Positions 1 through 64,000 of a stretch of DNA of 64,000 nt are shown in pieces (the stretch's first letter is position 1; each line of letters opens with the position of its first letter). The stretch is from Paenibacillaceae bacterium (GTDB lineage: Bacteria; Bacillota; Clostridia; Lachnospirales; Lachnospiraceae): the NCBI GenBank assembly GCA_015057705.1, contig SVDU01000005.1:124001-188000 (forward strand), given 5' to 3'. A program made the translations under genes and the position numbers. The notes under the pieces are model-generated. The model was given only the letters and a program-made list of their open reading frames with translations. It did no database searches and was not told the origin of the DNA.

Positions 1-76
1 CCTGAATGGTAAAGTTTAAATGATCCACAGCCAGATGCCCGCCGTAATCTTTTACCAGGTTTTTAACTTCAATCAA
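1..76 (-). CDS. ABC transporter ATP-binding protein, N-terminal fragment (runs off window)
   Basis: Only the first 25 codons are in the window. They read MIEVKNLVKDYGG followed by a typical strand ending in VDHLNFTIQ, the usual opening of an ABC-type ATPase before the Walker A motif. I chose the TTG at 76 because AGGAGG lies eight bases upstream; an in-frame ATG at 103 has no ribosome site. What is transported cannot be told from this fragment. The gene follows a DNA glycosylase gene on the same strand after a probable weak terminator, so it is probably a separate unit. Confidence 0.7.
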   Translation of the reverse strand, partial: MIEVKNLVKDYGGHLAVDHLNFTIQ

Positions 77-194
77 CTCTCTCTCCTCCTGTTCTATTTT
101 CATAATCGTGTCCTTACTTAGGGTAAAAGGGAATTGTGAAGATTGTGTGATTTAACTTTGTTTATTGTGTGATAAAAGTATGAATTATTTCGAC

Positions 195-240
195 AAAAGA
201 AAAGACAGAACAGCCTGAAGCATCCCATGCCCAGACTGTC
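195..240 (-). terminator. Probable intrinsic terminator after the DNA glycosylase gene
   Basis: On the minus strand ACAGTCTG (239-232) pairs with CAGGCTGT (217-210) around a 14-base loop, with one G-U pair, and is followed by a T-rich run. The imperfect stem and interrupted T run make it a modest terminator. It lies 17 bases past the stop of the glycosylase gene. Confidence 0.4.
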
Positions 241-256
241 CTTCAAAAGAGGTGAT

Positions 257-1117
257 TTATTCAGCCGCCAACCGGTTGATTTTATGGTAAAACATATATT
301 GCTGCAGAATTCCTGCATACCCCTCATACCGCTTAAGCGGAAATCCATTGGGATAATATGTGGTGATTATCTGTTTCACATGGGTATCTACAGGGAAAGC
401 TCCTACATGATGTAGTCCGAACAGGCAGACACAATCTGCCACCTTCTTACCAATCCCATACTGTTCTAAAAGTGTTGCATGGGCATTCTCGTAGTCCGCT
501 TTTTTTAAATCAGACAGCCACTTCTCTCCCTCTGGCCCGCTGCAGCACTGAGCGATATGAAGAATATACTTATCCCGGTATCCCAGCCCCAGATCAGACA
601 GACCGGGAAGGCCGGCGGAGGCAATGGATTCAGGTGTAGGAAACGTCATAAAGCTTCTCGTAACCTCTTCCCACACTCCAGAAGAAGACATCACCAGACC
701 TCTTCCCTTCTTTTCCATTCCAAACCGATTGCATAATTCCCTTACACTCCCCTTAATCCGTGGAATATTATTATTCTGGGATATTAAAAATGTAACCAGC
801 ATCTCCCATAAATCCTGGCGAAGAATCCTCACTCCCCACCCGCACCGGATGGCTTCCCGTAAATAAGAGTCCTCTTCCGGTACCTGTTTCTTATAACCCC
901 AGTAATCCCCTTCCAGATCAAAATAATGGGACCATACCCTTTGAAACTCTTCCTCTTCACCGGAAAAAAGAAACTCTTCTCCATCTTTCACTGCTTCTAT
1001 GTATTGGGCTCCGGCTGCAACAGACCAAATCCCCTGCTCCAGTTCTTTCATACGAAAACATTGTCCTGACTTGGCAATCTGTCCCAGATCCATATCATCT
1101 ATTTTAATCCGAACCAT
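257..1117 (-). CDS. 8-oxoguanine DNA glycosylase/AP lyase, OGG1 type
   Basis: Base-excision repair enzyme that removes oxidised guanine from DNA and nicks the abasic site. It has the OGG1 layout: an N-terminal beta domain, the helix QDLWEMLVTFLISQNNNI (the SxNNNI motif of OGG1), and a helix-hairpin-helix GIGKKVADC with the catalytic lysine at about residue 225, followed by FPVD with the catalytic aspartate at about 244. At about 286 residues it has normal length for clostridial OGG. I chose the ATG at 1117, which has GGAG nine bases upstream; an ATG at 1147 is in frame but lacks a ribosome site. It overlaps the end of the MerR gene by 14 bases, so the two are probably cotranscribed. Confidence 0.88.
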   Translation of the reverse strand: MVRIKIDDMDLGQIAKSGQCFRMKELEQGIWSVAAGAQYIEAVKDGEEFLFSGEEEEFQRVWSHYFDLEGDYWGYKKQVPEEDSYLREAIRCGWGVRILRQDLWEMLVTFLISQNNNIPRIKGSVRELCNRFGMEKKGRGLVMSSSGVWEEVTRSFMTFPTPESIASAGLPGLSDLGLGYRDKYILHIAQCCSGPEGEKWLSDLKKADYENAHATLLEQYGIGKKVADCVCLFGLHHVGAFPVDTHVKQIITTYYPNGFPLKRYEGYAGILQQYMFYHKINRLAAE

Positions 1118-1514
1118 GACTGACTGCTCCAATCTCACTTTTTTCATCTAAATACTTCTCATACTGATCAGTGAAATACGTGATCTTATGATCCACCTTG
1201 CATAAGTACTTCTTAAGTCCGGCAATTTGATCCTCTACTTCCTTTTTGTGGGCTATCAGCATGGAACACCGTTCTTTTAACGTCTCTTTCCCCTGTAAGC
1301 TCAGCTCCACAAATTCCCTGATCTGTTTAATCGCCATCCCTGTATTTTTCAAACAGCAGATTAAAGACAGCCACTCTAAGTCCTCTTCGGAATAACGGCG
1401 GATTCCGCTTTCACTTCTGTCTACGAATGGAAGAAGCCCTTCCCGTTCATAATACCGGAGAACGTGTGGTTTTAAATGTGTCTTTTCTGATACCTGTTTT
1501 ATGGTGTAATTCAT
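1104..1514 (-). CDS. MerR family transcriptional regulator (AdhR/NmlR-like)
   Basis: A 136-residue MerR protein. Residues 1-70 form the winged helix, with YTIKQVSEKTHLKPHVLRYYEREGLLP typical of the family; residues 75-120 are a predicted dimerisation coiled coil. The C-terminus has no cysteine cluster for metal binding. The gene is divergent from an aldo/keto reductase and an alcohol dehydrogenase, the context of aldehyde-responsive MerR proteins such as AdhR. It most likely activates the divergent promoter at 1551-1581. The effector is an inference from context. Start ATG 1514 has AAGGA upstream. Confidence 0.88.
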   Translation of the reverse strand: MNYTIKQVSEKTHLKPHVLRYYEREGLLPFVDRSESGIRRYSEEDLEWLSLICCLKNTGMAIKQIREFVELSLQGKETLKERCSMLIAHKKEVEDQIAGLKKYLCKVDHKITYFTDQYEKYLDEKSEIGAVSHGSD

Positions 1515-1550
1515 TTTTATCCTTTTCCGGCAGATTTTCCAATCTGTCTC

Positions 1551-1581
1551 TTGACTTAAAGTTAACGTTAAGGTTTACAAT
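1551..1581 (+). promoter_or_regulatory. MerR-type promoter with 19-bp spacer and central dyad
   Basis: TTGACT (1551-1556) and TACAAT (1576-1581) are separated by exactly 19 bases, the over-long spacing of MerR-activated promoters. The spacer holds the near-palindrome CTTAAAGTTAACGTTAAG (1555-1572). It drives the aldo/keto reductase and alcohol dehydrogenase genes; MerR binding to the dyad would untwist the spacer and activate. Confidence 0.85.
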
Positions 1582-1639
1582 ACTTACTATACAATAGTTT
1601 GATCCCGTGATCAAGCGAAATCAATAAGGAGGTACCTGA

Positions 1640-2491
1640 ATGAAATCTTTATCAGACAACTATATACTGGCTAATGGTGTGAAAATCCCCTGTATCGGCT
1701 TTGGCACCTGGAAAGCTCAAAATGGAGAAACTGCAGTCAATGCAGTAAAGCAGGCGCTTAAGACTGGCTATCGTCACATCGATACTGCTGCACTCTATTA
1801 CAATGAGGAAAGCGTTGGAACCGGAATTAAGGAAAGCGGCGTTCCAAGAGAAGAGATCTTTGTTACCAGCAAGCTTCAAAACCCAGAGCATGGGTATCAG
1901 GAAACATTAAATGCCTTTGAGGCGACCATGAAAAACTTAGATCTGGATTACTTAGACTTGTACTTAATTCATTGGCCTAATCCCATCAAGTCCCGTGCCA
2001 ACTGGCAGGAAGCCAATGCAGGCACCTGGAAAGCATTTGAAGAACTGTATGAGGCGGGCCGTATCCGTTCCATCGGTGTCAGCAATTTCCGGATTCATCA
2101 CTTAGAAGAACTTATGGAGACAGCAAAAATTGCACCTATGGTGAACCAGATCAGACTTTGCCCGGGTGATACCCAGGATGAACTGGTTTCTTACTTAAAG
2201 GAACACAATATTCTGGCAGAAGCTTACAGTCCTCTGGGGTCGGGAAAAATATTTGAAGTTCCGGAAATGATTGCACTGTCAGAGAAATATGGGAAATCTA
2301 TTGCACAGATTTGTGTCAGATGGAGTTTACAGATGGGCTTTCTTCCTTTGCCCAAGTCCGTCACAAAAGAGCGAATTGAAGAAAATGCCCATGTATTTGA
2401 TTTTGAGCTTACAGCCGAAGATGTATCCATCATAGCCGGCTTAAAGGGCTGCTGCGGATATTCCACCAACCCGGATACCACAGATTTTTAA
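1640..2491 (+). CDS. Aldo/keto reductase
   Basis: NAD(P)H-dependent reductase of aldehydes and ketones, 283 residues, (alpha/beta)8 barrel. The catalytic tetrad is visible as D48 and Y53 in HIDTAALYYNEE, K78 in VTSKL and H111 in LYLIHWPNP; the early GFGTWK and the late VTKERIEEN cofactor region are also present. AAGGAGG sits just upstream of the ATG. It is the first gene after the MerR promoter and is followed 28 bases later by an iron alcohol dehydrogenase, which suggests an aldehyde detoxification pair. The natural substrate is not known. Confidence 0.92.
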   Translation: MKSLSDNYILANGVKIPCIGFGTWKAQNGETAVNAVKQALKTGYRHIDTAALYYNEESVGTGIKESGVPREEIFVTSKLQNPEHGYQETLNAFEATMKNLDLDYLDLYLIHWPNPIKSRANWQEANAGTWKAFEELYEAGRIRSIGVSNFRIHHLEELMETAKIAPMVNQIRLCPGDTQDELVSYLKEHNILAEAYSPLGSGKIFEVPEMIALSEKYGKSIAQICVRWSLQMGFLPLPKSVTKERIEENAHVFDFELTAEDVSIIAGLKGCCGYSTNPDTTDF

Positions 2492-2519
2492 ATAATATAT
2501 AGAAAAGAGGGGTATTACC

Positions 2520-3704
2520 ATGTTAAATTTTGATTTTCACATTCCTACCCGTATCTGCTTTGGAAAAGACTCCCATAAGGAAATTGGAAGACTTCTTGCT
2601 CCTTATGCCAAAAAGGTACTTTTGCATTACAGCGGGGACAGAATCAAAAAGAACGGCCTGTATGATACCGTCGTTCAGTCTTTAAAAGAAAATGGAATTG
2701 AATTTGCTGAGCTGGGAGGGGTCGTACCGAATCCACGGCTGTCACTTGTTTATGAAGGCATCAAACTATGCAAAGACCAGGATATTGATTTAATTCTGGC
2801 AGTTGGCGGCGGAAGCGTGATTGACTCTGCAAAGGCGATCGCCATCGGAGTCTGCTATGAGGGAGACGTCTGGGACGTATATGAACAGGGAAAGGCCATT
2901 ACTGCAGCCCTTCCTGTTGCTACGATTTTAACCATTCCGGCTGCAGGAAGCGAATCCAGCAACAGTACGGTCATTACCAACGAAGAGAAGCAGATGAAAC
3001 TGGGATATGGAAGCGATCTGGTCCGCCCTGTCTTAAGTGTAATGAATCCTGAGTTTTTCTTTACTCTTCCGAAAAACCAGATTGCCAATGGTGTGGCTGA
3101 TATGATGAGCCATATATTTGAACGTTATTTTACCAATACCCTGAATACGGATCTGACAGACGGTCTCTGTGAGACCACGTTAAAATCAATTATGAGACAT
3201 GCTCTTCTGGTTTCAGAAAATCCCAGGGACTACGACGCCTGGTGCCAGGTGGGACTGGGAGGCACCATTGCCCACAACGATTTACTGGGTCTGGGCCGCA
3301 GACAGGACTGGGCATGCCACGGTATGGAACATGAGCTGAGTGCAATATACGATGTAGCTCACGGCGCAGGACTGGCTGTCCTTACTCCTGCCTGGATGAA
3401 ATATGTTTATAAAACAAACATCAATATGTTTGTCCAGTTTGCTGTTAACGTTATGGGTGTGGAAGGAAGCTTCCGGGATCCTGACTCCATCGTACTGGAA
3501 GGAATTAACCGCCTGTCCCAGTTCTTTGTTAAAATGGGTCTTCCCACAACACTTGAGGAACTGGGTATTGACAGCACCAATTTAGAGCTGATGGCGAAAA
3601 AATCAACCGGAGAAGCTTACGGCACAGAGCACCCACTAGGCGGACTGAAAAAGCTGTACTGGCAGGATGTTCTGGAAATTTATAAAATGGCTATAAAATC
3701 ATAA
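2520..3704 (+). CDS. Iron-containing alcohol dehydrogenase (BdhA/YqhD-like)
   Basis: A 394-residue group III alcohol dehydrogenase that interconverts alcohols and aldehydes or ketones. The Rossmann-type motif GGGS is at residues 96-99 in AVGGGSVIDSAKAIA; the four metal ligands are D194 (VADMMSHIF), H198, H267 (WACHGMEHEL) and H281 (YDVAHGAGLAVL). The sequence resembles NADPH-dependent butanol dehydrogenases. It is cotranscribed with the upstream aldo/keto reductase, giving two aldehyde reductases under one MerR regulator. Confidence 0.93.
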   Translation: MLNFDFHIPTRICFGKDSHKEIGRLLAPYAKKVLLHYSGDRIKKNGLYDTVVQSLKENGIEFAELGGVVPNPRLSLVYEGIKLCKDQDIDLILAVGGGSVIDSAKAIAIGVCYEGDVWDVYEQGKAITAALPVATILTIPAAGSESSNSTVITNEEKQMKLGYGSDLVRPVLSVMNPEFFFTLPKNQIANGVADMMSHIFERYFTNTLNTDLTDGLCETTLKSIMRHALLVSENPRDYDAWCQVGLGGTIAHNDLLGLGRRQDWACHGMEHELSAIYDVAHGAGLAVLTPAWMKYVYKTNINMFVQFAVNVMGVEGSFRDPDSIVLEGINRLSQFFVKMGLPTTLEELGIDSTNLELMAKKSTGEAYGTEHPLGGLKKLYWQDVLEIYKMAIKS

Positions 3705-4143
3705 AATAAAGCTGAATATGCTAATTTTATTATGCGTAATATTTAATAACATAGGTACATGATCCTACTATACTAAGGTATGAAGACCATAAACTATTTG
3801 CACATTCACATCGTATGTACCAGTTCAGTTGGCTTTATTCGCCAATGAAATCACCTTTCCCTTTACAATAGTGTCTTAGATACCTCTAATGTAACGGGAA
3901 AGGTGATTTTTTGTATAATTCACTAATTCACACCCGTATTGCGGGTGATTTAGTATTTCACATGTATTTAATTCTCTCAAATACAATCTCCGAAGTAATT
4001 TCATCTACCATAAGGGAGGGGGGCGCTCTAATAACTATTAATTAGTTTTGCGACACCCTTTTTGTCTAGAGTATTTTTATTTTACATATAAATAGAAAAA
4101 GATATAAATATTTCTTAATAGTATATCCTATGTACTTAAAAAA
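3705..4143. other. Intergenic region between convergent genes
   Basis: No coding signal on either strand. It is AT-rich and holds one strong hairpin with a T run (3848-3913) and a small CACCCG/CGGGTG hairpin (about 3931-3947). Short inverted copies of GGTACAT/ATGTACC flank about 65 bases near 3751-3825. I see no gene or mobile-element remnant. Confidence 0.6.
3848..3913 (+). terminator. Long-looped intrinsic terminator
   Basis: AAATCACCTTTCCC (3848-3861) pairs perfectly with GGGAAAGGTGATTT (3896-3909), continued inward by TTACA/TGTAA after one mismatch, and is followed by a T run. It lies about 145 bases after the alcohol dehydrogenase stop, further than usual. Confidence 0.6.
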
Positions 4144-4713
4144 TTATGGGGCTATTGGTCTACGCATATAATCAACTAAACTCTCGATTGGTGTACTATC
4201 TCCATATAAATAAAGTTTTTCTTTTGCATAAACGGAAGGGTTACTTGGTCCGTCACCAGAATAACCATAATAAATACTATCTGCAATAGCTCTACTGCCA
4301 CTATGATATAGTGTACTATCTAAATATTTTTTATTGCCTTTCGGTTTTACAGAGAAAATAGATTTACTGAATGAAGCATCAGATACTATTAATGTTGCAG
4401 TCATATCAACCTCATAAAAATGACTATTTTTTACAGAATCATATCCTCTGTCATAAAAATTATGAGTTACAATAGCCCAGTCACCTATATCATAACTTCT
4501 AGCATTTGGTCTTTTTCTGATATTTCCCTCTTTATCAATTACTGAATAAGTAGTCGATAATAGAGTCCTCTGTGCATTGGGTTTAATATCTTCCTTTGTA
4601 ACAATAAAAGCTTCTTGCCCTTCATTGTTTGGCGCAGCAAATATTTCAGATGCTACAAGTAAAGTAAAAACTGCAATAAGTAACAATAAACTTTTCAATT
4701 TTTTCATATTCAT
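4144..4713 (-). CDS. Secreted protein of unknown function
   Basis: I do not recognise this family. The 189-residue product starts MNMKKLKSLLLLIAVFTLL, a clear signal peptide likely cleaved after IFAA near residue 24. The mature part holds YSVIDKEGNIRKRPNA, a tyrosine- and serine-rich middle and DGPSNPSVY, compatible with a small extracellular beta-rich domain; there are no cysteines. I chose the ATG at 4713 behind AAAGGAAAAGG; an upstream extension would overlap the neighbouring small gene. It is 55 bases downstream of that 55-codon gene and probably in the same transcript. Local AT content is higher than in the flanking housekeeping genes. Confidence 0.65.
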   Translation of the reverse strand: MNMKKLKSLLLLIAVFTLLVASEIFAAPNNEGQEAFIVTKEDIKPNAQRTLLSTTYSVIDKEGNIRKRPNARSYDIGDWAIVTHNFYDRGYDSVKNSHFYEVDMTATLIVSDASFSKSIFSVKPKGNKKYLDSTLYHSGSRAIADSIYYGYSGDGPSNPSVYAKEKLYLYGDSTPIESLVDYMRRPIAP

Positions 4714-4768
4714 AACCTTTTCCTTTCTTAATTTTAATCCTTTTCTACTTATAACGTAACAATATAAT

Positions 4769-4936
4769 TCAATTATTTTTATTAGATTTATTCTTTGATT
4801 TTTTTTTACCAAGCGGATATTCACGGTGCGTTACTTTTCCTGTTTTATCAATATGAGTTACTGTAGAATCGATTAGTTCTTTTTTATTAGTACTAATATC
4901 ATTTGGATCAACTAAAAATGCCGCATCATCTTCCAT
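4769..4936 (-). CDS. Small hydrophilic protein, 55 residues, unknown
   Basis: A short open frame with ATG at 4936 and GGAG nine bases upstream. The product begins MEDDAAFLVDPNDIS, is acidic at the N-terminus, has VTHIDKTGKVTHREY in the middle and ends in a lysine/asparagine tail KKKSKNKSNKNN. It has no signal peptide or membrane segment. The middle motif resembles YSVIDKEGNIR of the secreted protein encoded just downstream, which suggests a relationship but does not prove one. It could be a small regulator or partner of that protein. The acidic-to-basic layout looks protein-like rather than random. Confidence 0.55.
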   Translation of the reverse strand: MEDDAAFLVDPNDISTNKKELIDSTVTHIDKTGKVTHREYPLGKKKSKNKSNKNN

Positions 4937-5193
4937 AAACTATTTCTCCTCATATAATCAGATTTTTTTTAATATCGAGTTTTATTGTTTCTATCAGACA
5001 AATAGTCCTACTATCTAAATAAATATTTCTTCCCATATGCCAAAATTTTACACGTTGAGTTCCATAATTTACATTTTATTCCATTGATTACTGTAGTTAC
5101 AGCTATCCTTAAAAAAACAAATGTTACCCTAACTTTATATTTCGTTGTCCTAATGATTTGTTGTAACTGTTCTTTAGCAATTGATATTGCGGC

Positions 5194-5928
5194 TTATTCC
5201 CAATAAACCACAACATTTTTTGCCGCATCATCTACGTACGTCATATATCGTATGGATTTTTCAAACTGACTTCTGGGCATACTGATTAAAACAGAAGTAT
5301 CCCATGGATTGATCACCACTACAGTGTTTTTATTTACACTCTTAATGGAATAGGAATGACCGCCATCGCCAATAATTCCTCTGCCTGGATCTGCTATATT
5401 AAAATCGCAGGCCGCTGTGATTCCCTCGCCGTTCTGGCACTTGGCAGCCATAATATTCATGATTTCTGTTTTATTTGACTTCCAGTATGTTCTCTGCTTA
5501 AATCCGGTCATCGTCGTAAATACATCACAGGCAAAACAACTGTTATATACATTCATAGCCTTCTGTAATCCAGCTTCAATGACTCTGGCATCCAGATCCC
5601 CTTCAATGTACGCATTTTCAACATCCCAGTCCGTTACTGTTTGTTTTCCGGAACCGAAATTAAGTGTATAGGTACCATTATAATTATCTGTAATCATTTT
5701 TCTAAAGATTTTTCTTCCATATTTGCTGTTATCCAATGCCTGTATGGCTGAAACTGCTCCACAGTCATTGGCATCACCCTGATGGAATGTGCTTAGCTTC
5801 CCATCCAGTTGTGTTGCAGGGTCACCTGCATAAGCTGTAATTGGTGTAAAGGTGGCTCCTGCTGCAATTCCCAGTGCTAAGCAGAATGCTCCGATTTTTG
5901 TTTTGATTTTTCTCATATTAGTATTCAT
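5194..5928 (-). CDS. Secreted calpain/papain-like cysteine protease
   Basis: A 244-residue protein with a signal peptide (KIGAFCLALGIAAGATFTPITAYA, probable cut after A34). A papain-fold triad is visible: Q50 and C56 in HQGDANDCGAVSAIQAL, H191 in GGHSYSIKSV and N207 in VVVINPWD. The HSYS...NPW pattern is that of calpain-type (C2) catalytic domains rather than C39 peptidases. The protein is only the catalytic domain. It is probably exported and acts outside the cell. It is encoded upstream, on the same strand, of a small gene and another secreted protein. Activity and substrate are inferred only from motifs. Confidence 0.75.
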   Translation of the reverse strand: MNTNMRKIKTKIGAFCLALGIAAGATFTPITAYAGDPATQLDGKLSTFHQGDANDCGAVSAIQALDNSKYGRKIFRKMITDNYNGTYTLNFGSGKQTVTDWDVENAYIEGDLDARVIEAGLQKAMNVYNSCFACDVFTTMTGFKQRTYWKSNKTEIMNIMAAKCQNGEGITAACDFNIADPGRGIIGDGGHSYSIKSVNKNTVVVINPWDTSVLISMPRSQFEKSIRYMTYVDDAAKNVVVYWE

Positions 5929-6215
5929 TCTTATATCGATTCCTTTCGTTTCTCAAGTCTGAATTTATAACGATGTCCGCAAGACTTTTTCATACTGTCC
6001 TTCTTCAACTCATAATACCCCGGATATTTCAATTTTGATTGATTTTCCTAACTGCTGTTCATTTCTATTCATCCCCCTGTTTCTTCTTTGTCTTTTGGAT
6101 TCGCTATCGAAATAATAATTATATACTATTTTGTCACAAAAAGACGTATCATGTAATAAATAGTAGTCTGCGTGTAATTTTTGGTGGATTTATGTCTATT
6201 TCTTCCACTATTAAC
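5929..6215. other. AT-rich intergenic region
   Basis: No convincing gene. On the minus strand a TATAAT (6118-6123) could be the -10 of the calpain-like gene, but I see no good -35 at the right distance. Nothing else stands out. Confidence 0.4.
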
Positions 6216-6243
6216 AAAAAAGCCAGGGAGTTACTGCTCCCTG
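6216..6243 (-). terminator. Intrinsic terminator of the five-gene operon
   Basis: On the minus strand CAGGGAG (6243-6237) pairs with CTCCCTG (6230-6224), followed by GCTTTTTT. It lies about 20 bases past the HAD gene stop. Confidence 0.8.
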
Positions 6244-6263
6244 ACCGTTTGGCTCTTTTATAA

Positions 6264-6872
6264 TTAATTCAATTTACTGAGACATTCCTTCAGTGCTTCA
6301 ATATTTCTGTCAGCAAAGCAGTAACCGTCCATACCGCACTCCCTTGCCCCTTCCACATTCATAAGCATGTCATCAATAAAAAAACATTCCTCCGGTTTTA
6401 GATGAAACCGTTCAAAGAAATGCCCATACATTTCCTTTTGCGGCTTCATGCATTTTACTTCTGCAGAAAAGAGAACCCCATCAAAATACTCGATTCCCGG
6501 TATAATAGTCGTATAAGTCAAAAGGCGGAGAGACGCGTTGGAGCATAAATAGATGCCATACCCCTGTTCCTTTAACTCCCGCACAAGTTCTCTCATCTCT
6601 TTTACGGGATACATATTATATTCATGCCAGTGATCCAGGCAGAGCTTTGCCATTTCCTTTGCGTGGTCTGTGGACAGACGGGACTGCATTCTCTTTAAGG
6701 CATCCTCCTCAGATATCAGCCCCATATCAAGCAACAGCCATTCCTGGGAATCGAAAACCGATGTGCAGACTTCCTTTCGCTCCGCTTCATCCTCCATAAA
6801 TACTGCGCCAACCTTATGCCCTTCATAATCGACCAGTACTCTTCCCATATCGAATACTATATTCTTTATCAT
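6264..6872 (-). CDS. HAD-superfamily phosphatase, YihX-like (subfamily IA)
   Basis: A 202-residue haloacid-dehalogenase phosphatase. Motif I is FDMGRVLVD (nucleophile D8, with the second Asp replaced as in YihX-type FDLGNVIVD proteins), motif II is LCSNAS, the lysine is in KCMKPQKEMY and motif III is CFFIDDMLMNVEGA. YihX acts on glucose-1-phosphate; the substrate here is unknown. Its ATG shares the TGATG junction with the MATE gene stop, so it is translationally coupled to an exporter. A second MATE-HAD pair exists at 42.8-44.8 kb. Confidence 0.88.
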   Translation of the reverse strand: MIKNIVFDMGRVLVDYEGHKVGAVFMEDEAERKEVCTSVFDSQEWLLLDMGLISEEDALKRMQSRLSTDHAKEMAKLCLDHWHEYNMYPVKEMRELVRELKEQGYGIYLCSNASLRLLTYTTIIPGIEYFDGVLFSAEVKCMKPQKEMYGHFFERFHLKPEECFFIDDMLMNVEGARECGMDGYCFADRNIEALKECLSKLN

Positions 6873-8212
6873 CAGTCACTCTCCTGTAGTAATTCATTTC
6901 TATTTTTAAACCAAAAATAATAAGGTACTTCTGCAAGAAGCATGCAGGCCCATCCTATAAGGCTGGCATATGCAACTCCCTTCAGTCCCATCACAGGGAC
7001 GAAAAGAGATACGAAGACCACTCGCACAGAGATCTGGATCAGGGTTGAGATCAAGGTAATGGACATGTTCCCCATACCCCTGAAAAAACCCTGAATCCCA
7101 TTGGTAAACGCAGGCATGAGGTAGAAAAATGCCATCAGTCCCAGATATTGTACCCCAATGCCAACCATTCCCGTATCATTCTCTGATACAAACAGCTTCA
7201 TCACAGGCTCTTTTATTACAAGGATTAAGATGCAGATGAAAACCCAGTATCCTGCCTCAATCATAAGGCCAGTACGAAACCCCTTCCTGATGCGGCGGCT
7301 GTTTTTTGCACCTCTGTTCTGTGCTACAAAGGTCATAATCCCGCTGGAAATACTCTGCTCCGGCGTAAATGCAAAATCATCCACTCTGTTTACTGCATTG
7401 AATGCTGCAATGGTACTGACTCCAAGAGGATTGATCATTCCCTGAATCAGAAGCTTGCCGATGGGTTGACAGGATTGCTGCAGCGCCGTAATTGCTCCCT
7501 GTCTTAACGTCAGGTTTAATAGCTCCTTGTCCAGCCGTATTTCCTTCCTGCCCACTCTGAGAAGTGGAACCTTTCTATATATGTAAAGAATACAAAGCCC
7601 GGCAGATACCGCCTCTGCAATAACTGTAGCAACCGCTGCTCCGATCACATCCATATGAAACCATGCTACAAACACCACATCCAACAGCCCGTTTAACACA
7701 GCAGCAGCGGCCAGAAACCGAACCGGAGTTTTGGAATCTCCCACACTTCTTAGTGCAGATGCCACCGCATTGTAAAAAAACGTAAAAGGCATTCCCAGAA
7801 ATATAATCCGCAGATACATGGCCGCAGCTTCTAAAATCTGATCCGGAACCCGAAGCAGCCTTAAGATGCCCCTGGACGCAAAAAACCCCAGTGCAGCAAT
7901 AATGAGAGAAAAGAAACACCCGAAAATAAGTATGGTAGAAACCTCTTCTTTCAGTCTTTTTTCATCACCTGCTCCGAAGAACTCACTCATCAGCACCGAT
8001 GCTCCGATGCAGATTCCTGTAATTCCTAAAATTACAATGCTCATAACAGGGTTTGCAGTTCCCACTGCAGCAAGAGCATCTTCTCCCGCATAACGCCCGA
8101 CTATAATGGAATCCACCGCATTGTAAGTCAGCTGAAATAAATTGCCCAGAACCAGAGGAATGGAAAAACGAATCAGCTGGGAGGAAATATTGCCTTTTGT
8201 CATATCTTTCAT
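6872..8212 (-). CDS. MATE family multidrug/Na+ or H+ antiporter
   Basis: A 446-residue membrane protein with about 12 transmembrane segments in two homologous halves. The N-terminal MTKGNISSQLIRFSIPLVLGNLFQLTYNAVDSIIVG contains signatures of the DinF/NorM-related clostridial MATE branch, and VGTANPVMSI and SALRSVGDSKTP are typical. It exports organic compounds at the cytoplasmic membrane; the substrate is unknown. It is the fourth gene of a contiguous operon, 22 bases after the GreA-like gene and overlapping the HAD gene by one base. Confidence 0.92.
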   Translation of the reverse strand: MKDMTKGNISSQLIRFSIPLVLGNLFQLTYNAVDSIIVGRYAGEDALAAVGTANPVMSIVILGITGICIGASVLMSEFFGAGDEKRLKEEVSTILIFGCFFSLIIAALGFFASRGILRLLRVPDQILEAAAMYLRIIFLGMPFTFFYNAVASALRSVGDSKTPVRFLAAAAVLNGLLDVVFVAWFHMDVIGAAVATVIAEAVSAGLCILYIYRKVPLLRVGRKEIRLDKELLNLTLRQGAITALQQSCQPIGKLLIQGMINPLGVSTIAAFNAVNRVDDFAFTPEQSISSGIMTFVAQNRGAKNSRRIRKGFRTGLMIEAGYWVFICILILVIKEPVMKLFVSENDTGMVGIGVQYLGLMAFFYLMPAFTNGIQGFFRGMGNMSITLISTLIQISVRVVFVSLFVPVMGLKGVAYASLIGWACMLLAEVPYYFWFKNRNELLQESD

Positions 8213-8234
8213 CTAGTAACCTTCCTTTGACGGA

Positions 8235-8738
8235 TTAGTAGCTTCTCAACTGATCGCTTCCATCATCCTTTGTTTTTTCCAGACGTTTCACCTCTACGTA
8301 GTAGCCTGTTTTATCATTTACCTTAACATAAATGCGATCTCCCACTTTATGTCCCACAATAGCACTTCCAAGGGGTGATTCAGAACTGATTAAACCCTTT
8401 ATGGAATTTCCGCGGACGGTTGTCACAAGTTTATAGGTCTCCACCTCATCATCATCTTCAAAATACAGATCCACGGTATTATAAAGCCCAATTTCATCTT
8501 CTTTGGAATTGTCAGTAATGATTTGTGCTGTCTTTATCATTTTTTCCAGATAGCGGATTCTGCTTTCATTCTGGTTTTTATCCTTTTTGGCTGCATGATA
8601 TTCAAAGTTTTCACTTAAATCCCCATGGGCTCTTGCTTCCTTAACCGCTTCCAGGGCTTCCTTTCGAACCACCAGTTTACGGTGTTCGATTTCCTGTTTC
8701 ATTTTTTCAATATCATTCTCTGTCAATTTGTCAAACAC
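8235..8738 (-). CDS. GreA/GreB-type transcription factor, paralog
   Basis: A 167-residue GreA-family protein. The N-terminal coiled coil spans about residues 1-80 and carries the tip motif ARAHGDLSENFEYHAAK with the acidic pair that reactivates backtracked RNA polymerase. The C-terminal domain has ISSESPLGSAIVGHKVGD. It is slightly longer than housekeeping GreA, with a divergent central part (EDDDEVETYKLV), and sits inside an operon with a ferredoxin and an exporter rather than next to lysS. It may therefore be an accessory Gre paralog; RNA-polymerase binding is inferred from family. Confidence 0.85.
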   Translation of the reverse strand: MFDKLTENDIEKMKQEIEHRKLVVRKEALEAVKEARAHGDLSENFEYHAAKKDKNQNESRIRYLEKMIKTAQIITDNSKEDEIGLYNTVDLYFEDDDEVETYKLVTTVRGNSIKGLISSESPLGSAIVGHKVGDRIYVKVNDKTGYYVEVKRLEKTKDDGSDQLRSY

Positions 8739-8766
8739 GTTCCCAATTCCCCTTTCTTCCTGTTTG

Positions 8767-10092
8767 TTAAGAAAGGCTTTTACTCCCTTTTGGGCTTTCC
8801 TCCACCGGTTTTCTCTTATAGAGGGACAAAAGCCTGTCTAAATAGATCGATTTCAGTTGTTTGCTTGCCATTGCCTGCTTTAACGGAGGAAGCTTTAAAA
8901 TCGTTCCAAAAAGCGCTGCCATAGCACGGTGGCTGGCAAATGCCTGATTATCAAAGATAAGATTCTGCAGAGTTCCCTTTTCAATTGCCTGGAGCACAAA
9001 GCGATGGGTGCTGTTCACCGGCGTGATAATCTGTTTTTGCCTTTTCTCCAGTTTAATCGCTTTTACACTGCAGTTTCTGGCGCATACACCGCAGCCAAGG
9101 CAGATTTCCTCATCCACTACAGCTTTTCTCTTCCCATGCTCATTGGTTTCCATGGAGATTGCCAGAATGGGGCATGCCTTCTCACATTTACCGCATCCCA
9201 CACAAGTTTCCCCGGATATATGGGGAATGTAATTGGTAGTCGCAACGGGCTGCATGGGACTGAATTTTCTGGCTGCCTGAAGTGCTTCACAACAGCATCC
9301 GCAGCAGTTGCATATAAATGCGGGGTGCTCCCGGACATTTTCTCCGATCTGCACCAGATTGCTGGCATAGGACCGTTCCAGTGCATCCATGGCTTCCTCT
9401 TTGGAAACCAGCCTTGTATAATCCCCATGTTCTGCCAGGGAACGGGCAACATTGTCAAAGGTCAGGCATACATCCCAGGGAGCATTGATTTCACAGGGAT
9501 GACCGGCATGGGACATCTTATGACGGCAGTAGCAAAGCCCCAGTCCAATATAATCCGCCTCCTTAACGATATGGGAAGCCCGTTCATAATCCAGAATATG
9601 GTTGGTTTTATCCGTCATCAGCACAGGCTCCTGTACATAGACTCTGCCCAGTTTTGTTTCTGTAGCAAAAAATAAGTCCTTTATAAAGTCCTCTTCTACA
9701 TTCATGTATTGATAGTAAAGCTCGCTTAAGTATTTCTGGTCAATATCTCCTCTTGTCCTCATCAGGGCAAATTCAATAAAACCAGCCATGGGAGGCGGCA
9801 TAACAAACTTCCGGATTCCGTTATGATAAGAATCCACCAGAAGGGCTTTTTCACAGAGATGGTTTAATAGCCGTTCTGCTTTCAGCTCCGTAGTCTCCCA
9901 GATTTTAGCTGCCTTATTCACCGTAAATGGCCGTACAGGCAGCAACGCCACCCATTTTGCTTCTTTCTCCGAATACAAAACCTGAAGAATTTTATAAAGC
10001 GTCTCCGACTCAGGCGCCCCTTGTGTAAACCAGTTAATGCGGTCACTTAAATTTAAGTACGCATCACGGGCTGTCAGATGACCCATTTTCAT
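8767..10092 (-). CDS. Winged-helix and 4Fe-4S ferredoxin-domain protein
   Basis: A 441-residue protein. Residues about 40-100 look like a winged helix (VNKAAKIWETTELKAERLLNHL). The middle has GLGLCYCRHKMSH and the cysteine-rich CNCCGCCCEAL. About residues 290-360 form a two-cluster ferredoxin with CVGCGKCEKACPILAI and CLGCGVCARNCSVKAI. It is cytoplasmic, and electron transfer or redox sensing is likely, but no partner enzyme is named by the sequence. It is 11 bases downstream of the zinc-ribbon/methyltransferase-like gene and 28 bases upstream of the GreA paralog. Clostridial genomes carry this architecture with no assigned function that I know of. Confidence 0.82.
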   Translation of the reverse strand: MKMGHLTARDAYLNLSDRINWFTQGAPESETLYKILQVLYSEKEAKWVALLPVRPFTVNKAAKIWETTELKAERLLNHLCEKALLVDSYHNGIRKFVMPPPMAGFIEFALMRTRGDIDQKYLSELYYQYMNVEEDFIKDLFFATETKLGRVYVQEPVLMTDKTNHILDYERASHIVKEADYIGLGLCYCRHKMSHAGHPCEINAPWDVCLTFDNVARSLAEHGDYTRLVSKEEAMDALERSYASNLVQIGENVREHPAFICNCCGCCCEALQAARKFSPMQPVATTNYIPHISGETCVGCGKCEKACPILAISMETNEHGKRKAVVDEEICLGCGVCARNCSVKAIKLEKRQKQIITPVNSTHRFVLQAIEKGTLQNLIFDNQAFASHRAMAALFGTILKLPPLKQAMASKQLKSIYLDRLLSLYKRKPVEESPKGSKSLS

Positions 10093-10103
10093 GCCTTCTT
10101 TCT

Positions 10104-11078
10104 TTATGCTTTTTTTGCAATAATCTCAATACGCCTCAAAGTGGTGCCCACACTCTTACTGGACTCAACCGTCATCCCAAACAGCCTTAACAGATTCTTC
10201 GTTCCCTCTTTGGTTAAATAAACCTCCGAAGCAGCCTGCCGCCAGAGAGTATTCCCCTTCTTTTGCAGAAGATCCATGGATTTATCCAGATCTGGTCCAT
10301 CAAACCAGAGAATTCCACCATCTGCCAGGTTTTCAGTCGCTTTATCGAGAATTGCATTCATGTCCCGGTTGTCCGTGAGATGTTCAATGATAACCACTGC
10401 ATAGCTCCCCTTTATAACAGGGCTGATAGGCTCAGTTCCATTGAGAACATCCATCTCATAACCAGCACTGACTGCCTCTTTATATAATTGACTATTTTGA
10501 CTGCCCATAAACAGCATGGTATTGCCAGAGGCAAGCCTTTCAATATCTGCCAGTATTCTTTTACATTTTGCCGGAGAGTGCCCTGCTCTCTTTTTCCTTT
10601 TAACAACCCAGGGCTCTTCTTTTGCCAGGTAGTAGTTGCCGCACTCTTCGCACTTCATAAAGATACGAACCGGACTTAACAGCTCTTTCCCCTCTTCATC
10701 TCCTTCAATATAAAGGGATGCTCCGTAATGCACCGTCCCTTTTCCTGCACAGACGGGGCAGATCTCAATCTCTGCAAACATTAAGTTTCTCAGTTCTTTT
10801 AAAGCCTTAAAATACCAGCGGTACAAACGATCCCGGAATTCCCCGTCATAGACAAACAGCCAGTTTTTTATGACTTCTGCCAGCCATCTTGTCTCATGGA
10901 TCACAGACTTGTCCGCCTGAAGTCCTTTTAAGTTTTCTTCCAGCGTGAGGAGTCCGGAAACAGCATCCTCTTTCAGCCGGTCATTTCCCTGAGAAGTAAT
11001 CAGATGCTCGATCCCTTCCACTACACTGCTGCATAAATTGACCATCACTACCAGCTGATTCATTTTGCCTGTCGCCAT
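10104..11078 (-). CDS. Zinc-ribbon protein with degenerate methyltransferase-like domain
   Basis: About 324 residues. The N-terminal third is helical. A zinc ribbon follows, with CPVCAGKG and CEECGNYY about 50 residues apart. The C-terminal half resembles a class I SAM methyltransferase fold: TMLFMGSQNS, then AVVIIEHLTD and GGILWFDGPDL. The glycine-rich motif I is poorly conserved, so catalytic activity is doubtful. I chose ATG 11078 behind AAAGGA; a GTG at 11099 is in frame but has no ribosome site. It is the first gene of the five-gene operon down to 6264. The role is unknown; modification of a redox or ribosomal target is speculation. Confidence 0.65.
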   Translation of the reverse strand: MATGKMNQLVVMVNLCSSVVEGIEHLITSQGNDRLKEDAVSGLLTLEENLKGLQADKSVIHETRWLAEVIKNWLFVYDGEFRDRLYRWYFKALKELRNLMFAEIEICPVCAGKGTVHYGASLYIEGDEEGKELLSPVRIFMKCEECGNYYLAKEEPWVVKRKKRAGHSPAKCKRILADIERLASGNTMLFMGSQNSQLYKEAVSAGYEMDVLNGTEPISPVIKGSYAVVIIEHLTDNRDMNAILDKATENLADGGILWFDGPDLDKSMDLLQKKGNTLWRQAASEVYLTKEGTKNLLRLFGMTVESSKSVGTTLRRIEIIAKKA

Positions 11079-11246
11079 ACGTTGATCCTTTCCTGTCACT
11101 TGTTTCAGTTCCTTTGTACATATCCCTTGTTATTTTAGCACTTTTAAAAGGGGAAAGGCAAATACTTTCTTGTAGAGTGCCTGCAATCGGTCTATAATAA
11201 TATCAATAAATGCAGGGATAGAGAGTTGATAATCAGAGAGGTTAAC

Positions 11247-12140
11247 ATGAATTTTGATAAAATAAAATACTTTATTGACTTGGTAGAATGCAGGAACTTT
11301 ACAGAAACTGCAAAGAAAAACTTTGTATCACAGACTACAATCAGTCTGCAGATTGCATCACTGGAAGAAGAAATCGATATTCAATTGATAGACAGGAAAA
11401 AAATCCCTATTGAACCTACCTCAGCCGGATGGCTATTTTATGATGAAGCCGTCACCCTTTGGAAGCAATACAATCATATGAAAACCACATTGAATAATTA
11501 TAAAATGAATCACGATCTGACAATCCGCGTTGAATATGCTGCAGCAACAGATATCCAGAGCATGCTTCGCTTAATGCCTTCTTTTAAGGAAAAGAATCCT
11601 AATATAAAATTAGAATTGGATAAAGTACTGCTAAAGGATGTATCAGAATATCTGCTAAAAGGGTTGTATGATATTGCTATCGCCTTTGATTCGGAGTTTA
11701 AGGATAAACCTGACATTCTCACGTATCCGCTTTATAGCGGGCAATATTGTGCGGTTGTCAGCCGCAGCCACCCTTTGTTTCACCATAAAGCGATTTCCAA
11801 AGACGAATTATATCAATACCCACTGATTATGCTGAATCCTGAATCCATTGGCAGTTCCTATGAACTGATGATACAGCATGCAGCCTTAGATGGATTTAAC
11901 CCCAAAATAGTCCGGTCTGCAGATGATATTGAAACTGAACTGTTTTACATTGTCACTGAAAACCTGATCGGTTTTTTTCCAGACAATTATAATCCTGCTT
12001 ATTTAGAAAATGATATCCGAATGATCCCTTTAGATGATACAAATCATACATTCCGCATCGAAATTGCTTATTTAAAAGATAATAAAAATATTGCTTTAAA
12101 ACATTTTCTTAAGCATATAAAGAATTCGTTTTTTGAATGA
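11247..12140 (+). CDS. LysR family transcriptional regulator
   Basis: About 297 residues. The N-terminal helix-turn-helix is MNFDKIKYFIDLVECRNFTETAKKNFVSQTTISLQI; residues about 90-290 form the periplasmic-binding-like effector domain. I chose ATG 11247 behind GAGAGG; a TTG 21 bases upstream lies within the ribosome-site region. It is followed after 78 bases by the NmrA-type reductase gene on the same strand, which it may control. The effector is unknown. Confidence 0.88.
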   Translation: MNFDKIKYFIDLVECRNFTETAKKNFVSQTTISLQIASLEEEIDIQLIDRKKIPIEPTSAGWLFYDEAVTLWKQYNHMKTTLNNYKMNHDLTIRVEYAAATDIQSMLRLMPSFKEKNPNIKLELDKVLLKDVSEYLLKGLYDIAIAFDSEFKDKPDILTYPLYSGQYCAVVSRSHPLFHHKAISKDELYQYPLIMLNPESIGSSYELMIQHAALDGFNPKIVRSADDIETELFYIVTENLIGFFPDNYNPAYLENDIRMIPLDDTNHTFRIEIAYLKDNKNIALKHFLKHIKNSFFE

Positions 12141-12218
12141 CCCATGTAATTATTTCATTGGACTTTGTTTAATTTTTAACATATTATAAAAATATAAACA
12201 AAAGGAGGAACAATCATT

Positions 12219-13160
12219 ATGGGCAAATTATTATTAACTGGAGCCGATGGTAATTTGGGTAAGCAGGCGGCTAAATATCTATTGGAGTTAGTTGACAAGG
12301 ATAAACTTATTTTTTGCGGTTATAACCAGGAATCCTTAAATGAATTTACAAAACAGGGCATTGAAACTCATGTGACGAACTTCAACGACAGGGAAGGACT
12401 TGCCGAAGCCTTTGCCAATGCAGACAAAATTGCTTTAATTTCCATGCCTTTTGTAGGAAAAAAGCGTCAGAATGCTCACAAGAATGCAATCGATGCCGCT
12501 AAGAAAGCCAACGTCAGGCAGATCATCTATACCTCTCTTGTAAATGCAGCAGATGAATCAAATCCCAGTGTTGAAAAAATCGACCATGCCTTCACAGAGG
12601 ATTACATCCGACAGATCGGACTGGATTATATATTCCTCCGTAATTCCCAATATGCAGAAGCCATGATTACCAACTATTTTACCTTTGCTAAAATGGATGG
12701 CGTATTAAAAAACAGCCAGGGAAGCGGAAAAATGGCTTATATTTCCCGTAAAGACTGTGCCAAAGCAATTGCTTATTCTCTTGCATCCGAACATTATCAT
12801 GAATCCATTCTTAATATTAATGGACCTCAGTTAATGACCATTTCTGAATTTATCGAATATGGAAACCAGGCTACTGGAAACCATGTAACTTATGAGGAAT
12901 TAACGGACGAAGAAAACTATGCCATTTTTGACGCTATGGGAGTACCAAGAACCACTGACGGAAAATTTAAGGATGATTCTGAAGCACCGTTTTCATCAGA
13001 GGGTATGGTGACATTTGCTCAGGCCATTCGTCTGGGTAAAATGGATCTATTTACGGACGATTTTAAGAATCTAACCGGTCAGGAGCCACTCACAGTTCAA
13101 TATATGTTTGAACATGCAGATGACTTCCAGATTGGTGAAAGGCATTCAAAGGATAATTAA
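12219..13160 (+). CDS. NmrA-like NAD(P)-binding reductase (QorB-like)
   Basis: A 313-residue atypical short-chain dehydrogenase. The N-terminal dinucleotide motif is LLLTGADGNLGKQAA; IIYTSLVNA and FLRNSQYAE match the NmrA/quinone oxidoreductase 2 group, which lacks the usual YxxxK catalytic pair. It probably binds NADPH and reduces a quinone or acts as a redox sensor. AAAGGAGG lies upstream of the ATG. It ends at a shared terminator facing the enoate-reductase-like gene. Confidence 0.83.
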   Translation: MGKLLLTGADGNLGKQAAKYLLELVDKDKLIFCGYNQESLNEFTKQGIETHVTNFNDREGLAEAFANADKIALISMPFVGKKRQNAHKNAIDAAKKANVRQIIYTSLVNAADESNPSVEKIDHAFTEDYIRQIGLDYIFLRNSQYAEAMITNYFTFAKMDGVLKNSQGSGKMAYISRKDCAKAIAYSLASEHYHESILNINGPQLMTISEFIEYGNQATGNHVTYEELTDEENYAIFDAMGVPRTTDGKFKDDSEAPFSSEGMVTFAQAIRLGKMDLFTDDFKNLTGQEPLTVQYMFEHADDFQIGERHSKDN

Positions 13161-13166
13161 TAAATC

Positions 13167-13215
13167 AAAATCCATGGATTTCTGCAGTATGATTACAGAT
13201 TTCCATGGATTTTTT
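13167..13215. terminator. Bidirectional intrinsic terminator between convergent genes
   Basis: AAAATCCATGGA (13167-13178) pairs with TCCATGGATTTT (13202-13213), with extra inner pairing TCTG/CAGA. T runs lie on both outer sides, so it can stop transcripts from both the NmrA-type and the flavoenzyme genes. Confidence 0.8.
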
Positions 13216-13228
13216 GTCAAGCTTTTAA

Positions 13229-15166
13229 TTATATAAAATATCCCGCTTCATGTCCTGTATGAACTGCATGGTATAACGTCCCCTGTTTAGTATTGCAGTC
13301 ACCAATGGAAAGAACATCGTCTGCGCACTCTGCAAATTGATCGACATAAGATGAATCAGCCTGTACTCCCAGGGAAAGTACAACCGTATCACAGAAAATC
13401 TCTACGTTCTCATTATCCTTATCTTTAAAAACAGCTCCAGCATCACCAACAGATACCAGGCGCAAACCGCCCCGGAAAATTACGCCTTCCTTCTTTAGCA
13501 TATTAATTATGGCAATCTGATTAAACTTTGCTCCGCCGCTGCCAAAATTTTCTTCTGGCAGCATGTCAACCAGGGTAACCTTTTTCCCCTTCTTTCGCTG
13601 TGCCAGTGCCGCTTCACAACCGGTCAGTCCTGCACCAGCCACAATGATCTCATTCCCAGTCTCTACTCTGCCAGTTTCCGCATCGCCCACCCAGACAACA
13701 CGATTACTTTCACCCACTAAGGATGGAATGATCGGATTTGCTCCCACTGCAACAATAACACCATCAAAATTCCCCTCTGCAATCAGTTCTGGAGTTGCAT
13801 TTACATTTTTACGGATCTCTATGTTATTTTCAGCTTCTGTTTCACGTACAGTCCATTCCAGATATGCTTTTATATCGGCTTTAAAGTCAGGAATTGATGC
13901 AAGCTTTAAAACTCCGCCCAGTTGATCTGACTTCTCGAATAAAACCACTTTATGTCCTCTTTGAGCCGCAGTTCTGGCTGCCTCCATTCCTGCCGGTCCT
14001 CCGCCAATCACAGCAATCTTTTTCTTTTCAGCCGGCGCCGGAGTATTGAAATAAAGGGATTCCATTCCCAATAAGGGATTAACTGTGCACCTTATGGGTG
14101 CAAGCAGATAGTGGGTCTTCTGAATACAGTTATTACACCGGATACATGGTCTGATCCTGGAAGCACTGCCCTGCCTGATGTGCTTAACCATATCCGGATC
14201 TGCCATAAGAGAGCGGGCCATAGATACCATATCGATCTTACCTTCACGGATGGCTTCATCCGCCTGCTGCAGTGAAACAGATCCAACTACTGTAACCGGC
14301 ACATTAACCGCTGCCTTTATGACAGCTGCATCTGCTAAATTGATTCCATGATCAAAATAGATGGGCTGGTTAATAAATGGTGCAAGGTTCTGTATGGAAT
14401 GCATACCTCTTGACACATGAAGAAGATCAATTTTATCCTCTATTAATTTGACGAATTCAATGACTTCCTCTAATGTTGGGGAACCAGGAATCATATCATT
14501 GGCATTAATCCGGTATTCGATTGCTACTTTATTCCCCACTTTTTCTCTGATAGCCGCTAACAGCTCATTTGTAAAGCGAGCCCGGTTTTCCATAGAGTCA
14601 GTACCATATTCATCCGTACGTTCATTAATTACTTTAGAAAGAAAGCAGCCTGGAAGCTGACCGTGGGCGCCATGAATCACCAGACTGTCCACTCCGCTGC
14701 GCATGGCCCTGTCTGCAGCATCTGCGAAGTCCTGAATAAAATTCTGAATCTGCTCCTTTGTGAGAAATGTTGGATCAATTTCAACTACCGGTTTTCCTTC
14801 CTTTTTGTCTCTTTCTTCAAATGACGCTGGTGAAAGATTAATCGCAAAAAGCTCCATACCGATTTTACATTGATACATATGAACCAGATCGCATAGCATG
14901 GATAATCCATTAACAACGGGCTCCTCCCCCATGCGCAAAAGATGAGTGATTTCTTTTGGTAAATTCCGGTTGACTGTACCACACCCAATATTGATACATG
15001 CACAGCCTCCTTTTATGATATCTCTAGTCCATTCCATTAATTCTCTGTTTACATAACCGTCTGCTGTGGCAAAGCTTGGCCATACCGGTGTGAAAGATAC
15101 CCTGTTCTTTAATTTCATGGGACCAATCTGAATCGGTGTTATCAGGCTGCCATACTGTTTCTCCAT
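13229..15166 (-). CDS. 2-enoate reductase-like flavin/Fe-S oxidoreductase (Old Yellow Enzyme family)
   Basis: About 645 residues. Residues 1-370 form an FMN-binding TIM barrel (LITPIQIGPMKLKNRV, VIHGAHGQLPGCFLS). Next is a single 4Fe-4S site, CIRCNNC plus a later cysteine in PIRCTVNP. The C-terminal part is an FAD/NADH domain with KKIAVIGGGPAGMEAA and EIIVAGAGLTGCEAAL. This is the architecture of 2-enoate reductase, 2,4-dienoyl-CoA reductase and BaiCD/BaiH. It would reduce activated C=C bonds in anaerobic metabolism; the substrate (cinnamate, steroid, enoyl compound) cannot be read. ATG 15166 has AAGGAG upstream. A LysR gene lies just upstream on the same strand. Confidence 0.88.
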   Translation of the reverse strand: MEKQYGSLITPIQIGPMKLKNRVSFTPVWPSFATADGYVNRELMEWTRDIIKGGCACINIGCGTVNRNLPKEITHLLRMGEEPVVNGLSMLCDLVHMYQCKIGMELFAINLSPASFEERDKKEGKPVVEIDPTFLTKEQIQNFIQDFADAADRAMRSGVDSLVIHGAHGQLPGCFLSKVINERTDEYGTDSMENRARFTNELLAAIREKVGNKVAIEYRINANDMIPGSPTLEEVIEFVKLIEDKIDLLHVSRGMHSIQNLAPFINQPIYFDHGINLADAAVIKAAVNVPVTVVGSVSLQQADEAIREGKIDMVSMARSLMADPDMVKHIRQGSASRIRPCIRCNNCIQKTHYLLAPIRCTVNPLLGMESLYFNTPAPAEKKKIAVIGGGPAGMEAARTAAQRGHKVVLFEKSDQLGGVLKLASIPDFKADIKAYLEWTVRETEAENNIEIRKNVNATPELIAEGNFDGVIVAVGANPIIPSLVGESNRVVWVGDAETGRVETGNEIIVAGAGLTGCEAALAQRKKGKKVTLVDMLPEENFGSGGAKFNQIAIINMLKKEGVIFRGGLRLVSVGDAGAVFKDKDNENVEIFCDTVVLSLGVQADSSYVDQFAECADDVLSIGDCNTKQGTLYHAVHTGHEAGYFI

Positions 15167-15286
15167 AATCGTGTTCTCCTTCTGCCTATCCGAACTTTGT
15201 TTACAAATTAACAATATCAAAGGTCCCAGCTAAAGTCCAATACAGAAATGCAATCAGGTAATTGTAAAAACTTTTAATACGATTTT

Positions 15287-16168
15287 TTAAAGAGAATATT
15301 TTTTCTTTATTTCATTGAGGAACCGGTAAAGGACAGGATTTGTATTGTCCTTTGACCAGTATGCATTGACATTAAAAGGAATCCTTTCAACCTCCTGTCT
15401 GATAAACGCAATCTGATCATGATTAATGAAGTTCGTTATTTCAGGCAAGAAACTGATACCAGCATTCATACTGACAAGCATAACAGCATCATCCATATTT
15501 TCCACCAAGATCGACTTATCAATCAAAAAAAGTGGATTATCAGAGTTATGGTGTGCCTTATAGTAATCTGACTGCTCCTTATTTTTTATATAGGAAATCA
15601 CCTGTTCTGCTTTTAAATCTTCTGGCTGAATTACTGTTTTACCTGCCAGTCTGTGATTCCGGTTCACACATAATTGAGGATACGTCTCATATACCTTCAG
15701 TTCTTCAATCTCTTCTGATTCCATCTGAAAATAAAATCCGATATCGATTGTCCCGTTGAGCAGATTCAATTTCATATCTTCATAATTGCACTGGACAATA
15801 CTTAACTTTACTTTTGGGTATCCCTGATGGAAGCTGGAAAGAACAGGTACGATCACATCACGGTCAAACATACTGAAAAATCCAATTTTAATCATTCCCT
15901 CCGATCCTGAGGAAACCTCTCTTGCTTTTATCACTGCATTTTCATATAACTTTAATAAACGTTTTGAGTCTTGCAAAAAAGCCTCTCCTGGCATCGTTAA
16001 TTGAACGTTTTTCTTATCACGGTAAAACAGCTCCACGCCTAATTCTGCTTCCATTGCAGCAATCTGCTGACTTACTGCCGTTTGTGAAACATATAAAACC
16101 TGAGCTGCTTTGGAAAAGCTTTTTAATCTTGCAACTTCACTGAAATAACGTAATTTTTTAAAATCCAA
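15287..16168 (-). CDS. LysR family transcriptional regulator
   Basis: About 293 residues from a TTG at 16168, giving MDFKKLRYFSEVARLKSFSKAAQVL, the usual LysR opening; GAGG lies five bases upstream. In-frame ATGs at 16234 and 16255 would add a non-conserved extension, and the latter would overlap the neighbouring gene. The helix-turn-helix is at 16-45 (VSQTAVSQQIAAMEAELGV) and the effector domain follows. It lies upstream of the enoate-reductase-like gene on the same strand, with about 120 bases between, and may regulate it. Confidence 0.86.
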   Translation of the reverse strand: MDFKKLRYFSEVARLKSFSKAAQVLYVSQTAVSQQIAAMEAELGVELFYRDKKNVQLTMPGEAFLQDSKRLLKLYENAVIKAREVSSGSEGMIKIGFFSMFDRDVIVPVLSSFHQGYPKVKLSIVQCNYEDMKLNLLNGTIDIGFYFQMESEEIEELKVYETYPQLCVNRNHRLAGKTVIQPEDLKAEQVISYIKNKEQSDYYKAHHNSDNPLFLIDKSILVENMDDAVMLVSMNAGISFLPEITNFINHDQIAFIRQEVERIPFNVNAYWSKDNTNPVLYRFLNEIKKKYSL

Positions 16169-16214
16169 ACTTACCTCTTCCTTTATCACACGTAATGTTT
16201 GTGTTATGATTCGA

Positions 16215-17090
16215 TCAATAAACTTGTTTTGCATCCGGGGGGAGTTCTCTGACATGGTTCAAATATTCCATACAGTTAGATGCTTCGGTTATATCATAGA
16301 AAAAGCCAAGCTCACCTGACACAAATCCTGCCACCTCATGAAACAGGTTACACATTATTTCTACTGCTTCCCAGATATGTTCTGTCTCTGCATCCGCATA
16401 TGTCTTTAAAAAGCTCTCCCATTCTCCCTCTGACAGCCACCGGTACATATCCTTACCGGCCTTTCCGATACTGCATGAAAAACCGGTCACAATTCCGATC
16501 TTCCAGGATAACAGTGCCACCAGCTGGGGCCGTATGTAATGATTGAGCATATCCTGCACATATGGAATCTCATTCCTCCACAAACCCTTGGCTACGTTAT
16601 CAAGACACCACCAGAATTCATTACAGGTACATAGAAATTCTGTTTCCGAAGGCCTTTTCACCCAATGGCTCTGGTCTGATGATTCCGGGATTACAGGTAG
16701 AATGTTATCTTTGTCCAATAAAATTTTGCAGAGCCGGTCGGCATAGATATCTCTTAATGCATAATCCTGGGTCACCACAGTAAGATCCAATCTGTTTCCG
16801 TCTGAAAACTGCATTAACCACCCATAGCTCTCATCCTTCTTATGGGGATAAGCCGGGTTTTCATCCGGATACTGCATAAAAAGCCGTTCTCCAAACCGGT
16901 CGATCCATGGCGTATCTTTGATAAAAGACTCCGTCTCTGTTACTATGTAAACTATATCATAATCCTGAAACAGATCCCCCACTGCATTTGGATTTGTTCT
17001 GGACCCGCCCATGTAAACACCTCTGATCCGGTCATCAGCCTGAGCTATACCAAGAATCAGATCATACATTTCTTTTTCGGTTCTCATCAT
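16215..17090 (-). CDS. Aminoglycoside 6-adenylyltransferase-like protein, ANT(6) family
   Basis: A 291-residue nucleotidyltransferase. The polymerase-beta-type motif is MGGSRTNPNAVGDLFQDYDIVYIV, with the metal-binding DxD-type aspartates; MQFSDGNRLDLTVV and FWWCLDNVAKGLWR are characteristic of AadE/ANT(6) enzymes that adenylylate streptomycin. It looks like a chromosomal member; whether it confers resistance is not shown. It is the last member of the overlapping chain from the hydrogenase-like gene and has GAGGAGGGG upstream of the ATG. Confidence 0.85.
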   Translation of the reverse strand: MMRTEKEMYDLILGIAQADDRIRGVYMGGSRTNPNAVGDLFQDYDIVYIVTETESFIKDTPWIDRFGERLFMQYPDENPAYPHKKDESYGWLMQFSDGNRLDLTVVTQDYALRDIYADRLCKILLDKDNILPVIPESSDQSHWVKRPSETEFLCTCNEFWWCLDNVAKGLWRNEIPYVQDMLNHYIRPQLVALLSWKIGIVTGFSCSIGKAGKDMYRWLSEGEWESFLKTYADAETEHIWEAVEIMCNLFHEVAGFVSGELGFFYDITEASNCMEYLNHVRELPPDAKQVY

Positions 17091-17108
17091 TCAACCCCTC
17101 CTCAAGTT

Positions 17109-17438
17109 TCAGCCCCATTCTGCTTTCAGACAATCAATCAGACCAGGTATCTCCTGATCCACATTGCCCAGAGCCCTCCTCATCCGCTTCTCCCGTCTAT
17201 CCAAAAGCAATTCTTCCTGCTCTTTTGTTACAGAAAATGGGAGTGTCTCCACTATACCCTCAATAATCTCCCGACCGCTATTAACATCTCCCAGGGCCCG
17301 TTTCTTATAAAGGGCTGACTCTTCTGAATAATGCTCCCATTCTGACGGACTAAGGTTTAAAACTTCACATTCCATTGGACTTTGGTTATGCGGAACAATC
17401 AGTGTAAAAAACAAATCACAAAAAAGTACTTTTATCAT
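17109..17438 (-). CDS. Truncated HAD-like hydrolase fragment
   Basis: A 109-residue product starting MIKVLFCDLFFTLIVP, which looks like HAD motif I (DLFFTL) followed by a helical cap-like stretch ending GLIDCLKAEWG. Full-length relatives would continue for about 100 residues with motif II and the catalytic lysine; here a stop and the ribosome site of the next gene follow at once. It is therefore probably a remnant. Its ATG overlaps the stop of the upstream acetyltransferase by four bases, so it is likely still translated. Confidence 0.6.
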   Translation of the reverse strand: MIKVLFCDLFFTLIVPHNQSPMECEVLNLSPSEWEHYSEESALYKKRALGDVNSGREIIEGIVETLPFSVTKEQEELLLDRREKRMRRALGNVDQEIPGLIDCLKAEWG

Positions 17439-18076
17439 TTGTTATCTTTTTCCTCCAGCAGCTTTCTCACATTACCAGAAGTAATTGCTTCCACATTCCG
17501 TTTCACTTTTTCTTCCGGCCAGTCCCACCACCTTAAAGAAAGGAGTGCGTCAATTACTGGCTGTTCAAAGCGGGGGCGAATTGTTTTTGCAGGAACTCCA
17601 CCTACAATTGTATAAGGTTCCACATCCTTTGTTACAACCGCTCTGGTGCCGATCACTGCCCCATCACCAATATGTACTCCCTGCATAATAACCGCTTCAT
17701 AACCAATCCAGACATCATTTCCGATTACAATATCTCCTTTGTTGTCCCACGTATCCGTAATGCGTTCCACAGGAAGATCCCACTCATCAAAAAAGATACC
17801 GAAAGGATAAGACGACAGAGATCTCTGGGTGTGATTGGCGGAAGTAAATATAAACTTCGCTCCGCACGCAATCGAACAGTACCTGCCAATAACCAAACGC
17901 TCATTGTTAACCGGATAATGATAAAGCACATTATTTTTTTCAAAATTCACAGGATCGTTTACATAATCATTATAAATCGTATAATCCCCAACTGTAATTG
18001 CCGGGTCTTTTACTACATTCTTTAAATATACCGTTTCTTTATCATGTTTTCTTGGATAAATTAAACCGCTATTCAT
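17435..18076 (-). CDS. Vat/CatB-like xenobiotic O-acetyltransferase
   Basis: About 213 residues of left-handed beta-helix hexapeptide repeats (VIGRYCSIACGAKF, DIVIGNDVWIGYEAVIMQGVHIGDGAVIGTRAVV in repeat blocks). The NHTQRSLSSYPF segment holds the catalytic histidine of the Vat/XAT group, and the C-terminal RWWDWPEEKV is typical. The family acetylates streptogramin A or chloramphenicol; the actual substrate is uncertain. I chose ATG 18076 behind GGAG; upstream codons overlap the amidohydrolase gene. It overlaps the neighbours on both sides (8 and 4 bases), so it is translationally coupled. Confidence 0.85.
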   Translation of the reverse strand: MNSGLIYPRKHDKETVYLKNVVKDPAITVGDYTIYNDYVNDPVNFEKNNVLYHYPVNNERLVIGRYCSIACGAKFIFTSANHTQRSLSSYPFGIFFDEWDLPVERITDTWDNKGDIVIGNDVWIGYEAVIMQGVHIGDGAVIGTRAVVTKDVEPYTIVGGVPAKTIRPRFEQPVIDALLSLRWWDWPEEKVKRNVEAITSGNVRKLLEEKDNK

Positions 18077-18878
18077 ACTTCTCCTTCCAGAATAACTTCC
18101 TGGCATTTCTATAAAATACCTTCTCTGCTCCATCTCTGCCGAAGATTTCAAGAACTGTATCATAAAAGCCTTTATAGCGTTTATAGCTGTCCCTGCCAAA
18201 CACAGACGCGTCCGTTCCAAACAGGATTTTTTCCGGTCCGCATTTTTTAATGGCATTTATCATCTCTTCTTTGGAAACTAAAGTAGTATCCCCATAAAGG
18301 TTTGGACAGCTTGCAATTAATTCACTGGCTCTTTCCCTGTCACCGCCTAAATCCATATGTACAGCCACAAATGTGACATCAGGATTATCAGCTGCTGCTT
18401 CATACACATACTCTATATTGCTGTATCCATCCCTCTGGGTATGAATACAAAATGGTATGTTATGCCTTCTGCAGATCTCTATATATGGCTTATAATCAGC
18501 AGAAGAAAAAGGTACGCCTGCAGTTTTCGGGTGAACCTTTAGTCCTCCCATACGCTCTTTATTTTCCAGCAGAAATTGGGACAGCTGTTCTTTGTTCCGG
18601 TCAAATAGAGGACGCACCCAGAAAAGCAGCAAAAACCTGTCTCCATATGTATTTATGCGCTTAAGGGCACAGCTGTTTAGAGCGATGGTATACTTATCCG
18701 GGAATCTCTCAATCCCCTGTTCATCAAGGGAATTGAGACCGATATCAGAGATTACCGCCTGATCCACACCGAATCGGTTCATATCATTTACAAGTTCTTC
18801 TAATCTTATTTCATAAGAACCATAGACCCCCATATGCACGTGAGAATCTATGATCTTGTCTGCATTTTCTGATATCAT
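18069..18878 (-). CDS. Amidohydrolase-2 family metal-dependent hydrolase
   Basis: A 269-residue TIM-barrel hydrolase. The early metal motif is IIDSHVHMG; later metal or catalytic residues are in FCIHTQRDG, VAVHMD and LFGTDASVFG. Members are hydrolases or decarboxylases of small cyclic or aromatic compounds. The gene overlaps the hydrogenase-like gene stop by four bases (ATGA) and the acetyltransferase start by eight, so its role is probably tied to theirs. The substrate is unknown. Confidence 0.86.
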   Translation of the reverse strand: MISENADKIIDSHVHMGVYGSYEIRLEELVNDMNRFGVDQAVISDIGLNSLDEQGIERFPDKYTIALNSCALKRINTYGDRFLLLFWVRPLFDRNKEQLSQFLLENKERMGGLKVHPKTAGVPFSSADYKPYIEICRRHNIPFCIHTQRDGYSNIEYVYEAAADNPDVTFVAVHMDLGGDRERASELIASCPNLYGDTTLVSKEEMINAIKKCGPEKILFGTDASVFGRDSYKRYKGFYDTVLEIFGRDGAEKVFYRNARKLFWKEKYE

Positions 18879-20122
18879 GTTATGTTACGGCTAAATAAAT
18901 CCGTCTCCTCTAAAAGACTCTCGATGGTATCAAGATTTAAACGGTGAAGCAGCTCAATCACATAGGGATTTTCAGCGGGATGCTGATAGGTTGCTTTTTC
19001 TCCATATTCATTAACCAGCCCAGTTCCTTCCTCTTTTCCCAGAATCGATCTTGGTCCGCCTACGCAGCCGCCCACACAGCCCATTCCCTCATAAAAGTTG
19101 GCATCAATCTTTCCATCCATAATATCCTGAATCATCTTTTTGCAGCCAGGAACTCCATCCGCCTGCTTTGTGCGGATTTTAATTTCCTTCTGAGGGCTGA
19201 TTGCCTTCACAGTATTTTCCACTGCTTCGCTTACTCCGCCTTTTCTTGCATAGATGCGGCCGGCTTTGGAGGAATGATCCTTTTCACTTTCTTCCATCAC
19301 TGCGGGATCAATTCCCAAAGCGTCAAAAATATTTTTTACTTCCTGGAACGTAAGAACATAATCCACTGCACCAGCTAAATCCTTTTCCCTTGCTTCAGCC
19401 TTTTTTGCAAGACAGGGACCAATAAATACAGTCAGCGCATCTGGATGAAGTGCCTTTACCACTTTGGCACAGGCAACCATGGGAGATACGGAACCAGGTA
19501 CGTGGGGAACCAGCTGATGATAAACCTTGCGGATCATACCAATCCACATAGGACAGCAGCAGCTGGTCAGCTGGTAATCTCCGCTTCCCTTAATATTTTT
19601 ATCAAATTCCAAAGCTTCTTTTAACGTCAGGATATCCGCAAATAAGGCAACTTCAAGCATTCCGTCAAATCCCACTTCTTTTAATGCGCTTCTTAACTTT
19701 CCCGGAGTAACATCACTGGAAAACTGTCCTAAAAATGCCGGAGCTATCATGGCATAAACAGGCCCCTCTGCGCTTCTTACTGCTTTGAGGGCAGGAATGA
19801 TATCGGTACTGGCCGCCAGCTTTTCTCTGACACAGCCGTCAATACATTTTTCGCAGCCCAGACATAATTCCGGTTCTACCACTATTCCATCTTTCTCAGC
19901 CTTAATCGCTCCAAACGGGCATCTTTTGACACATTCCTTTTGTTCCCCTTCTCCACAATCACAGTCACCTGTACGAATTACAATTGGATGCTTTTCGGGA
20001 TTCAGCAGGCAGTCCAGATGATAAGGATCATAAGTATTGCCGTTTTCTGTTTCCGCCGGATCAAAATTTCCTGACAGTGCCTCACTTACTGTACGCTCGT
20101 AAAGTTCTTTAAATGTCTGCAT
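18875..20122 (-). CDS. [FeFe]-hydrogenase-like protein, group B type
   Basis: A 415-residue monomeric protein. Residues about 54-100 carry ferredoxin-like cysteines (CDCGEGEQKECVKRCPFGAI, CLGCEKCIDGC). The H-cluster loops are L1 TSCCCPMW (186-193), L2 IGPCLAKKAEA (C237) and L3 EGMGCVGGCVGG (C349, C353). The triple-cysteine TSCCCPMW is the form I associate with group B [FeFe]-hydrogenases rather than the prototypical TSCCPGW. It would oxidise or make H2, or sense redox state. Maturases HydE/F/G are not in the window. It heads a chain of overlapping genes. Confidence 0.85.
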   Translation of the reverse strand: MQTFKELYERTVSEALSGNFDPAETENGNTYDPYHLDCLLNPEKHPIVIRTGDCDCGEGEQKECVKRCPFGAIKAEKDGIVVEPELCLGCEKCIDGCVREKLAASTDIIPALKAVRSAEGPVYAMIAPAFLGQFSSDVTPGKLRSALKEVGFDGMLEVALFADILTLKEALEFDKNIKGSGDYQLTSCCCPMWIGMIRKVYHQLVPHVPGSVSPMVACAKVVKALHPDALTVFIGPCLAKKAEAREKDLAGAVDYVLTFQEVKNIFDALGIDPAVMEESEKDHSSKAGRIYARKGGVSEAVENTVKAISPQKEIKIRTKQADGVPGCKKMIQDIMDGKIDANFYEGMGCVGGCVGGPRSILGKEEGTGLVNEYGEKATYQHPAENPYVIELLHRLNLDTIESLLEETDLFSRNIT

Positions 20123-20213
20123 AAATTACCTCCCGCATGTATGCTTTCTGTTCTGTATCACATAATCTATTATCATTCCTTTTTTCTTTCTTACTATTCC
20201 AGTAAACTCCTAA

Positions 20214-20777
20214 TCACAACGAATGATTGAAATATAAGTCTTTTGTGATTGCATATAAAGCATAATCACAGATTCCCATATTATTCTTACCCGCCTGGCG
20301 CATGGTTCCCTCATACAGCATTCCAGCTGCTTTCATAACTCTGCCGGAATTGGGATTATTGGTATCATGCTTTGCACATACCCTGTTGAAGCCAGCTTCG
20401 TTAAACAGAAACCCCATCACTGCCTTTAAAGCTTCCGTCATAATACCTTTTTTCCAATACGCTTCGCCAATGCAGTATCCGATTTCTGCCTCTTCAACCT
20501 CTTCATTCATATGTACCACCCCAATACTGCCAATGGCCTGATGATTCTCCTTCCATTCAATACACCAGTTGAAATTCTTAGGATTTTCATAATCTTTCAC
20601 CCATGCGTTAAGAGTCTCCTCTGAATCCGCTACTGACTTATAAACCGGCCATGTTAAAAATCTGGTGACATGACTGCTGTTCGCCCAGTTATAAAACATA
20701 TCATGGGCATCCGCTTCACAAAACGGACGTATAACCAACCTTTCTGTTTCTAAAACAACCGTACCTGGGAAATTCAT
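20214..20777 (-). CDS. GNAT acetyltransferase, RimJ/RimL-like
   Basis: About 187 residues starting MNFPGTVVLETERLVIRPF, the standard RimJ-type N-terminus. IGYCIGEAYWKKGIMTEAL is the acetyl-CoA-binding motif A, and the protein ends with the usual NPNSGRVMKAAGMLYEGT. It acetylates a protein N-terminus or small amine; the target is unknown. ATG 20777 has AGGAGG seven bases upstream; upstream codons lack a site. Confidence 0.88.
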   Translation of the reverse strand: MNFPGTVVLETERLVIRPFCEADAHDMFYNWANSSHVTRFLTWPVYKSVADSEETLNAWVKDYENPKNFNWCIEWKENHQAIGSIGVVHMNEEVEEAEIGYCIGEAYWKKGIMTEALKAVMGFLFNEAGFNRVCAKHDTNNPNSGRVMKAAGMLYEGTMRQAGKNNMGICDYALYAITKDLYFNHSL

Positions 20778-20861
20778 CGCAATTCCTCCTGACTGACTTC
20801 TATCACTGGAAAAGTAATCCAAATATAGCTTTATCATATCATATTTATCAATAAGGGAAAA

Positions 20862-20895
20862 CAAAAAAATCAGGACAACACCTGCTGTCCTGATT
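20862..20895 (-). terminator. Intrinsic terminator after the Nramp/C39-like operon
   Basis: On the minus strand AATCAGGACA (20895-20886) pairs with TGTCCTGATT (20877-20868), followed by a T run of seven. It lies just after the C39-like gene stop. Confidence 0.88.
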
Positions 20896-20903
20896 CATTT
20901 CTG

Positions 20904-21524
20904 CTAAATAAAATACTCAATGGTATCTGCCGGCTTTCTCTGGGTTTCCCTGTTAAACAGGATGGTCGCCTCCCTTGTTTCCACCGGGCCAAGTGCATAC
21001 GGTTCTTTTCCCGTACCATTCATCAATTCCCAGGGAACCTTCCGGTTTCTGAGGCATGGCATATCGGTAATCAGCTCCAGATTTTTCTGCTTAAACGGCT
21101 TTTTCCTGTAATAGGGATCAAACATATAAACATAATCCTGATCGGAACCTGTTATCAGCACATAATGCCAGCAGCCGTACATCACCCTGGCGACCACAGC
21201 ACCCCCCTGCTGAAGTCCGTAAATTATTTTACTGTTTTCTCCCAGATACACATCGCTCCCGGTTAAGTATTCACTTTGGACGGGAAACTTCTTCACTTTT
21301 CCAAACTGGTTAAACCAGTTGCTCATAAACATCATCGCCATCTGAGAAGTTCCATTTTTGCCAAATTCCCCTTTTGTATTGTAAGAGTCAAGACAAAATA
21401 ACATGATATGCTTGATGATATCAGGCGGTATTTCCTCCCTGCGGAAAAGAAAACTCATGGCATTCAGTAATGTAGTGGGTCCGCAATCAAATTCTGTCAC
21501 CTGATAGCTTAATGGGTTTTTCAT
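20904..21524 (-). CDS. C39-like (papain-fold) peptidase family protein
   Basis: About 206 residues. The catalytic-type cysteine is in TEFDCGPTTLLNAMSFL near residue 13 and the histidine and aspartate are in GCWHYVLITGSDQDYVYMFDPYY. This matches the peptidase C39-like family. It has no signal peptide or membrane segment. ATG 21524 follows the Nramp stop by four bases, so the two are translationally coupled. A link between a metal importer and a peptidase-like protein is unusual; the function is unknown and it may not be proteolytic. Confidence 0.8.
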   Translation of the reverse strand: MKNPLSYQVTEFDCGPTTLLNAMSFLFRREEIPPDIIKHIMLFCLDSYNTKGEFGKNGTSQMAMMFMSNWFNQFGKVKKFPVQSEYLTGSDVYLGENSKIIYGLQQGGAVVARVMYGCWHYVLITGSDQDYVYMFDPYYRKKPFKQKNLELITDMPCLRNRKVPWELMNGTGKEPYALGPVETREATILFNRETQRKPADTIEYFI

Positions 21525-21528
21525 AAAC

Positions 21529-22794
21529 TCAGCCCTTTCCTGCAGCAATAAAAAGCATTATATTTAAAATCGTCAGGATCACGCCTATGGCAATGAGAAG
21601 AATCTTATCCCGAAGTCCATTTTTATATTTACCCATGACACTCTCTGAGGACGTGAGATAAATCTGCAAAAATACGGTAATTGGAAGCTGCACACTTAAA
21701 AGCATCTGGCTGTATACCAGCCCCTTAAATGGATCGCGGATAAGGAAGATTATAAACGTAGCAAACACTAAAATCCACGTTACTCCAAACCTGGTATGGG
21801 GATCATCGGGATCATAAGGTTCCCCAAACATTCCCGCAAATATGGACCCTCCTGCCATACCTGCAGTGGTAGTAGATGCAATTCCCGAAAACAGCAGCGC
21901 TACCGCGAAAATAATACTTGCCCCCTGTCCCACCAGCGGTTTTAACATCTGTGCTGCCTGCCCCAGCTCTGAAACATGCTCGCCTTTCGTGAAAAATGTG
22001 GTGGCTGCCAGTATAATCATGGCGCTATTAATTGCCCAACCGATTATCATGGACAGTAAAGTATCAGCAAATTCATATTTCAATTGAAGCTTCTGAATGG
22101 ATTCATCTTCTAAATTCCACTGTCTGCTCTGAATAATTTCCGAATGGAGAAATAAATTATGAGGCATAACCACTGCCCCCAGCACCGACATAATAATCAG
22201 CATGGAACCTTTGGGAAACTCTATGGTAGTCCATCCCCTTACTGCCTGATTCCAGTCTACATTTACCAAACTAAGTTCATAAATAAAAGACAAACCTATG
22301 ATGGATACAAAGCCAATAATCCATTTTTCCAGTTTCTGGTAAGAATTGGTAAACAGCATCCATAAAATCAAAGCCAGTATGAGTACAGAGGCCAGCTTTA
22401 CCGGAATCCGAAACAGCAGATTAAGCGCTATAGCCGATCCAAGGATTTCCGCCATAGCGGTAGAAACGGCTGCCAGAACTGCAGTTGATAAAACAATCTT
22501 TGAAAGCCAGGGCTTTAAATGCTTGTGGGCTGCCTCTGCCAGGCAGTCTCCTGTTACTATTCCAAGGTGTGCCACATTGTGCTGGAGTATAATCAGCATA
22601 ATGGTTGAAAGAGTGACCATCCATAGCAGCTTGTATCCATAATCCGACCCTGCCGCGATATTGGAAGCCCAGTTTCCCGGATCGATAAATCCAACCGTAA
22701 CTAAAAGCCCCGGTCCCACATAGTGAAGCAATTCCTTAAGTCCAAACTTTGGTTTGTGATGTTTTGTGTTTTCTTTTTTTAAAAAATCAAACAT
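21529..22794 (-). CDS. Nramp family divalent metal transporter (MntH-like)
   Basis: A 421-residue membrane protein with about 11 transmembrane segments. The TM1 metal motif is GFIDPGNWASNIAAGSDYGY (DPGN) and the TM6 motif is VVMPHNLFLHSEIIQ (MPH), both key for proton-coupled Mn2+/Fe2+ uptake. The family is NRAMP; clear relatives include MntH. It is cotranscribed with the following C39-like gene. No MntR or Fur box was recognised upstream. Confidence 0.92.
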   Translation of the reverse strand: MFDFLKKENTKHHKPKFGLKELLHYVGPGLLVTVGFIDPGNWASNIAAGSDYGYKLLWMVTLSTIMLIILQHNVAHLGIVTGDCLAEAAHKHLKPWLSKIVLSTAVLAAVSTAMAEILGSAIALNLLFRIPVKLASVLILALILWMLFTNSYQKLEKWIIGFVSIIGLSFIYELSLVNVDWNQAVRGWTTIEFPKGSMLIIMSVLGAVVMPHNLFLHSEIIQSRQWNLEDESIQKLQLKYEFADTLLSMIIGWAINSAMIILAATTFFTKGEHVSELGQAAQMLKPLVGQGASIIFAVALLFSGIASTTTAGMAGGSIFAGMFGEPYDPDDPHTRFGVTWILVFATFIIFLIRDPFKGLVYSQMLLSVQLPITVFLQIYLTSSESVMGKYKNGLRDKILLIAIGVILTILNIMLFIAAGKG

Positions 22795-22822
22795 GCCAAT
22801 TACCTCCCTTCCTTATCTCCCG

Positions 22823-23965
22823 CTATATTTTTTTTTTATGTATCTGTATGGCATCTCTTGTAATTTTAGCCTGATATAATGCCTGATCAGCACTCATAAA
22901 CAATCTGGCGGCATTCATCCCACTCTCATATTGTGCCAGTCCAAAACTGGCTGTCATCTGTAATTCCGGGTGCTCCTTAAATTCTAATTTTTTTAACTGA
23001 TCCTGAATTAAAACCGCAGTATCATATGCTTCATTTATATCTGTATGATGAAAGATCATACAGAACTCATCCCCGCCATACCGGTAAACATTTGCCTTGA
23101 TACAACTGTTTTTTAACAGCTGGGCAAAAGCGATCAGGCATTTATCACCAGTCTGATGACCCCAGCTGTCATTGATGTTTTTAAATTTATCAATATCCGT
23201 AATCCCGAATATATAATTATCCTGGGGATTGCAGTCTTCTAAATCTCTCATGGCATCATGGAGTGCTCTCCGGTTATAGACTCCCGTCAGCTCGTCCATC
23301 TTCAGCCGCTTTTTCAAAGTGACCCGTTCTTCTTCAATGCGGATACTGGCCCGGTTTTTCCGCTTCTCATAGTGAATCACCACCATACAAATCATTGATA
23401 CGGAAAGCATAATAAACAACGCAATCAGAAAATTCCCCAGTCTGAGCGTACTTTGAAAAATTGTGGGCTTGTCCACATCCCAGGTAATAAACAACTCAGA
23501 TATCACCAGTAACGCCATTCCACTGACAGAAGTAAAGAGTGTAACCAGATAACTTGCATAGACTGTGGTTAAAATTATCGCTGTCACAAACACATAATAC
23601 GTAACAGTGAATGCACTGTGGGCCGTAAACAGGGAAAAGCAGATGACTGTGTTAATTACGGATACTATATAAATCTTTGCAGTCTGAGAAAATTTTTCTG
23701 ATTTTACCACCATATGGTCTATCACTGCACACAATCCATTCACGCCGCTTGGTACCAGTATAAATTTAAAAACAAATCTGGGAACCGTCGTATTCAGCAT
23801 GTCTGAATTCACCAGTACGAGACCCATAATGCATTCTACTGCCAGGGCAAATAGTACCATTCCGATGGATATCTTATAATGAAGGCTGAGCCAGTCTTTA
23901 TCAATCCTGGTATATTCCTTTTGTATCTCATTCACTTGGGCGGTTTCATTTGGTTCGGCTGCCAT
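22823..23965 (-). CDS. Membrane-anchored diguanylate cyclase (GGDEF)
   Basis: A 380-residue protein. Residues 30-200 hold about six transmembrane helices; a short coiled coil precedes the GGDEF domain (DELTGVYNRRAL at 224-234, YRYGGDEF with the active-site motif at 297-301). It makes cyclic di-GMP from GTP at the membrane. No RxxD inhibitory site is present just before GGDEF, so product feedback is probably absent. The N-terminal part is not a recognised sensor domain. It follows the Nramp gene by 28 bases upstream in transcription order and may share its transcript. Confidence 0.9.
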   Translation of the reverse strand: MAAEPNETAQVNEIQKEYTRIDKDWLSLHYKISIGMVLFALAVECIMGLVLVNSDMLNTTVPRFVFKFILVPSGVNGLCAVIDHMVVKSEKFSQTAKIYIVSVINTVICFSLFTAHSAFTVTYYVFVTAIILTTVYASYLVTLFTSVSGMALLVISELFITWDVDKPTIFQSTLRLGNFLIALFIMLSVSMICMVVIHYEKRKNRASIRIEEERVTLKKRLKMDELTGVYNRRALHDAMRDLEDCNPQDNYIFGITDIDKFKNINDSWGHQTGDKCLIAFAQLLKNSCIKANVYRYGGDEFCMIFHHTDINEAYDTAVLIQDQLKKLEFKEHPELQMTASFGLAQYESGMNAARLFMSADQALYQAKITRDAIQIHKKKI

Positions 23966-24085
23966 AGGTTTCTCCTGCTAGTTTAGTTCCTTATATTCTG
24001 AAATTGTAACACCAGTCAGTAAAACCGTCAATTTCTTTCACGGCAGCCGGTCAAAAATTATAACAAATTGTTTATTTATAAATAA

Positions 24086-24961
24086 TTACGTATGAGCCAG
24101 CTCAGGAATCCGTAAGAAATCCCCTTCAATTATGTCTAACGCTGATCCCTTTACATGGAGTACCGTATCGCTGTCTTTTATCTTTGAGCTGGTAAAACCC
24201 TGTTTATCAATTGGTGAAAATCCCAGAACCAGACTCTTTACCTCTCTGCCAAAGGCAGCTGCAATCTGGTCTAAATCCACCTTTTCCCGGGCAAAAACCT
24301 GCTGCAGATGCAGCTGGTCTTTCTTAAGAACGGCAAATACATATGCCCCCTGCTCCGGAATAAAATAAATATCTTTACTCATATAGTCCAATGCATAAAA
24401 CATGGTAAGCTCTTCATGGCTTTCCAGCCACAGACTACTCTGAGGGCAGCTTTCTTTCATCCCACGCTTAAGCCTGAAAAGCTCATCACTTTCTCCAATC
24501 TGTATCTTAACAGCAGTTGCTTCCTGATCAATGGTCACGTTCTTTGCATATTCAAATTCATCTGACCTCCTGTAACCAAACTTCGGATAAAAATCCAGTA
24601 CACTTTCATTGGCAAATAAAAACCAGCCTTCCGTCTTTCCTTCGTAATCACGCTGAATTTCCTCCATCAGCTGCCTGATCAGCCCTTGATTGCGGCAGGC
24701 TTTGGTGGTCATAACCGTCCCCAGCTGAATGTAATGCCGCTGTACCCCATTTTCCCGAAACACCATGGGACTTACCGAAACATTTGCCAGGACCTCATCT
24801 TCCTTAAGAATGGAATAAGGGATATAATTATTCTTCCAGTAACCGTTCTGATACCAGTTTTCGAAATCCAGACCAAATATCTGCCCAGCCAGTCGGTTAA
24901 AACTATTTCTTACCCTTTCGTCCTCCTGATATCCTTTTCTTAACACGTAACCATCTCTCAT
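24086..24961 (-). CDS. GNAT acetyltransferase with C-terminal extension
   Basis: A 291-residue protein. Residues about 1-140 are a GNAT domain (LGTVMTTKACRNQGLIRQLMEEI is motif A; SVLDFYPKFGYRR is motif B). The C-terminal half (about 150-291) has no clear name but resembles the second half of Eis-type or two-domain acetyltransferases. It starts 16 bases after the ABC-2 permease gene stop, so it is probably the fourth gene of the exporter operon and may modify the exported compound. The substrate is unknown. Confidence 0.82.
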   Translation of the reverse strand: MRDGYVLRKGYQEDERVRNSFNRLAGQIFGLDFENWYQNGYWKNNYIPYSILKEDEVLANVSVSPMVFRENGVQRHYIQLGTVMTTKACRNQGLIRQLMEEIQRDYEGKTEGWFLFANESVLDFYPKFGYRRSDEFEYAKNVTIDQEATAVKIQIGESDELFRLKRGMKESCPQSSLWLESHEELTMFYALDYMSKDIYFIPEQGAYVFAVLKKDQLHLQQVFAREKVDLDQIAAAFGREVKSLVLGFSPIDKQGFTSSKIKDSDTVLHVKGSALDIIEGDFLRIPELAHT

Positions 24962-24976
24962 CTTACTTTTCTCCTT

Positions 24977-25780
24977 TTATGAACTTGCACTATTATAATG
25001 TCGTATTCCCTGCTTCCACACAAAAGCCGTCAATAGGGTAAAGCCTGCTGCAACCAGAATTCCCCACACAGCTCCGGCAAACGTCCGCTCCCCTGTGAGA
25101 AACTGAACCGGTATGGTCGCCATGATCCCATAAGGCAGAATCACATAAAAAATCACTTTGTAAACTCCGTAAAACACAATTCCCGGCAGCTGCATACATA
25201 AGGTGAGCCCTGCTTCCTCAAGAATGATTGTGTTTCCACTGGTCAATATAAAAAACGTAAAAGACCGAATTAGTACCTCAACCAGATAATACAATACCGC
25301 CATAATTGCCACCCAGAACACATAACCCAGTACCAGAATGGGAGTGATCGTAATTCCCTCCTCTTTAATCCCGTAGGCTATAATCACTCCACTCATAAAA
25401 AGTAGTGGAACAGAACCCGGATTGATCCGTTCAAACGTCAGCCGCAGCAGCGGACTTCCCGGTTTCGTCAGATACAAATCCATATCTCCATTTTTAATCT
25501 TATCCGGAATGCTGTTAATCCCGAAAAAATAGATTACCATATTGATGGCATTAATCATGGAAAAGGTTCCGATATAAAGAATCATCTGCCCCTTCCCCCA
25601 TGTGCCGATCCGGTTCACATTGGAATAAATTACCTCAAACACACAAAGCTGAACAAGAAAAACGCAGCTGTCCACAAAGAATGGACCAAAAAACCCCAGC
25701 CGGAACATCATTAAATTCTGCAGCCGCAACTTAATTAAGACCCCTACCATCCGTAAATTTCTTTTTATTCTGCCCATCAT
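24977..25780 (-). CDS. ABC-2 type exporter permease (second subunit)
   Basis: A 267-residue membrane protein with about six transmembrane helices, of the ABC-2/DUF990 permease type (MGRIKRNLRMVGVLIKLRLQ at the start, then IKNGDMDLYLTKPGSPLL, a conserved loop of this group). It pairs with the permease encoded just upstream, overlapping by four bases, and the ATPase at 26564-27550 to form a heterodimeric exporter. The substrate is unknown. Confidence 0.88.
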   Translation of the reverse strand: MMGRIKRNLRMVGVLIKLRLQNLMMFRLGFFGPFFVDSCVFLVQLCVFEVIYSNVNRIGTWGKGQMILYIGTFSMINAINMVIYFFGINSIPDKIKNGDMDLYLTKPGSPLLRLTFERINPGSVPLLFMSGVIIAYGIKEEGITITPILVLGYVFWVAIMAVLYYLVEVLIRSFTFFILTSGNTIILEEAGLTLCMQLPGIVFYGVYKVIFYVILPYGIMATIPVQFLTGERTFAGAVWGILVAAGFTLLTAFVWKQGIRHYNSASS

Positions 25781-26577
25781 ATTCCCACCCCGTCATATTT
25801 AATCCTGTAATTTTGCCATGTAACATGAATGACTGCCTGAAGTATCACACACCAGCACGAAAGAACCACAAGTCCCATTCCCAGTTCCCCCTTAAGCCGC
25901 CCGATCAACAGCATGGAGGGCAGATATGTCACATAGTAAAAAGGAAATGCTTTCATAATCCAAAGGAAACGCTCCGGCAGCAGCGTAAGTGGAATAATAC
26001 TGCCTGTGACAAACGCCACCAGATTATCTTTTATCATAAGAAAGGTTCCGATTTCCTCATATTTTAAAGTAAGCAGCCCCAGATAATAATTAAGCTGAGC
26101 CATGAAAAACAGCCCCAGTAGAATTAAAATACCTATCCCTGACACAATCGCCGGATCTGGTGCAAAAACAAATCTGATCCGGAATACAAAAATCCAGATA
26201 ACAGACGTAATAAAGTAAATAATAAGATGAAATAGCACCATCCCCATTTCCATGGCAACAAAATACCCCTGAATATTTACCGGCAGCACCATATATTTTG
26301 AAAAGGTCCCATTCCTGATTCTCTGGCTGATCTCCATGCTCACTTTAGAAGACATATCCAGCTGAGTAAGGAAAGAGCTGATAATATAGTAAGACATCAT
26401 GCTGCTTAAGGTAAACCCCGCAACCTCATCTCTGCCTGCAAATATAGTTCCCCACAACAAAGAGGCAAACAGAATCTTTGTTAATGAAAATAAAATCTGA
26501 ATGACCGAATCTCCCCGCCAGGCAAGCTGGGTCTTAATAAAAATTTTAAGTATTTCCAGGTATTTACGCAAGCCCAT
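25777..26577 (-). CDS. ABC-2 type exporter permease (first subunit)
   Basis: A 266-residue membrane protein with about six transmembrane helices. RIRNGTFSKYMVLPVNIQGY is the conserved cytoplasmic loop shared with its partner permease. It overlaps the ATPase gene by 14 bases and the second permease by four, so all three are translationally coupled parts of one exporter. Confidence 0.88.
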   Translation of the reverse strand: MGLRKYLEILKIFIKTQLAWRGDSVIQILFSLTKILFASLLWGTIFAGRDEVAGFTLSSMMSYYIISSFLTQLDMSSKVSMEISQRIRNGTFSKYMVLPVNIQGYFVAMEMGMVLFHLIIYFITSVIWIFVFRIRFVFAPDPAIVSGIGILILLGLFFMAQLNYYLGLLTLKYEEIGTFLMIKDNLVAFVTGSIIPLTLLPERFLWIMKAFPFYYVTYLPSMLLIGRLKGELGMGLVVLSCWCVILQAVIHVTWQNYRIKYDGVGI

Positions 26578-27550
26578 CTCCTCCCTCCCGATAGATTCTC
26601 TCTACTATGGTACCGATTTCCTCTTCTTCTACCGTTATATCAGTGGGAAGCAGATTCATTAGTTCTCTCAGCAATCCAGCCGCATTTTCTTTCGGTACCA
26701 TAATCACCTTTTTATAAGGTGTCTGTTCCAGAATCCTGGCTTCAAACTCCAGATTGGGCAGCAGCGTCGGTTCCGAAAAGGTAAAGGTTATTTTTTTAAA
26801 CTTCTGAAACCGCTCAAATAGCTTTTCAGTATCTCCATCATAGATCTTACAGCCATGATTGATGACGATTGACCGTTTGCACAAAGCCTTTATGTCCTCC
26901 ATGTAGTGGGAAGTGAGGATAATGGTGGTTCCCCTTCTTTCATTAATCTCTGCCAAAAATCCCCGGATCTGTTTCGATGCAACTGCATCCAGCCCAATGG
27001 TTGGTTCATCTAAGAATATAATCTTTGGATTGTGAAGCAGCGCAGCAATCAGCTCCATCTTCATCCTCTCTCCGAGAGACAGCGTCCTGACCTGAACATG
27101 CATCAGATCCTGTACCTGAAACAGTTTCACAAAATAATCCCTGGAACTCTCATACTCCTCCTCCGGTAATCCATAGATTTCTTTAAAAAGGCGAAGCGTA
27201 TCCTCCACGGTCAGTTCAAAGAACAGCTGACTCTTCTGGCCCATAACGACTGCATACTGCTGTTTAAATTCATGCTCCAGATCATTGGGATAATACCCCA
27301 GTACACTTACAGAACCACTAGTGGGTGCAATAATACCGGTGAGCATCTTCACAAGCGTTGTCTTGCCCGCTCCATTTGGTCCGATCAGGCCGACAAATTC
27401 CCCTTCCCGGATAGTAAGATCCAGATTGCCAACTGCCTGTTTTTCTTCATATTCCCGTCTGATCAGCCCCTTAATACTTCCTATCATACCTGCCTGTTTC
27501 TTAAATCTTTTAAAATTCTTGGTTAACCCAGCCGTTTTAATAATTTCCAT
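26564..27550 (-). CDS. ABC exporter ATP-binding protein
   Basis: A 328-residue ATPase. Walker A GPNGAGKTT, signature LSLGERMKME, Walker B IIFLDEPTIGLD and the switch histidine in ILTSHYMED are all present; the C-terminal 90 residues are a regulatory extension typical of ABC-2 drug and polysaccharide exporters. An LSLGE signature instead of LSGGQ is usual in this branch. AAGGGG precedes the ATG. Its 5' leader (27551-27916) holds a short peptide gene and an intrinsic terminator, suggesting induction by antitermination. Confidence 0.92.
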   Translation of the reverse strand: MEIIKTAGLTKNFKRFKKQAGMIGSIKGLIRREYEEKQAVGNLDLTIREGEFVGLIGPNGAGKTTLVKMLTGIIAPTSGSVSVLGYYPNDLEHEFKQQYAVVMGQKSQLFFELTVEDTLRLFKEIYGLPEEEYESSRDYFVKLFQVQDLMHVQVRTLSLGERMKMELIAALLHNPKIIFLDEPTIGLDAVASKQIRGFLAEINERRGTTIILTSHYMEDIKALCKRSIVINHGCKIYDGDTEKLFERFQKFKKITFTFSEPTLLPNLEFEARILEQTPYKKVIMVPKENAAGLLRELMNLLPTDITVEEEEIGTIVERIYREGGDGLA

Positions 27551-27662
27551 GTGTTTTCCCCTTCAATCAATAAAAAATGACCGCCGTTTCATCTGCCCCA
27601 CAGGCATAATGCTTTAGCGATCTCAAATAAGACCTGCTTCCAGACAGATTGGGTAAAAAGAC

Positions 27663-27693
27663 AAAAAAAAGCATAACTTTACCGTTATGCTTT
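27663..27693 (-). terminator. Leader terminator (attenuator) upstream of the ABC exporter
   Basis: On the minus strand AAGCATAAC (plus 27692-27684) is followed by its partner GTTATGCTT (27677-27669) around a six-base loop, then a run of eight T. It lies between the promoter at 27917-27945 and the exporter start at 27550, so unless read through it would block the operon. Confidence 0.85.
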
Positions 27694-27845
27694 CAAAATG
27701 TCAGTCTGGTACAGACATATATTTGGAAGGTATGCGCTTTTGCAATGCAAAAGTCAAGCATTCAGTAAGGCAGATTTATCGGCATGGCAGCCGAAAAAGG
27801 GCAGACTAATCACGTAAATTGTCTTCGTCTTTCCTTTTCAACTAT

Positions 27846-27884
27846 TTAGTTAGTTGCGATCTCCAATACTGACACACGTAACAT
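27846..27884 (-). CDS. Putative 12-residue leader peptide
   Basis: ATG at 27884 behind AGAGAGG gives MLRVSVLEIATN and a stop. It lies 33 bases downstream of a consensus promoter and about 150 bases before a terminator hairpin, the layout of leader peptides that control antibiotic-resistance genes by ribosome stalling. Short length alone would not support it; the combination of strong ribosome site, promoter and terminator does. Confidence 0.55.
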   Translation of the reverse strand: MLRVSVLEIATN

Positions 27885-27916
27885 ACACTTACCTCTCTTT
27901 TCTTTATAATAATCTG

Positions 27917-27945
27917 ATATTATCTCATAATGTAATATATGTCAA
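27917..27945 (-). promoter_or_regulatory. Consensus sigma-A promoter of the ABC exporter leader
   Basis: On the minus strand TTGACA (27945-27940) and TAATAT (27922-27917) are separated by 17 bases. The -35 overlaps the last codons of the upstream methyltransferase gene. Confidence 0.85.
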
Positions 27946-28607
27946 TCTTTATCAGGAATCACTTGTTTATAGGCTGCAAGTATGGTGGTATTCCCAATAC
28001 GGAATACCATTTCTACCCTCTCAAATCCGCCTTTTTTTAACATGGCAATCTGATTTGTGACAGTACATGGTGTGTCATAATGGTAAAACTCCCCTTCTGG
28101 AATGCCCTGCTCATCACTGAGCCTTTTATACTCTGCAAAATGAAGATCTTCCTCTTCCTGATCTTCTACCATGTAATCGCATTCAATGTATCGTCCGTCA
28201 CCTTTTAGGGCTTCAAAAATCTTCTGATATAACCCGATCTTTGCTTCATGCTTATAATGATGCATTGTCTGAAATGAAATGGCACTGTCATATGTATTCC
28301 TTTTCAGATCAACATCAAAATAATTTCCGCATATTAAATTTAGTTTCCTGTCTGTAAAATTTTGTTTTAATTGATCAAGCATTTCCCTGGTTAAATCAAT
28401 ACCTGTGACCGAGATATCAGGAAACCTGTTAAAAACCTGTTTGAGCTCCAAACCTGTTCCACATCCCAGATCCAGCAAATCTCTGCATGATGCAGAAAGC
28501 AGCGATGGAATCAGCGCATAAGCCTGTTCACATCCTTCTACTCCAGATAGCATGTGCTCTTCATATTCATCAACCCGTGCTGCGAAAAAATCCTCCATCC
28601 GTTCCAT
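27942..28607 (-). CDS. Class I SAM-dependent methyltransferase
   Basis: A 221-residue methyltransferase. Motif I is LLDLGCGTGLELKQVF at about residues 50-65, then VTGIDLTREML (acidic ribose-binding Asp) and AISFQTMHHY. The substrate is unknown. GGAG lies upstream of the ATG. It lies between valS and the exporter operon but has its own spacing on both sides. Confidence 0.87.
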   Translation of the reverse strand: MERMEDFFAARVDEYEEHMLSGVEGCEQAYALIPSLLSASCRDLLDLGCGTGLELKQVFNRFPDISVTGIDLTREMLDQLKQNFTDRKLNLICGNYFDVDLKRNTYDSAISFQTMHHYKHEAKIGLYQKIFEALKGDGRYIECDYMVEDQEEEDLHFAEYKRLSDEQGIPEGEFYHYDTPCTVTNQIAMLKKGGFERVEMVFRIGNTTILAAYKQVIPDKD

Positions 28608-28698
28608 ATTACCCTCTCCTATCAGCGTTTTAATCCCCTTTACATTAGAATAGCGCGGATGGGGGACTCACGCAACCTCAACCTTTTTTCTGAATCAT

Positions 28699-31071
28699 TC
28701 AGCTCCTTATAATAACCTTCTTCGCACCGGTACAAGCCTGTATATCCAGCTTTGTTGCTTTAAAAAATTCCCGGAATCTTTTGGGACTGGTAATAATCAG
28801 TTCAGGAATCTCATCTTTCATGGACAGCTGCTTTTCCGTTTTTTCCTTCCGAACCGTTCCGATCAGCTCCTTCACCTGTTCCCCAAATTCAAGATAAGTC
28901 TTATTAGCTTCTTTCCATTCCCAAAGAGTCTGGTGGATGGACATCATTTCTTCATGACTCCGATAAAAGTCCTGATAAATATAGTCTGTTATGAACGGGG
29001 TATAAACTGCATACAGCTTCAATATACCAAGCAGACTGTAATACAGCCCATATTGTCCTGAATATCGTTCTTTAACTCCATGCTTTTCCGGCTGATAAAG
29101 ACGTTCCTTTACAATTTCGATATAGTAATCACAGAAATCCCGCCAGAACAGATCATCAATTTCATGCCTTGCCTGACCAATTTCAAAATCGTCTAAAAGA
29201 TCTTTTGCAACACTGGTGGTTTCATTTACCCGTTCCAGCATCCACCGGTCAATAGGCAGCAGAGTCTCAGGATCAAATTCTTCCTTCTGTTTATAATCGT
29301 TCAGCTGCAAAACTACGAACTTCGCCGCATTATAAAGCTTCGTCAAAAATCTCCTGGAACCCTTCATTTCATCTTCACTGAAAAATGTATCTGTACCCAG
29401 TTTGTTGCTGGCTGCCCAATACCGGATTGCATCCGCAGAATAGGTTTCAATAAGTGCAAGAGGTGAATTAGATGCATTGTTTTTTGATTTACTAATCTTC
29501 TCCCCGGGCTTTGCCAGTACAAACCCGCTGATCATAATGTCCTTCCAGGGGATTTCACCAGTGTGATAAAGACTTTTTACAATGGTATAAAACGCCCATG
29601 TACGAATAATTTCATGAGCCTGATTTCTCATTCCCATGGGCAGAATCTCTTTGCTTCTGTCATAATCCTCGCCATATCCGGCATTGATAAAAGGGGTTAC
29701 GGAAGACGTTGCCCAGGTATCAAAAACCGCTTCCTCAGGGAGAAACTGTGTGCATCCGCAGCTGCATGCCTTTCCTGGCATTTCCTCCAGTGGATTTACA
29801 GGAAGCTGGTCTTCTTCCGCAAAAACAGGTTCTTTGCAATCCTTACAATACCAGACCGGAAATGGAACTCCGAAATACCTCTGTCTGGAAATGCACCAGT
29901 CCCATTTTAAATTCTCCACCCATATCTGATATCGCTTTTTCATATGAGCCGGATGCCAGCTGATCTCATCCGCTGCCTTTAAAAATCTGTCCTTTTCCGT
30001 CAATACATCAATATACCACTGGTTGGAAGGAATGATTTCCACTGCCTGACCGCACCGCTCATGAACAGCCACGCTGTGAGAAACTGCCTCCTGCTTTACA
30101 AGCAGATCCCTGCTTTTTAATTCTTCCACCATGGTCCTCCTGGCAAGAGTGACTTCCATTCCCCCGATATAAGGGACTTCCCCGCTTATGGTTCCGTCCG
30201 GCAATATAATTTTCTTATAAGGAAGATGATGGGTCTGGTACCAGGAAACATCTGTAGAGTCACCAAAGGTTGCACACATAACAGCGCCCGTACCTTTTTC
30301 CATGGATACCATCTCATCTGCCATAATTGGTATTTCAAAATCATACAGAGGAACTCTGGCCATTTTCCCGATAAATTTGTGATATCTTTCATCCTGGGGA
30401 TGAACAAAAACGCATACGCAGCCATACAGCAGTTCCGGTCTTGTGGTTGCGATCAGTAAATCTCCCAGAGAAGTTTTAAAATTCAGATAGTGAAAGCTGG
30501 ATTCCAATTCCAGAGTTTCAAGCTCTGCCTGTGCAATGGAAGTCTGGCACTGGGTGCACCACAAAACAGGTGACTCTTTCCTGTAGGCCTTATTCATCTT
30601 AACCAGATTAAGAAATGATCTCTGGGATATTTTCTGAGACAGCGAGGACACTGTCTGATAGCTTAAATCCCAGTCTACACTGAATCCCAGTTTTTGAAAC
30701 AAACCCCTAAAATCGGTTTCATATTTTTCAATAGTCTCCACACAAATATTCCGAAACTGGCTCCTTGTCAGCTGTCCCGCCCGGATCTTCTTATCCCGTT
30801 CCACCAGCCGTTCCGTTGGAAGACCGTTGTCATCAAATCCCAGGGGATAGAATACATCATACCCCTGCATGCGTTTAAACCTGGCTATTATTTCAGCCTG
30901 TGTATAGGAAAACACATGACCGATATGAAGTGTTCCGCTGACAGTAGGAGGCGGCGTGTCAATAGAATAAACCGGCCGTTCCTTTCCCTGTCCATACTTG
31001 TAAATTTGGTTTTCTTCCCAGAAATTTGTTAACTGTTTCTCTGATTTTTGAAAATCATACTTCTTATCCAT
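28699..31071 (-). CDS. valS: Valyl-tRNA synthetase, short archaeal-type form
   Basis: Charges tRNA-Val with valine. The 790-residue class I enzyme has PPPTVSGTLHIGH (HIGH) near residue 40, GFDDNGLPTE, zinc-binding pairs CTQC and CKDC/CSCGC, and EKISKSKNN (KMSKS) near 520. The motif PPPTVSG with HIGHVFSYTQ is the archaeal-type variant; bacterial ValRS has PPPNVTG and about 880 residues with a C-terminal coiled-coil arm, which is missing here. It is preceded by a T-box whose specifier is GUA (Val), confirming the identity and its control by uncharged tRNA-Val. Confidence 0.9.
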   Translation of the reverse strand: MDKKYDFQKSEKQLTNFWEENQIYKYGQGKERPVYSIDTPPPTVSGTLHIGHVFSYTQAEIIARFKRMQGYDVFYPLGFDDNGLPTERLVERDKKIRAGQLTRSQFRNICVETIEKYETDFRGLFQKLGFSVDWDLSYQTVSSLSQKISQRSFLNLVKMNKAYRKESPVLWCTQCQTSIAQAELETLELESSFHYLNFKTSLGDLLIATTRPELLYGCVCVFVHPQDERYHKFIGKMARVPLYDFEIPIMADEMVSMEKGTGAVMCATFGDSTDVSWYQTHHLPYKKIILPDGTISGEVPYIGGMEVTLARRTMVEELKSRDLLVKQEAVSHSVAVHERCGQAVEIIPSNQWYIDVLTEKDRFLKAADEISWHPAHMKKRYQIWVENLKWDWCISRQRYFGVPFPVWYCKDCKEPVFAEEDQLPVNPLEEMPGKACSCGCTQFLPEEAVFDTWATSSVTPFINAGYGEDYDRSKEILPMGMRNQAHEIIRTWAFYTIVKSLYHTGEIPWKDIMISGFVLAKPGEKISKSKNNASNSPLALIETYSADAIRYWAASNKLGTDTFFSEDEMKGSRRFLTKLYNAAKFVVLQLNDYKQKEEFDPETLLPIDRWMLERVNETTSVAKDLLDDFEIGQARHEIDDLFWRDFCDYYIEIVKERLYQPEKHGVKERYSGQYGLYYSLLGILKLYAVYTPFITDYIYQDFYRSHEEMMSIHQTLWEWKEANKTYLEFGEQVKELIGTVRKEKTEKQLSMKDEIPELIITSPKRFREFFKATKLDIQACTGAKKVIIRS

Positions 31072-31106
31072 GATGGATACCTCCTGTAATATTTACTACA
31101 AAACAG

Positions 31107-31400
31107 ACAAAAAAATTCACCCCAAGCTATGCTTAGGGCGAATTAACGTGTCCGCGGTACCACCTAAATTCAGAAATAATTTTCTGCTCTCAATACAATA
31201 CGGGAAGATTAAAAACTTCTTCTGATATTGCTTCCCCTGATAACGGTGGGAATCTCCGTTGGAGTCTACTGAGATAAAATCTGTTCAATCCAAAGCTCAA
31301 AGGCTACTTCCATGCTTCCATCACGAAGATTTTCACCAGCCATCTTCTCTCTGTTCATCCGGAATCGCATGTACTCCTCCTCGTCAACGCTTTTGTCTGT
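31107..31400 (-). promoter_or_regulatory. T-box riboswitch, Val (GUA) specifier
   Basis: On the minus strand the leader has an AGAGAG...GGTGAAAATC stem I region, a specifier in GGAA-GUA-GCC at 31307-31305 followed by a purine, the T-box AGGTGGTACCGCGG (31165-31152), and a terminator AATTCGCCC.../...GGGTGAATT followed by seven T (31108-31144). Binding of uncharged tRNA-Val would form the antiterminator and allow valS expression. Confidence 0.92.
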
Positions 31401-31414
31401 GTTTGTTATCCTTA

Positions 31415-31442
31415 ATTTTAACACAATTTTTTTCGGTGTCAA
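31415..31442 (-). promoter_or_regulatory. Promoter of the valS T-box transcript
   Basis: TTGACA (31442-31437) and TAAAAT (31420-31415) on the minus strand with a 16-base spacer, just upstream of the T-box leader. Confidence 0.7.
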
Positions 31443-31515
31443 CGGGAAAATAACTGTTTTTTTATATAATCAGAAAATATTTTCTCACAAACAGTTCAAA
31501 TAACAATTAATGGAT

Positions 31516-31544
31516 TTGCTTTTTTTTGCTTCCTATGGTATACT
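31516..31544 (+). promoter_or_regulatory. Promoter of the L25/Ctc gene
   Basis: TTGCTT (31516-31521) and TATACT (31539-31544) with a 17-base spacer. The transcript would start about 130 bases before the L25 start and contain the hairpin at 31579-31635. Confidence 0.6.
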
Positions 31545-31578
31545 TATGTCAATTGGATATAAAAGAACCGTCTATCAG

Positions 31579-31635
31579 AGAAGGGCTTTTGCTGGTTTCA
31601 CAGGATTTTGAAACCATTAAAAGCCCTTCTTTTTC
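31579..31635 (+). terminator. Leader terminator-like hairpin upstream of L25
   Basis: AGAAGGGCTTTT (31579-31590) pairs with AAAAGCCCTTCT (31619-31630), with an inner GGTTTC/GAAACC stem, followed by five T. It lies after the promoter and before the gene, so it can act as an attenuator. Confidence 0.75.
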
Positions 31636-31680
31636 AATAACGGCCCAATATATCCAAAAAATTTTACGAGGAGGATCACA

Positions 31681-32256
31681 ATGAATACTATTACAGTGGA
31701 AAAACGTAATGAACAATTAAAAGCAAAACAATTGCGGAGAAAAGGCATTGTGCCTTGCTGCATTTTTGGTGGCAGTCTTCCCAACTCCATCTCAATTCAA
31801 ATGGAGGAAAAAACTGCAGAAAAGCTGCTTCGTAAGCAGAGACTTGGAAGTAAAATTCAGCTTAAATTAGAAGATCAGACAATCGTAACACAGATTAAAG
31901 ACAGCAGCAGATGCTTTGCAGATAGTAAGATCGAGCACATTAACTTCCAGGCTCTTGATCCAAATACAAAGGTGAACAGCCTGGCACACGTTATATTAGA
32001 AAATGCCGAATTTGTTACCGGAGTCTTAGATAAGATGCTGATGGAAATCCCATATGCTTCTTTACCAGAAGACATGATTGATACCGTTACTGTAGACTTA
32101 GAGGGCAAGCCAATTGGTACGATCATAACAGTGGCTGATATTCCTGAGTTCTTAAGTGACCGCATTGAGCTTCAGGCGGAGAAAGACAGCATTATTATTA
32201 GAATTTCAGAAAAGAAATATGCTGCTGCAAGGGATGCAGAGCAGGCAGCCCAATAA
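31681..32256 (+). CDS. Ribosomal protein L25 / general stress protein Ctc
   Basis: A 191-residue L25/TL5/Ctc protein that binds 5S rRNA. The N-terminal domain starts TITVEKRNEQLKAKQLRRKG and has IVPCCIFGG; the C-terminal beta domain has DTVTVDLEGKPIGTIITV and ends RIELQAEKDSIIIRI. Length is normal for two-domain L25. GAGGAGG lies upstream of the ATG. It is monocistronic with a leader hairpin, which suggests control by attenuation, perhaps under translation stress. Confidence 0.88.
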   Translation: MNTITVEKRNEQLKAKQLRRKGIVPCCIFGGSLPNSISIQMEEKTAEKLLRKQRLGSKIQLKLEDQTIVTQIKDSSRCFADSKIEHINFQALDPNTKVNSLAHVILENAEFVTGVLDKMLMEIPYASLPEDMIDTVTVDLEGKPIGTIITVADIPEFLSDRIELQAEKDSIIIRISEKKYAAARDAEQAAQ

Positions 32257-32358
32257 CGGATACATAGAATAAGGGTGCTTCTATTAAGAGCCTTGATTGT
32301 CAATTTGCAATAAGACATGAGAGGCTCTGTGTTTTATTTAAAAAAAGAGGTGTAAAAG

Positions 32359-33060
32359 GTGCCATATATGAATCAGTGTTCCTCTTATCTGCAGGAAATA
32401 AATATTTTCTCCATCATAGTGAGACTGGGAATGTCGCTGATCGTCGGTGGTATATTGGGAACAGAGCGGGGGCTGCGAAATCGTCCTGCTGGTTTTATGA
32501 CTTATGTACTGGTGTGTATCGGCTCCACAATGGTCATGCTTACCAACCAATATATCGCAGTTACTAATCCTGGAACCGACCCCACCCGGTTAGCCGCACA
32601 GGTCGTGAGTGGAATCGGCTTCCTGGGCGCGGGTACAATTATTGTTACCAGAAATGATGAAATTCGGGGTCTTACCACTGCTGCCGGACTGTGGCTGGCG
32701 GCTGGACTTGGAATTGCCATTGGAACGGGCTTTTACTCCGGCGCTGTTATCGGTATGTTCTTTTCAATCTTCGCATTGATTGTATTAAAAAAAGTTGATA
32801 TCTATATCAAACAGCACGCAAAAAGCATGGAGGTTTATCTGGAACATAATTCTCAATTTTCTCTGCGGAAACTATCCGATTTTGCATGTGAAAACCACTT
32901 TGTTCTGTATGATATGCAGCGGGGAAAAGTAAAAACGCTAGAGGAAGAATTCGGAACACTTATTTTTACAGTTGGCACTTCCCAAAAGTTCAATCATTCT
33001 GATGTACTGGAAAAAATATATACATTAGAGGGAATTGAATACGTACGGGAGATTTCATAG
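32359..33060 (+). CDS. MgtC/SapB family membrane protein
   Basis: A 233-residue protein. About five transmembrane segments carry the MgtC motifs [30 protein letters not shown] and [14 protein letters not shown]; the C-terminal 90 residues form a cytoplasmic ACT-like domain. MgtC-type proteins help in Mg2+ limitation and acid stress and may modulate F1Fo ATPase. The start may be the GTG at 32359 (AGAGG upstream) or the ATG at 32368. The next gene begins 16 bases after the stop. Confidence 0.9.
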
Positions 33061-33076
33061 ATACAGGGAGGATCAG

Positions 33077-33964
33077 ATGTCGGAAACAGAACAGCAGAAT
33101 GTGGATGCAGCAGTTTTAGAAAAACAACTTGATTCAAATATAGACGATTCCATTAAATTGTATTTATTACAGGCAGGGGAAGCGCCTTTACTGACCAGGG
33201 AAGAAGAATATAATCTTGCCAGGCTCTGTGCACAGGGGGATCAAAAGGCGAAAGAAACTCTTATTTGTTCGAATCTAAGGCTTGTAGTCAGTATTGCAAA
33301 AAAGCATGAAGCATATGTTCAATCCCTAACCCTGCTTGACCTCATTCAGGAGGGCAATATCGGCCTTATGAAAGCTGTGGAACGTTATGATTATAAACTG
33401 GGATACCGTTTTTCCACCTACGCCACATGGTGGATTCGTCAGGCTGTCACCCGGGGAATCGCAGAACAGGACAGAACCATACGACTGCCGGTGCATTACA
33501 AAGAAGATGTTAACATGATCAATCAACTCCTGCGCCGGCTTGATCAGGAACAGGAATCCTTTACAACCAAGGATATATCCGATATCACAGGACTTTCGGT
33601 TGATAAAATAGAGCGGATTCTGATGGATTCTGCATCAGTTATATCACTGGATACCCCCATTGGCGATGATAACGCAAGTTTTTTAGGAGATTTTATTGAG
33701 GACAAAACCATATTATCTCCAGAAGAAAGTGTATCTGATATTATGTTAAGAGAAGAAATCAATAAGCAATTACAATCTCTTAAACCGAGAGAGCAGATCG
33801 TGGTAAATATGAGATTTGGTCTCAACGGTCATATGCCCCATACTCTGGAAGAGGTAGGAGATCATATCGGTGTTACAAGAGAACGAATCAGGCAGATCGA
33901 GGCCCGGGCCTTACGCACTCTTCGTCTCCCCAACCGCAGAAAATCCCTGGTTGATTTTATATAG
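33077..33964 (+). CDS. Sigma-70 family RNA polymerase sigma factor (RpoD-like, group 2)
   Basis: A 295-residue sigma factor with regions 1.2-4 but no region 1.1. Region 2 is [58 protein letters not shown]; the -35-binding region 4.2 is [28 protein letters not shown] (quoted in parts). It is likely an alternative primary-type (group 2) sigma. ATG 33077 has GGGAGG. It is encoded directly after the MgtC-like gene and probably cotranscribed. Confidence 0.88.
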
Positions 33965-33978
33965 ACCTGACAAGATAA

Positions 33979-34004
33979 GGCAGACAGTTTAAACACTGTC
34001 TGCC
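33979..34004. terminator. Hairpin between convergent genes
   Basis: GGCAGACAGT (33979-33988) pairs with ACTGTCTGCC (33995-34004) around a six-base loop. It lacks a strong T run on either side, so it is a weak terminator candidate for the sigma-factor gene and the facing GNAT gene. Confidence 0.55.
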
Positions 34005-34023
34005 CTTCTATTATCATCTTTTA

Positions 34024-34335
34024 TTAAACTTCTAACAAATAATTATTTTCTTCATTGGCCACTTCCAATGTCCTGACTTCAAATGTTTTACACCCTGAGC
34101 CAAGATAATATTCACCGTTTCCCAAAACTTCTACAGCAATGACACCTACGGCCTTATCATCACAGTAAATAATCTCTTTCGGGTATTTTTCCAGGGAATT
34201 CTCCATATGTTCTCTGGATCTTCCATAAGCAGGGCATTCACCATATCTGATATAATCGTCGTAGAACGCTTCATTATAAATCTGAACTAATAAATCAGCA
34301 TCTTCCTTTTCTGCTTTCCTATATGATAAATTCAT
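34024..34335 (-). CDS. Short GNAT acetyltransferase, probably truncated
   Basis: A 103-residue product starting MNLSYRKAEKEDADLLVQIYNEAFYDDY, a normal GNAT N-terminus, with DDKAVGVIAVEVLGNGEYYLG. The acetyl-CoA-binding motif A (Q/RxxGxG/A) that should follow is missing; the protein passes straight into KTFEVRTLEVANEENNYLLEV, which looks like the C-terminal end of the same family. An internal deletion is the simplest explanation, so it is probably inactive. Confidence 0.6.
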   Translation of the reverse strand: MNLSYRKAEKEDADLLVQIYNEAFYDDYIRYGECPAYGRSREHMENSLEKYPKEIIYCDDKAVGVIAVEVLGNGEYYLGSGCKTFEVRTLEVANEENNYLLEV

Positions 34336-34369
34336 GGTTATCCCTCCTGATATTTTTTATTTTATCCTT

Positions 34370-35227
34370 TTACAAAAACTCTTTTTCATACTTTTTGAAA
34401 AATTGAAAATAAGCCTGTACATTAGACAACTCCGTCCATTTTTTAATATCAACCGGATTCTCATCCATATCGTAAATCTTTGCCCCTCTCATGGATAGAA
34501 GAAATGGAGAATGAGTCGCAATAATAAACTGGCAATGAAAAAAACGCGCCGAATCTTCTAAGAATTTCAGCAGTTCCTGCTGCCGTTCCGGTGATAAACT
34601 ATTTTCAGGCTCGTCCAGTAAATACAGACCATTTTCCTTAATCTTTTCACAAAAATACAGATAAGCACTTTCCCCATTGGAATGTTCCCTTACATTTCCC
34701 ATCAGGTTCTTTCTGATATAACGGGACTGGGTATTACTCCGGGACATATTAACCTTCTTAAGCTTCTCATAATCATCCAGAGATTTCATCTGAAAACTGG
34801 AGTACTTTGAGTCCAGATATTCATCAAACAGCTTTTCCCGTTTTTGATGTATCCCCTCATTTAAAGACCTTAAATTAAGCATAAAGTCAAAGACATCGTC
34901 GCTGGTAATAATCCGGCTGTCTCTTGTAACCTGCTCTTCCACCTCATAAGAACAAAGATCCGTATAGTCCTTAAAAAAATTAGACCGGTTGTAAAGGGCT
35001 TCCCGGGTAAGGCAAAGCTTCTCTGCAATTACGTTTAAAGCTGTTGTCTTACCCGACCCATTGCCCCCATATAAAATCGTAACCGGCTCAAAATCCAGCC
35101 TGGTCAGCTGATTCTTTGACAAAATCTGAAATGGATAAAAGGTATCATAACAAGTTCGTTTCTCTCCCATGGTGAAGCTGTATTCCTCTTCTATATCAGG
35201 AAATGAAAATTGTGACAGATAAATCAT
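34370..35227 (-). CDS. AAA/ABC-type ATPase (RecF-like, AAA_21 group)
   Basis: About 285 residues. Walker A is LYGGNGSGKTT, an ABC-like signature is HSNGESAYLYF, Walker B is LYLLDEPENSLSP and the H-loop is FIIATHSPFLLS; a short coiled-coil insert lies between. The fold matches stand-alone ATPases related to RecF and overcoming-lysogenization type proteins; some act in phage defence but no partner nuclease is adjacent. ATG 35227 has a G-rich GGGGGAG upstream. The function is unknown. Confidence 0.8.
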   Translation of the reverse strand: MIYLSQFSFPDIEEEYSFTMGEKRTCYDTFYPFQILSKNQLTRLDFEPVTILYGGNGSGKTTALNVIAEKLCLTREALYNRSNFFKDYTDLCSYEVEEQVTRDSRIITSDDVFDFMLNLRSLNEGIHQKREKLFDEYLDSKYSSFQMKSLDDYEKLKKVNMSRSNTQSRYIRKNLMGNVREHSNGESAYLYFCEKIKENGLYLLDEPENSLSPERQQELLKFLEDSARFFHCQFIIATHSPFLLSMRGAKIYDMDENPVDIKKWTELSNVQAYFQFFKKYEKEFL

Positions 35228-35272
35228 TTGTAAACTCCCCCCTATGTTAACTTTATCCACTATTGTACTATT

Positions 35273-36259
35273 TTACAGGTTAGATATCCACTCTTTTCTC
35301 AGATAAGATTCATAACCAATGACCCGTTCATCAACTCTGCGATGATGGCTGTAAGTGTAATTTTTAAAATGCTTTCCCCAGAAGCGGAGTGCGTTTGGAT
35401 TTAATGTCTCGCAATCCACTCCCAGATATCGGATCCCGTCCTTTTTACACACATTACAGACATAAGACAGCAAATCATCCCCGACATGGGTTCCCCGATA
35501 TTCTTCTTTTACAAATGCACCGCAAATATTTTTCATGGAATCCGTTTCGCTGATAAAAGTTTCTCCTACGTCTTGTATCGACATGTATCCAATTACCGCT
35601 TCCTCTTTAAGGGCTGCAAATATACGGGATTGCTCTTTTGGAAAATGCATCATATATTGCCGGATATCTGTTGGGAAAAAAATGGGAGAATCAGACATAT
35701 GCTTTACTAATCCATATCTTAAATCAAGAATGCGTCTCTTTTCATCTCCAATCAGCTCTGTAAAAGTAAGATCATTATGGAAAATATTCAAATCAAATTC
35801 ATTTAAATCCATAACAGCATCGCTGCACCGGATACCAAAACCATTTAATACCAGAGACCGTTCTACAAAAGGATCATCCGCATACCTGCTCAGGGCAACA
35901 CTGGTAACTCCGGCCTCCGTTAATAATTGCTTCATTCCTGCTTCCACCAGCTTTGAGCAAAGTCTTCCCCTGTCATTACCGGAAAAGGCATTTCCGCCCA
36001 GTGGAGAATAAGCTCCCCGGCATGTTCCAAAATACCCATCTATGGGTCCTGTAAATGCAAGGTATCCGGCCATCTCTCCTTCACACATAGCAACTACTCC
36101 ATAGTTTTTACGGAATAAACCGGTGATCAATACCCGTAACTGTTCCGTTACGTCAATTACCGGCAATTGCTTTATCTGTCTGCACTCATTTTCATATTCG
36201 CCTATTGCTAACTTCAATGCCTCTTCCACATGAACTTCTTCTGCTCTAATAATCTTCAT
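35273..36259 (-). CDS. Tandem-domain GNAT acetyltransferase
   Basis: A 328-residue protein with two GNAT-like halves. In the first, SGNDRGRLCSKLVEAGMKQLL marks a degenerate motif A; in the second, CGAFVKEEYRGTHVGDDLLSYV is an intact R/QxxGxxG motif A followed by GVDCETLNPNALRFWGKHF (motif B). It starts directly after the RsgA gene stop (TAA-ATG adjoining), so it is translationally coupled to rsgA. The substrate is unknown. Confidence 0.82.
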   Translation of the reverse strand: MKIIRAEEVHVEEALKLAIGEYENECRQIKQLPVIDVTEQLRVLITGLFRKNYGVVAMCEGEMAGYLAFTGPIDGYFGTCRGAYSPLGGNAFSGNDRGRLCSKLVEAGMKQLLTEAGVTSVALSRYADDPFVERSLVLNGFGIRCSDAVMDLNEFDLNIFHNDLTFTELIGDEKRRILDLRYGLVKHMSDSPIFFPTDIRQYMMHFPKEQSRIFAALKEEAVIGYMSIQDVGETFISETDSMKNICGAFVKEEYRGTHVGDDLLSYVCNVCKKDGIRYLGVDCETLNPNALRFWGKHFKNYTYSHHRRVDERVIGYESYLRKEWISNL

Positions 36260-37228
36260 TTACCATTCTCCCCTGCTCTTTTTATTACACTTCTTTTTTG
36301 CAACTGCCTGCTTCCGGCTTTCCTTCGCCGCCTGAAACTTGGATTCCTTTTGGATTTTCCAATAATTTTTCCACCTTTTTTCTGTCAATGTCCCCTCTTT
36401 CAGTGCCTGGGTAACTGCACATCCCGGTTCCCCGTTATGGGTGCAGTTACTAAATCTGCACTGTAATATTAAATCATTGATATCAGTAAAGCTGAAGTCT
36501 ATACCATCATCCACAATCCACATTCCCAGTTCCCGCATCCCCGGTGTATCAATGATCCTGGCTCCATTATCCATTACAAACAGCTGGCGGTGAGTCGTAG
36601 TATGTTGCCCTTTTGAATCATCTTCCCTGATTTCTCCAGTTTCCATAAGCTCTTTTCCCAGCAGATAATTGGTGAACGTGGATTTCCCCACTCCTGATGA
36701 GCCCAGGAATACAGTCGTCTTTTCAGGCACCAGATAATTTTCCAACTGTTCCATGCCTTCCCCTGTCACAGCACTAACCACGCAGACATCAACACCCAGT
36801 GCAATCTGATTTACCAGTTCCACTTTTTCCTGGATATCTTCTGCAATATCTGCTTTTGTAAGGACAATAACAGGCTGCCCCCCGCTTTGCCACGAAACGG
36901 TCAGATAACGCTCCAGCCGTTTTATATTAAAATCATAATTCAAAGACATTAAAATAAAAACATAATCAAAATTAGCTGCTACAATCTGCTCTCCCATTCC
37001 CACATCAGGATCTTTCCTGGAAAATGCAGTTTTTCGTTCCAGTGTCTTAATAATCAGACAGTCGCCCAGAGGATTATACTCTAACTCCACATTGTCACCA
37101 ACCGTGGGGAATTCTTCCTCGCAATGATCCGTAAAATATATTCCCGCCTTTAGCCTGGCATACAGATCTTCCCCATTTACTCTTACCTCATAACGTTCCC
37201 TGTGAACTGCCGTGATAAAACCAATCAT
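36260..37228 (-). CDS. rsgA: Ribosome small-subunit-dependent GTPase A
   Basis: Circularly permuted GTPase that matures and checks the 30S subunit. An N-terminal OB fold is followed by G4 (VLTKADIAED), G1 (LGSSGVGKSTFTNYL), G2/G3 (DTPGMRELG), then a zinc site CRFSNCTHNGEPGC and a basic C-terminal tail. I chose ATG 37228 (MIGFITAVHRERYEV); in-frame TTG codons at about 37240 and 37285 could extend it, the last overlapping the stop of a leader open frame. Upstream lies an attenuator-like leader with its own promoter at 37574-37602, unusual for rsgA. Confidence 0.85.
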   Translation of the reverse strand: MIGFITAVHRERYEVRVNGEDLYARLKAGIYFTDHCEEEFPTVGDNVELEYNPLGDCLIIKTLERKTAFSRKDPDVGMGEQIVAANFDYVFILMSLNYDFNIKRLERYLTVSWQSGGQPVIVLTKADIAEDIQEKVELVNQIALGVDVCVVSAVTGEGMEQLENYLVPEKTTVFLGSSGVGKSTFTNYLLGKELMETGEIREDDSKGQHTTTHRQLFVMDNGARIIDTPGMRELGMWIVDDGIDFSFTDINDLILQCRFSNCTHNGEPGCAVTQALKEGTLTEKRWKNYWKIQKESKFQAAKESRKQAVAKKKCNKKSRGEW

Positions 37229-37278
37229 TTTTTCTTTCAAAAACAACCTCTCTTCCTGTTTTCCGTCAGCAAACCAAT

Positions 37279-37440
37279 TTACCAACGATTAAAAAAGGGC
37301 ATAAAAATGCCGCGGTAATAGCCCTTATGAGCTGTCACTGCGGTTGGCTTTCCAAAAAAAGGCACAAAAAAAACACATCTTATGGTGTGTTTAACAGAGT
37401 TAAGCGATATATAAGAGTCTAAAAGCGGCATACAAAACAT
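37279..37440 (-). CDS. Putative leader open frame resembling tet(M)-type leader peptides
   Basis: ATG 37440 opens MFCMPLLDSYISLNSV and runs 53 codons through both terminator hairpins to a stop that overlaps an in-frame TTG of rsgA (TTGGTAA). The opening MxCMP resembles the start of tet(M)-type leader peptides as I remember them, and the stretch KHTIRC/ACACACCATAAGATGTGTTT matches their terminator position. Its ribosome site is weak (GGA). It may act as a leader peptide, or only its first codons may matter. Confidence 0.45.
   Translation of the reverse strand: MFCMPLLDSYISLNSVKHTIRCVFFVPFFGKPTAVTAHKGYYRGIFMPFFNRW
37291..37312 (-). terminator. Second leader terminator before rsgA
   Basis: On the minus strand GGCAT (37311-37307) pairs with ATGCC (37302-37298), followed by CTTTTTT. 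A competing AAGGGC/GCCCTT stem spans the same region, compatible with alternative folds. Confidence 0.55.
37366..37392 (-). terminator. First leader terminator before rsgA
   Basis: On the minus strand AAACACA (37392-37386) pairs with TGTGTTT (37377-37371) around an eight-base loop and is followed by eight T. It lies inside the leader open frame. Confidence 0.75.
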
Positions 37441-37468
37441 GTCTGTTATCCATATGCCCAATATTCAG

Positions 37469-37510
37469 TTATTCTTTCATTACCTCTTTCACAAATAATG
37501 CATTTGACAT
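37469..37510 (-). CDS. Putative 13-residue leader peptide
   Basis: ATG 37510 behind AAAGGAG (eight bases) gives MSNALFVKEVMKE and a stop. It is the first start codon in the transcript from the promoter at 37574-37602 and precedes the tet(M)-like leader frame by about 30 bases. The strong ribosome site supports translation; the role as a stalling peptide is inferred. Confidence 0.5.
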   Translation of the reverse strand: MSNALFVKEVMKE

Positions 37511-37573
37511 ATCACATTCTCCTTTCAAGACCACTGATGGGTTATTTTGGTAATAACACTTCCAATTACACAT

Positions 37574-37602
37574 AAGATAACACATTTTATTGCCATCGTC
37601 AA
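37574..37602 (-). promoter_or_regulatory. Promoter of the rsgA leader
   Basis: TTGACG (37602-37597) and TATCTT (37579-37574) on the minus strand, separated by 17 bases. The transcript would have a leader of about 340 bases before rsgA. Confidence 0.65.
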
Positions 37603-37615
37603 TCATTACTTTTAT

Positions 37616-37642
37616 ATCTCCCACCAGAAACTGGCGGGAGAT
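37616..37642 (-). terminator. Hairpin after tyrS
   Basis: ATCTCCCACCAG (37616-37626 region) pairs with CTGGCGGGAGAT (37631-37642) with one mismatch or wobble and a short loop, five bases past the tyrS stop. There is no T run after it on the minus strand, so termination may be partial. Confidence 0.5.
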
Positions 37643-37646
37643 TACA

Positions 37647-38858
37647 TTATTTATTGATTTTTATAAATCTTTTTTTGCCGATCCTCATGACATCGCCATT
37701 AATCAGAACACTGTTTATTTCGTCCTCATCTATTTTTTCACCATTGATCTGAATTCCGCCTTGTCTGATGAGGCGGATAAACTCACTTCTGCTTTTTATA
37801 TATCCCAGTCCAATTAGTCCGGGTATGCTGTCATTTACCGTATCTTTCTCCAGGTCCAGAAGCAATGTGGGAATATCATTGGGAATTGTTTTCTTGCTAA
37901 ATGCCATTTCATAGTAAGTTATTGCGCTTTGTACTTCTTGTGCATTGTGGTATAAGCCTGTAATAATTTTTGCTAATTGAAACTTAATATCCCGGGGATT
38001 GACTCCCCTTTTCAACTCAGCTTTCACCCTGTCAATTTCATCAGGGTGTTCATCGGTTGTCAGCTCGTAATACTTAATGATAAGATCATCCGGCACTTCC
38101 ATCACCTTTTTAAACATCACTTCTGCCGGCTCACTCACTCCTATATAATTACCCAGGCTTTTACTCATTTTCTCTATGCCATCAAGTCCTTCAAGAATTG
38201 GCATAAATAAAGCGATTTGCTGGTCAGTTCCCATTGACTTTTGAAGCGTTCGTCCCATCAAAATGTTAAAGGTCTGATCTGTCCCCCCTAATTCAATGTC
38301 TGCCTTTATCTCTACAGAATCGTAAGCCTGCATCAACGGGTAAAAAAATTCATGGATTCCAATGGGAACACCATTCTTATAACGGTTCTGGAAATCATCC
38401 CGTTCCAGCATTCTGGCAACCGTTGACGTTGCAGCCAGTTTTATTACATCTTCAAAATTCAACTTTGAAAGCCACTCACTGTTGAATCTTACCATTGTTT
38501 TTTCTTTGTCCAGTATTTTAAATATCTGTTGGCAGTAAGTCAGTGCATTTTCCTTTACTTTTTCATCGGTCAGTGCCACTCTTCCTTTCGATTTTCCAGT
38601 GGGATCCCCGATCCTGCCTGTAAAGTCCCCAATTATAATAACTGCCTGATGACCAAGCTCCTGCATCTGTCTGATCTTTCTTAAAACAACAGCATGCCCC
38701 AGATGAATATCCGGTGCGGAAGGATCAAGACCTAATTTAATGGTCAGCGGTGTTTCCTGTTTATAGGATTGTTCCAGTCTGGCAAGTAGCTCCTCCTCAT
38801 TTACACACTGGTAAACCCCTTTGCAGATAATACGCATTTGCTCTTTTGGTGTTAACAT
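37647..38858 (-). CDS. tyrS: Tyrosyl-tRNA synthetase
   Basis: Charges tRNA-Tyr. The 403-residue class I enzyme has DIHLGHAVVLRKI (HIGH), the tyrosine-binding KADIELGGTDQTFNILMGR, KMSKSLGNYI (KMSKS) near residue 235 and a C-terminal S4 RNA-binding domain (FIRLIRQGGIQINGEKI). This is the TyrZ-like, longer-spaced form. It is preceded by a T-box with a UAC (Tyr) specifier. Confidence 0.95.
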   Translation of the reverse strand: MLTPKEQMRIICKGVYQCVNEEELLARLEQSYKQETPLTIKLGLDPSAPDIHLGHAVVLRKIRQMQELGHQAVIIIGDFTGRIGDPTGKSKGRVALTDEKVKENALTYCQQIFKILDKEKTMVRFNSEWLSKLNFEDVIKLAATSTVARMLERDDFQNRYKNGVPIGIHEFFYPLMQAYDSVEIKADIELGGTDQTFNILMGRTLQKSMGTDQQIALFMPILEGLDGIEKMSKSLGNYIGVSEPAEVMFKKVMEVPDDLIIKYYELTTDEHPDEIDRVKAELKRGVNPRDIKFQLAKIITGLYHNAQEVQSAITYYEMAFSKKTIPNDIPTLLLDLEKDTVNDSIPGLIGLGYIKSRSEFIRLIRQGGIQINGEKIDEDEINSVLINGDVMRIGKKRFIKINK

Positions 38859-38943
38859 AGCTCAAATTCTCCTTGTAATAGTATTATTAATATTTGCATG
38901 CCAGATAAGAAATCCAGAAAACAAAGAGCTGAGTTAAATCAAA

Positions 38944-39240
38944 TAAAAAAACTCCCGTCCTTCTGTTATCAAAAGGACGAGAGTGACTCTCGTGTTACCA
39001 CCTTAAGTTTATAGACAACTCACGTTGTCTACCTCATCGGGTACGGCCGTGGCGATACCCTTGCACCTGATTACGGTGTGCTCTCCGTCGCAGCCTACTT
39101 CTTAAATCGGTTCGGTGCGCAGCTCCAAGATGTATTCACACTTTCTATCCATGAGCCTCTCATCAACCGGCATCTTTCTGTTTGGAATTGTAAATGCTAC
39201 TCTTTCTTTTCATAGCCTTTTCTTATACTCCGAATTATAA
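38944..39240 (-). promoter_or_regulatory. T-box riboswitch, Tyr (UAC) specifier
   Basis: On the minus strand GUGAA-UAC-AUC presents the specifier UAC at 39134-39132, followed by a purine; the T-box is AAGGTGGTAACACGAG (39004-38989) and the terminator is CTCTCGTCCTT/AAGGACGGGAG followed by a run of T (38945-38985). It controls tyrS by uncharged tRNA-Tyr. Confidence 0.92.
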
Positions 39241-39300
39241 ATAATTCTTTGTAATGCAAATATTTAATTGAACAAATATTAACATGCTTTTTTTGTTTCG

Positions 39301-40350
39301 TCAAGCCTCAGTTTGGCAACTACATAACTGTTCCTGGGTCCATATCTGTATTATTTCTTCCCTGATGTCATCATAATGCTTTCCTGTCAGTCCAAAATCC
39401 ATCTCTTTGTAAGTCCATATGGAACTTCCAATCTGATACTTCTCAAATATATCATGTACGTCACGGAACCAGCGTAGCGTGTCCGGAACAGGTGCCTGGT
39501 CAATCACTCCGAACTCACCGCAGTACAGCTGAGTACCTGCTTTTTGTGCGGCCAGAACTGCTCCCTTCACCATTATCTCTATAAACTCTTTCCCAATTGT
39601 CTCAGCTGTCGAGTTTAAAACTGCTTCCCCCTGTTCTCCTAATACGGCAGACTGTAAGCGGTAATATTCCATGCTTTCGGGATAAAAAACATCCTTTTGT
39701 GGGTCCATCTGTTTGACCCAATGGGCCTTTTGGTGCGTAAACAAAAGCGGCTCGTAAAAGTGAAAAGTAAAGATAATATTTTTATCTTCCGGCTTTTTTA
39801 GTAATTTCAATGTGCTTGCACTGTTCCATTGAATTCCGCCATAAATAATGGGTACAAATGAATCAATTTTACGTATTGCCGTCACCGTTTTGTCGATCAG
39901 GTCGTTCCAAAGCAACGCATTTTCTTTCTCCACAACCTCATTGAGCAATTCATAGGCCACGTTATCGTAGTTTTTAAATTCCGTTGCAATCCTGTCCCAG
40001 AGATTCACAAAACGTTCCTGTAAATAGGAATTATGAAACAGATCATTTTTCTGCCTGTCCCCTGCATCATTAAAATCATAGCCATACGCTTTGTGTAGAT
40101 CGAGAATCACATCCAGCTTATTTGCCCTGCAACAGTCACAAATACTATGTACCAGCCGATAACCTTCCTCTTTGAGATTGCCTTCCTGATCTTCCAGAAC
40201 TTCGTAATCAATGGGAAGGCGGATATGATCAAATCCCCATGCTGCAATCTGCTCAATATCCGCTTTCCCGATAAATGTACTGTAATGCTGCATATTGTGA
40301 GTGCACTGAGATAAATATCCCCCTAAATTTAACCCTCTTTTCAGTTTCAT
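39301..40350 (-). CDS. Glycoside hydrolase family 5 (intracellular beta-glycosidase)
   Basis: A 349-residue (alpha/beta)8 retaining glycosidase. RGLNLGGYLS opens it; the acid/base glutamate is in YELLNEVVEK and the nucleophile glutamate in LYCGEFGVI; HIRLPIDYE and FTFHFYEPLLFTHQ are also conserved GH5 positions. There is no signal peptide, so it acts inside the cell, probably on imported glucan or mannan oligosaccharides or glucosides. It is divergent from an AraC regulator. Confidence 0.88.
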   Translation of the reverse strand: MKLKRGLNLGGYLSQCTHNMQHYSTFIGKADIEQIAAWGFDHIRLPIDYEVLEDQEGNLKEEGYRLVHSICDCCRANKLDVILDLHKAYGYDFNDAGDRQKNDLFHNSYLQERFVNLWDRIATEFKNYDNVAYELLNEVVEKENALLWNDLIDKTVTAIRKIDSFVPIIYGGIQWNSASTLKLLKKPEDKNIIFTFHFYEPLLFTHQKAHWVKQMDPQKDVFYPESMEYYRLQSAVLGEQGEAVLNSTAETIGKEFIEIMVKGAVLAAQKAGTQLYCGEFGVIDQAPVPDTLRWFRDVHDIFEKYQIGSSIWTYKEMDFGLTGKHYDDIREEIIQIWTQEQLCSCQTEA

Positions 40351-40404
40351 ATCGCTTCACTACCTTTCCTTTCAGATAATTTTATACTATCTGATCTGAC
40401 TGGC

Positions 40405-40418
40405 AAATGATATCATTT
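40405..40418. promoter_or_regulatory. Palindrome between GH5 and AraC genes
   Basis: AAATGATATCATTT is a perfect 14-base palindrome in the divergent intergenic region, between the GH5 start at 40350 and a TATAAT at 40445-40450 of the AraC gene. It may be an operator. AT-rich palindromes of this length can occur by chance. Confidence 0.35.
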
Positions 40419-40488
40419 TCTTTTCTTTTATGTCGTTTTCATGATATAATATCAAAAGAAAAAAACGGTGCACTGGAGGGTCTTTCCC

Positions 40489-41229
40489 ATGAATATAAAA
40501 AAAGAACTGGCGTTTCAGGAATTTGTGAGAAGAGAAAATAATTTAATCCGCGCTCCTTATACACCTGAGCAGGAATTTTATTCCGTCATAAAATCAGGAA
40601 ACACAGCAAAAGTCCAGGAACTTTGCCAGGAATCTCTTTTATCAAAGAATGGACTTGGCATTCTTTCGTTTAATCACCTTCAAAATATAAAATATCATTT
40701 TGTTATCACGGCTGCCCTGGTAGCCAGATATTGTATGGAGGGCGGAATGGAACTGTCAACAGCCTACAGTCTCAGCGATTTTTATATACAAAAAGCGGAT
40801 AGCTGTACGAAACCGGAAGAAGTTGCCGCGCTGCATCCCATTATGTGTCTGGACTATGCAAAACGTATGAAATTTATAAGAAAAAATAAAGCAACCTCAA
40901 GACATATAGCGGCATGCATTGACTATATCTGCGACAACCTCCATACCCGGATCACCATAGAAACACTTGCGTCTGCCATGGGTTTAAACTCCTCTTATTT
41001 ATCCCGACTGTTCAAAAAAGAAGTGGGCGTGACAGTCAGTCACTATATCAGGGATAAGAAAATCGAGACTGCCAGTAATATGCTGATTTATTCTGACTAT
41101 TCCCCCTCGCAGATCTCTTCTATATTGGCGTTTCCCAATCAGAGCTATTTCACAGAGATATTTCATAAGAAGACTGGAATGACTCCTCTGAAATATCGAA
41201 ATCTCAACTTTCGCAATACAGAGATATAA
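40489..41229 (+). CDS. AraC family transcriptional regulator
   Basis: About 246 residues. The N-terminal 140 residues are an unassigned sensor region; the C-terminal double helix-turn-helix covers about 150-245 (ITIETLASAMGLNSSYLSRLFKKEVG and FPNQSYFTEIFHKKTGMTPLKYR). Neighbourhood suggests it regulates the divergent GH5 gene in response to a sugar. ATG 40489 has GGAGGG upstream; a GTG at 40468 is in frame but lacks a site. Confidence 0.87.
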   Translation: MNIKKELAFQEFVRRENNLIRAPYTPEQEFYSVIKSGNTAKVQELCQESLLSKNGLGILSFNHLQNIKYHFVITAALVARYCMEGGMELSTAYSLSDFYIQKADSCTKPEEVAALHPIMCLDYAKRMKFIRKNKATSRHIAACIDYICDNLHTRITIETLASAMGLNSSYLSRLFKKEVGVTVSHYIRDKKIETASNMLIYSDYSPSQISSILAFPNQSYFTEIFHKKTGMTPLKYRNLNFRNTEI

Positions 41230-41236
41230 TTGAGGA

Positions 41237-42043
41237 CTAGGTGCCTGAAGATATTTTTTTCCCAAGCATATCAATGAGCCTTTTCATTACTTTTCCAAAG
41301 AAACGTTTTGCTGGATTTATATCCACATCAAAAAAGTAAGAAGCATCAATCCAGCCCTTATCTTTCCAATAAGTACGATCTGCATCTGATGTATATATTT
41401 TACTTCGCAGACAGTTAAATAGAAATATATCATAGAATGTAGGTACTTTTTTATTGCTCTGCCCCATTTTTTCATACAACTTTTTTGCAATACTTTTTAT
41501 TCTCTTCTGCCCTTTTGCATATACCCGCTTATTAAATTTAAAAACACCTTTGGGCTCTCTGTTTTCGAAATACATAGGCGAAATAATCTGTACATTACCC
41601 ACCAGATCCATTGCCCAACCGGATACTGTCATTTTTAAGTACTTATAAACCTGTTTGCTCCCTCCTCCATCTGTGGTAACTACAATAAGCACCGGTTTCC
41701 CACAAAGCTCCTGCCTGTGAAATAAATAAGACAGACGATCAATAAACAGTTTCATCTGTCCTGTAACCTGATAGGCATAGACTGGACTGGATAGAATAAT
41801 TGCATCTGCATTTTTCATCTTCTCTTTTATTGACTGGATCTCATCATCCTTACAGGGACATAATAATTCACTTTTTTGAAAGCAGATAGCACAGCCCCTG
41901 CATTCTGAAATATTGGACTGGCTTAATTGTAGATACTCAAACTCAATCCCAGAATCATACTTCTTTAATTCATTCCAAATCTCCATGCAGATCAGATAAC
42001 TGTCTTTCCTCCTGGGACTTCCTGAAATAACCAAAACATTCAT
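41237..42043 (-). CDS. Flavodoxin-like NAD(P)H-dependent oxidoreductase
   Basis: About 268 residues. The N-terminal flavodoxin fold opens MNVLVISGSPRRKDSYLI and has the FMN/Fe-S-type CRGCAICFQKSELLCPCKDD, AIILSSPVYAYQVTGQMKLFIDRL, as in iron-sulfur flavoproteins and NADPH-dependent FMN reductases. The C-terminal 80 residues are extra. It may handle quinones or other oxidants. A palindromic operator lies 15 bases upstream of the ATG (42058-42073), identical to one at the PadR gene, so it is probably repressed by that PadR. Confidence 0.82.
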   Translation of the reverse strand: MNVLVISGSPRRKDSYLICMEIWNELKKYDSGIEFEYLQLSQSNISECRGCAICFQKSELLCPCKDDEIQSIKEKMKNADAIILSSPVYAYQVTGQMKLFIDRLSYLFHRQELCGKPVLIVVTTDGGGSKQVYKYLKMTVSGWAMDLVGNVQIISPMYFENREPKGVFKFNKRVYAKGQKRIKSIAKKLYEKMGQSNKKVPTFYDIFLFNCLRSKIYTSDADRTYWKDKGWIDASYFFDVDINPAKRFFGKVMKRLIDMLGKKISSGT

Positions 42044-42057
42044 TTCCCGCTCCTCAC

Positions 42058-42073
42058 TATCCAACGTTGGATA
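42058..42073. promoter_or_regulatory. PadR operator candidate upstream of the flavodoxin-like gene
   Basis: TATCCAACGTTGGATA is a perfect 16-base palindrome immediately before the flavodoxin-like gene start. The identical core occurs at 42752-42771 at the PadR gene. Confidence 0.75.
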
Positions 42074-42129
42074 TGATTATATTTTTTTGCACCAAAACCA
42101 TAGCTTCATTTTGGTGCATGATTCACAAT

Positions 42130-42717
42130 TTAGCATTCATAATTCATAAAGTTTGTTTCTTTAATCAGAGCTACAATCTCATCTGTTTCCTGAATAATTT
42201 TGTCCAGATTGTCTAACAGCACTCTATGCCAGTTTATCTGACTTTCTATGGTTGTTATCATATAATCCAAAGTAATTACTTCCATGGAACAGGGATTTTG
42301 CTCCTTCTCTTTTCTCCAGTCATTAATCCGGTTTTTCTGCACTTTTAAATCACCAATATGGTTTTCCACGCATTGAATGATCTCTTCTTTCTGAAGGCTG
42401 GCAATTATGGGATATAAAAGAAATTTTTCCGATGCTGCTCCCTGCAAAGGCCTGCCCATCTCCTTATATGCCAATATCTTAAGTACGTCTCTGCCCTTTT
42501 GTGTTATTTCATAAATCTGCTTTTTCTTTTCTCCTTCTTCTGGTTTATCAATCATACTGATATATCCGTCTTTTTCTAATTTTTTAATTGCATAATAGAT
42601 AGAACCGGATTTTATATTATTCCATTCAGACATTCGATTGAGACTAATAAACCTTTGAATTTCATAGCCATGAGTCGGCTTAATACTAAAAAAGAATAGA
42701 ATAAATAATTGTACCAT
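42130..42717 (-). CDS. PadR family transcriptional regulator
   Basis: About 195 residues. The N-terminal winged helix has the PadR pattern HGYEIQRFI, GSIYYAIKKLEKDGYIS and QIYEITQKGRDVLK; the C-terminal half is a predicted dimerising coiled coil (about 95-190), as in PadR-s2/Vir-like proteins. It lies between the two identical palindromes and most likely represses itself and the flavodoxin-like gene. The inducer is unknown. ATG 42717 has GAGGTG upstream. Confidence 0.88.
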   Translation of the reverse strand: MVQLFILFFFSIKPTHGYEIQRFISLNRMSEWNNIKSGSIYYAIKKLEKDGYISMIDKPEEGEKKKQIYEITQKGRDVLKILAYKEMGRPLQGAASEKFLLYPIIASLQKEEIIQCVENHIGDLKVQKNRINDWRKEKEQNPCSMEVITLDYMITTIESQINWHRVLLDNLDKIIQETDEIVALIKETNFMNYEC

Positions 42718-42751
42718 GAAAAGCACCTCATCTGTAATGATAAAGTAATTA

Positions 42752-42771
42752 TATATCCAACGTTGGATATA
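42752..42771. promoter_or_regulatory. PadR operator candidate at the padR-type gene promoter
   Basis: TATATCCAACGTTGGATATA is a perfect 20-base palindrome, 35 bases upstream of the PadR-family ATG. It contains the same 16-base core as the site at 42058-42073. Confidence 0.78.
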
Positions 42772-42784
42772 ATCAAGTTTTTTA

Positions 42785-43435
42785 TTATTTTTTATTTAAA
42801 TATAATATTACTTCCAATAAAGATGGAAGGATCATTTCTGTCATTTTTTGATATTTTATATTTGGCTTTTTCATATCCGGTATGCAGATCACAGGAATCC
42901 GGGCTGAGTACGAAGCCTGTATACCGGCTTCACTATCTTCCAGTACAATACAATTTTCTGGATCAGCCATTAATCTTTCGCATGCCTTCAAAAATATATC
43001 CGGATTGGGTTTTCCCTTTTCAACTTCTGTGCCAAACACCATTTCATCAAAGTAGCCATCTATTCCATGTTGCACCAAAGTAAACAATGCTCTGTCTCTG
43101 GTACTGGATGACGCCAAAGCAATCCTGTATTTATTTTTCTTCAGATAATCCAACAGTTCTCTGACACCAGGTTTTAATGAAACTCCTTTTATAAAATACT
43201 CTTTCTCCCGCGATAGCGTGTAGTCCAGTCCTTCCTGTACAGAAATCGGAAGCTGGTAAAGATCCACCAGAGTTTCCATATTCCCCAGTTCTGTTTTTCC
43301 ACTATAATTTTGCGCATAATTCTCTATGGTAAAAGAGTGTCCATATTTGTTTAGTAATTCCTGATATAATTGATATGATATCACTTCACTATCGATTAAC
43401 AATCCGTCCAAATCAAAAATAACTGCTTCCATCAT
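42785..43435 (-). CDS. HAD-IA phosphatase, beta-phosphoglucomutase-like
   Basis: About 216 residues from an ATG at 43435 (GAGAGG upstream). Motif I is AVIFDLDGLLIDSE, motif II ALASSSTRD, the lysine motif KGKPNPDIFLKA and motif III IVLEDSEAGIQA; together typical of the DL-glycerol-phosphatase/beta-phosphoglucomutase subfamily. The actual phosphate ester is unknown. It lies 53 bases after the MATE gene stop on the same strand. Confidence 0.87.
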   Translation of the reverse strand: MMEAVIFDLDGLLIDSEVISYQLYQELLNKYGHSFTIENYAQNYSGKTELGNMETLVDLYQLPISVQEGLDYTLSREKEYFIKGVSLKPGVRELLDYLKKNKYRIALASSSTRDRALFTLVQHGIDGYFDEMVFGTEVEKGKPNPDIFLKACERLMADPENCIVLEDSEAGIQASYSARIPVICIPDMKKPNIKYQKMTEMILPSLLEVILYLNKK

Positions 43436-43488
43436 GCTCTGTTCCTCTCTCTTTTTAAATAATTTACTTCTCCTGCTGAAATCCTCAC

Positions 43489-44835
43489 TCAGGCAAATTC
43501 CCTGCGGTAAACCAATGGAGCGGCTAAAATAACCAGCGCGCAAATGACCCATAAGACAGGCTCACAGATACATACAGCCGGATATCCCCACACTGGTACG
43601 ATCATAATGGAAAACCATACTTTCCCAATCAGTTCGATTACACTGCATAGCAGAGGGAGTCCTGGATGCCCCATCCCCTGCAATGCGCTCCGCATAATTA
43701 CAAGAAATGCCATTGGTGGAATCATTGGTATACTGATTTGGAGGTAAAGTACTGCACTGGAAACAACTTCCTGGCTGACACTCCCCGTAATGAGCTTTAC
43801 TGCATTTTCCCCAAACAGAAATGTAAACGTAACAGCAAACAGCCACCACACACCGTAGATAAGCAGGGCCGTTTTAATCCCTTTCCCTATTCGTGTATTG
43901 CGATTGGCTCCATAATTCTGGCTGGAATAAGTAGCAATACTTGCCGCCAGAGCAAGCCCTGGATTATAGAACAGCTCAGCCAGACGGCGTGCTCCCATCT
44001 GGGCGGCTATATAGACACTGCCCAGTGCATTGATACTGCTCTGTAAAACTACGCTTCCAATATTATAAATGGTGCTCATAAGTGCCATACTGAGTCCTGT
44101 CCAGAGCATTTTATAAACAAATGCAGGTTTTACATGAAAATCTTTTTTCTGAAAACATAAATCCCGATAATTTTTTACAATATAAAAAAAGCATAATCCC
44201 CCGCTGACTCCCTGAGCGAGCACAGTCGCAATTGCCGCCCCCTGCACTCCCATTGCCAGATTTCCCATAAACAAAAAATCCAGTCCTACATTCAATACAC
44301 TGCTAAAGAGTAAAAACAGCAGCGGAGTGAAGCTGTTGCCTACAGCCTGAAGCAAACTGAATTCCAGATTATACGCCATAGAAAAAGGGATTCCCGCCAG
44401 AATAATCGTAGAATAGTTGAGCGCACCTGGCAGGGTATCCTCTGGTATCTGAAGCCCCTCTATAATTGGATGCCTGAACAACAGTAAAAACATTGTAAGG
44501 AATGCACCAAAGATACAGGCGATCGTGACCATATAGCAGACAGCCTGCTTCATCTCCTTTTTTTCTCCTGCGCCAAAATACTTGCTTACAATCAGAGCCA
44601 GGCCATTATTCAATCCAAAAACAAAATTTGTAATAAGGCTGTATAGCGCCGCCGTAGCGCCAATTTCTGCCAAAGCTCCATCTCCTAACAGATGACCTGC
44701 GATTGATGCATCCGCCAGACTATATAGCTGCTGCAATAAATTTCCGAAAAAAAGAGGCAAAGAAAAATAGAGAAGCAATTGAAACGGGCTGCCTTTCGTC
44801 ATATCAAGAACACGACTTTTGTGATACATCTGCAT
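43489..44835 (-). CDS. MATE family efflux transporter
   Basis: A 448-residue membrane protein with about 12 transmembrane helices (MTKGSPFQLLLYFSLPLFFGNLLQQLY at the N-terminus, ALAEIGATAALYSLI, then a homologous second half). It exports toxic organic compounds by cation antiport; the substrate is unknown. GGAGG lies upstream of the ATG. It is divergent from an AraC gene, a likely regulator, and is followed by a HAD phosphatase. Confidence 0.9.
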   Translation of the reverse strand: MQMYHKSRVLDMTKGSPFQLLLYFSLPLFFGNLLQQLYSLADASIAGHLLGDGALAEIGATAALYSLITNFVFGLNNGLALIVSKYFGAGEKKEMKQAVCYMVTIACIFGAFLTMFLLLFRHPIIEGLQIPEDTLPGALNYSTIILAGIPFSMAYNLEFSLLQAVGNSFTPLLFLLFSSVLNVGLDFLFMGNLAMGVQGAAIATVLAQGVSGGLCFFYIVKNYRDLCFQKKDFHVKPAFVYKMLWTGLSMALMSTIYNIGSVVLQSSINALGSVYIAAQMGARRLAELFYNPGLALAASIATYSSQNYGANRNTRIGKGIKTALLIYGVWWLFAVTFTFLFGENAVKLITGSVSQEVVSSAVLYLQISIPMIPPMAFLVIMRSALQGMGHPGLPLLCSVIELIGKVWFSIMIVPVWGYPAVCICEPVLWVICALVILAAPLVYRREFA

Positions 44836-44927
44836 AAAACTCTTCCTCCCTGACAGATGTCTAATACAGCATTAAAACCCCACATTCTACCTGTATTTCC
44901 TACTCTCATTATATACATAAATAATAC

Positions 44928-44956
44928 TTGCTGCTTTCACGAAAACGTCATATACT
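44928..44956 (+). promoter_or_regulatory. Promoter of the cupin-AraC gene
   Basis: TTGCTG (44928-44933) and TATACT (44951-44956) with a 17-base spacer, about 30 bases upstream of the AraC start. It lies in the divergent region with the MATE gene. Confidence 0.6.
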
Positions 44957-44986
44957 ATAAAAAAAACGACAAAAGAGGGGATCTAA

Positions 44987-45889
44987 ATGATTCGAAGCAG
45001 AAATTATGTTTCAACAGACAGCCATAGAAAAGAATTGCAGGAACAGGGCTTCCGGCTTTTTGACCTGCTTGCAAATGAAGGTGATATCCACCAATATATT
45101 GCAGATTGCATCCCTTCCCACTGGCATTTGGAATTAGAAGTTTTTATTTTATTACAAGGCAGTGTTCTGATTCAGATTGGAGACAATTCCTATTACGTGG
45201 AAGCCGGCGAAGGGTGCTTTATCAATACTGGTGTTTTGCATTCGTTTACCGCAATTGTACCTTCTCCCTGTGTCTATCATTCCTTTGTGTTTGACTCCGG
45301 TATTATAGGCGGTACGCCTGGAAGTGTTTTTGATACGATGTATGTACGTCCTTTATTGAATGCAGGACCAGATTTTCTGAAATTTGGAAGAGAAGCTGAA
45401 GATAAACCGTTTTTTCAGCAGTTTGATATCGCCTTTACTGCCTGCGCAGAGGAAAAACCCGGTTATGAATTTGTAGTTCGGGAAGCAATGTCAAAAATAT
45501 TGCTTTACACAAAGGAAAGGCATCAGACTATGCCTTCCCGCAGAATGCCAACAATTCAGGAAGCCCGTTTAAAACAGATGTTGGAATGGATTGACGAAAA
45601 TCTAAGAAATGCGATGACGGTGAAAGAAATTGCAGATACAGCAAATATTTGTGCCAGAGAATGCCAGCGCATATTCAGCCGGTATCTGCATTACAGCCCG
45701 ATGGCTTATATTCAGCGGAGGCGGCTTTTTAAAGCTGCAGAGCAGCTTTCAACCACAGATGCCCCCATAACTGAAATTGCTTTTGACTGTGGCTTCTCAA
45801 GCCCCAGCTATTTCACCAAGCAGTTTAAATGTCTGGTTGGTGCCACCCCCACAGAATACCGCACTGCAATACAGGAAAAGCGGCTCTAA
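44987..45889 (+). CDS. AraC family regulator with N-terminal cupin domain
   Basis: A 300-residue regulator. Residues about 40-110 form a cupin (HWHLELEVFILLQGSVLIQIGD, then EAGEGCFINTGVLHSF), the ligand-binding part; the C-terminal helix-turn-helix pair is at about 200-295 (VKEIADTANICARECQRIF; ITEIAFDCGFSSPSYFTKQF). It is divergent from a MATE gene that it probably controls. AGAGGGG lies upstream. Confidence 0.9.
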   Translation: MIRSRNYVSTDSHRKELQEQGFRLFDLLANEGDIHQYIADCIPSHWHLELEVFILLQGSVLIQIGDNSYYVEAGEGCFINTGVLHSFTAIVPSPCVYHSFVFDSGIIGGTPGSVFDTMYVRPLLNAGPDFLKFGREAEDKPFFQQFDIAFTACAEEKPGYEFVVREAMSKILLYTKERHQTMPSRRMPTIQEARLKQMLEWIDENLRNAMTVKEIADTANICARECQRIFSRYLHYSPMAYIQRRRLFKAAEQLSTTDAPITEIAFDCGFSSPSYFTKQFKCLVGATPTEYRTAIQEKRL

Positions 45890-45901
45890 TAATAGCCATA
45901 T

Positions 45902-46924
45902 CTACGGAGTCCCGTCATTTTCCTCTTCGTATGCATCCTCCATTTTCACTGAATCTTCCATCTGCTCCTCAAGGAATTTCACGCGGATAACTGCCTGAGG
46001 CCAGTTAATAGAAATCTGACTATGTCTGCTTTTCCCCCTGGCTTCTCCCGCTATTATTTGCAATAGCTCCTCCATAACAGCCTTCGTGAGATATCCCCCC
46101 CGCCAATGAAAGGTGAAGATTTTTCCTTTTTTAATTGCCTGCTGGCATCTCTTTGCTATCTCTTCCATTTTGGTGAAAGAAAGTTTTTTATCCCTATAAT
46201 AAAAATGATCCCCATCTCCGCATGCCGGAACCTTATATATCACAGGCTCATGATCCTTAAAGATTCCCTTATCATCCAGGTTAAAATAGTCATATCTCAG
46301 TTCTTTTTTCCCTAATGTATTATCAAATGTGGCATCCAGATGATACCACATCCCATTGATCCGAATCACGTTCCATGCGTGCCTGTATTTGATGTTCTTT
46401 TCCGGATTGTTCTCTGAAATAACAACAATACAGGGAATGGAAAGCCGGTCGCAAAGGATCTTCACCGACTTTGCGATTCCCTCACAAACCCCCACTCCCT
46501 GCCCCAGCGGACCCAGAATTTCATGGGAATACTGTTTTTTCAGCTTATCATAAGTAACATTTTCACAGATAAAATCATGAATGTATAGTTCTTTCTCCCA
46601 ATCACTTTTATCTTTCACCACCCTGGCAAGCTTCTCCACCCTGGCCGTCATCGCCACCTGATGTTCTTTAATTTTATTCTTATCAAGTAAATAAACCGGC
46701 TTCATCTTTACCAGTGTGGAGTTATCGTAAAAGGAATATTGAAATGTGGAAGCATAAAATATCTCCGGACAATCCAATCTCAACTTAAAAAAGATATCGC
46801 TCAGCTCAGCCCCATCGATTCTTTGCACATCAAAGCTCTGTGAAAGTGACTCCAGGCCACTCTTAATGACCTGGTAAATTCTTTGTTGCTGCTTATTCAT
46901 CTGACTATAGTAATATGGTTCCAT
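45902..46924 (-). CDS. Transglutaminase-like domain protein
   Basis: A 340-residue protein. The triad is in GVGVCEGIAKSVK (Cys), YRHAWNVI (His) and YHLDATFD (Asp), preceded by CENVTYDKL. There is no signal peptide or membrane anchor. The C-terminus is charged with unclear fold. Bacterial transglutaminase-like proteins are usually proteases or cross-linkers; the role is unknown. The gene follows a DUF-type gene and may share its transcript (38 bases apart). Confidence 0.84.
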   Translation of the reverse strand: MEPYYYSQMNKQQQRIYQVIKSGLESLSQSFDVQRIDGAELSDIFFKLRLDCPEIFYASTFQYSFYDNSTLVKMKPVYLLDKNKIKEHQVAMTARVEKLARVVKDKSDWEKELYIHDFICENVTYDKLKKQYSHEILGPLGQGVGVCEGIAKSVKILCDRLSIPCIVVISENNPEKNIKYRHAWNVIRINGMWYHLDATFDNTLGKKELRYDYFNLDDKGIFKDHEPVIYKVPACGDGDHFYYRDKKLSFTKMEEIAKRCQQAIKKGKIFTFHWRGGYLTKAVMEELLQIIAGEARGKSRHSQISINWPQAVIRVKFLEEQMEDSVKMEDAYEEENDGTP

Positions 46925-46962
46925 TTAATATATCTCCTCTTCTATCTCAACCCCCATACGAA

Positions 46963-47499
46963 CTACCTCCAGCAAAGTTCTTTCAGTGTCTGTAAATACA
47001 GATCTTTATCCCACCTCTGTACAATGTCTATCTTGGAAAACTCTCCCTTACCCTGGGTAGTCTTATACCCCTTATAACCAGCCCTGATTGCCTCACTGAA
47101 TATTTCAAGACAAGTGCTTTCCAGATATTCCAGATCCCCATAGCAAACATCTTCAAATTGTTCTTTCATAAAATTAAGCAGCTCTTCATCTGTAATCTCA
47201 TCCTGCATTTCATTCTTATACAGAAAAAAAATTTCCTGGAGCCGGATCAGCGTATCCAAATAGTTATCCTGAGAAATAAATTCAGAATCGCAGAAAATAT
47301 ATATAATCTGCGGAATCACGCTCTGGCCAAATTCAATTCTTCGTTCAGCTTTCAACGTATGGCTTTTCTCTTCAATCAAATCTTCCGTATCTTCCTCCGA
47401 TAATTGAAGCCCATATTTTGATGTATACTGATTGGTTTCCTGTATCTGCTTCAACCACTGCTGCCGATTCATGACTTCAAGCCAATTTTGCTCATCCAT
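46963..47499 (-). CDS. Uncharacterised protein, DUF6323-like
   Basis: About 178 residues from ATG 47499 (GGAGG seven bases upstream). YGLQLSEEDTEDLIEEKS and RRIEFGQSVIPQIIYIFCDSEFISQDNY are reminiscent of the DUF6323 family found in Clostridia; I rate that name as likely, not certain. The protein is acidic and has no signal or membrane segment. No function is known. It lies just before the transglutaminase-like gene. Confidence 0.65.
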   Translation of the reverse strand: MDEQNWLEVMNRQQWLKQIQETNQYTSKYGLQLSEEDTEDLIEEKSHTLKAERRIEFGQSVIPQIIYIFCDSEFISQDNYLDTLIRLQEIFFLYKNEMQDEITDEELLNFMKEQFEDVCYGDLEYLESTCLEIFSEAIRAGYKGYKTTQGKGEFSKIDIVQRWDKDLYLQTLKELCWR

Positions 47500-47584
47500 A
47501 TACATACCTCCATTCGTGTAAGTAGTATATCCCTTTTGAGCTGAATTTTGTAGTCTTGAGTTTTAACCGTTTTCATGGTAAAAT

Positions 47585-47616
47585 ATAAGTGTAGAGAGGA
47601 GAATATCCTCTCTACA
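47585..47616 (-). terminator. Intrinsic terminator after the ABC-B gene
   Basis: TGTAGAGAGGA (47590-47600) and TCCTCTCTACA (47606-47616) form a perfect 11-base stem with a five-base loop, followed on the minus strand by a moderately T-rich tail. Confidence 0.65.
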
Positions 47617-47623
47617 AACTCGT

Positions 47624-49306
47624 TTACTGCATGCTCTTATGATACAAGTCAGAAAAATACATTCCATTCTTTAGTAGTTCATCAAATGTTCCCTGCTCAA
47701 CAATATGACCATCAGAAAATACAATAATCCGGTCAAAATTTATGATGGAAGTTAGTCGGTGTGCAATTGCTATAACCGTTTTCTCCGACAGAAGGTTCAT
47801 TACTTCATTCATAACAGCCTCTTCCGTTATATTATCCAAGGCAGAAGTCGCTTCATCCAGAATTACAATATTATTTTTCTGAAACCACAGCCTGGCTAAT
47901 GCCAGTCTCTGCCTTTCACCTCCAGATAATATCATACCACGTTCACCGATAAGCGTATCAATTCCGCGATCCATTTTTGACACCGAATCATTTAGCTTCA
48001 TTTTCTTTAATATTTCCTGGATGTATTGGTCATTTTGGTTCTGGTTATGAACAATATTCTCTCTGACCGTACCATCAAATACCGGAGCTTCCTGTGAGAT
48101 ATAGCTTACATTTTTATACAGACTTTCCAGGCTTATGTCCCTTAATTCACTACCATCAATCTGAATACTGCCAGAATCATATTTTAATAATCCCAATAAA
48201 AGTTTAATTAGTGTTGTTTTTCCGGAACCACTACTCCCCACAAGCGCTATTTTTTCTCCCTTGTGAATCTCAACATTCAAATTATTAATAACTTTCTTGT
48301 TATTATATTGAAAGCAAAGATCTGTTATCTTAATATCGCCTTGTTCTACTTCAACACTCTTTCCTATCTCTAATTGCTCATCTTCTTTCATGTTGAGAAT
48401 TTTTTCAAATCTGCAGTATGTAGCTTTATCCAGTTTATACTGGACAGTTAATACATTAAAGATTGCAATTGGTGTATAGGCATTTTCAACCAGGGAAATA
48501 AGTGCCACTGAGGTTCCTATCGAGACAGATGGATTCAACCAGGCGTATATAAGGATTCCTACATTTAAAAATGCTACAAGTATTGCAAATATGGTGAAAA
48601 ATGCTTCGTGGATCATATTCATCTTTACTTTAGATTTTATAATCTCATTCTTCGAATTTACTGCTTTTTCTATTTCATAAGGAAATCGGCAGCTCATTCG
48701 AAATGTGACCATCTCCATAAATCCGCGAACCAGATAATGATTCATCATTTCTTCATTGCACAAGATTTTTTCCTTGATTGAATACAGTAACTTCAAAAGT
48801 AAATTCGTGACGATAAATACAAAAACATAACCGAACAATATTAAGTAAGTGATAAACGGATTCAATTTCCATATAAAAAAGACGCTAAATAAAATGGTTG
48901 GTATCAATTGCCTGCAAACACATAACCAATACTCAAAAATAAATTTTCCTGCATTTGCCCCATTCTCAATACTTTGTGTAAGTTTTCCTGTACCCAACGA
49001 TTGATACTCAATATACTGGATTTTACTAACCTTTTTTAAAGCCTGTACTTTAAAATCTAAATAAATTCCACTTCGAAGCTTTTGATTTGGATATTCGTCA
49101 AAATAATTTAGCAAGTAAAAACTAATTAATACAATTCCATAAACAAGAATAGTATCTACTCTGATTGTGTGATCATTAAACTCATCAATTATCTTTTGAA
49201 AAAATCTTATTTTATAGTTTGTTAAAAATGCAATTAATAAACCGGTTATAACGTATAAGGCAATCGCCTTTCTATTCTCTTTTATGACTTCTTTTATTTG
49301 GCTCAT
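47624..49306 (-). CDS. ABC transporter, fused permease and ATPase (ABC-B type)
   Basis: A 560-residue half-transporter. Residues 1-300 hold six transmembrane helices; the ATPase domain has Walker A VGSSGSGKTT, signature LSGGERQRLALARL, Walker B NIVILDEATSALD and the H-loop IAHRLTS. It would export a peptide, lipid or drug as a homodimer. Lower GC than flanking genes suggests possible transfer. It lies downstream of the toxin gene, separated by a large inverted repeat. Confidence 0.9.
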   Translation of the reverse strand: MSQIKEVIKENRKAIALYVITGLLIAFLTNYKIRFFQKIIDEFNDHTIRVDTILVYGIVLISFYLLNYFDEYPNQKLRSGIYLDFKVQALKKVSKIQYIEYQSLGTGKLTQSIENGANAGKFIFEYWLCVCRQLIPTILFSVFFIWKLNPFITYLILFGYVFVFIVTNLLLKLLYSIKEKILCNEEMMNHYLVRGFMEMVTFRMSCRFPYEIEKAVNSKNEIIKSKVKMNMIHEAFFTIFAILVAFLNVGILIYAWLNPSVSIGTSVALISLVENAYTPIAIFNVLTVQYKLDKATYCRFEKILNMKEDEQLEIGKSVEVEQGDIKITDLCFQYNNKKVINNLNVEIHKGEKIALVGSSGSGKTTLIKLLLGLLKYDSGSIQIDGSELRDISLESLYKNVSYISQEAPVFDGTVRENIVHNQNQNDQYIQEILKKMKLNDSVSKMDRGIDTLIGERGMILSGGERQRLALARLWFQKNNIVILDEATSALDNITEEAVMNEVMNLLSEKTVIAIAHRLTSIINFDRIIVFSDGHIVEQGTFDELLKNGMYFSDLYHKSMQ

Positions 49307-49345
49307 TCCTGTACTCCTTTTTATTTAAGCTGATTGGAAAAAGGG

Positions 49346-49424
49346 TCAGTACAGTTGAGACTGTTAACATATTTTAAAATTAACCTCAGCACAATCTGCT
49401 AACAGATTATATCAACTGTACTGA
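49346..49424 (-). terminator. Large inverted repeat, probable terminator or attenuator
   Basis: TCAGTACAGTTGA (49346-49358) and TCAACTGTACTGA (49412-49424) form a perfect 13-base outer stem, with inner CTGTTA/TAACAG (49361-49366, 49400-49405). On the minus strand it is followed by CCCTTTTTCC. It lies between the toxin stop and the ABC-B start. Confidence 0.55.
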
Positions 49425-49485
49425 GTAGTTACCTCGGATGCTTTTCAAAAGGATACACCGCCTGTCTTTGATAATTAGATTCTTA

Positions 49486-49749
49486 TCACTTATCGCCATA
49501 ATGGTATCTACAAGCCAAAATATAGATATTTTCATTATCAATTTTATATATCAACCGATCTTTATCGTTTATTCTTCTGCTCCAAAATCCAGCTAGATTT
49601 CCACTAAGAGCTTCTGGCTTTCCAACTCCTTCGTTCCCATTTCTAGCTATATCTTCAATTAAATGATTTATTTTTCTTAATGTTTTTCTATCTTCCGTCT
49701 GCCAATAAATATAATCATCCCAGCCGTTCTTTGTAAACACTTTATTCAT
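49486..49749 (-). CDS. yoeB: YoeB-type mRNA interferase toxin
   Basis: An 87-residue RelE-fold toxin that cleaves mRNA at the ribosome. It is close to E. coli YoeB: WDDYIYWQ at 10-17, GKPEALSGNLAGFWSRRIN and the C-terminal CRYHY. The catalytic residues E46, R65, H83 and Y84 are all present, so it should be active. It overlaps the antitoxin gene by eight bases. Confidence 0.93.
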   Translation of the reverse strand: MNKVFTKNGWDDYIYWQTEDRKTLRKINHLIEDIARNGNEGVGKPEALSGNLAGFWSRRINDKDRLIYKIDNENIYILACRYHYGDK

Positions 49750-50008
49750 CAGCTTCTACCTCAGGAAGATCATGAGTAGATACCAATCCATTTTCTAACT
49801 GAGCCTTTGATTCAATTAACCAATCATAATTACTTTTATTTCCCATTACATATATATTTTCCATCATATTGTTATAGGATTCTTCAGATAGCATAACAAC
49901 ATTTTTGTTATCTTTTCTTGTAACTATCATTGTCTCATAATCATCTGTGATTTTATCCATATATGTCTTCATATTATCTCTTAACGTTGTATAATTAACT
50001 GCCAACAT
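49742..50008 (-). CDS. yefM: YefM/Phd-type antitoxin
   Basis: An 88-residue antitoxin. The N-terminal YefM fold is MLAVNYTTLRDNMKTYMDKITDDYETMIVTR with VVMLSEESYNNMME; the C-terminal acidic tail (about 60-88) would wrap and block YoeB. It probably represses its own operon through the palindrome inside the promoter at 50046-50074. Confidence 0.92.
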   Translation of the reverse strand: MLAVNYTTLRDNMKTYMDKITDDYETMIVTRKDNKNVVMLSEESYNNMMENIYVMGNKSNYDWLIESKAQLENGLVSTHDLPEVEADE

Positions 50009-50045
50009 AAAAGCACCTCCTTATGGTCAGTTTTCTGTACTTTTC

Positions 50046-50074
50046 ATTATACCGTACAGATATCTGTACGTCAA
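50046..50074 (-). promoter_or_regulatory. YefM-YoeB promoter with embedded operator
   Basis: On the minus strand TTGACG (50074-50069) and TATAAT (50051-50046) have a 17-base spacer. The perfect palindrome CGTACAGATATCTGTACG (50053-50070) fills it; a related half site GTACAGAAAACTG lies just downstream. This is the expected site of YefM autorepression. Confidence 0.85.
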
Positions 50075-50098
50075 TAGTAATATTATATGCAAAATAAT

Positions 50099-50135
50099 AA
50101 AAAAAATCCCCAGAACATCTCTGTTCTGAGGATTT
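50099..50135 (-). terminator. Intrinsic terminator after rpsI
   Basis: AAATCC and TCAGAACA arms (50122-50135) pair with TGTTCTGGGGATTT (50117-50104) on the minus strand, followed by eight T. It ends the rplM-rpsI transcript. Confidence 0.85.
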
Positions 50136-50149
50136 GAAGTTTGCAAATA

Positions 50150-50542
50150 TTATCTCTTTGAGAACTGCGGCGCACGACGAGCTGCCTTTAAGCCGTATTT
50201 CTTTCTTTCTTTCATTCTTGGATCTCTTGTTAAATATCCTGCTTTTTTAAGAACTGGACGGAATTCGATGTCAGCTTTCAGTAAAGCTCTAGCGATTCCG
50301 TGTCTTACAGCACCAGCCTGTCCGGTGAAACCACCGCCGTGTACGTTTACTAAAACGTCGAACTTATCTACTGTCTCTGTTGCTGTTAATGGCTGACGAA
50401 CTACAACCTTTAATGTCTCAAGACCGAAGTACTGATCGATGTCTCTCTTATTGATAGTGATCTTACCTGTACCTGGTACTAAATATACTCTAGCGATAGA
50501 TTTTTTTCTTCTACCTGTTCCGTAAAATTTTGCATTAGCCAT
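50150..50542 (-). CDS. rpsI: 30S ribosomal protein S9
   Basis: A 130-residue S9: [15 protein letters not shown] at the start, [22 protein letters not shown], and a C-terminal tail ending in PQFSKR that reaches the P-site tRNA. It is cotranscribed with rplM 28 bases upstream, the conserved L13-S9 pair. Confidence 0.98.
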
Positions 50543-50570
50543 GATAACTTCCTCCTTTCAGCACCTCTGA

Positions 50571-51005
50571 TTAAAATTTGAATTCTAAAACTTCTGGTTT
50601 CTGAGCAGCGTTATCATGTTCTGCGCCAGCATATACGTGAAGTTTTGTTATCATGCTTCTTCCTAAAGGTCCCTTTGGAAGCATTCCCTTAACTGCTAAT
50701 TCAATAACTCTTTCAGGCTTTTTAGCCATCATTTCTCTTAAAGTTGTTTCTTTCATACCGCCAACATAGTCAGAATGGCTGTAGTAAATCTTCTGATCTA
50801 ATTTCTTACCGGTAACTTCAATCTTATTTGCGTTTACTACGATTACATAATCACCGCAATCCATATGTGGTGTGTAAATCGGTTTGTTTTTTCCTCTTAA
50901 TACTTTAGCTACTTCTGAAGCCAAGCGTCCTAATGTATATCCTGTAGCGTCAACTACGTACCATTTTCTTTCAATTGTTGCTGGACTAGCCATAAAAGTC
51001 TTCAT
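50571..51005 (-). CDS. rplM: 50S ribosomal protein L13
   Basis: A 144-residue L13: [26 protein letters not shown], then [16 protein letters not shown] and [20 protein letters not shown] lies before the ATG. It has its own strong promoter at 51164-51192 and a 160-base leader, which may hold L13 autoregulation. Confidence 0.98.
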
Positions 51006-51163
51006 TGGACAACCTCCTGTAAATTATGGTGTTTTTAAGCATTATGGTGCGAAAAATCGTCACCATTTCTCGAAAAGCTGAAAACAACTTTCCAAAAGTT
51101 ATATTACAAAATGCTCATTCCGGGGCTTGGCTTGAACATTTTCGTCTAACGTCACAGTTATAC

Positions 51164-51192
51164 ATTATATTACATTTCTACCTGTGTGTCAA
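51164..51192 (-). promoter_or_regulatory. Consensus promoter of rplM-rpsI
   Basis: TTGACA (51192-51187) and TATAAT (51169-51164) on the minus strand with a 17-base spacer. Confidence 0.88.
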
Positions 51193-51231
51193 CCTTTTTT
51201 CCTGTAAAAACAGGGGTTTTTTCCTTTAAAA

Positions 51232-52272
51232 TCAAGGCTTTGCAGGATGACTTCCAGTTACCATCCATCCATTTCCTAATTCGTCAGAATGAAAACTGTA
51301 AAATCCGTATGCTCTGCCTGGAATAATCCGGTTATCCTCTTCCTCATCTTTTACCAATACCGTATGAGCTCCGTTTCTCACCGCCTGATGCACCACACGG
51401 ATCAGGAGTCGTTCAAAATCATCTTCCCTGCATCTGTGAATTATCAGACTTGCTTCCTTATGAGATGGAATCCGATGCTGATATAGAGTATAGCTCCACT
51501 CCTTATTTTCACCCTTAATTTCTTTCTCAAGTTCTTTTTCATACTCAAGGCTTACCAGGGTAAGACCTTTTGCTGCTGCTTTTGGTCCTGCTGCGTTCCG
51601 GTCCCTGGCATCTATAATCTCTTCCATATATTGGGGGGGATAAACTCCCATACCTACCTTCATCAGGGTACCTGCAATGATTCTCACCATGTTATATAAA
51701 AATCCATTACCCTTAATCCGGATTGTTATGAGATCATCAGACTTTAGAACCTGAAGACTGTAAATAGTACGCACCGTCTCCTCTGCCTGCCCTCTAGCAG
51801 TACAGAAACTTTTAAAATCATGTTCTCCCACTATATAGGCCGATGCTTCTCTCATCTTCTCCACATCAAGGGGAAAATAGCAGAAATAGCTGTACAGCCG
51901 CATGGTTGGAATTTCTATCTTACGATTCATTATCTTATAATCATATGTTTTAACGCAGTTCTGCTTCCTGGGGTGGTAGGTTTCCGATACCTCTTCTGAG
52001 TGAAGTACCCGTATGTCATCTGGCAGCCTTTGGTTTAAGGCAAAACAGATCTTGTCTGCAGGCATTCGGTTTTCTGTATCAAAAACTGCCACATTTCCCT
52101 CCGAATGCACTCCGGAATCTGTTCTGCTGGCACCTGTTACAGTAATTGGCTCCTTTAATAAGTCTGTCAGAGTCCGGTTTAAAACCTCCTCAATGGTGAT
52201 ACCATTGTTCTGAATCTGCCAGCCGCAGTAATTGGTTCCGTCGTAGGCAACGATCATCTTAACCCGTTTCAT
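51232..52272 (-). CDS. truA: tRNA pseudouridine(38-40) synthase TruA with C-terminal extension
   Basis: Converts U38-U40 of the tRNA anticodon arm to pseudouridine. The catalytic aspartate is in GASRTDSGVHSEGN (near residue 52); TARGQAEETVRTI and YNMVRIIAGTLMKVG are conserved TruA blocks. TruA is usually about 245-260 residues; this one has 346, with an extra C-terminal region of about 95 residues (YTLYQHRIPSHKEA ... YGFYSFHSDELG) that I do not recognise. It lies in the conserved ecfT-truA-rplM context. Confidence 0.92.
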   Translation of the reverse strand: MKRVKMIVAYDGTNYCGWQIQNNGITIEEVLNRTLTDLLKEPITVTGASRTDSGVHSEGNVAVFDTENRMPADKICFALNQRLPDDIRVLHSEEVSETYHPRKQNCVKTYDYKIMNRKIEIPTMRLYSYFCYFPLDVEKMREASAYIVGEHDFKSFCTARGQAEETVRTIYSLQVLKSDDLITIRIKGNGFLYNMVRIIAGTLMKVGMGVYPPQYMEEIIDARDRNAAGPKAAAKGLTLVSLEYEKELEKEIKGENKEWSYTLYQHRIPSHKEASLIIHRCREDDFERLLIRVVHQAVRNGAHTVLVKDEEEDNRIIPGRAYGFYSFHSDELGNGWMVTGSHPAKP

Positions 52273-52288
52273 AAATCCTCCTTTGTTC

Positions 52289-53101
52289 TTAAAAGCTCTG
52301 CACTCTCAGGATCCGGAGACCTATGATGATGGCAAGGTAAAGAAAATATACCAGATATGTGACCCGGTCCTGATTTCCGTACTTAAGAGGCTTCATCTTC
52401 GTCCGGCCTTCTCCCCCCCGGTAGCATCTCGCTTCCATCGCCATAGCCAGGTCTGTGGCACGGCGGAATGCTGAGATAAAAAGAGGAACCAGAAGGGGAA
52501 TCATGTTTTTCGCTTTCTGGATCAGATTTCCGGTCTCAAAGTCTGCACCTCTGGCCATCTGTGCTTTCATGATCTTATCTGTCTCTTCAACCAGAATCGG
52601 AATGAACCGCAGTGCAATGGACATCATCATGGATACCTCATGAACCGGCACACGGAAACGGTTTAAGAAATCAAGACTCTTTTCCAGACCGTCCGTCAGC
52701 TGGTTGGGTGTGGTGGTCAGCGTCATGATGGAAGATCCTACAACCAGATAGATTAACCGGATTCCCATAAATCCAGCCACAATAATTCCTTCTTTTGTAA
52801 TCTTTAAAAATCCCAAAGATACAACTGCCGTTCCTGGTGTCAGAAACAGATTGAAGCTGACGCTGATCAGCAGCAGAAATACAATTGCTTTTAAGCCTCT
52901 GACCATGAACTTAAGAGGAACATTACTGAGCTTAATGGCCGCTGCAAGAAATACAGTCGCAATCACATAAGCCCAGATATCATTTGCAATAAATAGGGAT
53001 ATGATAAAAACCATGGTCCCAAACAGCTTTGTCCGGGGATCCAGCTTATGAAGAATGGATTCCACCGGGTAATACTGCCCTAATGTAATATCTTTCAGCA
53101 T
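52289..53101 (-). CDS. ecfT: Energy-coupling factor transporter transmembrane protein EcfT
   Basis: A 270-residue membrane subunit that couples the two ATPases to vitamin-binding S-components. HKLDPRTKLFGTMVF is the typical start; ALRFIPILVEETDKIMKAQMARGADF contains the ARG coupling helix, and AMEARCYRGGEGRTKM the second. About six transmembrane segments. It is in the order ecfA1-ecfA2-ecfT-truA. Confidence 0.95.
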   Translation of the reverse strand: MLKDITLGQYYPVESILHKLDPRTKLFGTMVFIISLFIANDIWAYVIATVFLAAAIKLSNVPLKFMVRGLKAIVFLLLISVSFNLFLTPGTAVVSLGFLKITKEGIIVAGFMGIRLIYLVVGSSIMTLTTTPNQLTDGLEKSLDFLNRFRVPVHEVSMMMSIALRFIPILVEETDKIMKAQMARGADFETGNLIQKAKNMIPLLVPLFISAFRRATDLAMAMEARCYRGGEGRTKMKPLKYGNQDRVTYLVYFLYLAIIIGLRILRVQSF

Positions 53102-53114
53102 AATATCTCCCTGT

Positions 53115-53963
53115 CTATTTTCCCAGAAGCCTTATAATCTCGTCTCTGGCCTCTTCAATTGTTGTAATGCTGGTATCAATGGGAACACCGTGGGATTTCA
53201 GGGTTTGAACCACATATGTGATCTCAGGAGCTGCCAGACCCATTGCTTCCAGTTCCTTATAATGCTGAAATACTTCCTTTGGTGTATCATCAAACACTTT
53301 TTCTCCATGGTTCATGACCAGAATCCGGTCTACGTACCGTGCCACATCCTCCATACTGTGAGACACCAGAATAATTGTCATATTCCGTTCCTCATGCAGA
53401 CGCTTAATCTGATCCAGAATCTCATCTCTTCCCTTTGGATCCAGCCCTGCAGTAGGCTCATCAAGAATCAGGACATCAGGATTCATGGCTAGAACACCTG
53501 CGATTGCAACCCGCCGCTTCTGACCCCCGGAAAGTTCAAAGGGAGACCGCTTATAGTAGCTTTCGTCAAGTCCTACCATGGTAAGGGCTTCCTTTGCCCG
53601 TTTCGCTGCTTCTTCCTTATTGAGACCCTGATTTTTAGGGCCAAAGCAGACATCGGTAAATACATCAATCTCGAAAAGCTGATGCTCGGGATACTGAAAT
53701 ACAAGTCCGACATGACTTCTCAGCGCCCGCATATCGTAGCCTTCCTCATAAATATTTCTTCCATTATAATATAGTTTTCCGTCGGTAGCGCGGAGCAGTC
53801 CGTTTAGATGCTGGATTAAGGTTGATTTTCCTGAACCGGTATGGCCGATCAAGCCCACGAATTCCCCATCCGCTATCTCCAGATTCACATCCTTTAATGC
53901 ATGCTGTTCAAAGGCCGTACCTTTTCCATATATATAATTAATATGCTCTGCTTTAATTGCCAT
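53115..53963 (-). CDS. ecfA2: Energy-coupling factor ATPase EcfA2
   Basis: A 282-residue ABC ATPase. Walker [16 protein letters not shown]-loop [10 protein letters not shown], signature [14 protein letters not shown] and Walker [12 protein letters not shown] are present. The long C-terminal region is typical of EcfA. It overlaps ecfA1 by 11 bases and pairs with it to drive vitamin uptake. Confidence 0.95.
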
Positions 53964-54855
53964 GGTTTCCTCCGTTCTCCAGAATCACTTCTCCGGGGAA
54001 ACGCTCTGCAAACCGCGGTAAAAGATTCTCCATCAGTTCATCCAGTGTCAATATCCCGTCAGGCAGATCAAGACCTTTCTGCTTTAACTCATAAGCAAGC
54101 TCTGTGACCTGTGGAACATCTAAACGGTAGGACTTTAATTTCTCCACCTGTGAGAATATCTCACGAGGCGTGCCGTCCATTACTACCTTACCCTCATCCA
54201 TAACGATCACTCTGTCAGCGCCTGTTACCTCTTCCATGTAATGGGTGATAAGAAGAACTGTGATTCCCTCTTTCCTGTTCAGTTCGTGAACGGTTTTCAC
54301 TACCTCTTTGCGTCCGTTAGGATCTAACATGGCTGTAGGCTCATCTAAGACGATGCACTGGGGTCTCATTGCCATTACGCCGGCTATGGCAACACGCTGC
54401 TTCTGACCGCCAGAAAGCCTGTTAGGGGACTTTAAGCGGTATGCTGCCATACCTACGCTTTTTAAGCTTTCGTCCACCCGTTTCCAGATCTCCTCGGTTG
54501 GAACACCCAGATTTTCCGGGCCGAATCCCACATCCTCTTCAACAATATTTCCTATAATCTGATTATCCGGGTTTTGAAAAACCATTCCTGTCTTTTTACG
54601 GACTTCCCATAGATTTTCTTCCCTGGAAGTATCTAAATCCTGAATCCATACCGTACCCTCAGTGGGCAGCAATATGGCATTCAGCTGTTTGGCAAAGGTA
54701 GATTTCCCTGATCCGTTATGGCCAAGTATGGCTATGAACTGACCATTTTCCAGATCCAGGCTCACATCGTCGATGGCACGTTTAATTTCTTCAATATTTT
54801 CTTCTTCATCTTTTCTGATATAATCAAATATCAGTTTAGACGTTTTTATTATTCC
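53953..54855 (-). CDS. ecfA1: Energy-coupling factor ATPase EcfA1
   Basis: About 300 residues from ATG 54855 (AAAGG upstream). Walker [24 protein letters not shown], signature [14 protein letters not shown], Walker [13 protein letters not shown]. It is the first gene of the ECF operon and has its own promoter at 54901-54929. Confidence 0.95.
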
Positions 54856-54900
54856 CATAGCAAGCCTTTCTTTAAAAGTGATACACCCGTATGCCACATA

Positions 54901-54929
54901 ATTTTAGTTGAATATTGCATAACAGTCAA
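54901..54929 (-). promoter_or_regulatory. Promoter of the ecfA1-ecfA2-ecfT-truA operon
   Basis: TTGACT (54929-54924) and TAAAAT (54906-54901) on the minus strand with a 17-base spacer, about 45 bases before the ecfA1 start. Confidence 0.7.
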
Positions 54930-55000
54930 GCGTCGGCATGTATCTTTTGCAAAAACCAAGGATTTAAAGCGAAAATTGGCAAAAAAACGTTTCACCTAAG

Positions 55001-55045
55001 AAAAAAAGATAGATGATACAGATGCTTCCATCCATACCATCTATC
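55001..55045 (-). terminator. Intrinsic terminator after the cell-wall-binding gene pair
   Basis: GATAGATG (55045-55038 on the minus strand) pairs with CATCTATC (55015-55008), followed by seven T. The loop is long (22 bases) and partly self-complementary. Confidence 0.75.
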
Positions 55046-55049
55046 TGCT

Positions 55050-56072
55050 TTATTGTACCCATAAGCCTGATTCATTAACCTTATAATTTCCAACTACCGT
55101 TGTATTGGTCGCCAGGCTTCCGTCACCATTCAGATAATACCATTTTCCTGGAAGCGGCTGAATCCATCCGGTCGCCATATCACCGTCGGTATTAAAGTAA
55201 TACCAGATTCCATTAAGTTCCTGCCAGCCAGTCTTCATAGCGGCTTCTGAGTCCATGTAGTACCATTTCTCATCAACCTTCTGCCAGCCGGTTACAGCGT
55301 AACCATCCTGCTTAAAATAATACCATTTTCCGCTGATCATTTTCCAGCTGTCAGTCACATAGTTACCATCTTCTGCGCGGTACTTCTTACCGTCCTGGTA
55401 ATTTGCCCATACGCCCAGCGTCTCTCCCAGTTCCTGTACTACCGAATCATCAGAGGTAGTGATGTCTCCCTCTTTTAAATAATCATCCTGAGATGAATCC
55501 TTTAAAATAGCCTTTACAGTGTAAAAGTATTTATAACCGCTGTTCATATAAGGAAGAAGATCTGCTGATGTGGAAGATGTGGTCAGGCTTTTAATCCAGA
55601 TTCCGCCCTCCTGATATAACACCACCTGGTATCTGGAAGCAAAAGGAACCTTTTTCCAGGATGCCTTGGTCTTAGCCGTATCACTCCAGCCTGCCTTTTC
55701 CGGGGACTCCAGCTTTGCTACAGGTACGTAGGAGAAAGTAACGACAGTCTCTTCGTCCTGACTATTCACAGAAAGGAGATTGGCACCTTTTACAGTACAG
55801 TCTGATCTCTCGTAAGAACCAGCGATATGAATGGTACCTTTTACTTTCTTTCCAGGTTCCCATTTATCCTCTTCGATGCTCCACTTCGGACTTTCTTCTG
55901 AATAATTCACTTTTACAGTTGGCACATTAATTCCATCTGTCCATGAACTCTTACTGCCATTCTCCACGTAAATCCTTAAGCTTCCTGACGCTGATGCCGT
56001 TATTCCGGTACCAAGAATCATGATCATGCTTAAAAGCAGAAACCATATTCCTTTCCCTTTTCTCCAATTCAT
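55050..56072 (-). CDS. Secreted cell-wall-binding repeat protein
   Basis: About 340 residues. A signal peptide (WFLLLSMIMILGTGITASA) is followed by a fibronectin-like region (about 125-200, SPEKAGWSDTAKTKASWKKV) and about five C-terminal choline/glucan-binding type repeats (GKWYYFKQDGYAVTGWQ, EKWYYMDSEAAMKTGWQ, GIWYYFNTDGDMATGWI). It is exported and probably held on the cell wall. It is cotranscribed with a related gene upstream. The function beyond wall binding is unknown. Confidence 0.85.
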   Translation of the reverse strand: MNWRKGKGIWFLLLSMIMILGTGITASASGSLRIYVENGSKSSWTDGINVPTVKVNYSEESPKWSIEEDKWEPGKKVKGTIHIAGSYERSDCTVKGANLLSVNSQDEETVVTFSYVPVAKLESPEKAGWSDTAKTKASWKKVPFASRYQVVLYQEGGIWIKSLTTSSTSADLLPYMNSGYKYFYTVKAILKDSSQDDYLKEGDITTSDDSVVQELGETLGVWANYQDGKKYRAEDGNYVTDSWKMISGKWYYFKQDGYAVTGWQKVDEKWYYMDSEAAMKTGWQELNGIWYYFNTDGDMATGWIQPLPGKWYYLNGDGSLATNTTVVGNYKVNESGLWVQ

Positions 56073-56094
56073 CAATCTCTACTTCCTTTCTTCC

Positions 56095-57324
56095 CTACTT
56101 TCTCCAGATTCCCTCTCCATCTATTGTAAAACCGCTGATGTTAGTGTTGACTGCTTTTGATCCTTCACCTGGATAAAAATAAAACCAGTTGCCGTCAATC
56201 TGCTTCCAGCCTTCCTGCATAACGCCCTTGGAATCAGCATAATACCACTTATTGTTATAGGAGATCCAGCCAGTTATTACAGCACCCTCAACTCCACTTG
56301 TTGTGGATGGGTTTAAATAATACCATTTGTTATCGGCTTTGTACCAGCCTGTCAGCATTGCTCCATCATTATTAAAAAAATAGGTTTTGTCGCCTTTTTG
56401 CTGCCAGCCAGTGAGCATGATACCGCTGCCGTCAAAAAGATACCATATATTATTGATTTTAGACCAGTTATTCTTTAAATAACTTCCATCTGGGTATCGA
56501 TAGCTCCAGGTGTTTCCGTTCTTAATCCAGCCTACTGCTCCGGTAGATGCAGTGCCGCTGTCCTGTCCGCTGCCGTCTGATACCTTCTCCTGAGGTACAT
56601 ATACCTCACCGGATTCAGTCCAGTCACTGTTCTTTCCGTATTTATCCTCAGTGCTGCTGTATGGCACTGTACGTACTTTAAAACTGTAGGTGCCTGCTTT
56701 GGTCATATAGGGATAAAAATTATAAGAAGTCGCTTTCAGTTTCTCTACCTTCTTAATAATGGAGCTTCCGCGGTACAAATATACATCGTAAGCTCCGGAG
56801 CCGTTATCTGGAGCACTCCATCTGGCATTACCAAAACCAGAATCCTTCCAGTCAGCATCTTCCGGAGACTCATAGGTACCTTTCACCGGTTTAAACGTAA
56901 ATGTTACATATAAAGTATCCGTACCTGAACGGTTTGAGGAAACATAGGTACCGCCTTTAATCGAGATATTACTCGACTGATAGCCTCCTTTAAATGCATA
57001 CTCATCAGCATTTGTAGCATGCAACGTCACCTTCATCTTCGGTTCAGAACCAATCTTCATTTCCTTGCTGTCGGATGTAATCCAGTCCAAGTCTGACACT
57101 TCGTATCTGTTGTTGTTGGTGTAAACATAATTACCGCTTTCCGATGTTGTAGAAAAAGATGTCTCAGAAGGCAGAGTGTCTCCAGTGGAAATGTCTTCAA
57201 GTCCTACGTTAATCGTTACAGACGTTATAGTTTTTACAGTAGCCGCCATTGTCTCAAATGGTATGCTGGCCATCAATACCCCCAGTGCAGAGACGAAAGT
57301 CACCAGTCTCTTTAAACGCTTCAT
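56095..57324 (-). CDS. Secreted cell-wall-binding repeat protein, related to the downstream gene
   Basis: A 409-residue protein. A signal peptide (LVTFVSALGVLMASIPFETMAA) is followed by a beta-rich region, a fibronectin-like stretch with SPEDADWKDSGFGNARWSAP, and five or six cell-wall-binding repeats (NIWYLFDGSGIMLTGWQ, DKTYFFNNDGAMLTGWY, NKWYYADSKGVMQEGWK). The shared layout with the next gene points to duplication. It has a promoter at 57391-57420. Confidence 0.85.
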   Translation of the reverse strand: MKRLKRLVTFVSALGVLMASIPFETMAATVKTITSVTINVGLEDISTGDTLPSETSFSTTSESGNYVYTNNNRYEVSDLDWITSDSKEMKIGSEPKMKVTLHATNADEYAFKGGYQSSNISIKGGTYVSSNRSGTDTLYVTFTFKPVKGTYESPEDADWKDSGFGNARWSAPDNGSGAYDVYLYRGSSIIKKVEKLKATSYNFYPYMTKAGTYSFKVRTVPYSSTEDKYGKNSDWTESGEVYVPQEKVSDGSGQDSGTASTGAVGWIKNGNTWSYRYPDGSYLKNNWSKINNIWYLFDGSGIMLTGWQQKGDKTYFFNNDGAMLTGWYKADNKWYYLNPSTTSGVEGAVITGWISYNNKWYYADSKGVMQEGWKQIDGNWFYFYPGEGSKAVNTNISGFTIDGEGIWRK

Positions 57325-57390
57325 ACTTAATACCTCCCGTTTTTATTTTAGCGGATTATAACAATAGAACCATAATATTCTACAATTTAC

Positions 57391-57420
57391 ATTATAGCCC
57401 TGAAAGCAATTGTCCGTCAA
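57391..57420 (-). promoter_or_regulatory. Promoter of the cell-wall-binding gene pair
   Basis: TTGACG (57420-57415) and TATAAT (57396-57391) on the minus strand with an 18-base spacer, about 70 bases before the ATG. Confidence 0.7.
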
Positions 57421-57469
57421 CTTACGATATTCTTTCTTTATTCTTGCGTTTCTTAACTGAGGGGGAAAT

Positions 57470-57509
57470 AAAAATCCCGATAAGGAATCGCTTCCTTACC
57501 GGGATTTTA
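57470..57509 (-). terminator. Intrinsic terminator after rplQ
   Basis: AAAATCCCG.TAAGGAA (minus strand, 57508-57492) pairs with TTCCTTA.CGGGATTTT (57487-57471), followed by T residues. It ends the ribosomal operon. Confidence 0.85.
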
Positions 57510-57516
57510 TTATTAA

Positions 57517-58053
57517 TTATACAAGCTCAAGAAGTACTTCCATTGCTGCATCACCTTTACGCTGGCCGATCTTAACGATACGTGTATAACCACCGTTACG
57601 GGATACATACTTTGGTGCAACCTCATCAAACAGCTTCTTTGGAAGATCAACAGACTTTGTATTCTTCTTTCTTCCTGCAGCTTCAGACGGAACTTCTGTT
57701 ACATCGTAAAGGACCTTTAACATCTGTCTTCTTGCATGAAGTCTGGAAGGAAGATCTTTCTTGATCTCTTTCTCTACTTCATCATAAACAGTTACTTTCT
57801 TGCCGTTTACAACATCTTTTACTCTCTTGCCGTCTTTATCTTTACGTGCAACTTTAGCTGTTACCTTAACAGTTTCAAAGTTATCTTTCTCTTTTACTGC
57901 TAAAGCGATCAGGCCTTCTGCAACTTTGCGGATTTCCTTTGCTCTTGCTTCTGTTGTCACGATCTTGCCATTATAGATTAATGCAGTTACCTGGCTTCTG
58001 ATTAATGCTTTTCTCTGACTGGAAGTTTTTCCCAGTTTTCTATATCCTGCCAT
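57517..58053 (-). CDS. rplQ: 50S ribosomal protein L17, long form
   Basis: About 178 residues, against about 120 in most bacteria. It begins MAGYRKLGKTSSQRKALIRSQ and has TTEARAKEIRKVAEGLIALA, then an insertion of about 50 charged residues (around KDKDGKRVKDVVNGKKVTVYDE), and ends GGYTRIVKIGQRKGDAAMEVLLELV. Long L17 is known in Lachnospiraceae. ATG 58053 has GGAGG upstream. Confidence 0.95.
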   Translation of the reverse strand: MAGYRKLGKTSSQRKALIRSQVTALIYNGKIVTTEARAKEIRKVAEGLIALAVKEKDNFETVKVTAKVARKDKDGKRVKDVVNGKKVTVYDEVEKEIKKDLPSRLHARRQMLKVLYDVTEVPSEAAGRKKNTKSVDLPKKLFDEVAPKYVSRNGGYTRIVKIGQRKGDAAMEVLLELV

Positions 58054-58150
58054 CTCAATATTCCTCCATTTGTGGAACACGGATACATGCTTCTTCGGTC
58101 TTACTGTATCAGTGCTTAATCTCCATAAATCAACTGCTTAAGCGAATCAA

Positions 58151-59119
58151 TTATGCATTGGTATCATCGCTCGGATTCAGCTGTAAGCCTAATTCCTTCA
58201 ACTTTGCCAACACTTCTTCTAAAGACTTGCGGCCTAAGTTTCGAACCTTCATCATATCCTCAGAAGTTCTGTTGCACAGTTCTTCTACCGTATTGATTCC
58301 GGCTCTCTTAAGACAATTATAAGAACGAACGGAAAGCTCCAGTTCATCTATATTCATCTCCAGAACTTTTTCCTTCTCATTGTCTTCCTTCTCCACCATA
58401 ACTTCTGCAGTCTTGGCGTTCTCAGACAAATCAATGAACAGGTTCAAATGCTCACTCAGTACCTTTGCAGCCAGGCTGACTGCTTCATCTGGTGCCAGAG
58501 TTCCATTTGTAAATACATCTAATGTCAGCTTATCATAATCGGTAACCTGACCTACTCGGGTGTTTTCTACCGTCATATTGACGCGTTCTACTGGTGTATA
58601 AATAGAATCAACAGCTATCACACCTATCGGTAAATCTTCACTCTTATTCTTGTCTGCACTCACATAGCCACGGCCTTTTGTGATAGTAAGTTCCATATAG
58701 AACTTGCTGTCTGTACCGCCGCTAAGTGTAGCGATAACCTGATCCGGGTTCATGATCTCGATATCGGGATCAGCCTGGATATCAGCAGCAGTTACCACAC
58801 CTTCGCCTTCAAACTCGATGTATGCAACCTTTGCTTCGTTGGTATCGCTGTTGTTTTTAATAGATAAGCTCTTGATGTTCATAATGATCTCAGTTACATC
58901 TTCCTTAACACCAGGAATAGAACTGAATTCATGCAAAACGCCGTCGATTTTTACCTGGCTGACTGCAGCGCCCGGTAAGGAAGAAAGCATGATTCTTCTT
59001 AAGGAATTACCTAAAGTCGTGCCATAACCTCTTTCAAGCGGTTCAACTACAAACTTGCCATATTTTTTATCTTCTGAGATTTCAGCAATCTCAATGTTTG
59101 GTTTTTCAAAATCGAACAC
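58151..59119 (-). CDS. rpoA: RNA polymerase alpha subunit
   Basis: About 322 residues, assembling RNA polymerase and contacting UP elements. Residues 1-230 form the N-terminal domain ([24 protein letters not shown]), and the C-terminal domain has [22 protein letters not shown] and [12 protein letters not shown] chose the GTG at 59119 ([15 protein letters not shown]) behind AGGAGGGG; upstream codons lack a site. It lies between rpsD and rplQ as usual. Confidence 0.97.
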
Positions 59120-59227
59120 TAATAGCCCCTCCTTTTGGGTATTTTGTATCGAGGGTCTTATACTCAAACCTTGCCCGGAAGCATAACGCCCCCGGGCGAA
59201 AGCCAGCTTCTATCAACAGACTTTCAA

Positions 59228-59821
59228 TTATTTGGAGTACAACTCGACGATAAGCATTTCATTCACTGGAACATCAATCTCATCTCTTGTTGGTAACTCT
59301 TTAACAGTACCACGTAAATTCTCATGGTCAACATCAAGCCATGCGGGAACCATACGGCCAGCCGTTGTTTCCTGAACACTTTTAAATCTTGCATTGGATT
59401 TGCATTTTTCTTTTACTTCGATTACATCGCCAACTTTTACGATGAAAGAAGGAATGTTTACGCATTTACCATTTACAAGAATGCTCTTATGGTCAACCAT
59501 CTGTCTGGTCTCTCTTCTTGTTCTTCCGAATCCCATACGGAAAACTACATTGTCAAGTCTTCTCTCAAGAAGAATCATAAGGTTTTCACCAACCATACCA
59601 TTCATTCTTTCAGCCTTGGCATAATAGTTACGGAAAGGTTTCTCAAGCACACCGTAGATGAATTTAGCTTTCTGCTTTTCTCTCAGCTGAATGCCGTACT
59701 CACTCATCTTTCTGTTTGCTCTTTTTAATTCTCTCTTTGATTTTTTATCTATTCCTAAATAGATCGGATCAAGACCAAGGGATCTACATCTTTTAAGAAC
59801 AGGAACTCTATCAACTGCCAC
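59228..59821 (-). CDS. rpsD: 30S ribosomal protein S4
   Basis: A 197-residue S4 with the S4 RNA-binding domain (RLDNVVFRMGFGRTRRETRQMVDHKSILVNGK). It is the short form that begins MAVDRVPVLKRCRSLGLDP and has no zinc-binding cysteine cluster of the C+ type. It assembles the 30S subunit and may autoregulate its operon. Confidence 0.97.
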   Translation of the reverse strand: MAVDRVPVLKRCRSLGLDPIYLGIDKKSKRELKRANRKMSEYGIQLREKQKAKFIYGVLEKPFRNYYAKAERMNGMVGENLMILLERRLDNVVFRMGFGRTRRETRQMVDHKSILVNGKCVNIPSFIVKVGDVIEVKEKCKSNARFKSVQETTAGRMVPAWLDVDHENLRGTVKELPTRDEIDVPVNEMLIVELYSK

Positions 59822-59837
59822 TGTAATTACCTCCTAA

Positions 59838-60239
59838 TTAGACTCTTCTACGTTTTGGTGGACGACATCCGTTATGTGGTACAGGAGTTACGTCCTTGAT
59901 GCTGGTTACTTCTAAACCGCATGCCTGAAGTGCACGAATAGCTGCTTCACGGCCTGAACCAGGACCTTTAACCATAACGTCTACTGATTTTAAACCATGT
60001 ACAAGAGCTGCTTTAGTAGCAGTTTCTGCCGCCATCTGAGCTGCATATGGAGTAGATTTCCTTGAACCTCTAAATCCCAGACCACCAGCACTTGCCCATG
60101 ATAATGCATTACCCTGTGTATCAGTTAATGTCACAATTGTGTTATTAAAAGATGACTGGATATGTGCTTGTCCGCGTTCAACGTTTTTCTTTACGCGCTT
60201 TTTTGTCACTTTTTTAGTAGTGGACACTTTTTTAGCCAT
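59838..60239 (-). CDS. rpsK: 30S ribosomal protein S11
   Basis: A 133-residue S11: [45 protein letters not shown], and C-terminal [17 protein letters not shown]. It is followed by rpsD after 16 bases. Confidence 0.98.
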
Positions 60240-60369
60240 TTTAAACTAACCTACTTTCTTTATAGTTGCTCCGCCCTGCCCGCAGCCGCGTAACGCAGGG
60301 TACGAAATCTGAATCCTGTTATTCCTGTTTTTAAAACATGTAACGTGATTCGCTGTTAATTTTAGTATC

Positions 60370-60738
60370 TTACTTTTTCTTGTTTGCTACAGTCTTTCTT
60401 GGACCCTTACGAGTTCTTGCGTTGGTCTTGGTTTTCTGACCACGAACCGGAAGACTCTTTCTATGACGGATTCCGCGATAGCATCCGATTTCCTGAAGTC
60501 TCTTGATGTTCATAGCGATTTCTCTACGTAAATCACCTTCAACAGTCTGGGATTCAGTAATTACTTCTGCAATTCTCTTTACTTCGTCATCGGTTAAGTC
60601 CTTAACACGAGTGTCAGGATTAACGCCAGCAGTTGTAAGAATGCGGTTTGAACTGGTTCTACCGATACCGTAGATGTAAGTTAAACCGATCTCAACACGT
60701 TTTTCTCTTGGTAAATCAACACCTGAAATACGAGCCAT
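60370..60738 (-). CDS. rpsM: 30S ribosomal protein S13
   Basis: A 122-residue S13: [52 protein letters not shown] and the basic C-terminus. It follows rpmJ by 27 bases. Confidence 0.98.
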
Positions 60739-60765
60739 GTGTGTAGTACACCTCCATTAATTATT

Positions 60766-60879
60766 TTAACCTTGTCTCTGCTTATGCTTAGGATTTTCAC
60801 AGATTACTCTGATACTGCCTTTTCTTTTGATGATTTTGCATTTTTCGCAAATCGGCTTGACTGATGATCTAACCTTCAC
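60766..60879 (-). CDS. rpmJ: 50S ribosomal protein L36
   Basis: A 37-codon gene: a GTG at 60879 with AAAGGAG upstream opens [19 protein letters not shown], followed by [13 protein letters not shown]. The C-x2-C ... C-x4-H zinc ligands (C11, C14, C27, H32) are intact, so it is the zinc-binding C+ form. It lies at the expected place between infA and rpsM. Confidence 0.95.
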
Positions 60880-61079
60880 AGCAATTCTCCTTTCCGTTAT
60901 GCGCCCTTTCACATGCAAAGGTTGATCCCCCGCACCTGATTCTTCTATATAAATCCGGCGGCAAAGGAGCGTCCTTCCAAAAGAGCTTTCTGAGTATACC
61001 CGCAGTGTGTTTTTATCTTAAAACCAGTGCTGCCCTCATGGGCATAATACACCCAGTATTTCAACAAAGTCGCTATAGC

Positions 61080-61108
61080 ATTATAACACTGTTTCTTTTA
61101 AAATGCAA
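61080..61108 (-). promoter_or_regulatory. Promoter of rpmJ-rpsM-rpsK-rpsD-rpoA-rplQ
   Basis: TTGCAT (61108-61103) and TATAAT (61085-61080) on the minus strand with a 17-base spacer, in the roughly 310-base gap between infA and rpmJ. The about 190-base leader contains no other gene I can support. Confidence 0.75.
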
Positions 61109-61188
61109 GCGGTTTTTCCTATATATTTATTAACCCTTTGCCCTGGCGTGTCGCGCTCCTGATGTGGAACGCGCCGGACCTGGACGCT

Positions 61189-61407
61189 TTATTTATCTCG
61201 CCAGATGATTCTTCCCTTGCTTAAATCATAAGGAGACATCTCAATGGTTACCTTATCACCTGGTAAAATACGAATGTAGTTCATGCGAAGTTTTCCGCTT
61301 ATGTGCGCTAATACCTGATGCCCGTTTTCCAGTTCAACCTGGAACATGGCATTGGGAAGCTTCTCCACAACGGTGCCTTCAATTTCAATAACATCTGCTT
61401 TTGACAT
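61189..61407 (-). CDS. infA: Translation initiation factor IF-1
   Basis: A 72-residue OB-fold protein: [39 protein letters not shown] (in parts), then [23 protein letters not shown]. It assists IF-2 and IF-3 on the 30S A site. It follows the KOW gene by five bases. Confidence 0.98.
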
Positions 61408-61412
61408 AAAGC

Positions 61413-61694
61413 TTACCTCCTAACAACCTGATCTTCTCTTTTGAAACATCGGATGAAATGTTTGATCTCTTCATCAGTGACTCTTTTATTTTCCCGGATT
61501 TTATCTCCCGGGGACTGTTTCTCCCACAAAAGGGGGATTACATGCTTTTTCTTTTTTTTCTTGGGGCAGTCAAGACATCTTATTTTTCCGTCCACCAGAT
61601 ATATATATTCGCCTTCCTCACGCAATATGAAGAAAAATTCTCCTTTGTCGTGCCCTGCCGTTGATTTTACCAATAAACCGGTGTATTCACTCAT
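61413..61694 (-). CDS. KOW-domain RNA-binding protein (ribosomal L14e-like)
   Basis: A 93-residue protein with a KOW motif near the start ([23 protein letters not shown]) and a run of six lysines in [11 protein letters not shown]. It is a conserved clostridial neighbour of map and infA with a probable but unproven role in ribosome function. It starts four bases after map. Confidence 0.85.
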
Positions 61695-61698
61695 CGGT

Positions 61699-62469
61699 CT
61701 ATTCCCCGCAGACAGAGGAAACCAGACTTAATATCTCCGGCTCACCTTCTGTGATAAGAACCGTGTTCTCATAGTGAGCGGACAGCTTTCCGTCTTCTGT
61801 TACTACGGTCCAGTCATCATCAAGCCAGACCACCTCCAATGTTCCCTCATTAATCATGGGCTCGATGGCAAGTGTCATTCCTGGTCTTAATTTGATTCCC
61901 CGTCTTCTTGTGGAAAAATTCGGTATTTCGGGATCCTCATGAAGATGGGAACCGATTCCGTGGCCGACTAAATCCCGGACAACGCCATAACCGAACTTTT
62001 CTGCATATTTCTGGATTGCTGCAGATATTTCACCTAAATGATTGCCAGATTTTGCATATTTAATCCCTTCAAAGAAACATTGTTTCGTCACTTCCATGAG
62101 TTGGCCCGCTTCAGGAGTGATCTCTCCGATCCCATAAGTCCTTGCTGCATCAGAATGAAATCCTTTGTAAATAACCCCTGCATCAAGACTTACAATATCT
62201 CCTTCTCTCAGCACACGCTTCTTACTTGGAATCCCGTGAACCACTTCATCATTGACTGATACACAGATGGAGGCAGGATAACCATTATAATTTAAGAAAG
62301 AAGGTGTACAGCCATAGCTTCTTATGATCTCTTCACCCAGATGGTCAATATCCCAGGTCGTCATTCCCGGCTTCAAGGCCTTCTTCAGTTCTTCATGAGT
62401 GATGCAAAGAATTCTTCCAGCCTCTCTCATAAGTTCTATTTCTCTTGCAGATTTAATCGTAACTGACAT
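61699..62469 (-). CDS. map: Methionine aminopeptidase, type I
   Basis: A 256-residue enzyme removing N-terminal methionine. The metal ligands are in SLDAGVIYKGFHSDAARTYG (two Asp), GHGIGSHLHEDPEIPN (His), LAIEPMINEG (Glu) and SAHYENTVLIT (Glu). It follows adk by three bases, as in the conserved secY-adk-map operon. Confidence 0.97.
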   Translation of the reverse strand: MSVTIKSAREIELMREAGRILCITHEELKKALKPGMTTWDIDHLGEEIIRSYGCTPSFLNYNGYPASICVSVNDEVVHGIPSKKRVLREGDIVSLDAGVIYKGFHSDAARTYGIGEITPEAGQLMEVTKQCFFEGIKYAKSGNHLGEISAAIQKYAEKFGYGVVRDLVGHGIGSHLHEDPEIPNFSTRRRGIKLRPGMTLAIEPMINEGTLEVVWLDDDWTVVTEDGKLSAHYENTVLITEGEPEILSLVSSVCGE

Positions 62470-62472
62470 AAA

Positions 62473-63117
62473 CTATGCTCCTAGGATGTCAGTGATATCG
62501 AAGAACACTTTATTTAATTCCTGTGTTCCGTCAACATTCACCAGCACGCCAGCTTCTTTATAATAATCAATCAATGGTCTGGTCTGATCATGGTAAACCG
62601 CCAAACGTTTTTTTACGGTTTCCGGCTTATCATCATCTCTTAAGACAAGTTCTGAACCACAGACATCACATATTCCCGGAACCTTGCTGGGATTATACAC
62701 AATATGATATGTAGCTCCGCAGGATATACAGGCACGTCTTCCTGACATTCTGTTGATAATATTCTCATCGGAAACGTCAACGTTTATCGCAAAGTCTATC
62801 TTCTGTCCCATTTCAGTAATGGCTTTCTGAAGGCTTTCTGCCTGGGGAATGGTTCTTGGAAATCCGTCCAGTACGTAACCGTTCCTGCAGTCTTCCTGCT
62901 GTATACGGCCCATCAGCATACCGATGGTAAGTTCATCCGGTACAAGAGCTCCCAGATCCATATATTCCTTTGCTTTTCTTCCCAGCTGCGTTCCTTCTTT
63001 TATGTTGGAACGGAAAATATCTCCGGTAGACACATGAGGAATCTGATATTTCTCAGCAATTTTTTTAGCCTGGGTACCTTTGCCGGCACCAGGGGCACCT
63101 AACATGATGATTTTCAT
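62473..63117 (-). CDS. adk: Adenylate kinase, zinc-containing
   Basis: A 214-residue enzyme: 2 ADP to ATP and AMP. The P-loop is GAPGAGKGTQAKKI, the AMP site DGFPRTIPQAE, and the long lid has four cysteines in ACISCGATYH and ICDVCGS that bind zinc, as in Gram-positive forms. ATG 63117 has GGAGGG upstream. Confidence 0.97.
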   Translation of the reverse strand: MKIIMLGAPGAGKGTQAKKIAEKYQIPHVSTGDIFRSNIKEGTQLGRKAKEYMDLGALVPDELTIGMLMGRIQQEDCRNGYVLDGFPRTIPQAESLQKAITEMGQKIDFAINVDVSDENIINRMSGRRACISCGATYHIVYNPSKVPGICDVCGSELVLRDDDKPETVKKRLAVYHDQTRPLIDYYKEAGVLVNVDGTQELNKVFFDITDILGA

Positions 63118-63202
63118 CAACAGTCCCTCCATTAATATAAGGTTTAAATAGCACAAATCCCAAGGAAAAACACGCCACGGCGTGCTTCCCTTGGTTTGCT
63201 TT

Positions 63203-64000
63203 CTAATCGTTTAAAAATCCTTTATAGTAACGCACAAGCATCTGGGACTCAATCGCCTTTAATGTCTCCAGCACAACACTGACAATAATGATCAGGGATG
63301 TACCACCGAAGGAAAGACGGCTTACACTGAATAAGCCGGAAACCATAATCGGAATGATACAGACGATAGTCAGACCGCATGCTCCTATAAATACGATATA
63401 GTTTAAAATTGAATTAAGGTAATCACTGGTTGGCTTACCTGGGCGGATACCCGGGATAAAACCACCGGACTTTTTCATATTATTTGCGACTTCAAGGGGA
63501 TTAAATGTAATTGAAGTATAGAAATATGCAAACACGATGATAAGCGCGATATAAACCACAAGACCAACTGTATATGCAGGTCTTTCGGGTTTAAACCAGT
63601 TGGAAGAACTGAGTGCGGCTAAAATATGTCCGCCGATGCTGTCGTAGTTAATCCTGCTTCCCATAAACTGGGAGATCACTACGGGGAATGACATGATGGA
63701 AGAAGCGAAAATAACCGGGATAACACCGGCGGTATTTACCTTCAGCGGAATGTTGGTTGCTTGTCCGCCTACCATCTTGCGTCCCTGCATCTTTTTGGAG
63801 TACTGCACAGGAATTCTTCTTTCACCATCCTGAAGGATGATGACGAATACAACGATTGCGACAATCACTGCAATAATAATGATCGCTGCAACAGCAGCTA
63901 CTGCAACTGACTTACCAGACATAAATCTGGTATAAAGTGTAGATGCATCGGAAGGGAAGCTGGAAATGATGTTAAACAAAAGGACAATGGAGATACCATT
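63203..64000 (-). CDS. secY: Preprotein translocase SecY, 3' part (runs off window)
   Basis: The last 265 codons of SecY, the channel of the Sec translocon. The frame is open to the window edge, so no start is in the window. QYSKKMQGRKMVGGQATNIPLKVNTAGVIPVIFASS (in parts) and NMKKSGGFIPGIRPGKPTSDYL are classical SecY loops; about six transmembrane helices remain. It heads the adk-map-KOW-infA run. Confidence 0.97.
   Translation of the reverse strand, partial: NGISIVLLFNIISSFPSDASTLYTRFMSGKSVAVAAVAAIIIIAVIVAIVVFVIILQDGERRIPVQYSKKMQGRKMVGGQATNIPLKVNTAGVIPVIFASSIMSFPVVISQFMGSRINYDSIGGHILAALSSSNWFKPERPAYTVGLVVYIALIIVFAYFYTSITFNPLEVANNMKKSGGFIPGIRPGKPTSDYLNSILNYIVFIGACGLTIVCIIPIMVSGLFSVSRLSFGGTSLIIIVSVVLETLKAIESQMLVRYYKGFLND

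Follow-up and report, generated by a model that had tools for sequence, protein, structure and literature searches.

In the 64,000-nucleotide window (the whole stretch of DNA analysed here), the minus strand between tyrS and rsgA carries a leader in which we confirm, and find conserved, a promoter, a short upstream open reading frame (uORF) preceded by a strong ribosome site, and a pair of terminators. Judged by its sequence, the gene behind this leader is a divergent accessory second RsgA copy, hereafter rsgA2, and not the housekeeping rsgA. We consider it likely that the leader is a uORF-dependent transcription attenuator controlling rsgA2 and the GNAT gene that follows, in which a ribosome on the uORF would set free a downstream sequence, element 2, and thereby permit read-through. 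The features discussed below are:

37602-37574, minus strand: promoter, −35 TTGACG (37602-37597) and −10 TATCTT (37579-37574), 17-nt spacing, TG ahead of the −10
37526-37519, minus strand: Shine-Dalgarno sequence (SD) of the uORF, GAAAGGAG (element 1), partner of element 2 in the wider family
37510-37469, minus strand: uORF MSNALFVKEVMKE, 13 codons, Val at codon −4, stop TAA at 37471-37469
37458-37427, minus strand: hairpin P1, GGCAUAUGGA (37458-37449) with UUUGUAUGCC (37436-37427)
37419-37404, minus strand: element 2 equivalent GACTCTTATATATCGC, diverged from the ACCTTTCGTGAATAC of the wider family
37392-37366, minus strand: terminator T1, hairpin 37392-37371 followed by a T run
37343-37291, minus strand: terminator T2, CCGCAG...GCGG plus GGCATTTTTATGCC, followed by a T run
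37240-36260, minus strand: rsgA2, second RsgA copy, TTG start (most likely)
36259-35273, minus strand: GNAT acetyltransferase gene directly behind rsgA2, profile-tested with Pfam

Conservation of the leader and identity of rsgA2

The initial annotation had described a consensus-like promoter, a 13-codon frame with a strong ribosome site and two intrinsic terminators, and our comparison bears out all three. Across 10 aligned Lacrimispora leaders, neither promoter hexamer shows more than a single change (alignment read by eye), and the uORF was found in 10 of 10 aligned genomes, with 0-4 base changes relative to that of the window. Matches to the promoter pattern occurred at chance level in 2.6 kb (8 versus 7.1 expected), and a terminator scan found two terminator-like sites versus 1.6 expected, with the inner hairpin 37311-37298 alone reported for T2; second terminators resembling T2 are present in related leaders (by eye). 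The 341-nt leader folds with z = −1.97, three of 100 shuffles folding equally well. The leader, taken as 236 nt (37526-37291), shows 0.4-7.7% difference from nine related records, and rsgA2 differs from the same records by 2-27% at third and by 0-10% at first and second codon positions; constraint on the leader is thus roughly equal to that on the protein. By DNA search it was detected in 10 of the 25 genomes of the genus, the genome of the window counted, and in an eleventh, G013, a leader precedes an rsgA2 that is more distant (L042). A DNA match in G190 was dropped as a terminator-like stretch beside an unrelated gene.

A promoter-leader-terminator arrangement conserved in relatives, which had been suggested as a check, was indeed found: uORF and hairpins are kept in the genus and the same layout stands upstream of distant rsgA2 genes. 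But could the leader be the relic of a lost resistance gene, as the initial annotation had also proposed? Related leaders do precede Tet-like genes in other genomes. However, the leader is conserved across the genus with an intact rsgA2, and it stands before intact rsgA2 in many genera, other families and orders included, so that we give this reading hardly any credence.

The downstream gene had been named simply rsgA. Its protein does contain the RsgA domain (PF03193, 177.2 bits, cut-off 30; TIGR00157, 166.9 bits, cut-off 100), but the same genome holds a higher-scoring RsgA on contig C32 (242.6 bits versus 167.5 for the window copy), and the identity between the window protein and the genome's own canonical RsgA is 32%. 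In a tree of 78 rows (22 of 30 canonical copies, 55 of 65 second copies, plus L053), one branch with a support of 98/97 splits the 55 second from the 22 canonical copies, and the window gene lies on the side opposite to the canonical ones. RsgA2 of the window retains the GTPase residues and the zinc-site residues, and shares the GTPase domain and the zinc site with the RsgA (YjeQ/EngC) family. A protein search at E ≤ 1e-60 found relatives in 55 of the 397 genomes from the family and in 95 of the 392 from the order. We prefer the TTG at 37240 as start codon, since 10 of 10 aligned leaders retain it, which does not hold for the ATG at 37228. Some genomes of the genus, namely G015 (locus L053), G006, G008 and G014, also encode a third RsgA-like protein, highly divergent and about 430-450 aa in length (TIGR00157, 92-98 bits).

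The GNAT gene probably shares a transcript with rsgA2. Behind rsgA2 in 20 loci inspected by eye, GNATs, an APH-like kinase and RNHCP proteins (one of them profile-tested with Pfam) recur, and otherwise unrelated frames or none follow. Proteins with an RNHCP domain come immediately after rsgA2 in L185, L095 and L103, and in L185 the RNHCP part is fused to RsgA2 (by eye). In many distant loci a further short frame with a ribosome site lies just before the rsgA2 start, after T2 (by eye), among them L043 (about 1760-1860), L042, L057, L064 and L084.

A leader family and its target genes

Two covariance models were employed to search for related leaders. R1 was built from 13 leaders, none of them from Lacrimispora, and still found the leader of the window as its only match at E ≤ 0.001 in that genome (E = 2.6e-4, 45.7 bits); within the window, its best match is 37486-37366 (E = 3.7e-6). 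Among the order genomes, 26 of 246 were matched at 29 places. R2, built from 50 leader matches, found 10 places in the family, spread over 10 of the 250 genomes searched, and 9 in the class, in 8 of 245 genomes, the genome of the window being among them both times.

At E ≤ 0.01, R2 matched 35 of 56 rsgA2 loci, these 56 being the best-scoring from the family and order protein searches and some of them having also been used in building R2. The matches in L056 and L071 are weak or partial, and that in L070 stands before a kinase gene preceding rsgA2. The other 21 of the 56 loci gave no match at this threshold, and some of them show the uORF-terminator layout by eye (e.g. L072). No match at E ≤ 0.01 was obtained in 30 canonical rsgA loci or in 15 tet loci. 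Rfam models gave nothing reaching the gathering threshold over window positions 36900-38000 (all six weak matches were below it), and in 19 related loci and the whole window they gave T-boxes only, none over the leader. A DNA search with leader L061 found no match among plasmids.

What does this leader family stand in front of? The three genome searches yielded 46 distinct places, whose targets were read from downstream frames and contig places. The target is rsgA2 at 32 of these and MutS2 at seven, of which one was profile-tested (TIGR01069, 470.5 bits, cut-off 400) and six were assigned by eye. Two places (L154, L161) precede Tet-like GTPases whose best family, NF012153, scores below its cut-off, and at one (L179/L070) an APH-like kinase followed by rsgA2 is the target. 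The remainder comprise one GNAT, one ABC ATPase, one GNAT-domain protein (Pfam) and one place running off its contig; for L182 we claim a GNAT domain alone, because the N-terminal half has no Pfam match. Some of the targets (ABC ATPase, GNATs) are not known translation genes, which weighs against the attenuator reading proposed below. The reading of the region as a uORF/terminator leader of tet(M)-like layout is upheld by these related leaders before rsgA2 and before the two Tet-like GTPases. In the titles or passages of open-licence full texts, we found no link of RsgA to a leader or attenuator in clostridia, and the terms rsgA, engC, mutS2 and tetracycline are all absent from the text of PMC8632094.

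Leader architecture and the proposed switch

For the analysis of the architecture we assembled 58 leaders, namely the 50 matches from which R2 was built, minus L085 (same place as L145) and L169 (its gene side is cut by the contig end), to which L177 and L179-L187 were added; the remaining loci from the R2 genome searches were places already included or a near-copy of L059. Leaving out the near-copies L037, L039 and L040 gave 55 leaders, with the model match of L159 and L165 extended upstream by hand. Their common order is SD, short uORF, hairpin, anti-SD element and terminator. A uORF with SD, as predicted from sequence, is conserved over the 55 leaders and is 8-14 codons long in 54 of them. 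Val occupies codon −4 in 51 of 55 uORFs; the choice of uORF favoured a Val near the end, and without that preference 52 of 55 starts were the same and the Val count was still 51. Codon −3 is Ile or Val in 41 of 55.

Such regularity could reflect peptide-specific arrest, in which the uORF end V-[IV]-x-x-stop stalls the ribosome at a fixed place, with or without a small molecule. The stall rather than SD occupancy would then set the RNA fold, and one drug or metabolite could be sensed. The recurrence of Val at −4 and of Ile or Val at −3, written with the synonymous codons GTG, GTA and GTT, speaks for such a stall. However, codon −5 ends in G (base −13 from the stop) in 53 of 55 leaders, although Met, Glu, Leu, Lys or Ser may be encoded there, so that the constraint lies partly on the RNA, and the SD and element 2 change together. 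We therefore regard peptide arrest as unlikely, yet as the most serious of the rival explanations. The uORF bases −13 to −7 from the stop (e.g. 37485-37478 in the window) read GGTGATT or GGTAATT, which we take to resemble the 3' part of a full Shine-Dalgarno sequence (the complement of the 16S 3' end), and their spacing from the stop could hold a terminating ribosome.

A P1-like stem of at least five pairs is present in 53 of 55 leaders (a raw count). RNAalifold, applied to a 31-row alignment, returned one hairpin only, near the 3' end (T1), and SD:element 2 and P1 were thus tested as a named structure on 17 rows. In these 17 leaders, 12 pairs of SD:element 2, P1 and T1 are changed on both sides, compared to 6.7 ± 1.7 in shuffled controls (12 being reached in 2 of 500; relatedness ignored), and every measure drops when the partners are slid against each other. 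The two-sided changes fall mostly in T1 (7 of 7 pairs), with 3 of 7 in P1 and 2 of 8 in SD:element 2. Within leaders, SD and element 2 are more complementary than in any of 1000 partner swaps (n = 48, no element 2 having been found in the other seven of the 55; relatedness ignored). The pairing energy of −9.46, versus −8.47 in swaps, beats 300 of 300 (44 of the 55 leaders, element 2 of L054 and the hairpin of L154 set by hand; relatedness ignored). In the MutS2 leaders L157 and L170, both SD and element 2 are replaced and 12 pairs are retained. Comparison of sequences thus establishes the uORF, hairpin P1 and terminator T1, as well as the correspondence between SD and element 2 and the association with translation-related genes.

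For the pairing of element 2 with T1, the energy is −6.42 versus −4.45 in letter shuffles, but its margin over swaps (−6.12) is just some two standard deviations, and individual swaps equal it (relatedness ignored in both comparisons). AGG occurs at the T1 loop in 31 leaders versus 8.8 expected (54 of the 55 used; relatedness ignored). That this pairing is weakly supported would suit a constitutive device for weak expression, in which T1 and T2 merely lower rsgA2 transcription, the uORF is a passive insulator and ribosome stress regulates nothing. We judge such a device to be quite improbable, as the register of uORF, P1 and element 2 is conserved across orders and the leader is reused before MutS2 and Tet-like genes.

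Another rival explanation invokes the 30S subunit itself. The transcript 12-mer TATTACCGCGGC (37321-37310, minus strand) would be antisense to the 530 loop of 16S rRNA, and RsgA is a 30S factor, so that the leader might pair with 16S rRNA over these twelve bases and sense free or immature 30S in an autoregulatory manner. But the 12-mer, even with two mismatches allowed, is absent upstream of 12 other loci and sits in the T2 stem of the window. We dropped this reading as a coincidence of the T2 stem; its chance of being right is minute.

On these grounds we infer termination, read-through, the sensed signal, the switch itself and the role of RsgA2, and we propose the following uORF-dependent attenuation mechanism. 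Transcription would start at the leader's own promoter and as a rule stop at one of the terminators, T1 or T2. For most members of the family, element 2 (ACCTTTCGTGAATAC) would pair with the uORF Shine-Dalgarno sequence (ACGAAAGGAG), and this SD:element 2 pairing would act as an anti-antiterminator, so that T1 forms. A slowed or drug-held ribosome on the SD or uORF would free element 2, which may then invade T1 by pairing along its 5' arm and loop; polymerase would thereupon enter rsgA2, and RsgA2 would act on stressed 30S subunits. The switch is less clear in the genus of the window, since element 2 has diverged there. Its predicted energies in the window leader are weak for both pairings (−4.7 kcal/mol for SD:element 2, −4.4 for element 2:T1), and the prediction is rather that it masks the region around the uORF start: in the computed fold, AUAUAUCGC (37412-37404) pairs with GUGAUAUGU (37515-37507).

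Relation to known systems and possible role

Leaders of the tet(M)/tet(W) type have the same order of an SD-bearing short uORF, a hairpin after its stop, a uORF-complementary element and terminators before the gene (pairing by eye), and the 5' side and loop of the last tet(M)-type terminator resemble the uORF side (by eye, tet loci). A comparison with tet leaders, also suggested by the initial annotation, therefore held for the terminator layout, with T1 and T2 of the window lying between uORF and gene, but not for the uORF: an SD-bearing MRQGIL[KN] is found in 15 of 15 tet loci (MRQGILK, with MRQGILN in L125) and is absent from the window, whose uORF reads MSNALFVKEVMKE. The pairing elements differ as well, as the tet element covers uORF codons whereas that of the rsgA2 family covers the SD.

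In the initial annotation the resemblance had been seen elsewhere, in a second frame opening MFCMPLL (ATG 37440) that had been likened to a tet(M) leader opening MLCMP. A tet(M) record does have an annotated leader frame, containing MLCIPMVMHKNP, which runs through the last terminator, but the SD-bearing uORF MRQGILK lies upstream of it, just as the SD-bearing uORF takes the upstream position in rsgA2 leaders. The MFCMPLL frame of the window does not correspond to such an MLC.P frame through the last terminator. It lacks an SD; L033 and L037 carry frame shifts in it, and L039, L038 and L040 have Tyr, Asp and Asn codons, respectively, in place of that for Cys (by eye). Its stop (37281-37279) was said to overlap an in-frame TTG and in fact lies two bases beyond TTG 37285-37283. 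We rejected this frame as a leader and trace the MFCMP impression to TATGCC, the 3' arm of P1. The likeness probably concerns a frame that is not the working uORF in either case.

Over the 45 control loci, the best R2 match is the tet leader of L128 in matching register (E = 0.16), which is at most a hint of distant kinship between the rsgA2 and tet leaders, and R2 on two tet(M) records gave nothing at the leader. The two kinds of leader likely share a working principle; they are not the same sequence family. A passage of a review lists tetM as controlled by a transcription attenuator (PMC5418344). For vmlR of B. subtilis, passages of PMC9226507 present a demonstrated scheme with a uORF within an anti-antiterminator hairpin, a competing antiterminator and an intrinsic terminator. 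The layout of our leader fits this scheme and may represent tet(M)- or vmlR-like logic with new targets. The likeness to vmlR is one of layout; the vmlR uORF has three codons in a hairpin bulge and serves an ABC-F protein. At ermK, msr(D) and others, antitermination likewise follows when a ribosome stalls within a leader frame, as summarised in the review cited above (PMC5418344), but these serve resistance genes and the leaders described here mainly precede a second RsgA and MutS2.

But which signal would the leader respond to? Most likely it turns rsgA2 on when ribosomes stall, for instance by antibiotics, and we infer an induction of rsgA2 by ribosome-targeting drugs. The functional proposal of the initial annotation thereby receives partial support. 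The link to drugs is an indirect one, drawn from the ribosome-acting targets and from two reports seen as passages. Loss of MutS2 renders B. subtilis hypersensitive to chloramphenicol, tetracycline and erythromycin (PMC10897456), and in Streptomyces an RsgA paralogue is tetracycline- and WblC-dependent, beside TetM, GNATs and second tRNA synthetases (PMC7157823). The passages on this WblC/WhiB7 response resemble our findings in that tetracycline raises an RsgA paralogue, TetM, GNATs, ABC proteins and second tRNA synthetases and in that a uORF attenuator lies at wblC itself (PMC7157823). In contrast, one protein activator there serves many promoters, whereas here each operon would have a separate cis-acting RNA.

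One leader family without an Rfam entry thus joins a second RsgA, the collision factor MutS2 and Tet-like GTPases, while ribosome-stall-sensing leaders are known mostly from single resistance genes. We tentatively put forward, as a possibility in which we have less than even confidence, that the family marks an undescribed clostridial, RNA-controlled translation-stress regulon, in which SD-sensing uORF attenuators govern RsgA2, MutS2, Tet-like GTPases, GNAT and APH-like enzymes and RNHCP proteins, with RsgA2 as a new ribosome-protection GTPase. If so, RsgA2 would clear or bypass drugs at the 30S decoding centre, MutS2, in collision rescue, would be part of the same ribosome-defence kit, and the regulon would be a cis-RNA counterpart of the actinobacterial WblC/WhiB7 response. 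Since the leader family is shared, the purpose of accessory RsgA copies becomes directly testable; rsgA2 is a candidate for an intrinsic response to ribosome-targeting antibiotics in clostridia, and the leader family a search handle for further genes of the same response.

The window also contains second copies of two tRNA synthetase genes, tyrS (37647-38858, minus strand; higher-scoring copy on contig C27) and valS (28699-31071, minus strand; higher-scoring copy on contig C11), with T-boxes upstream at 38970-39222 (minus strand) for tyrS and at 31131-31396 (minus strand) for valS. Together with rsgA2, these second copies resemble the second translation genes of the WblC regulon.
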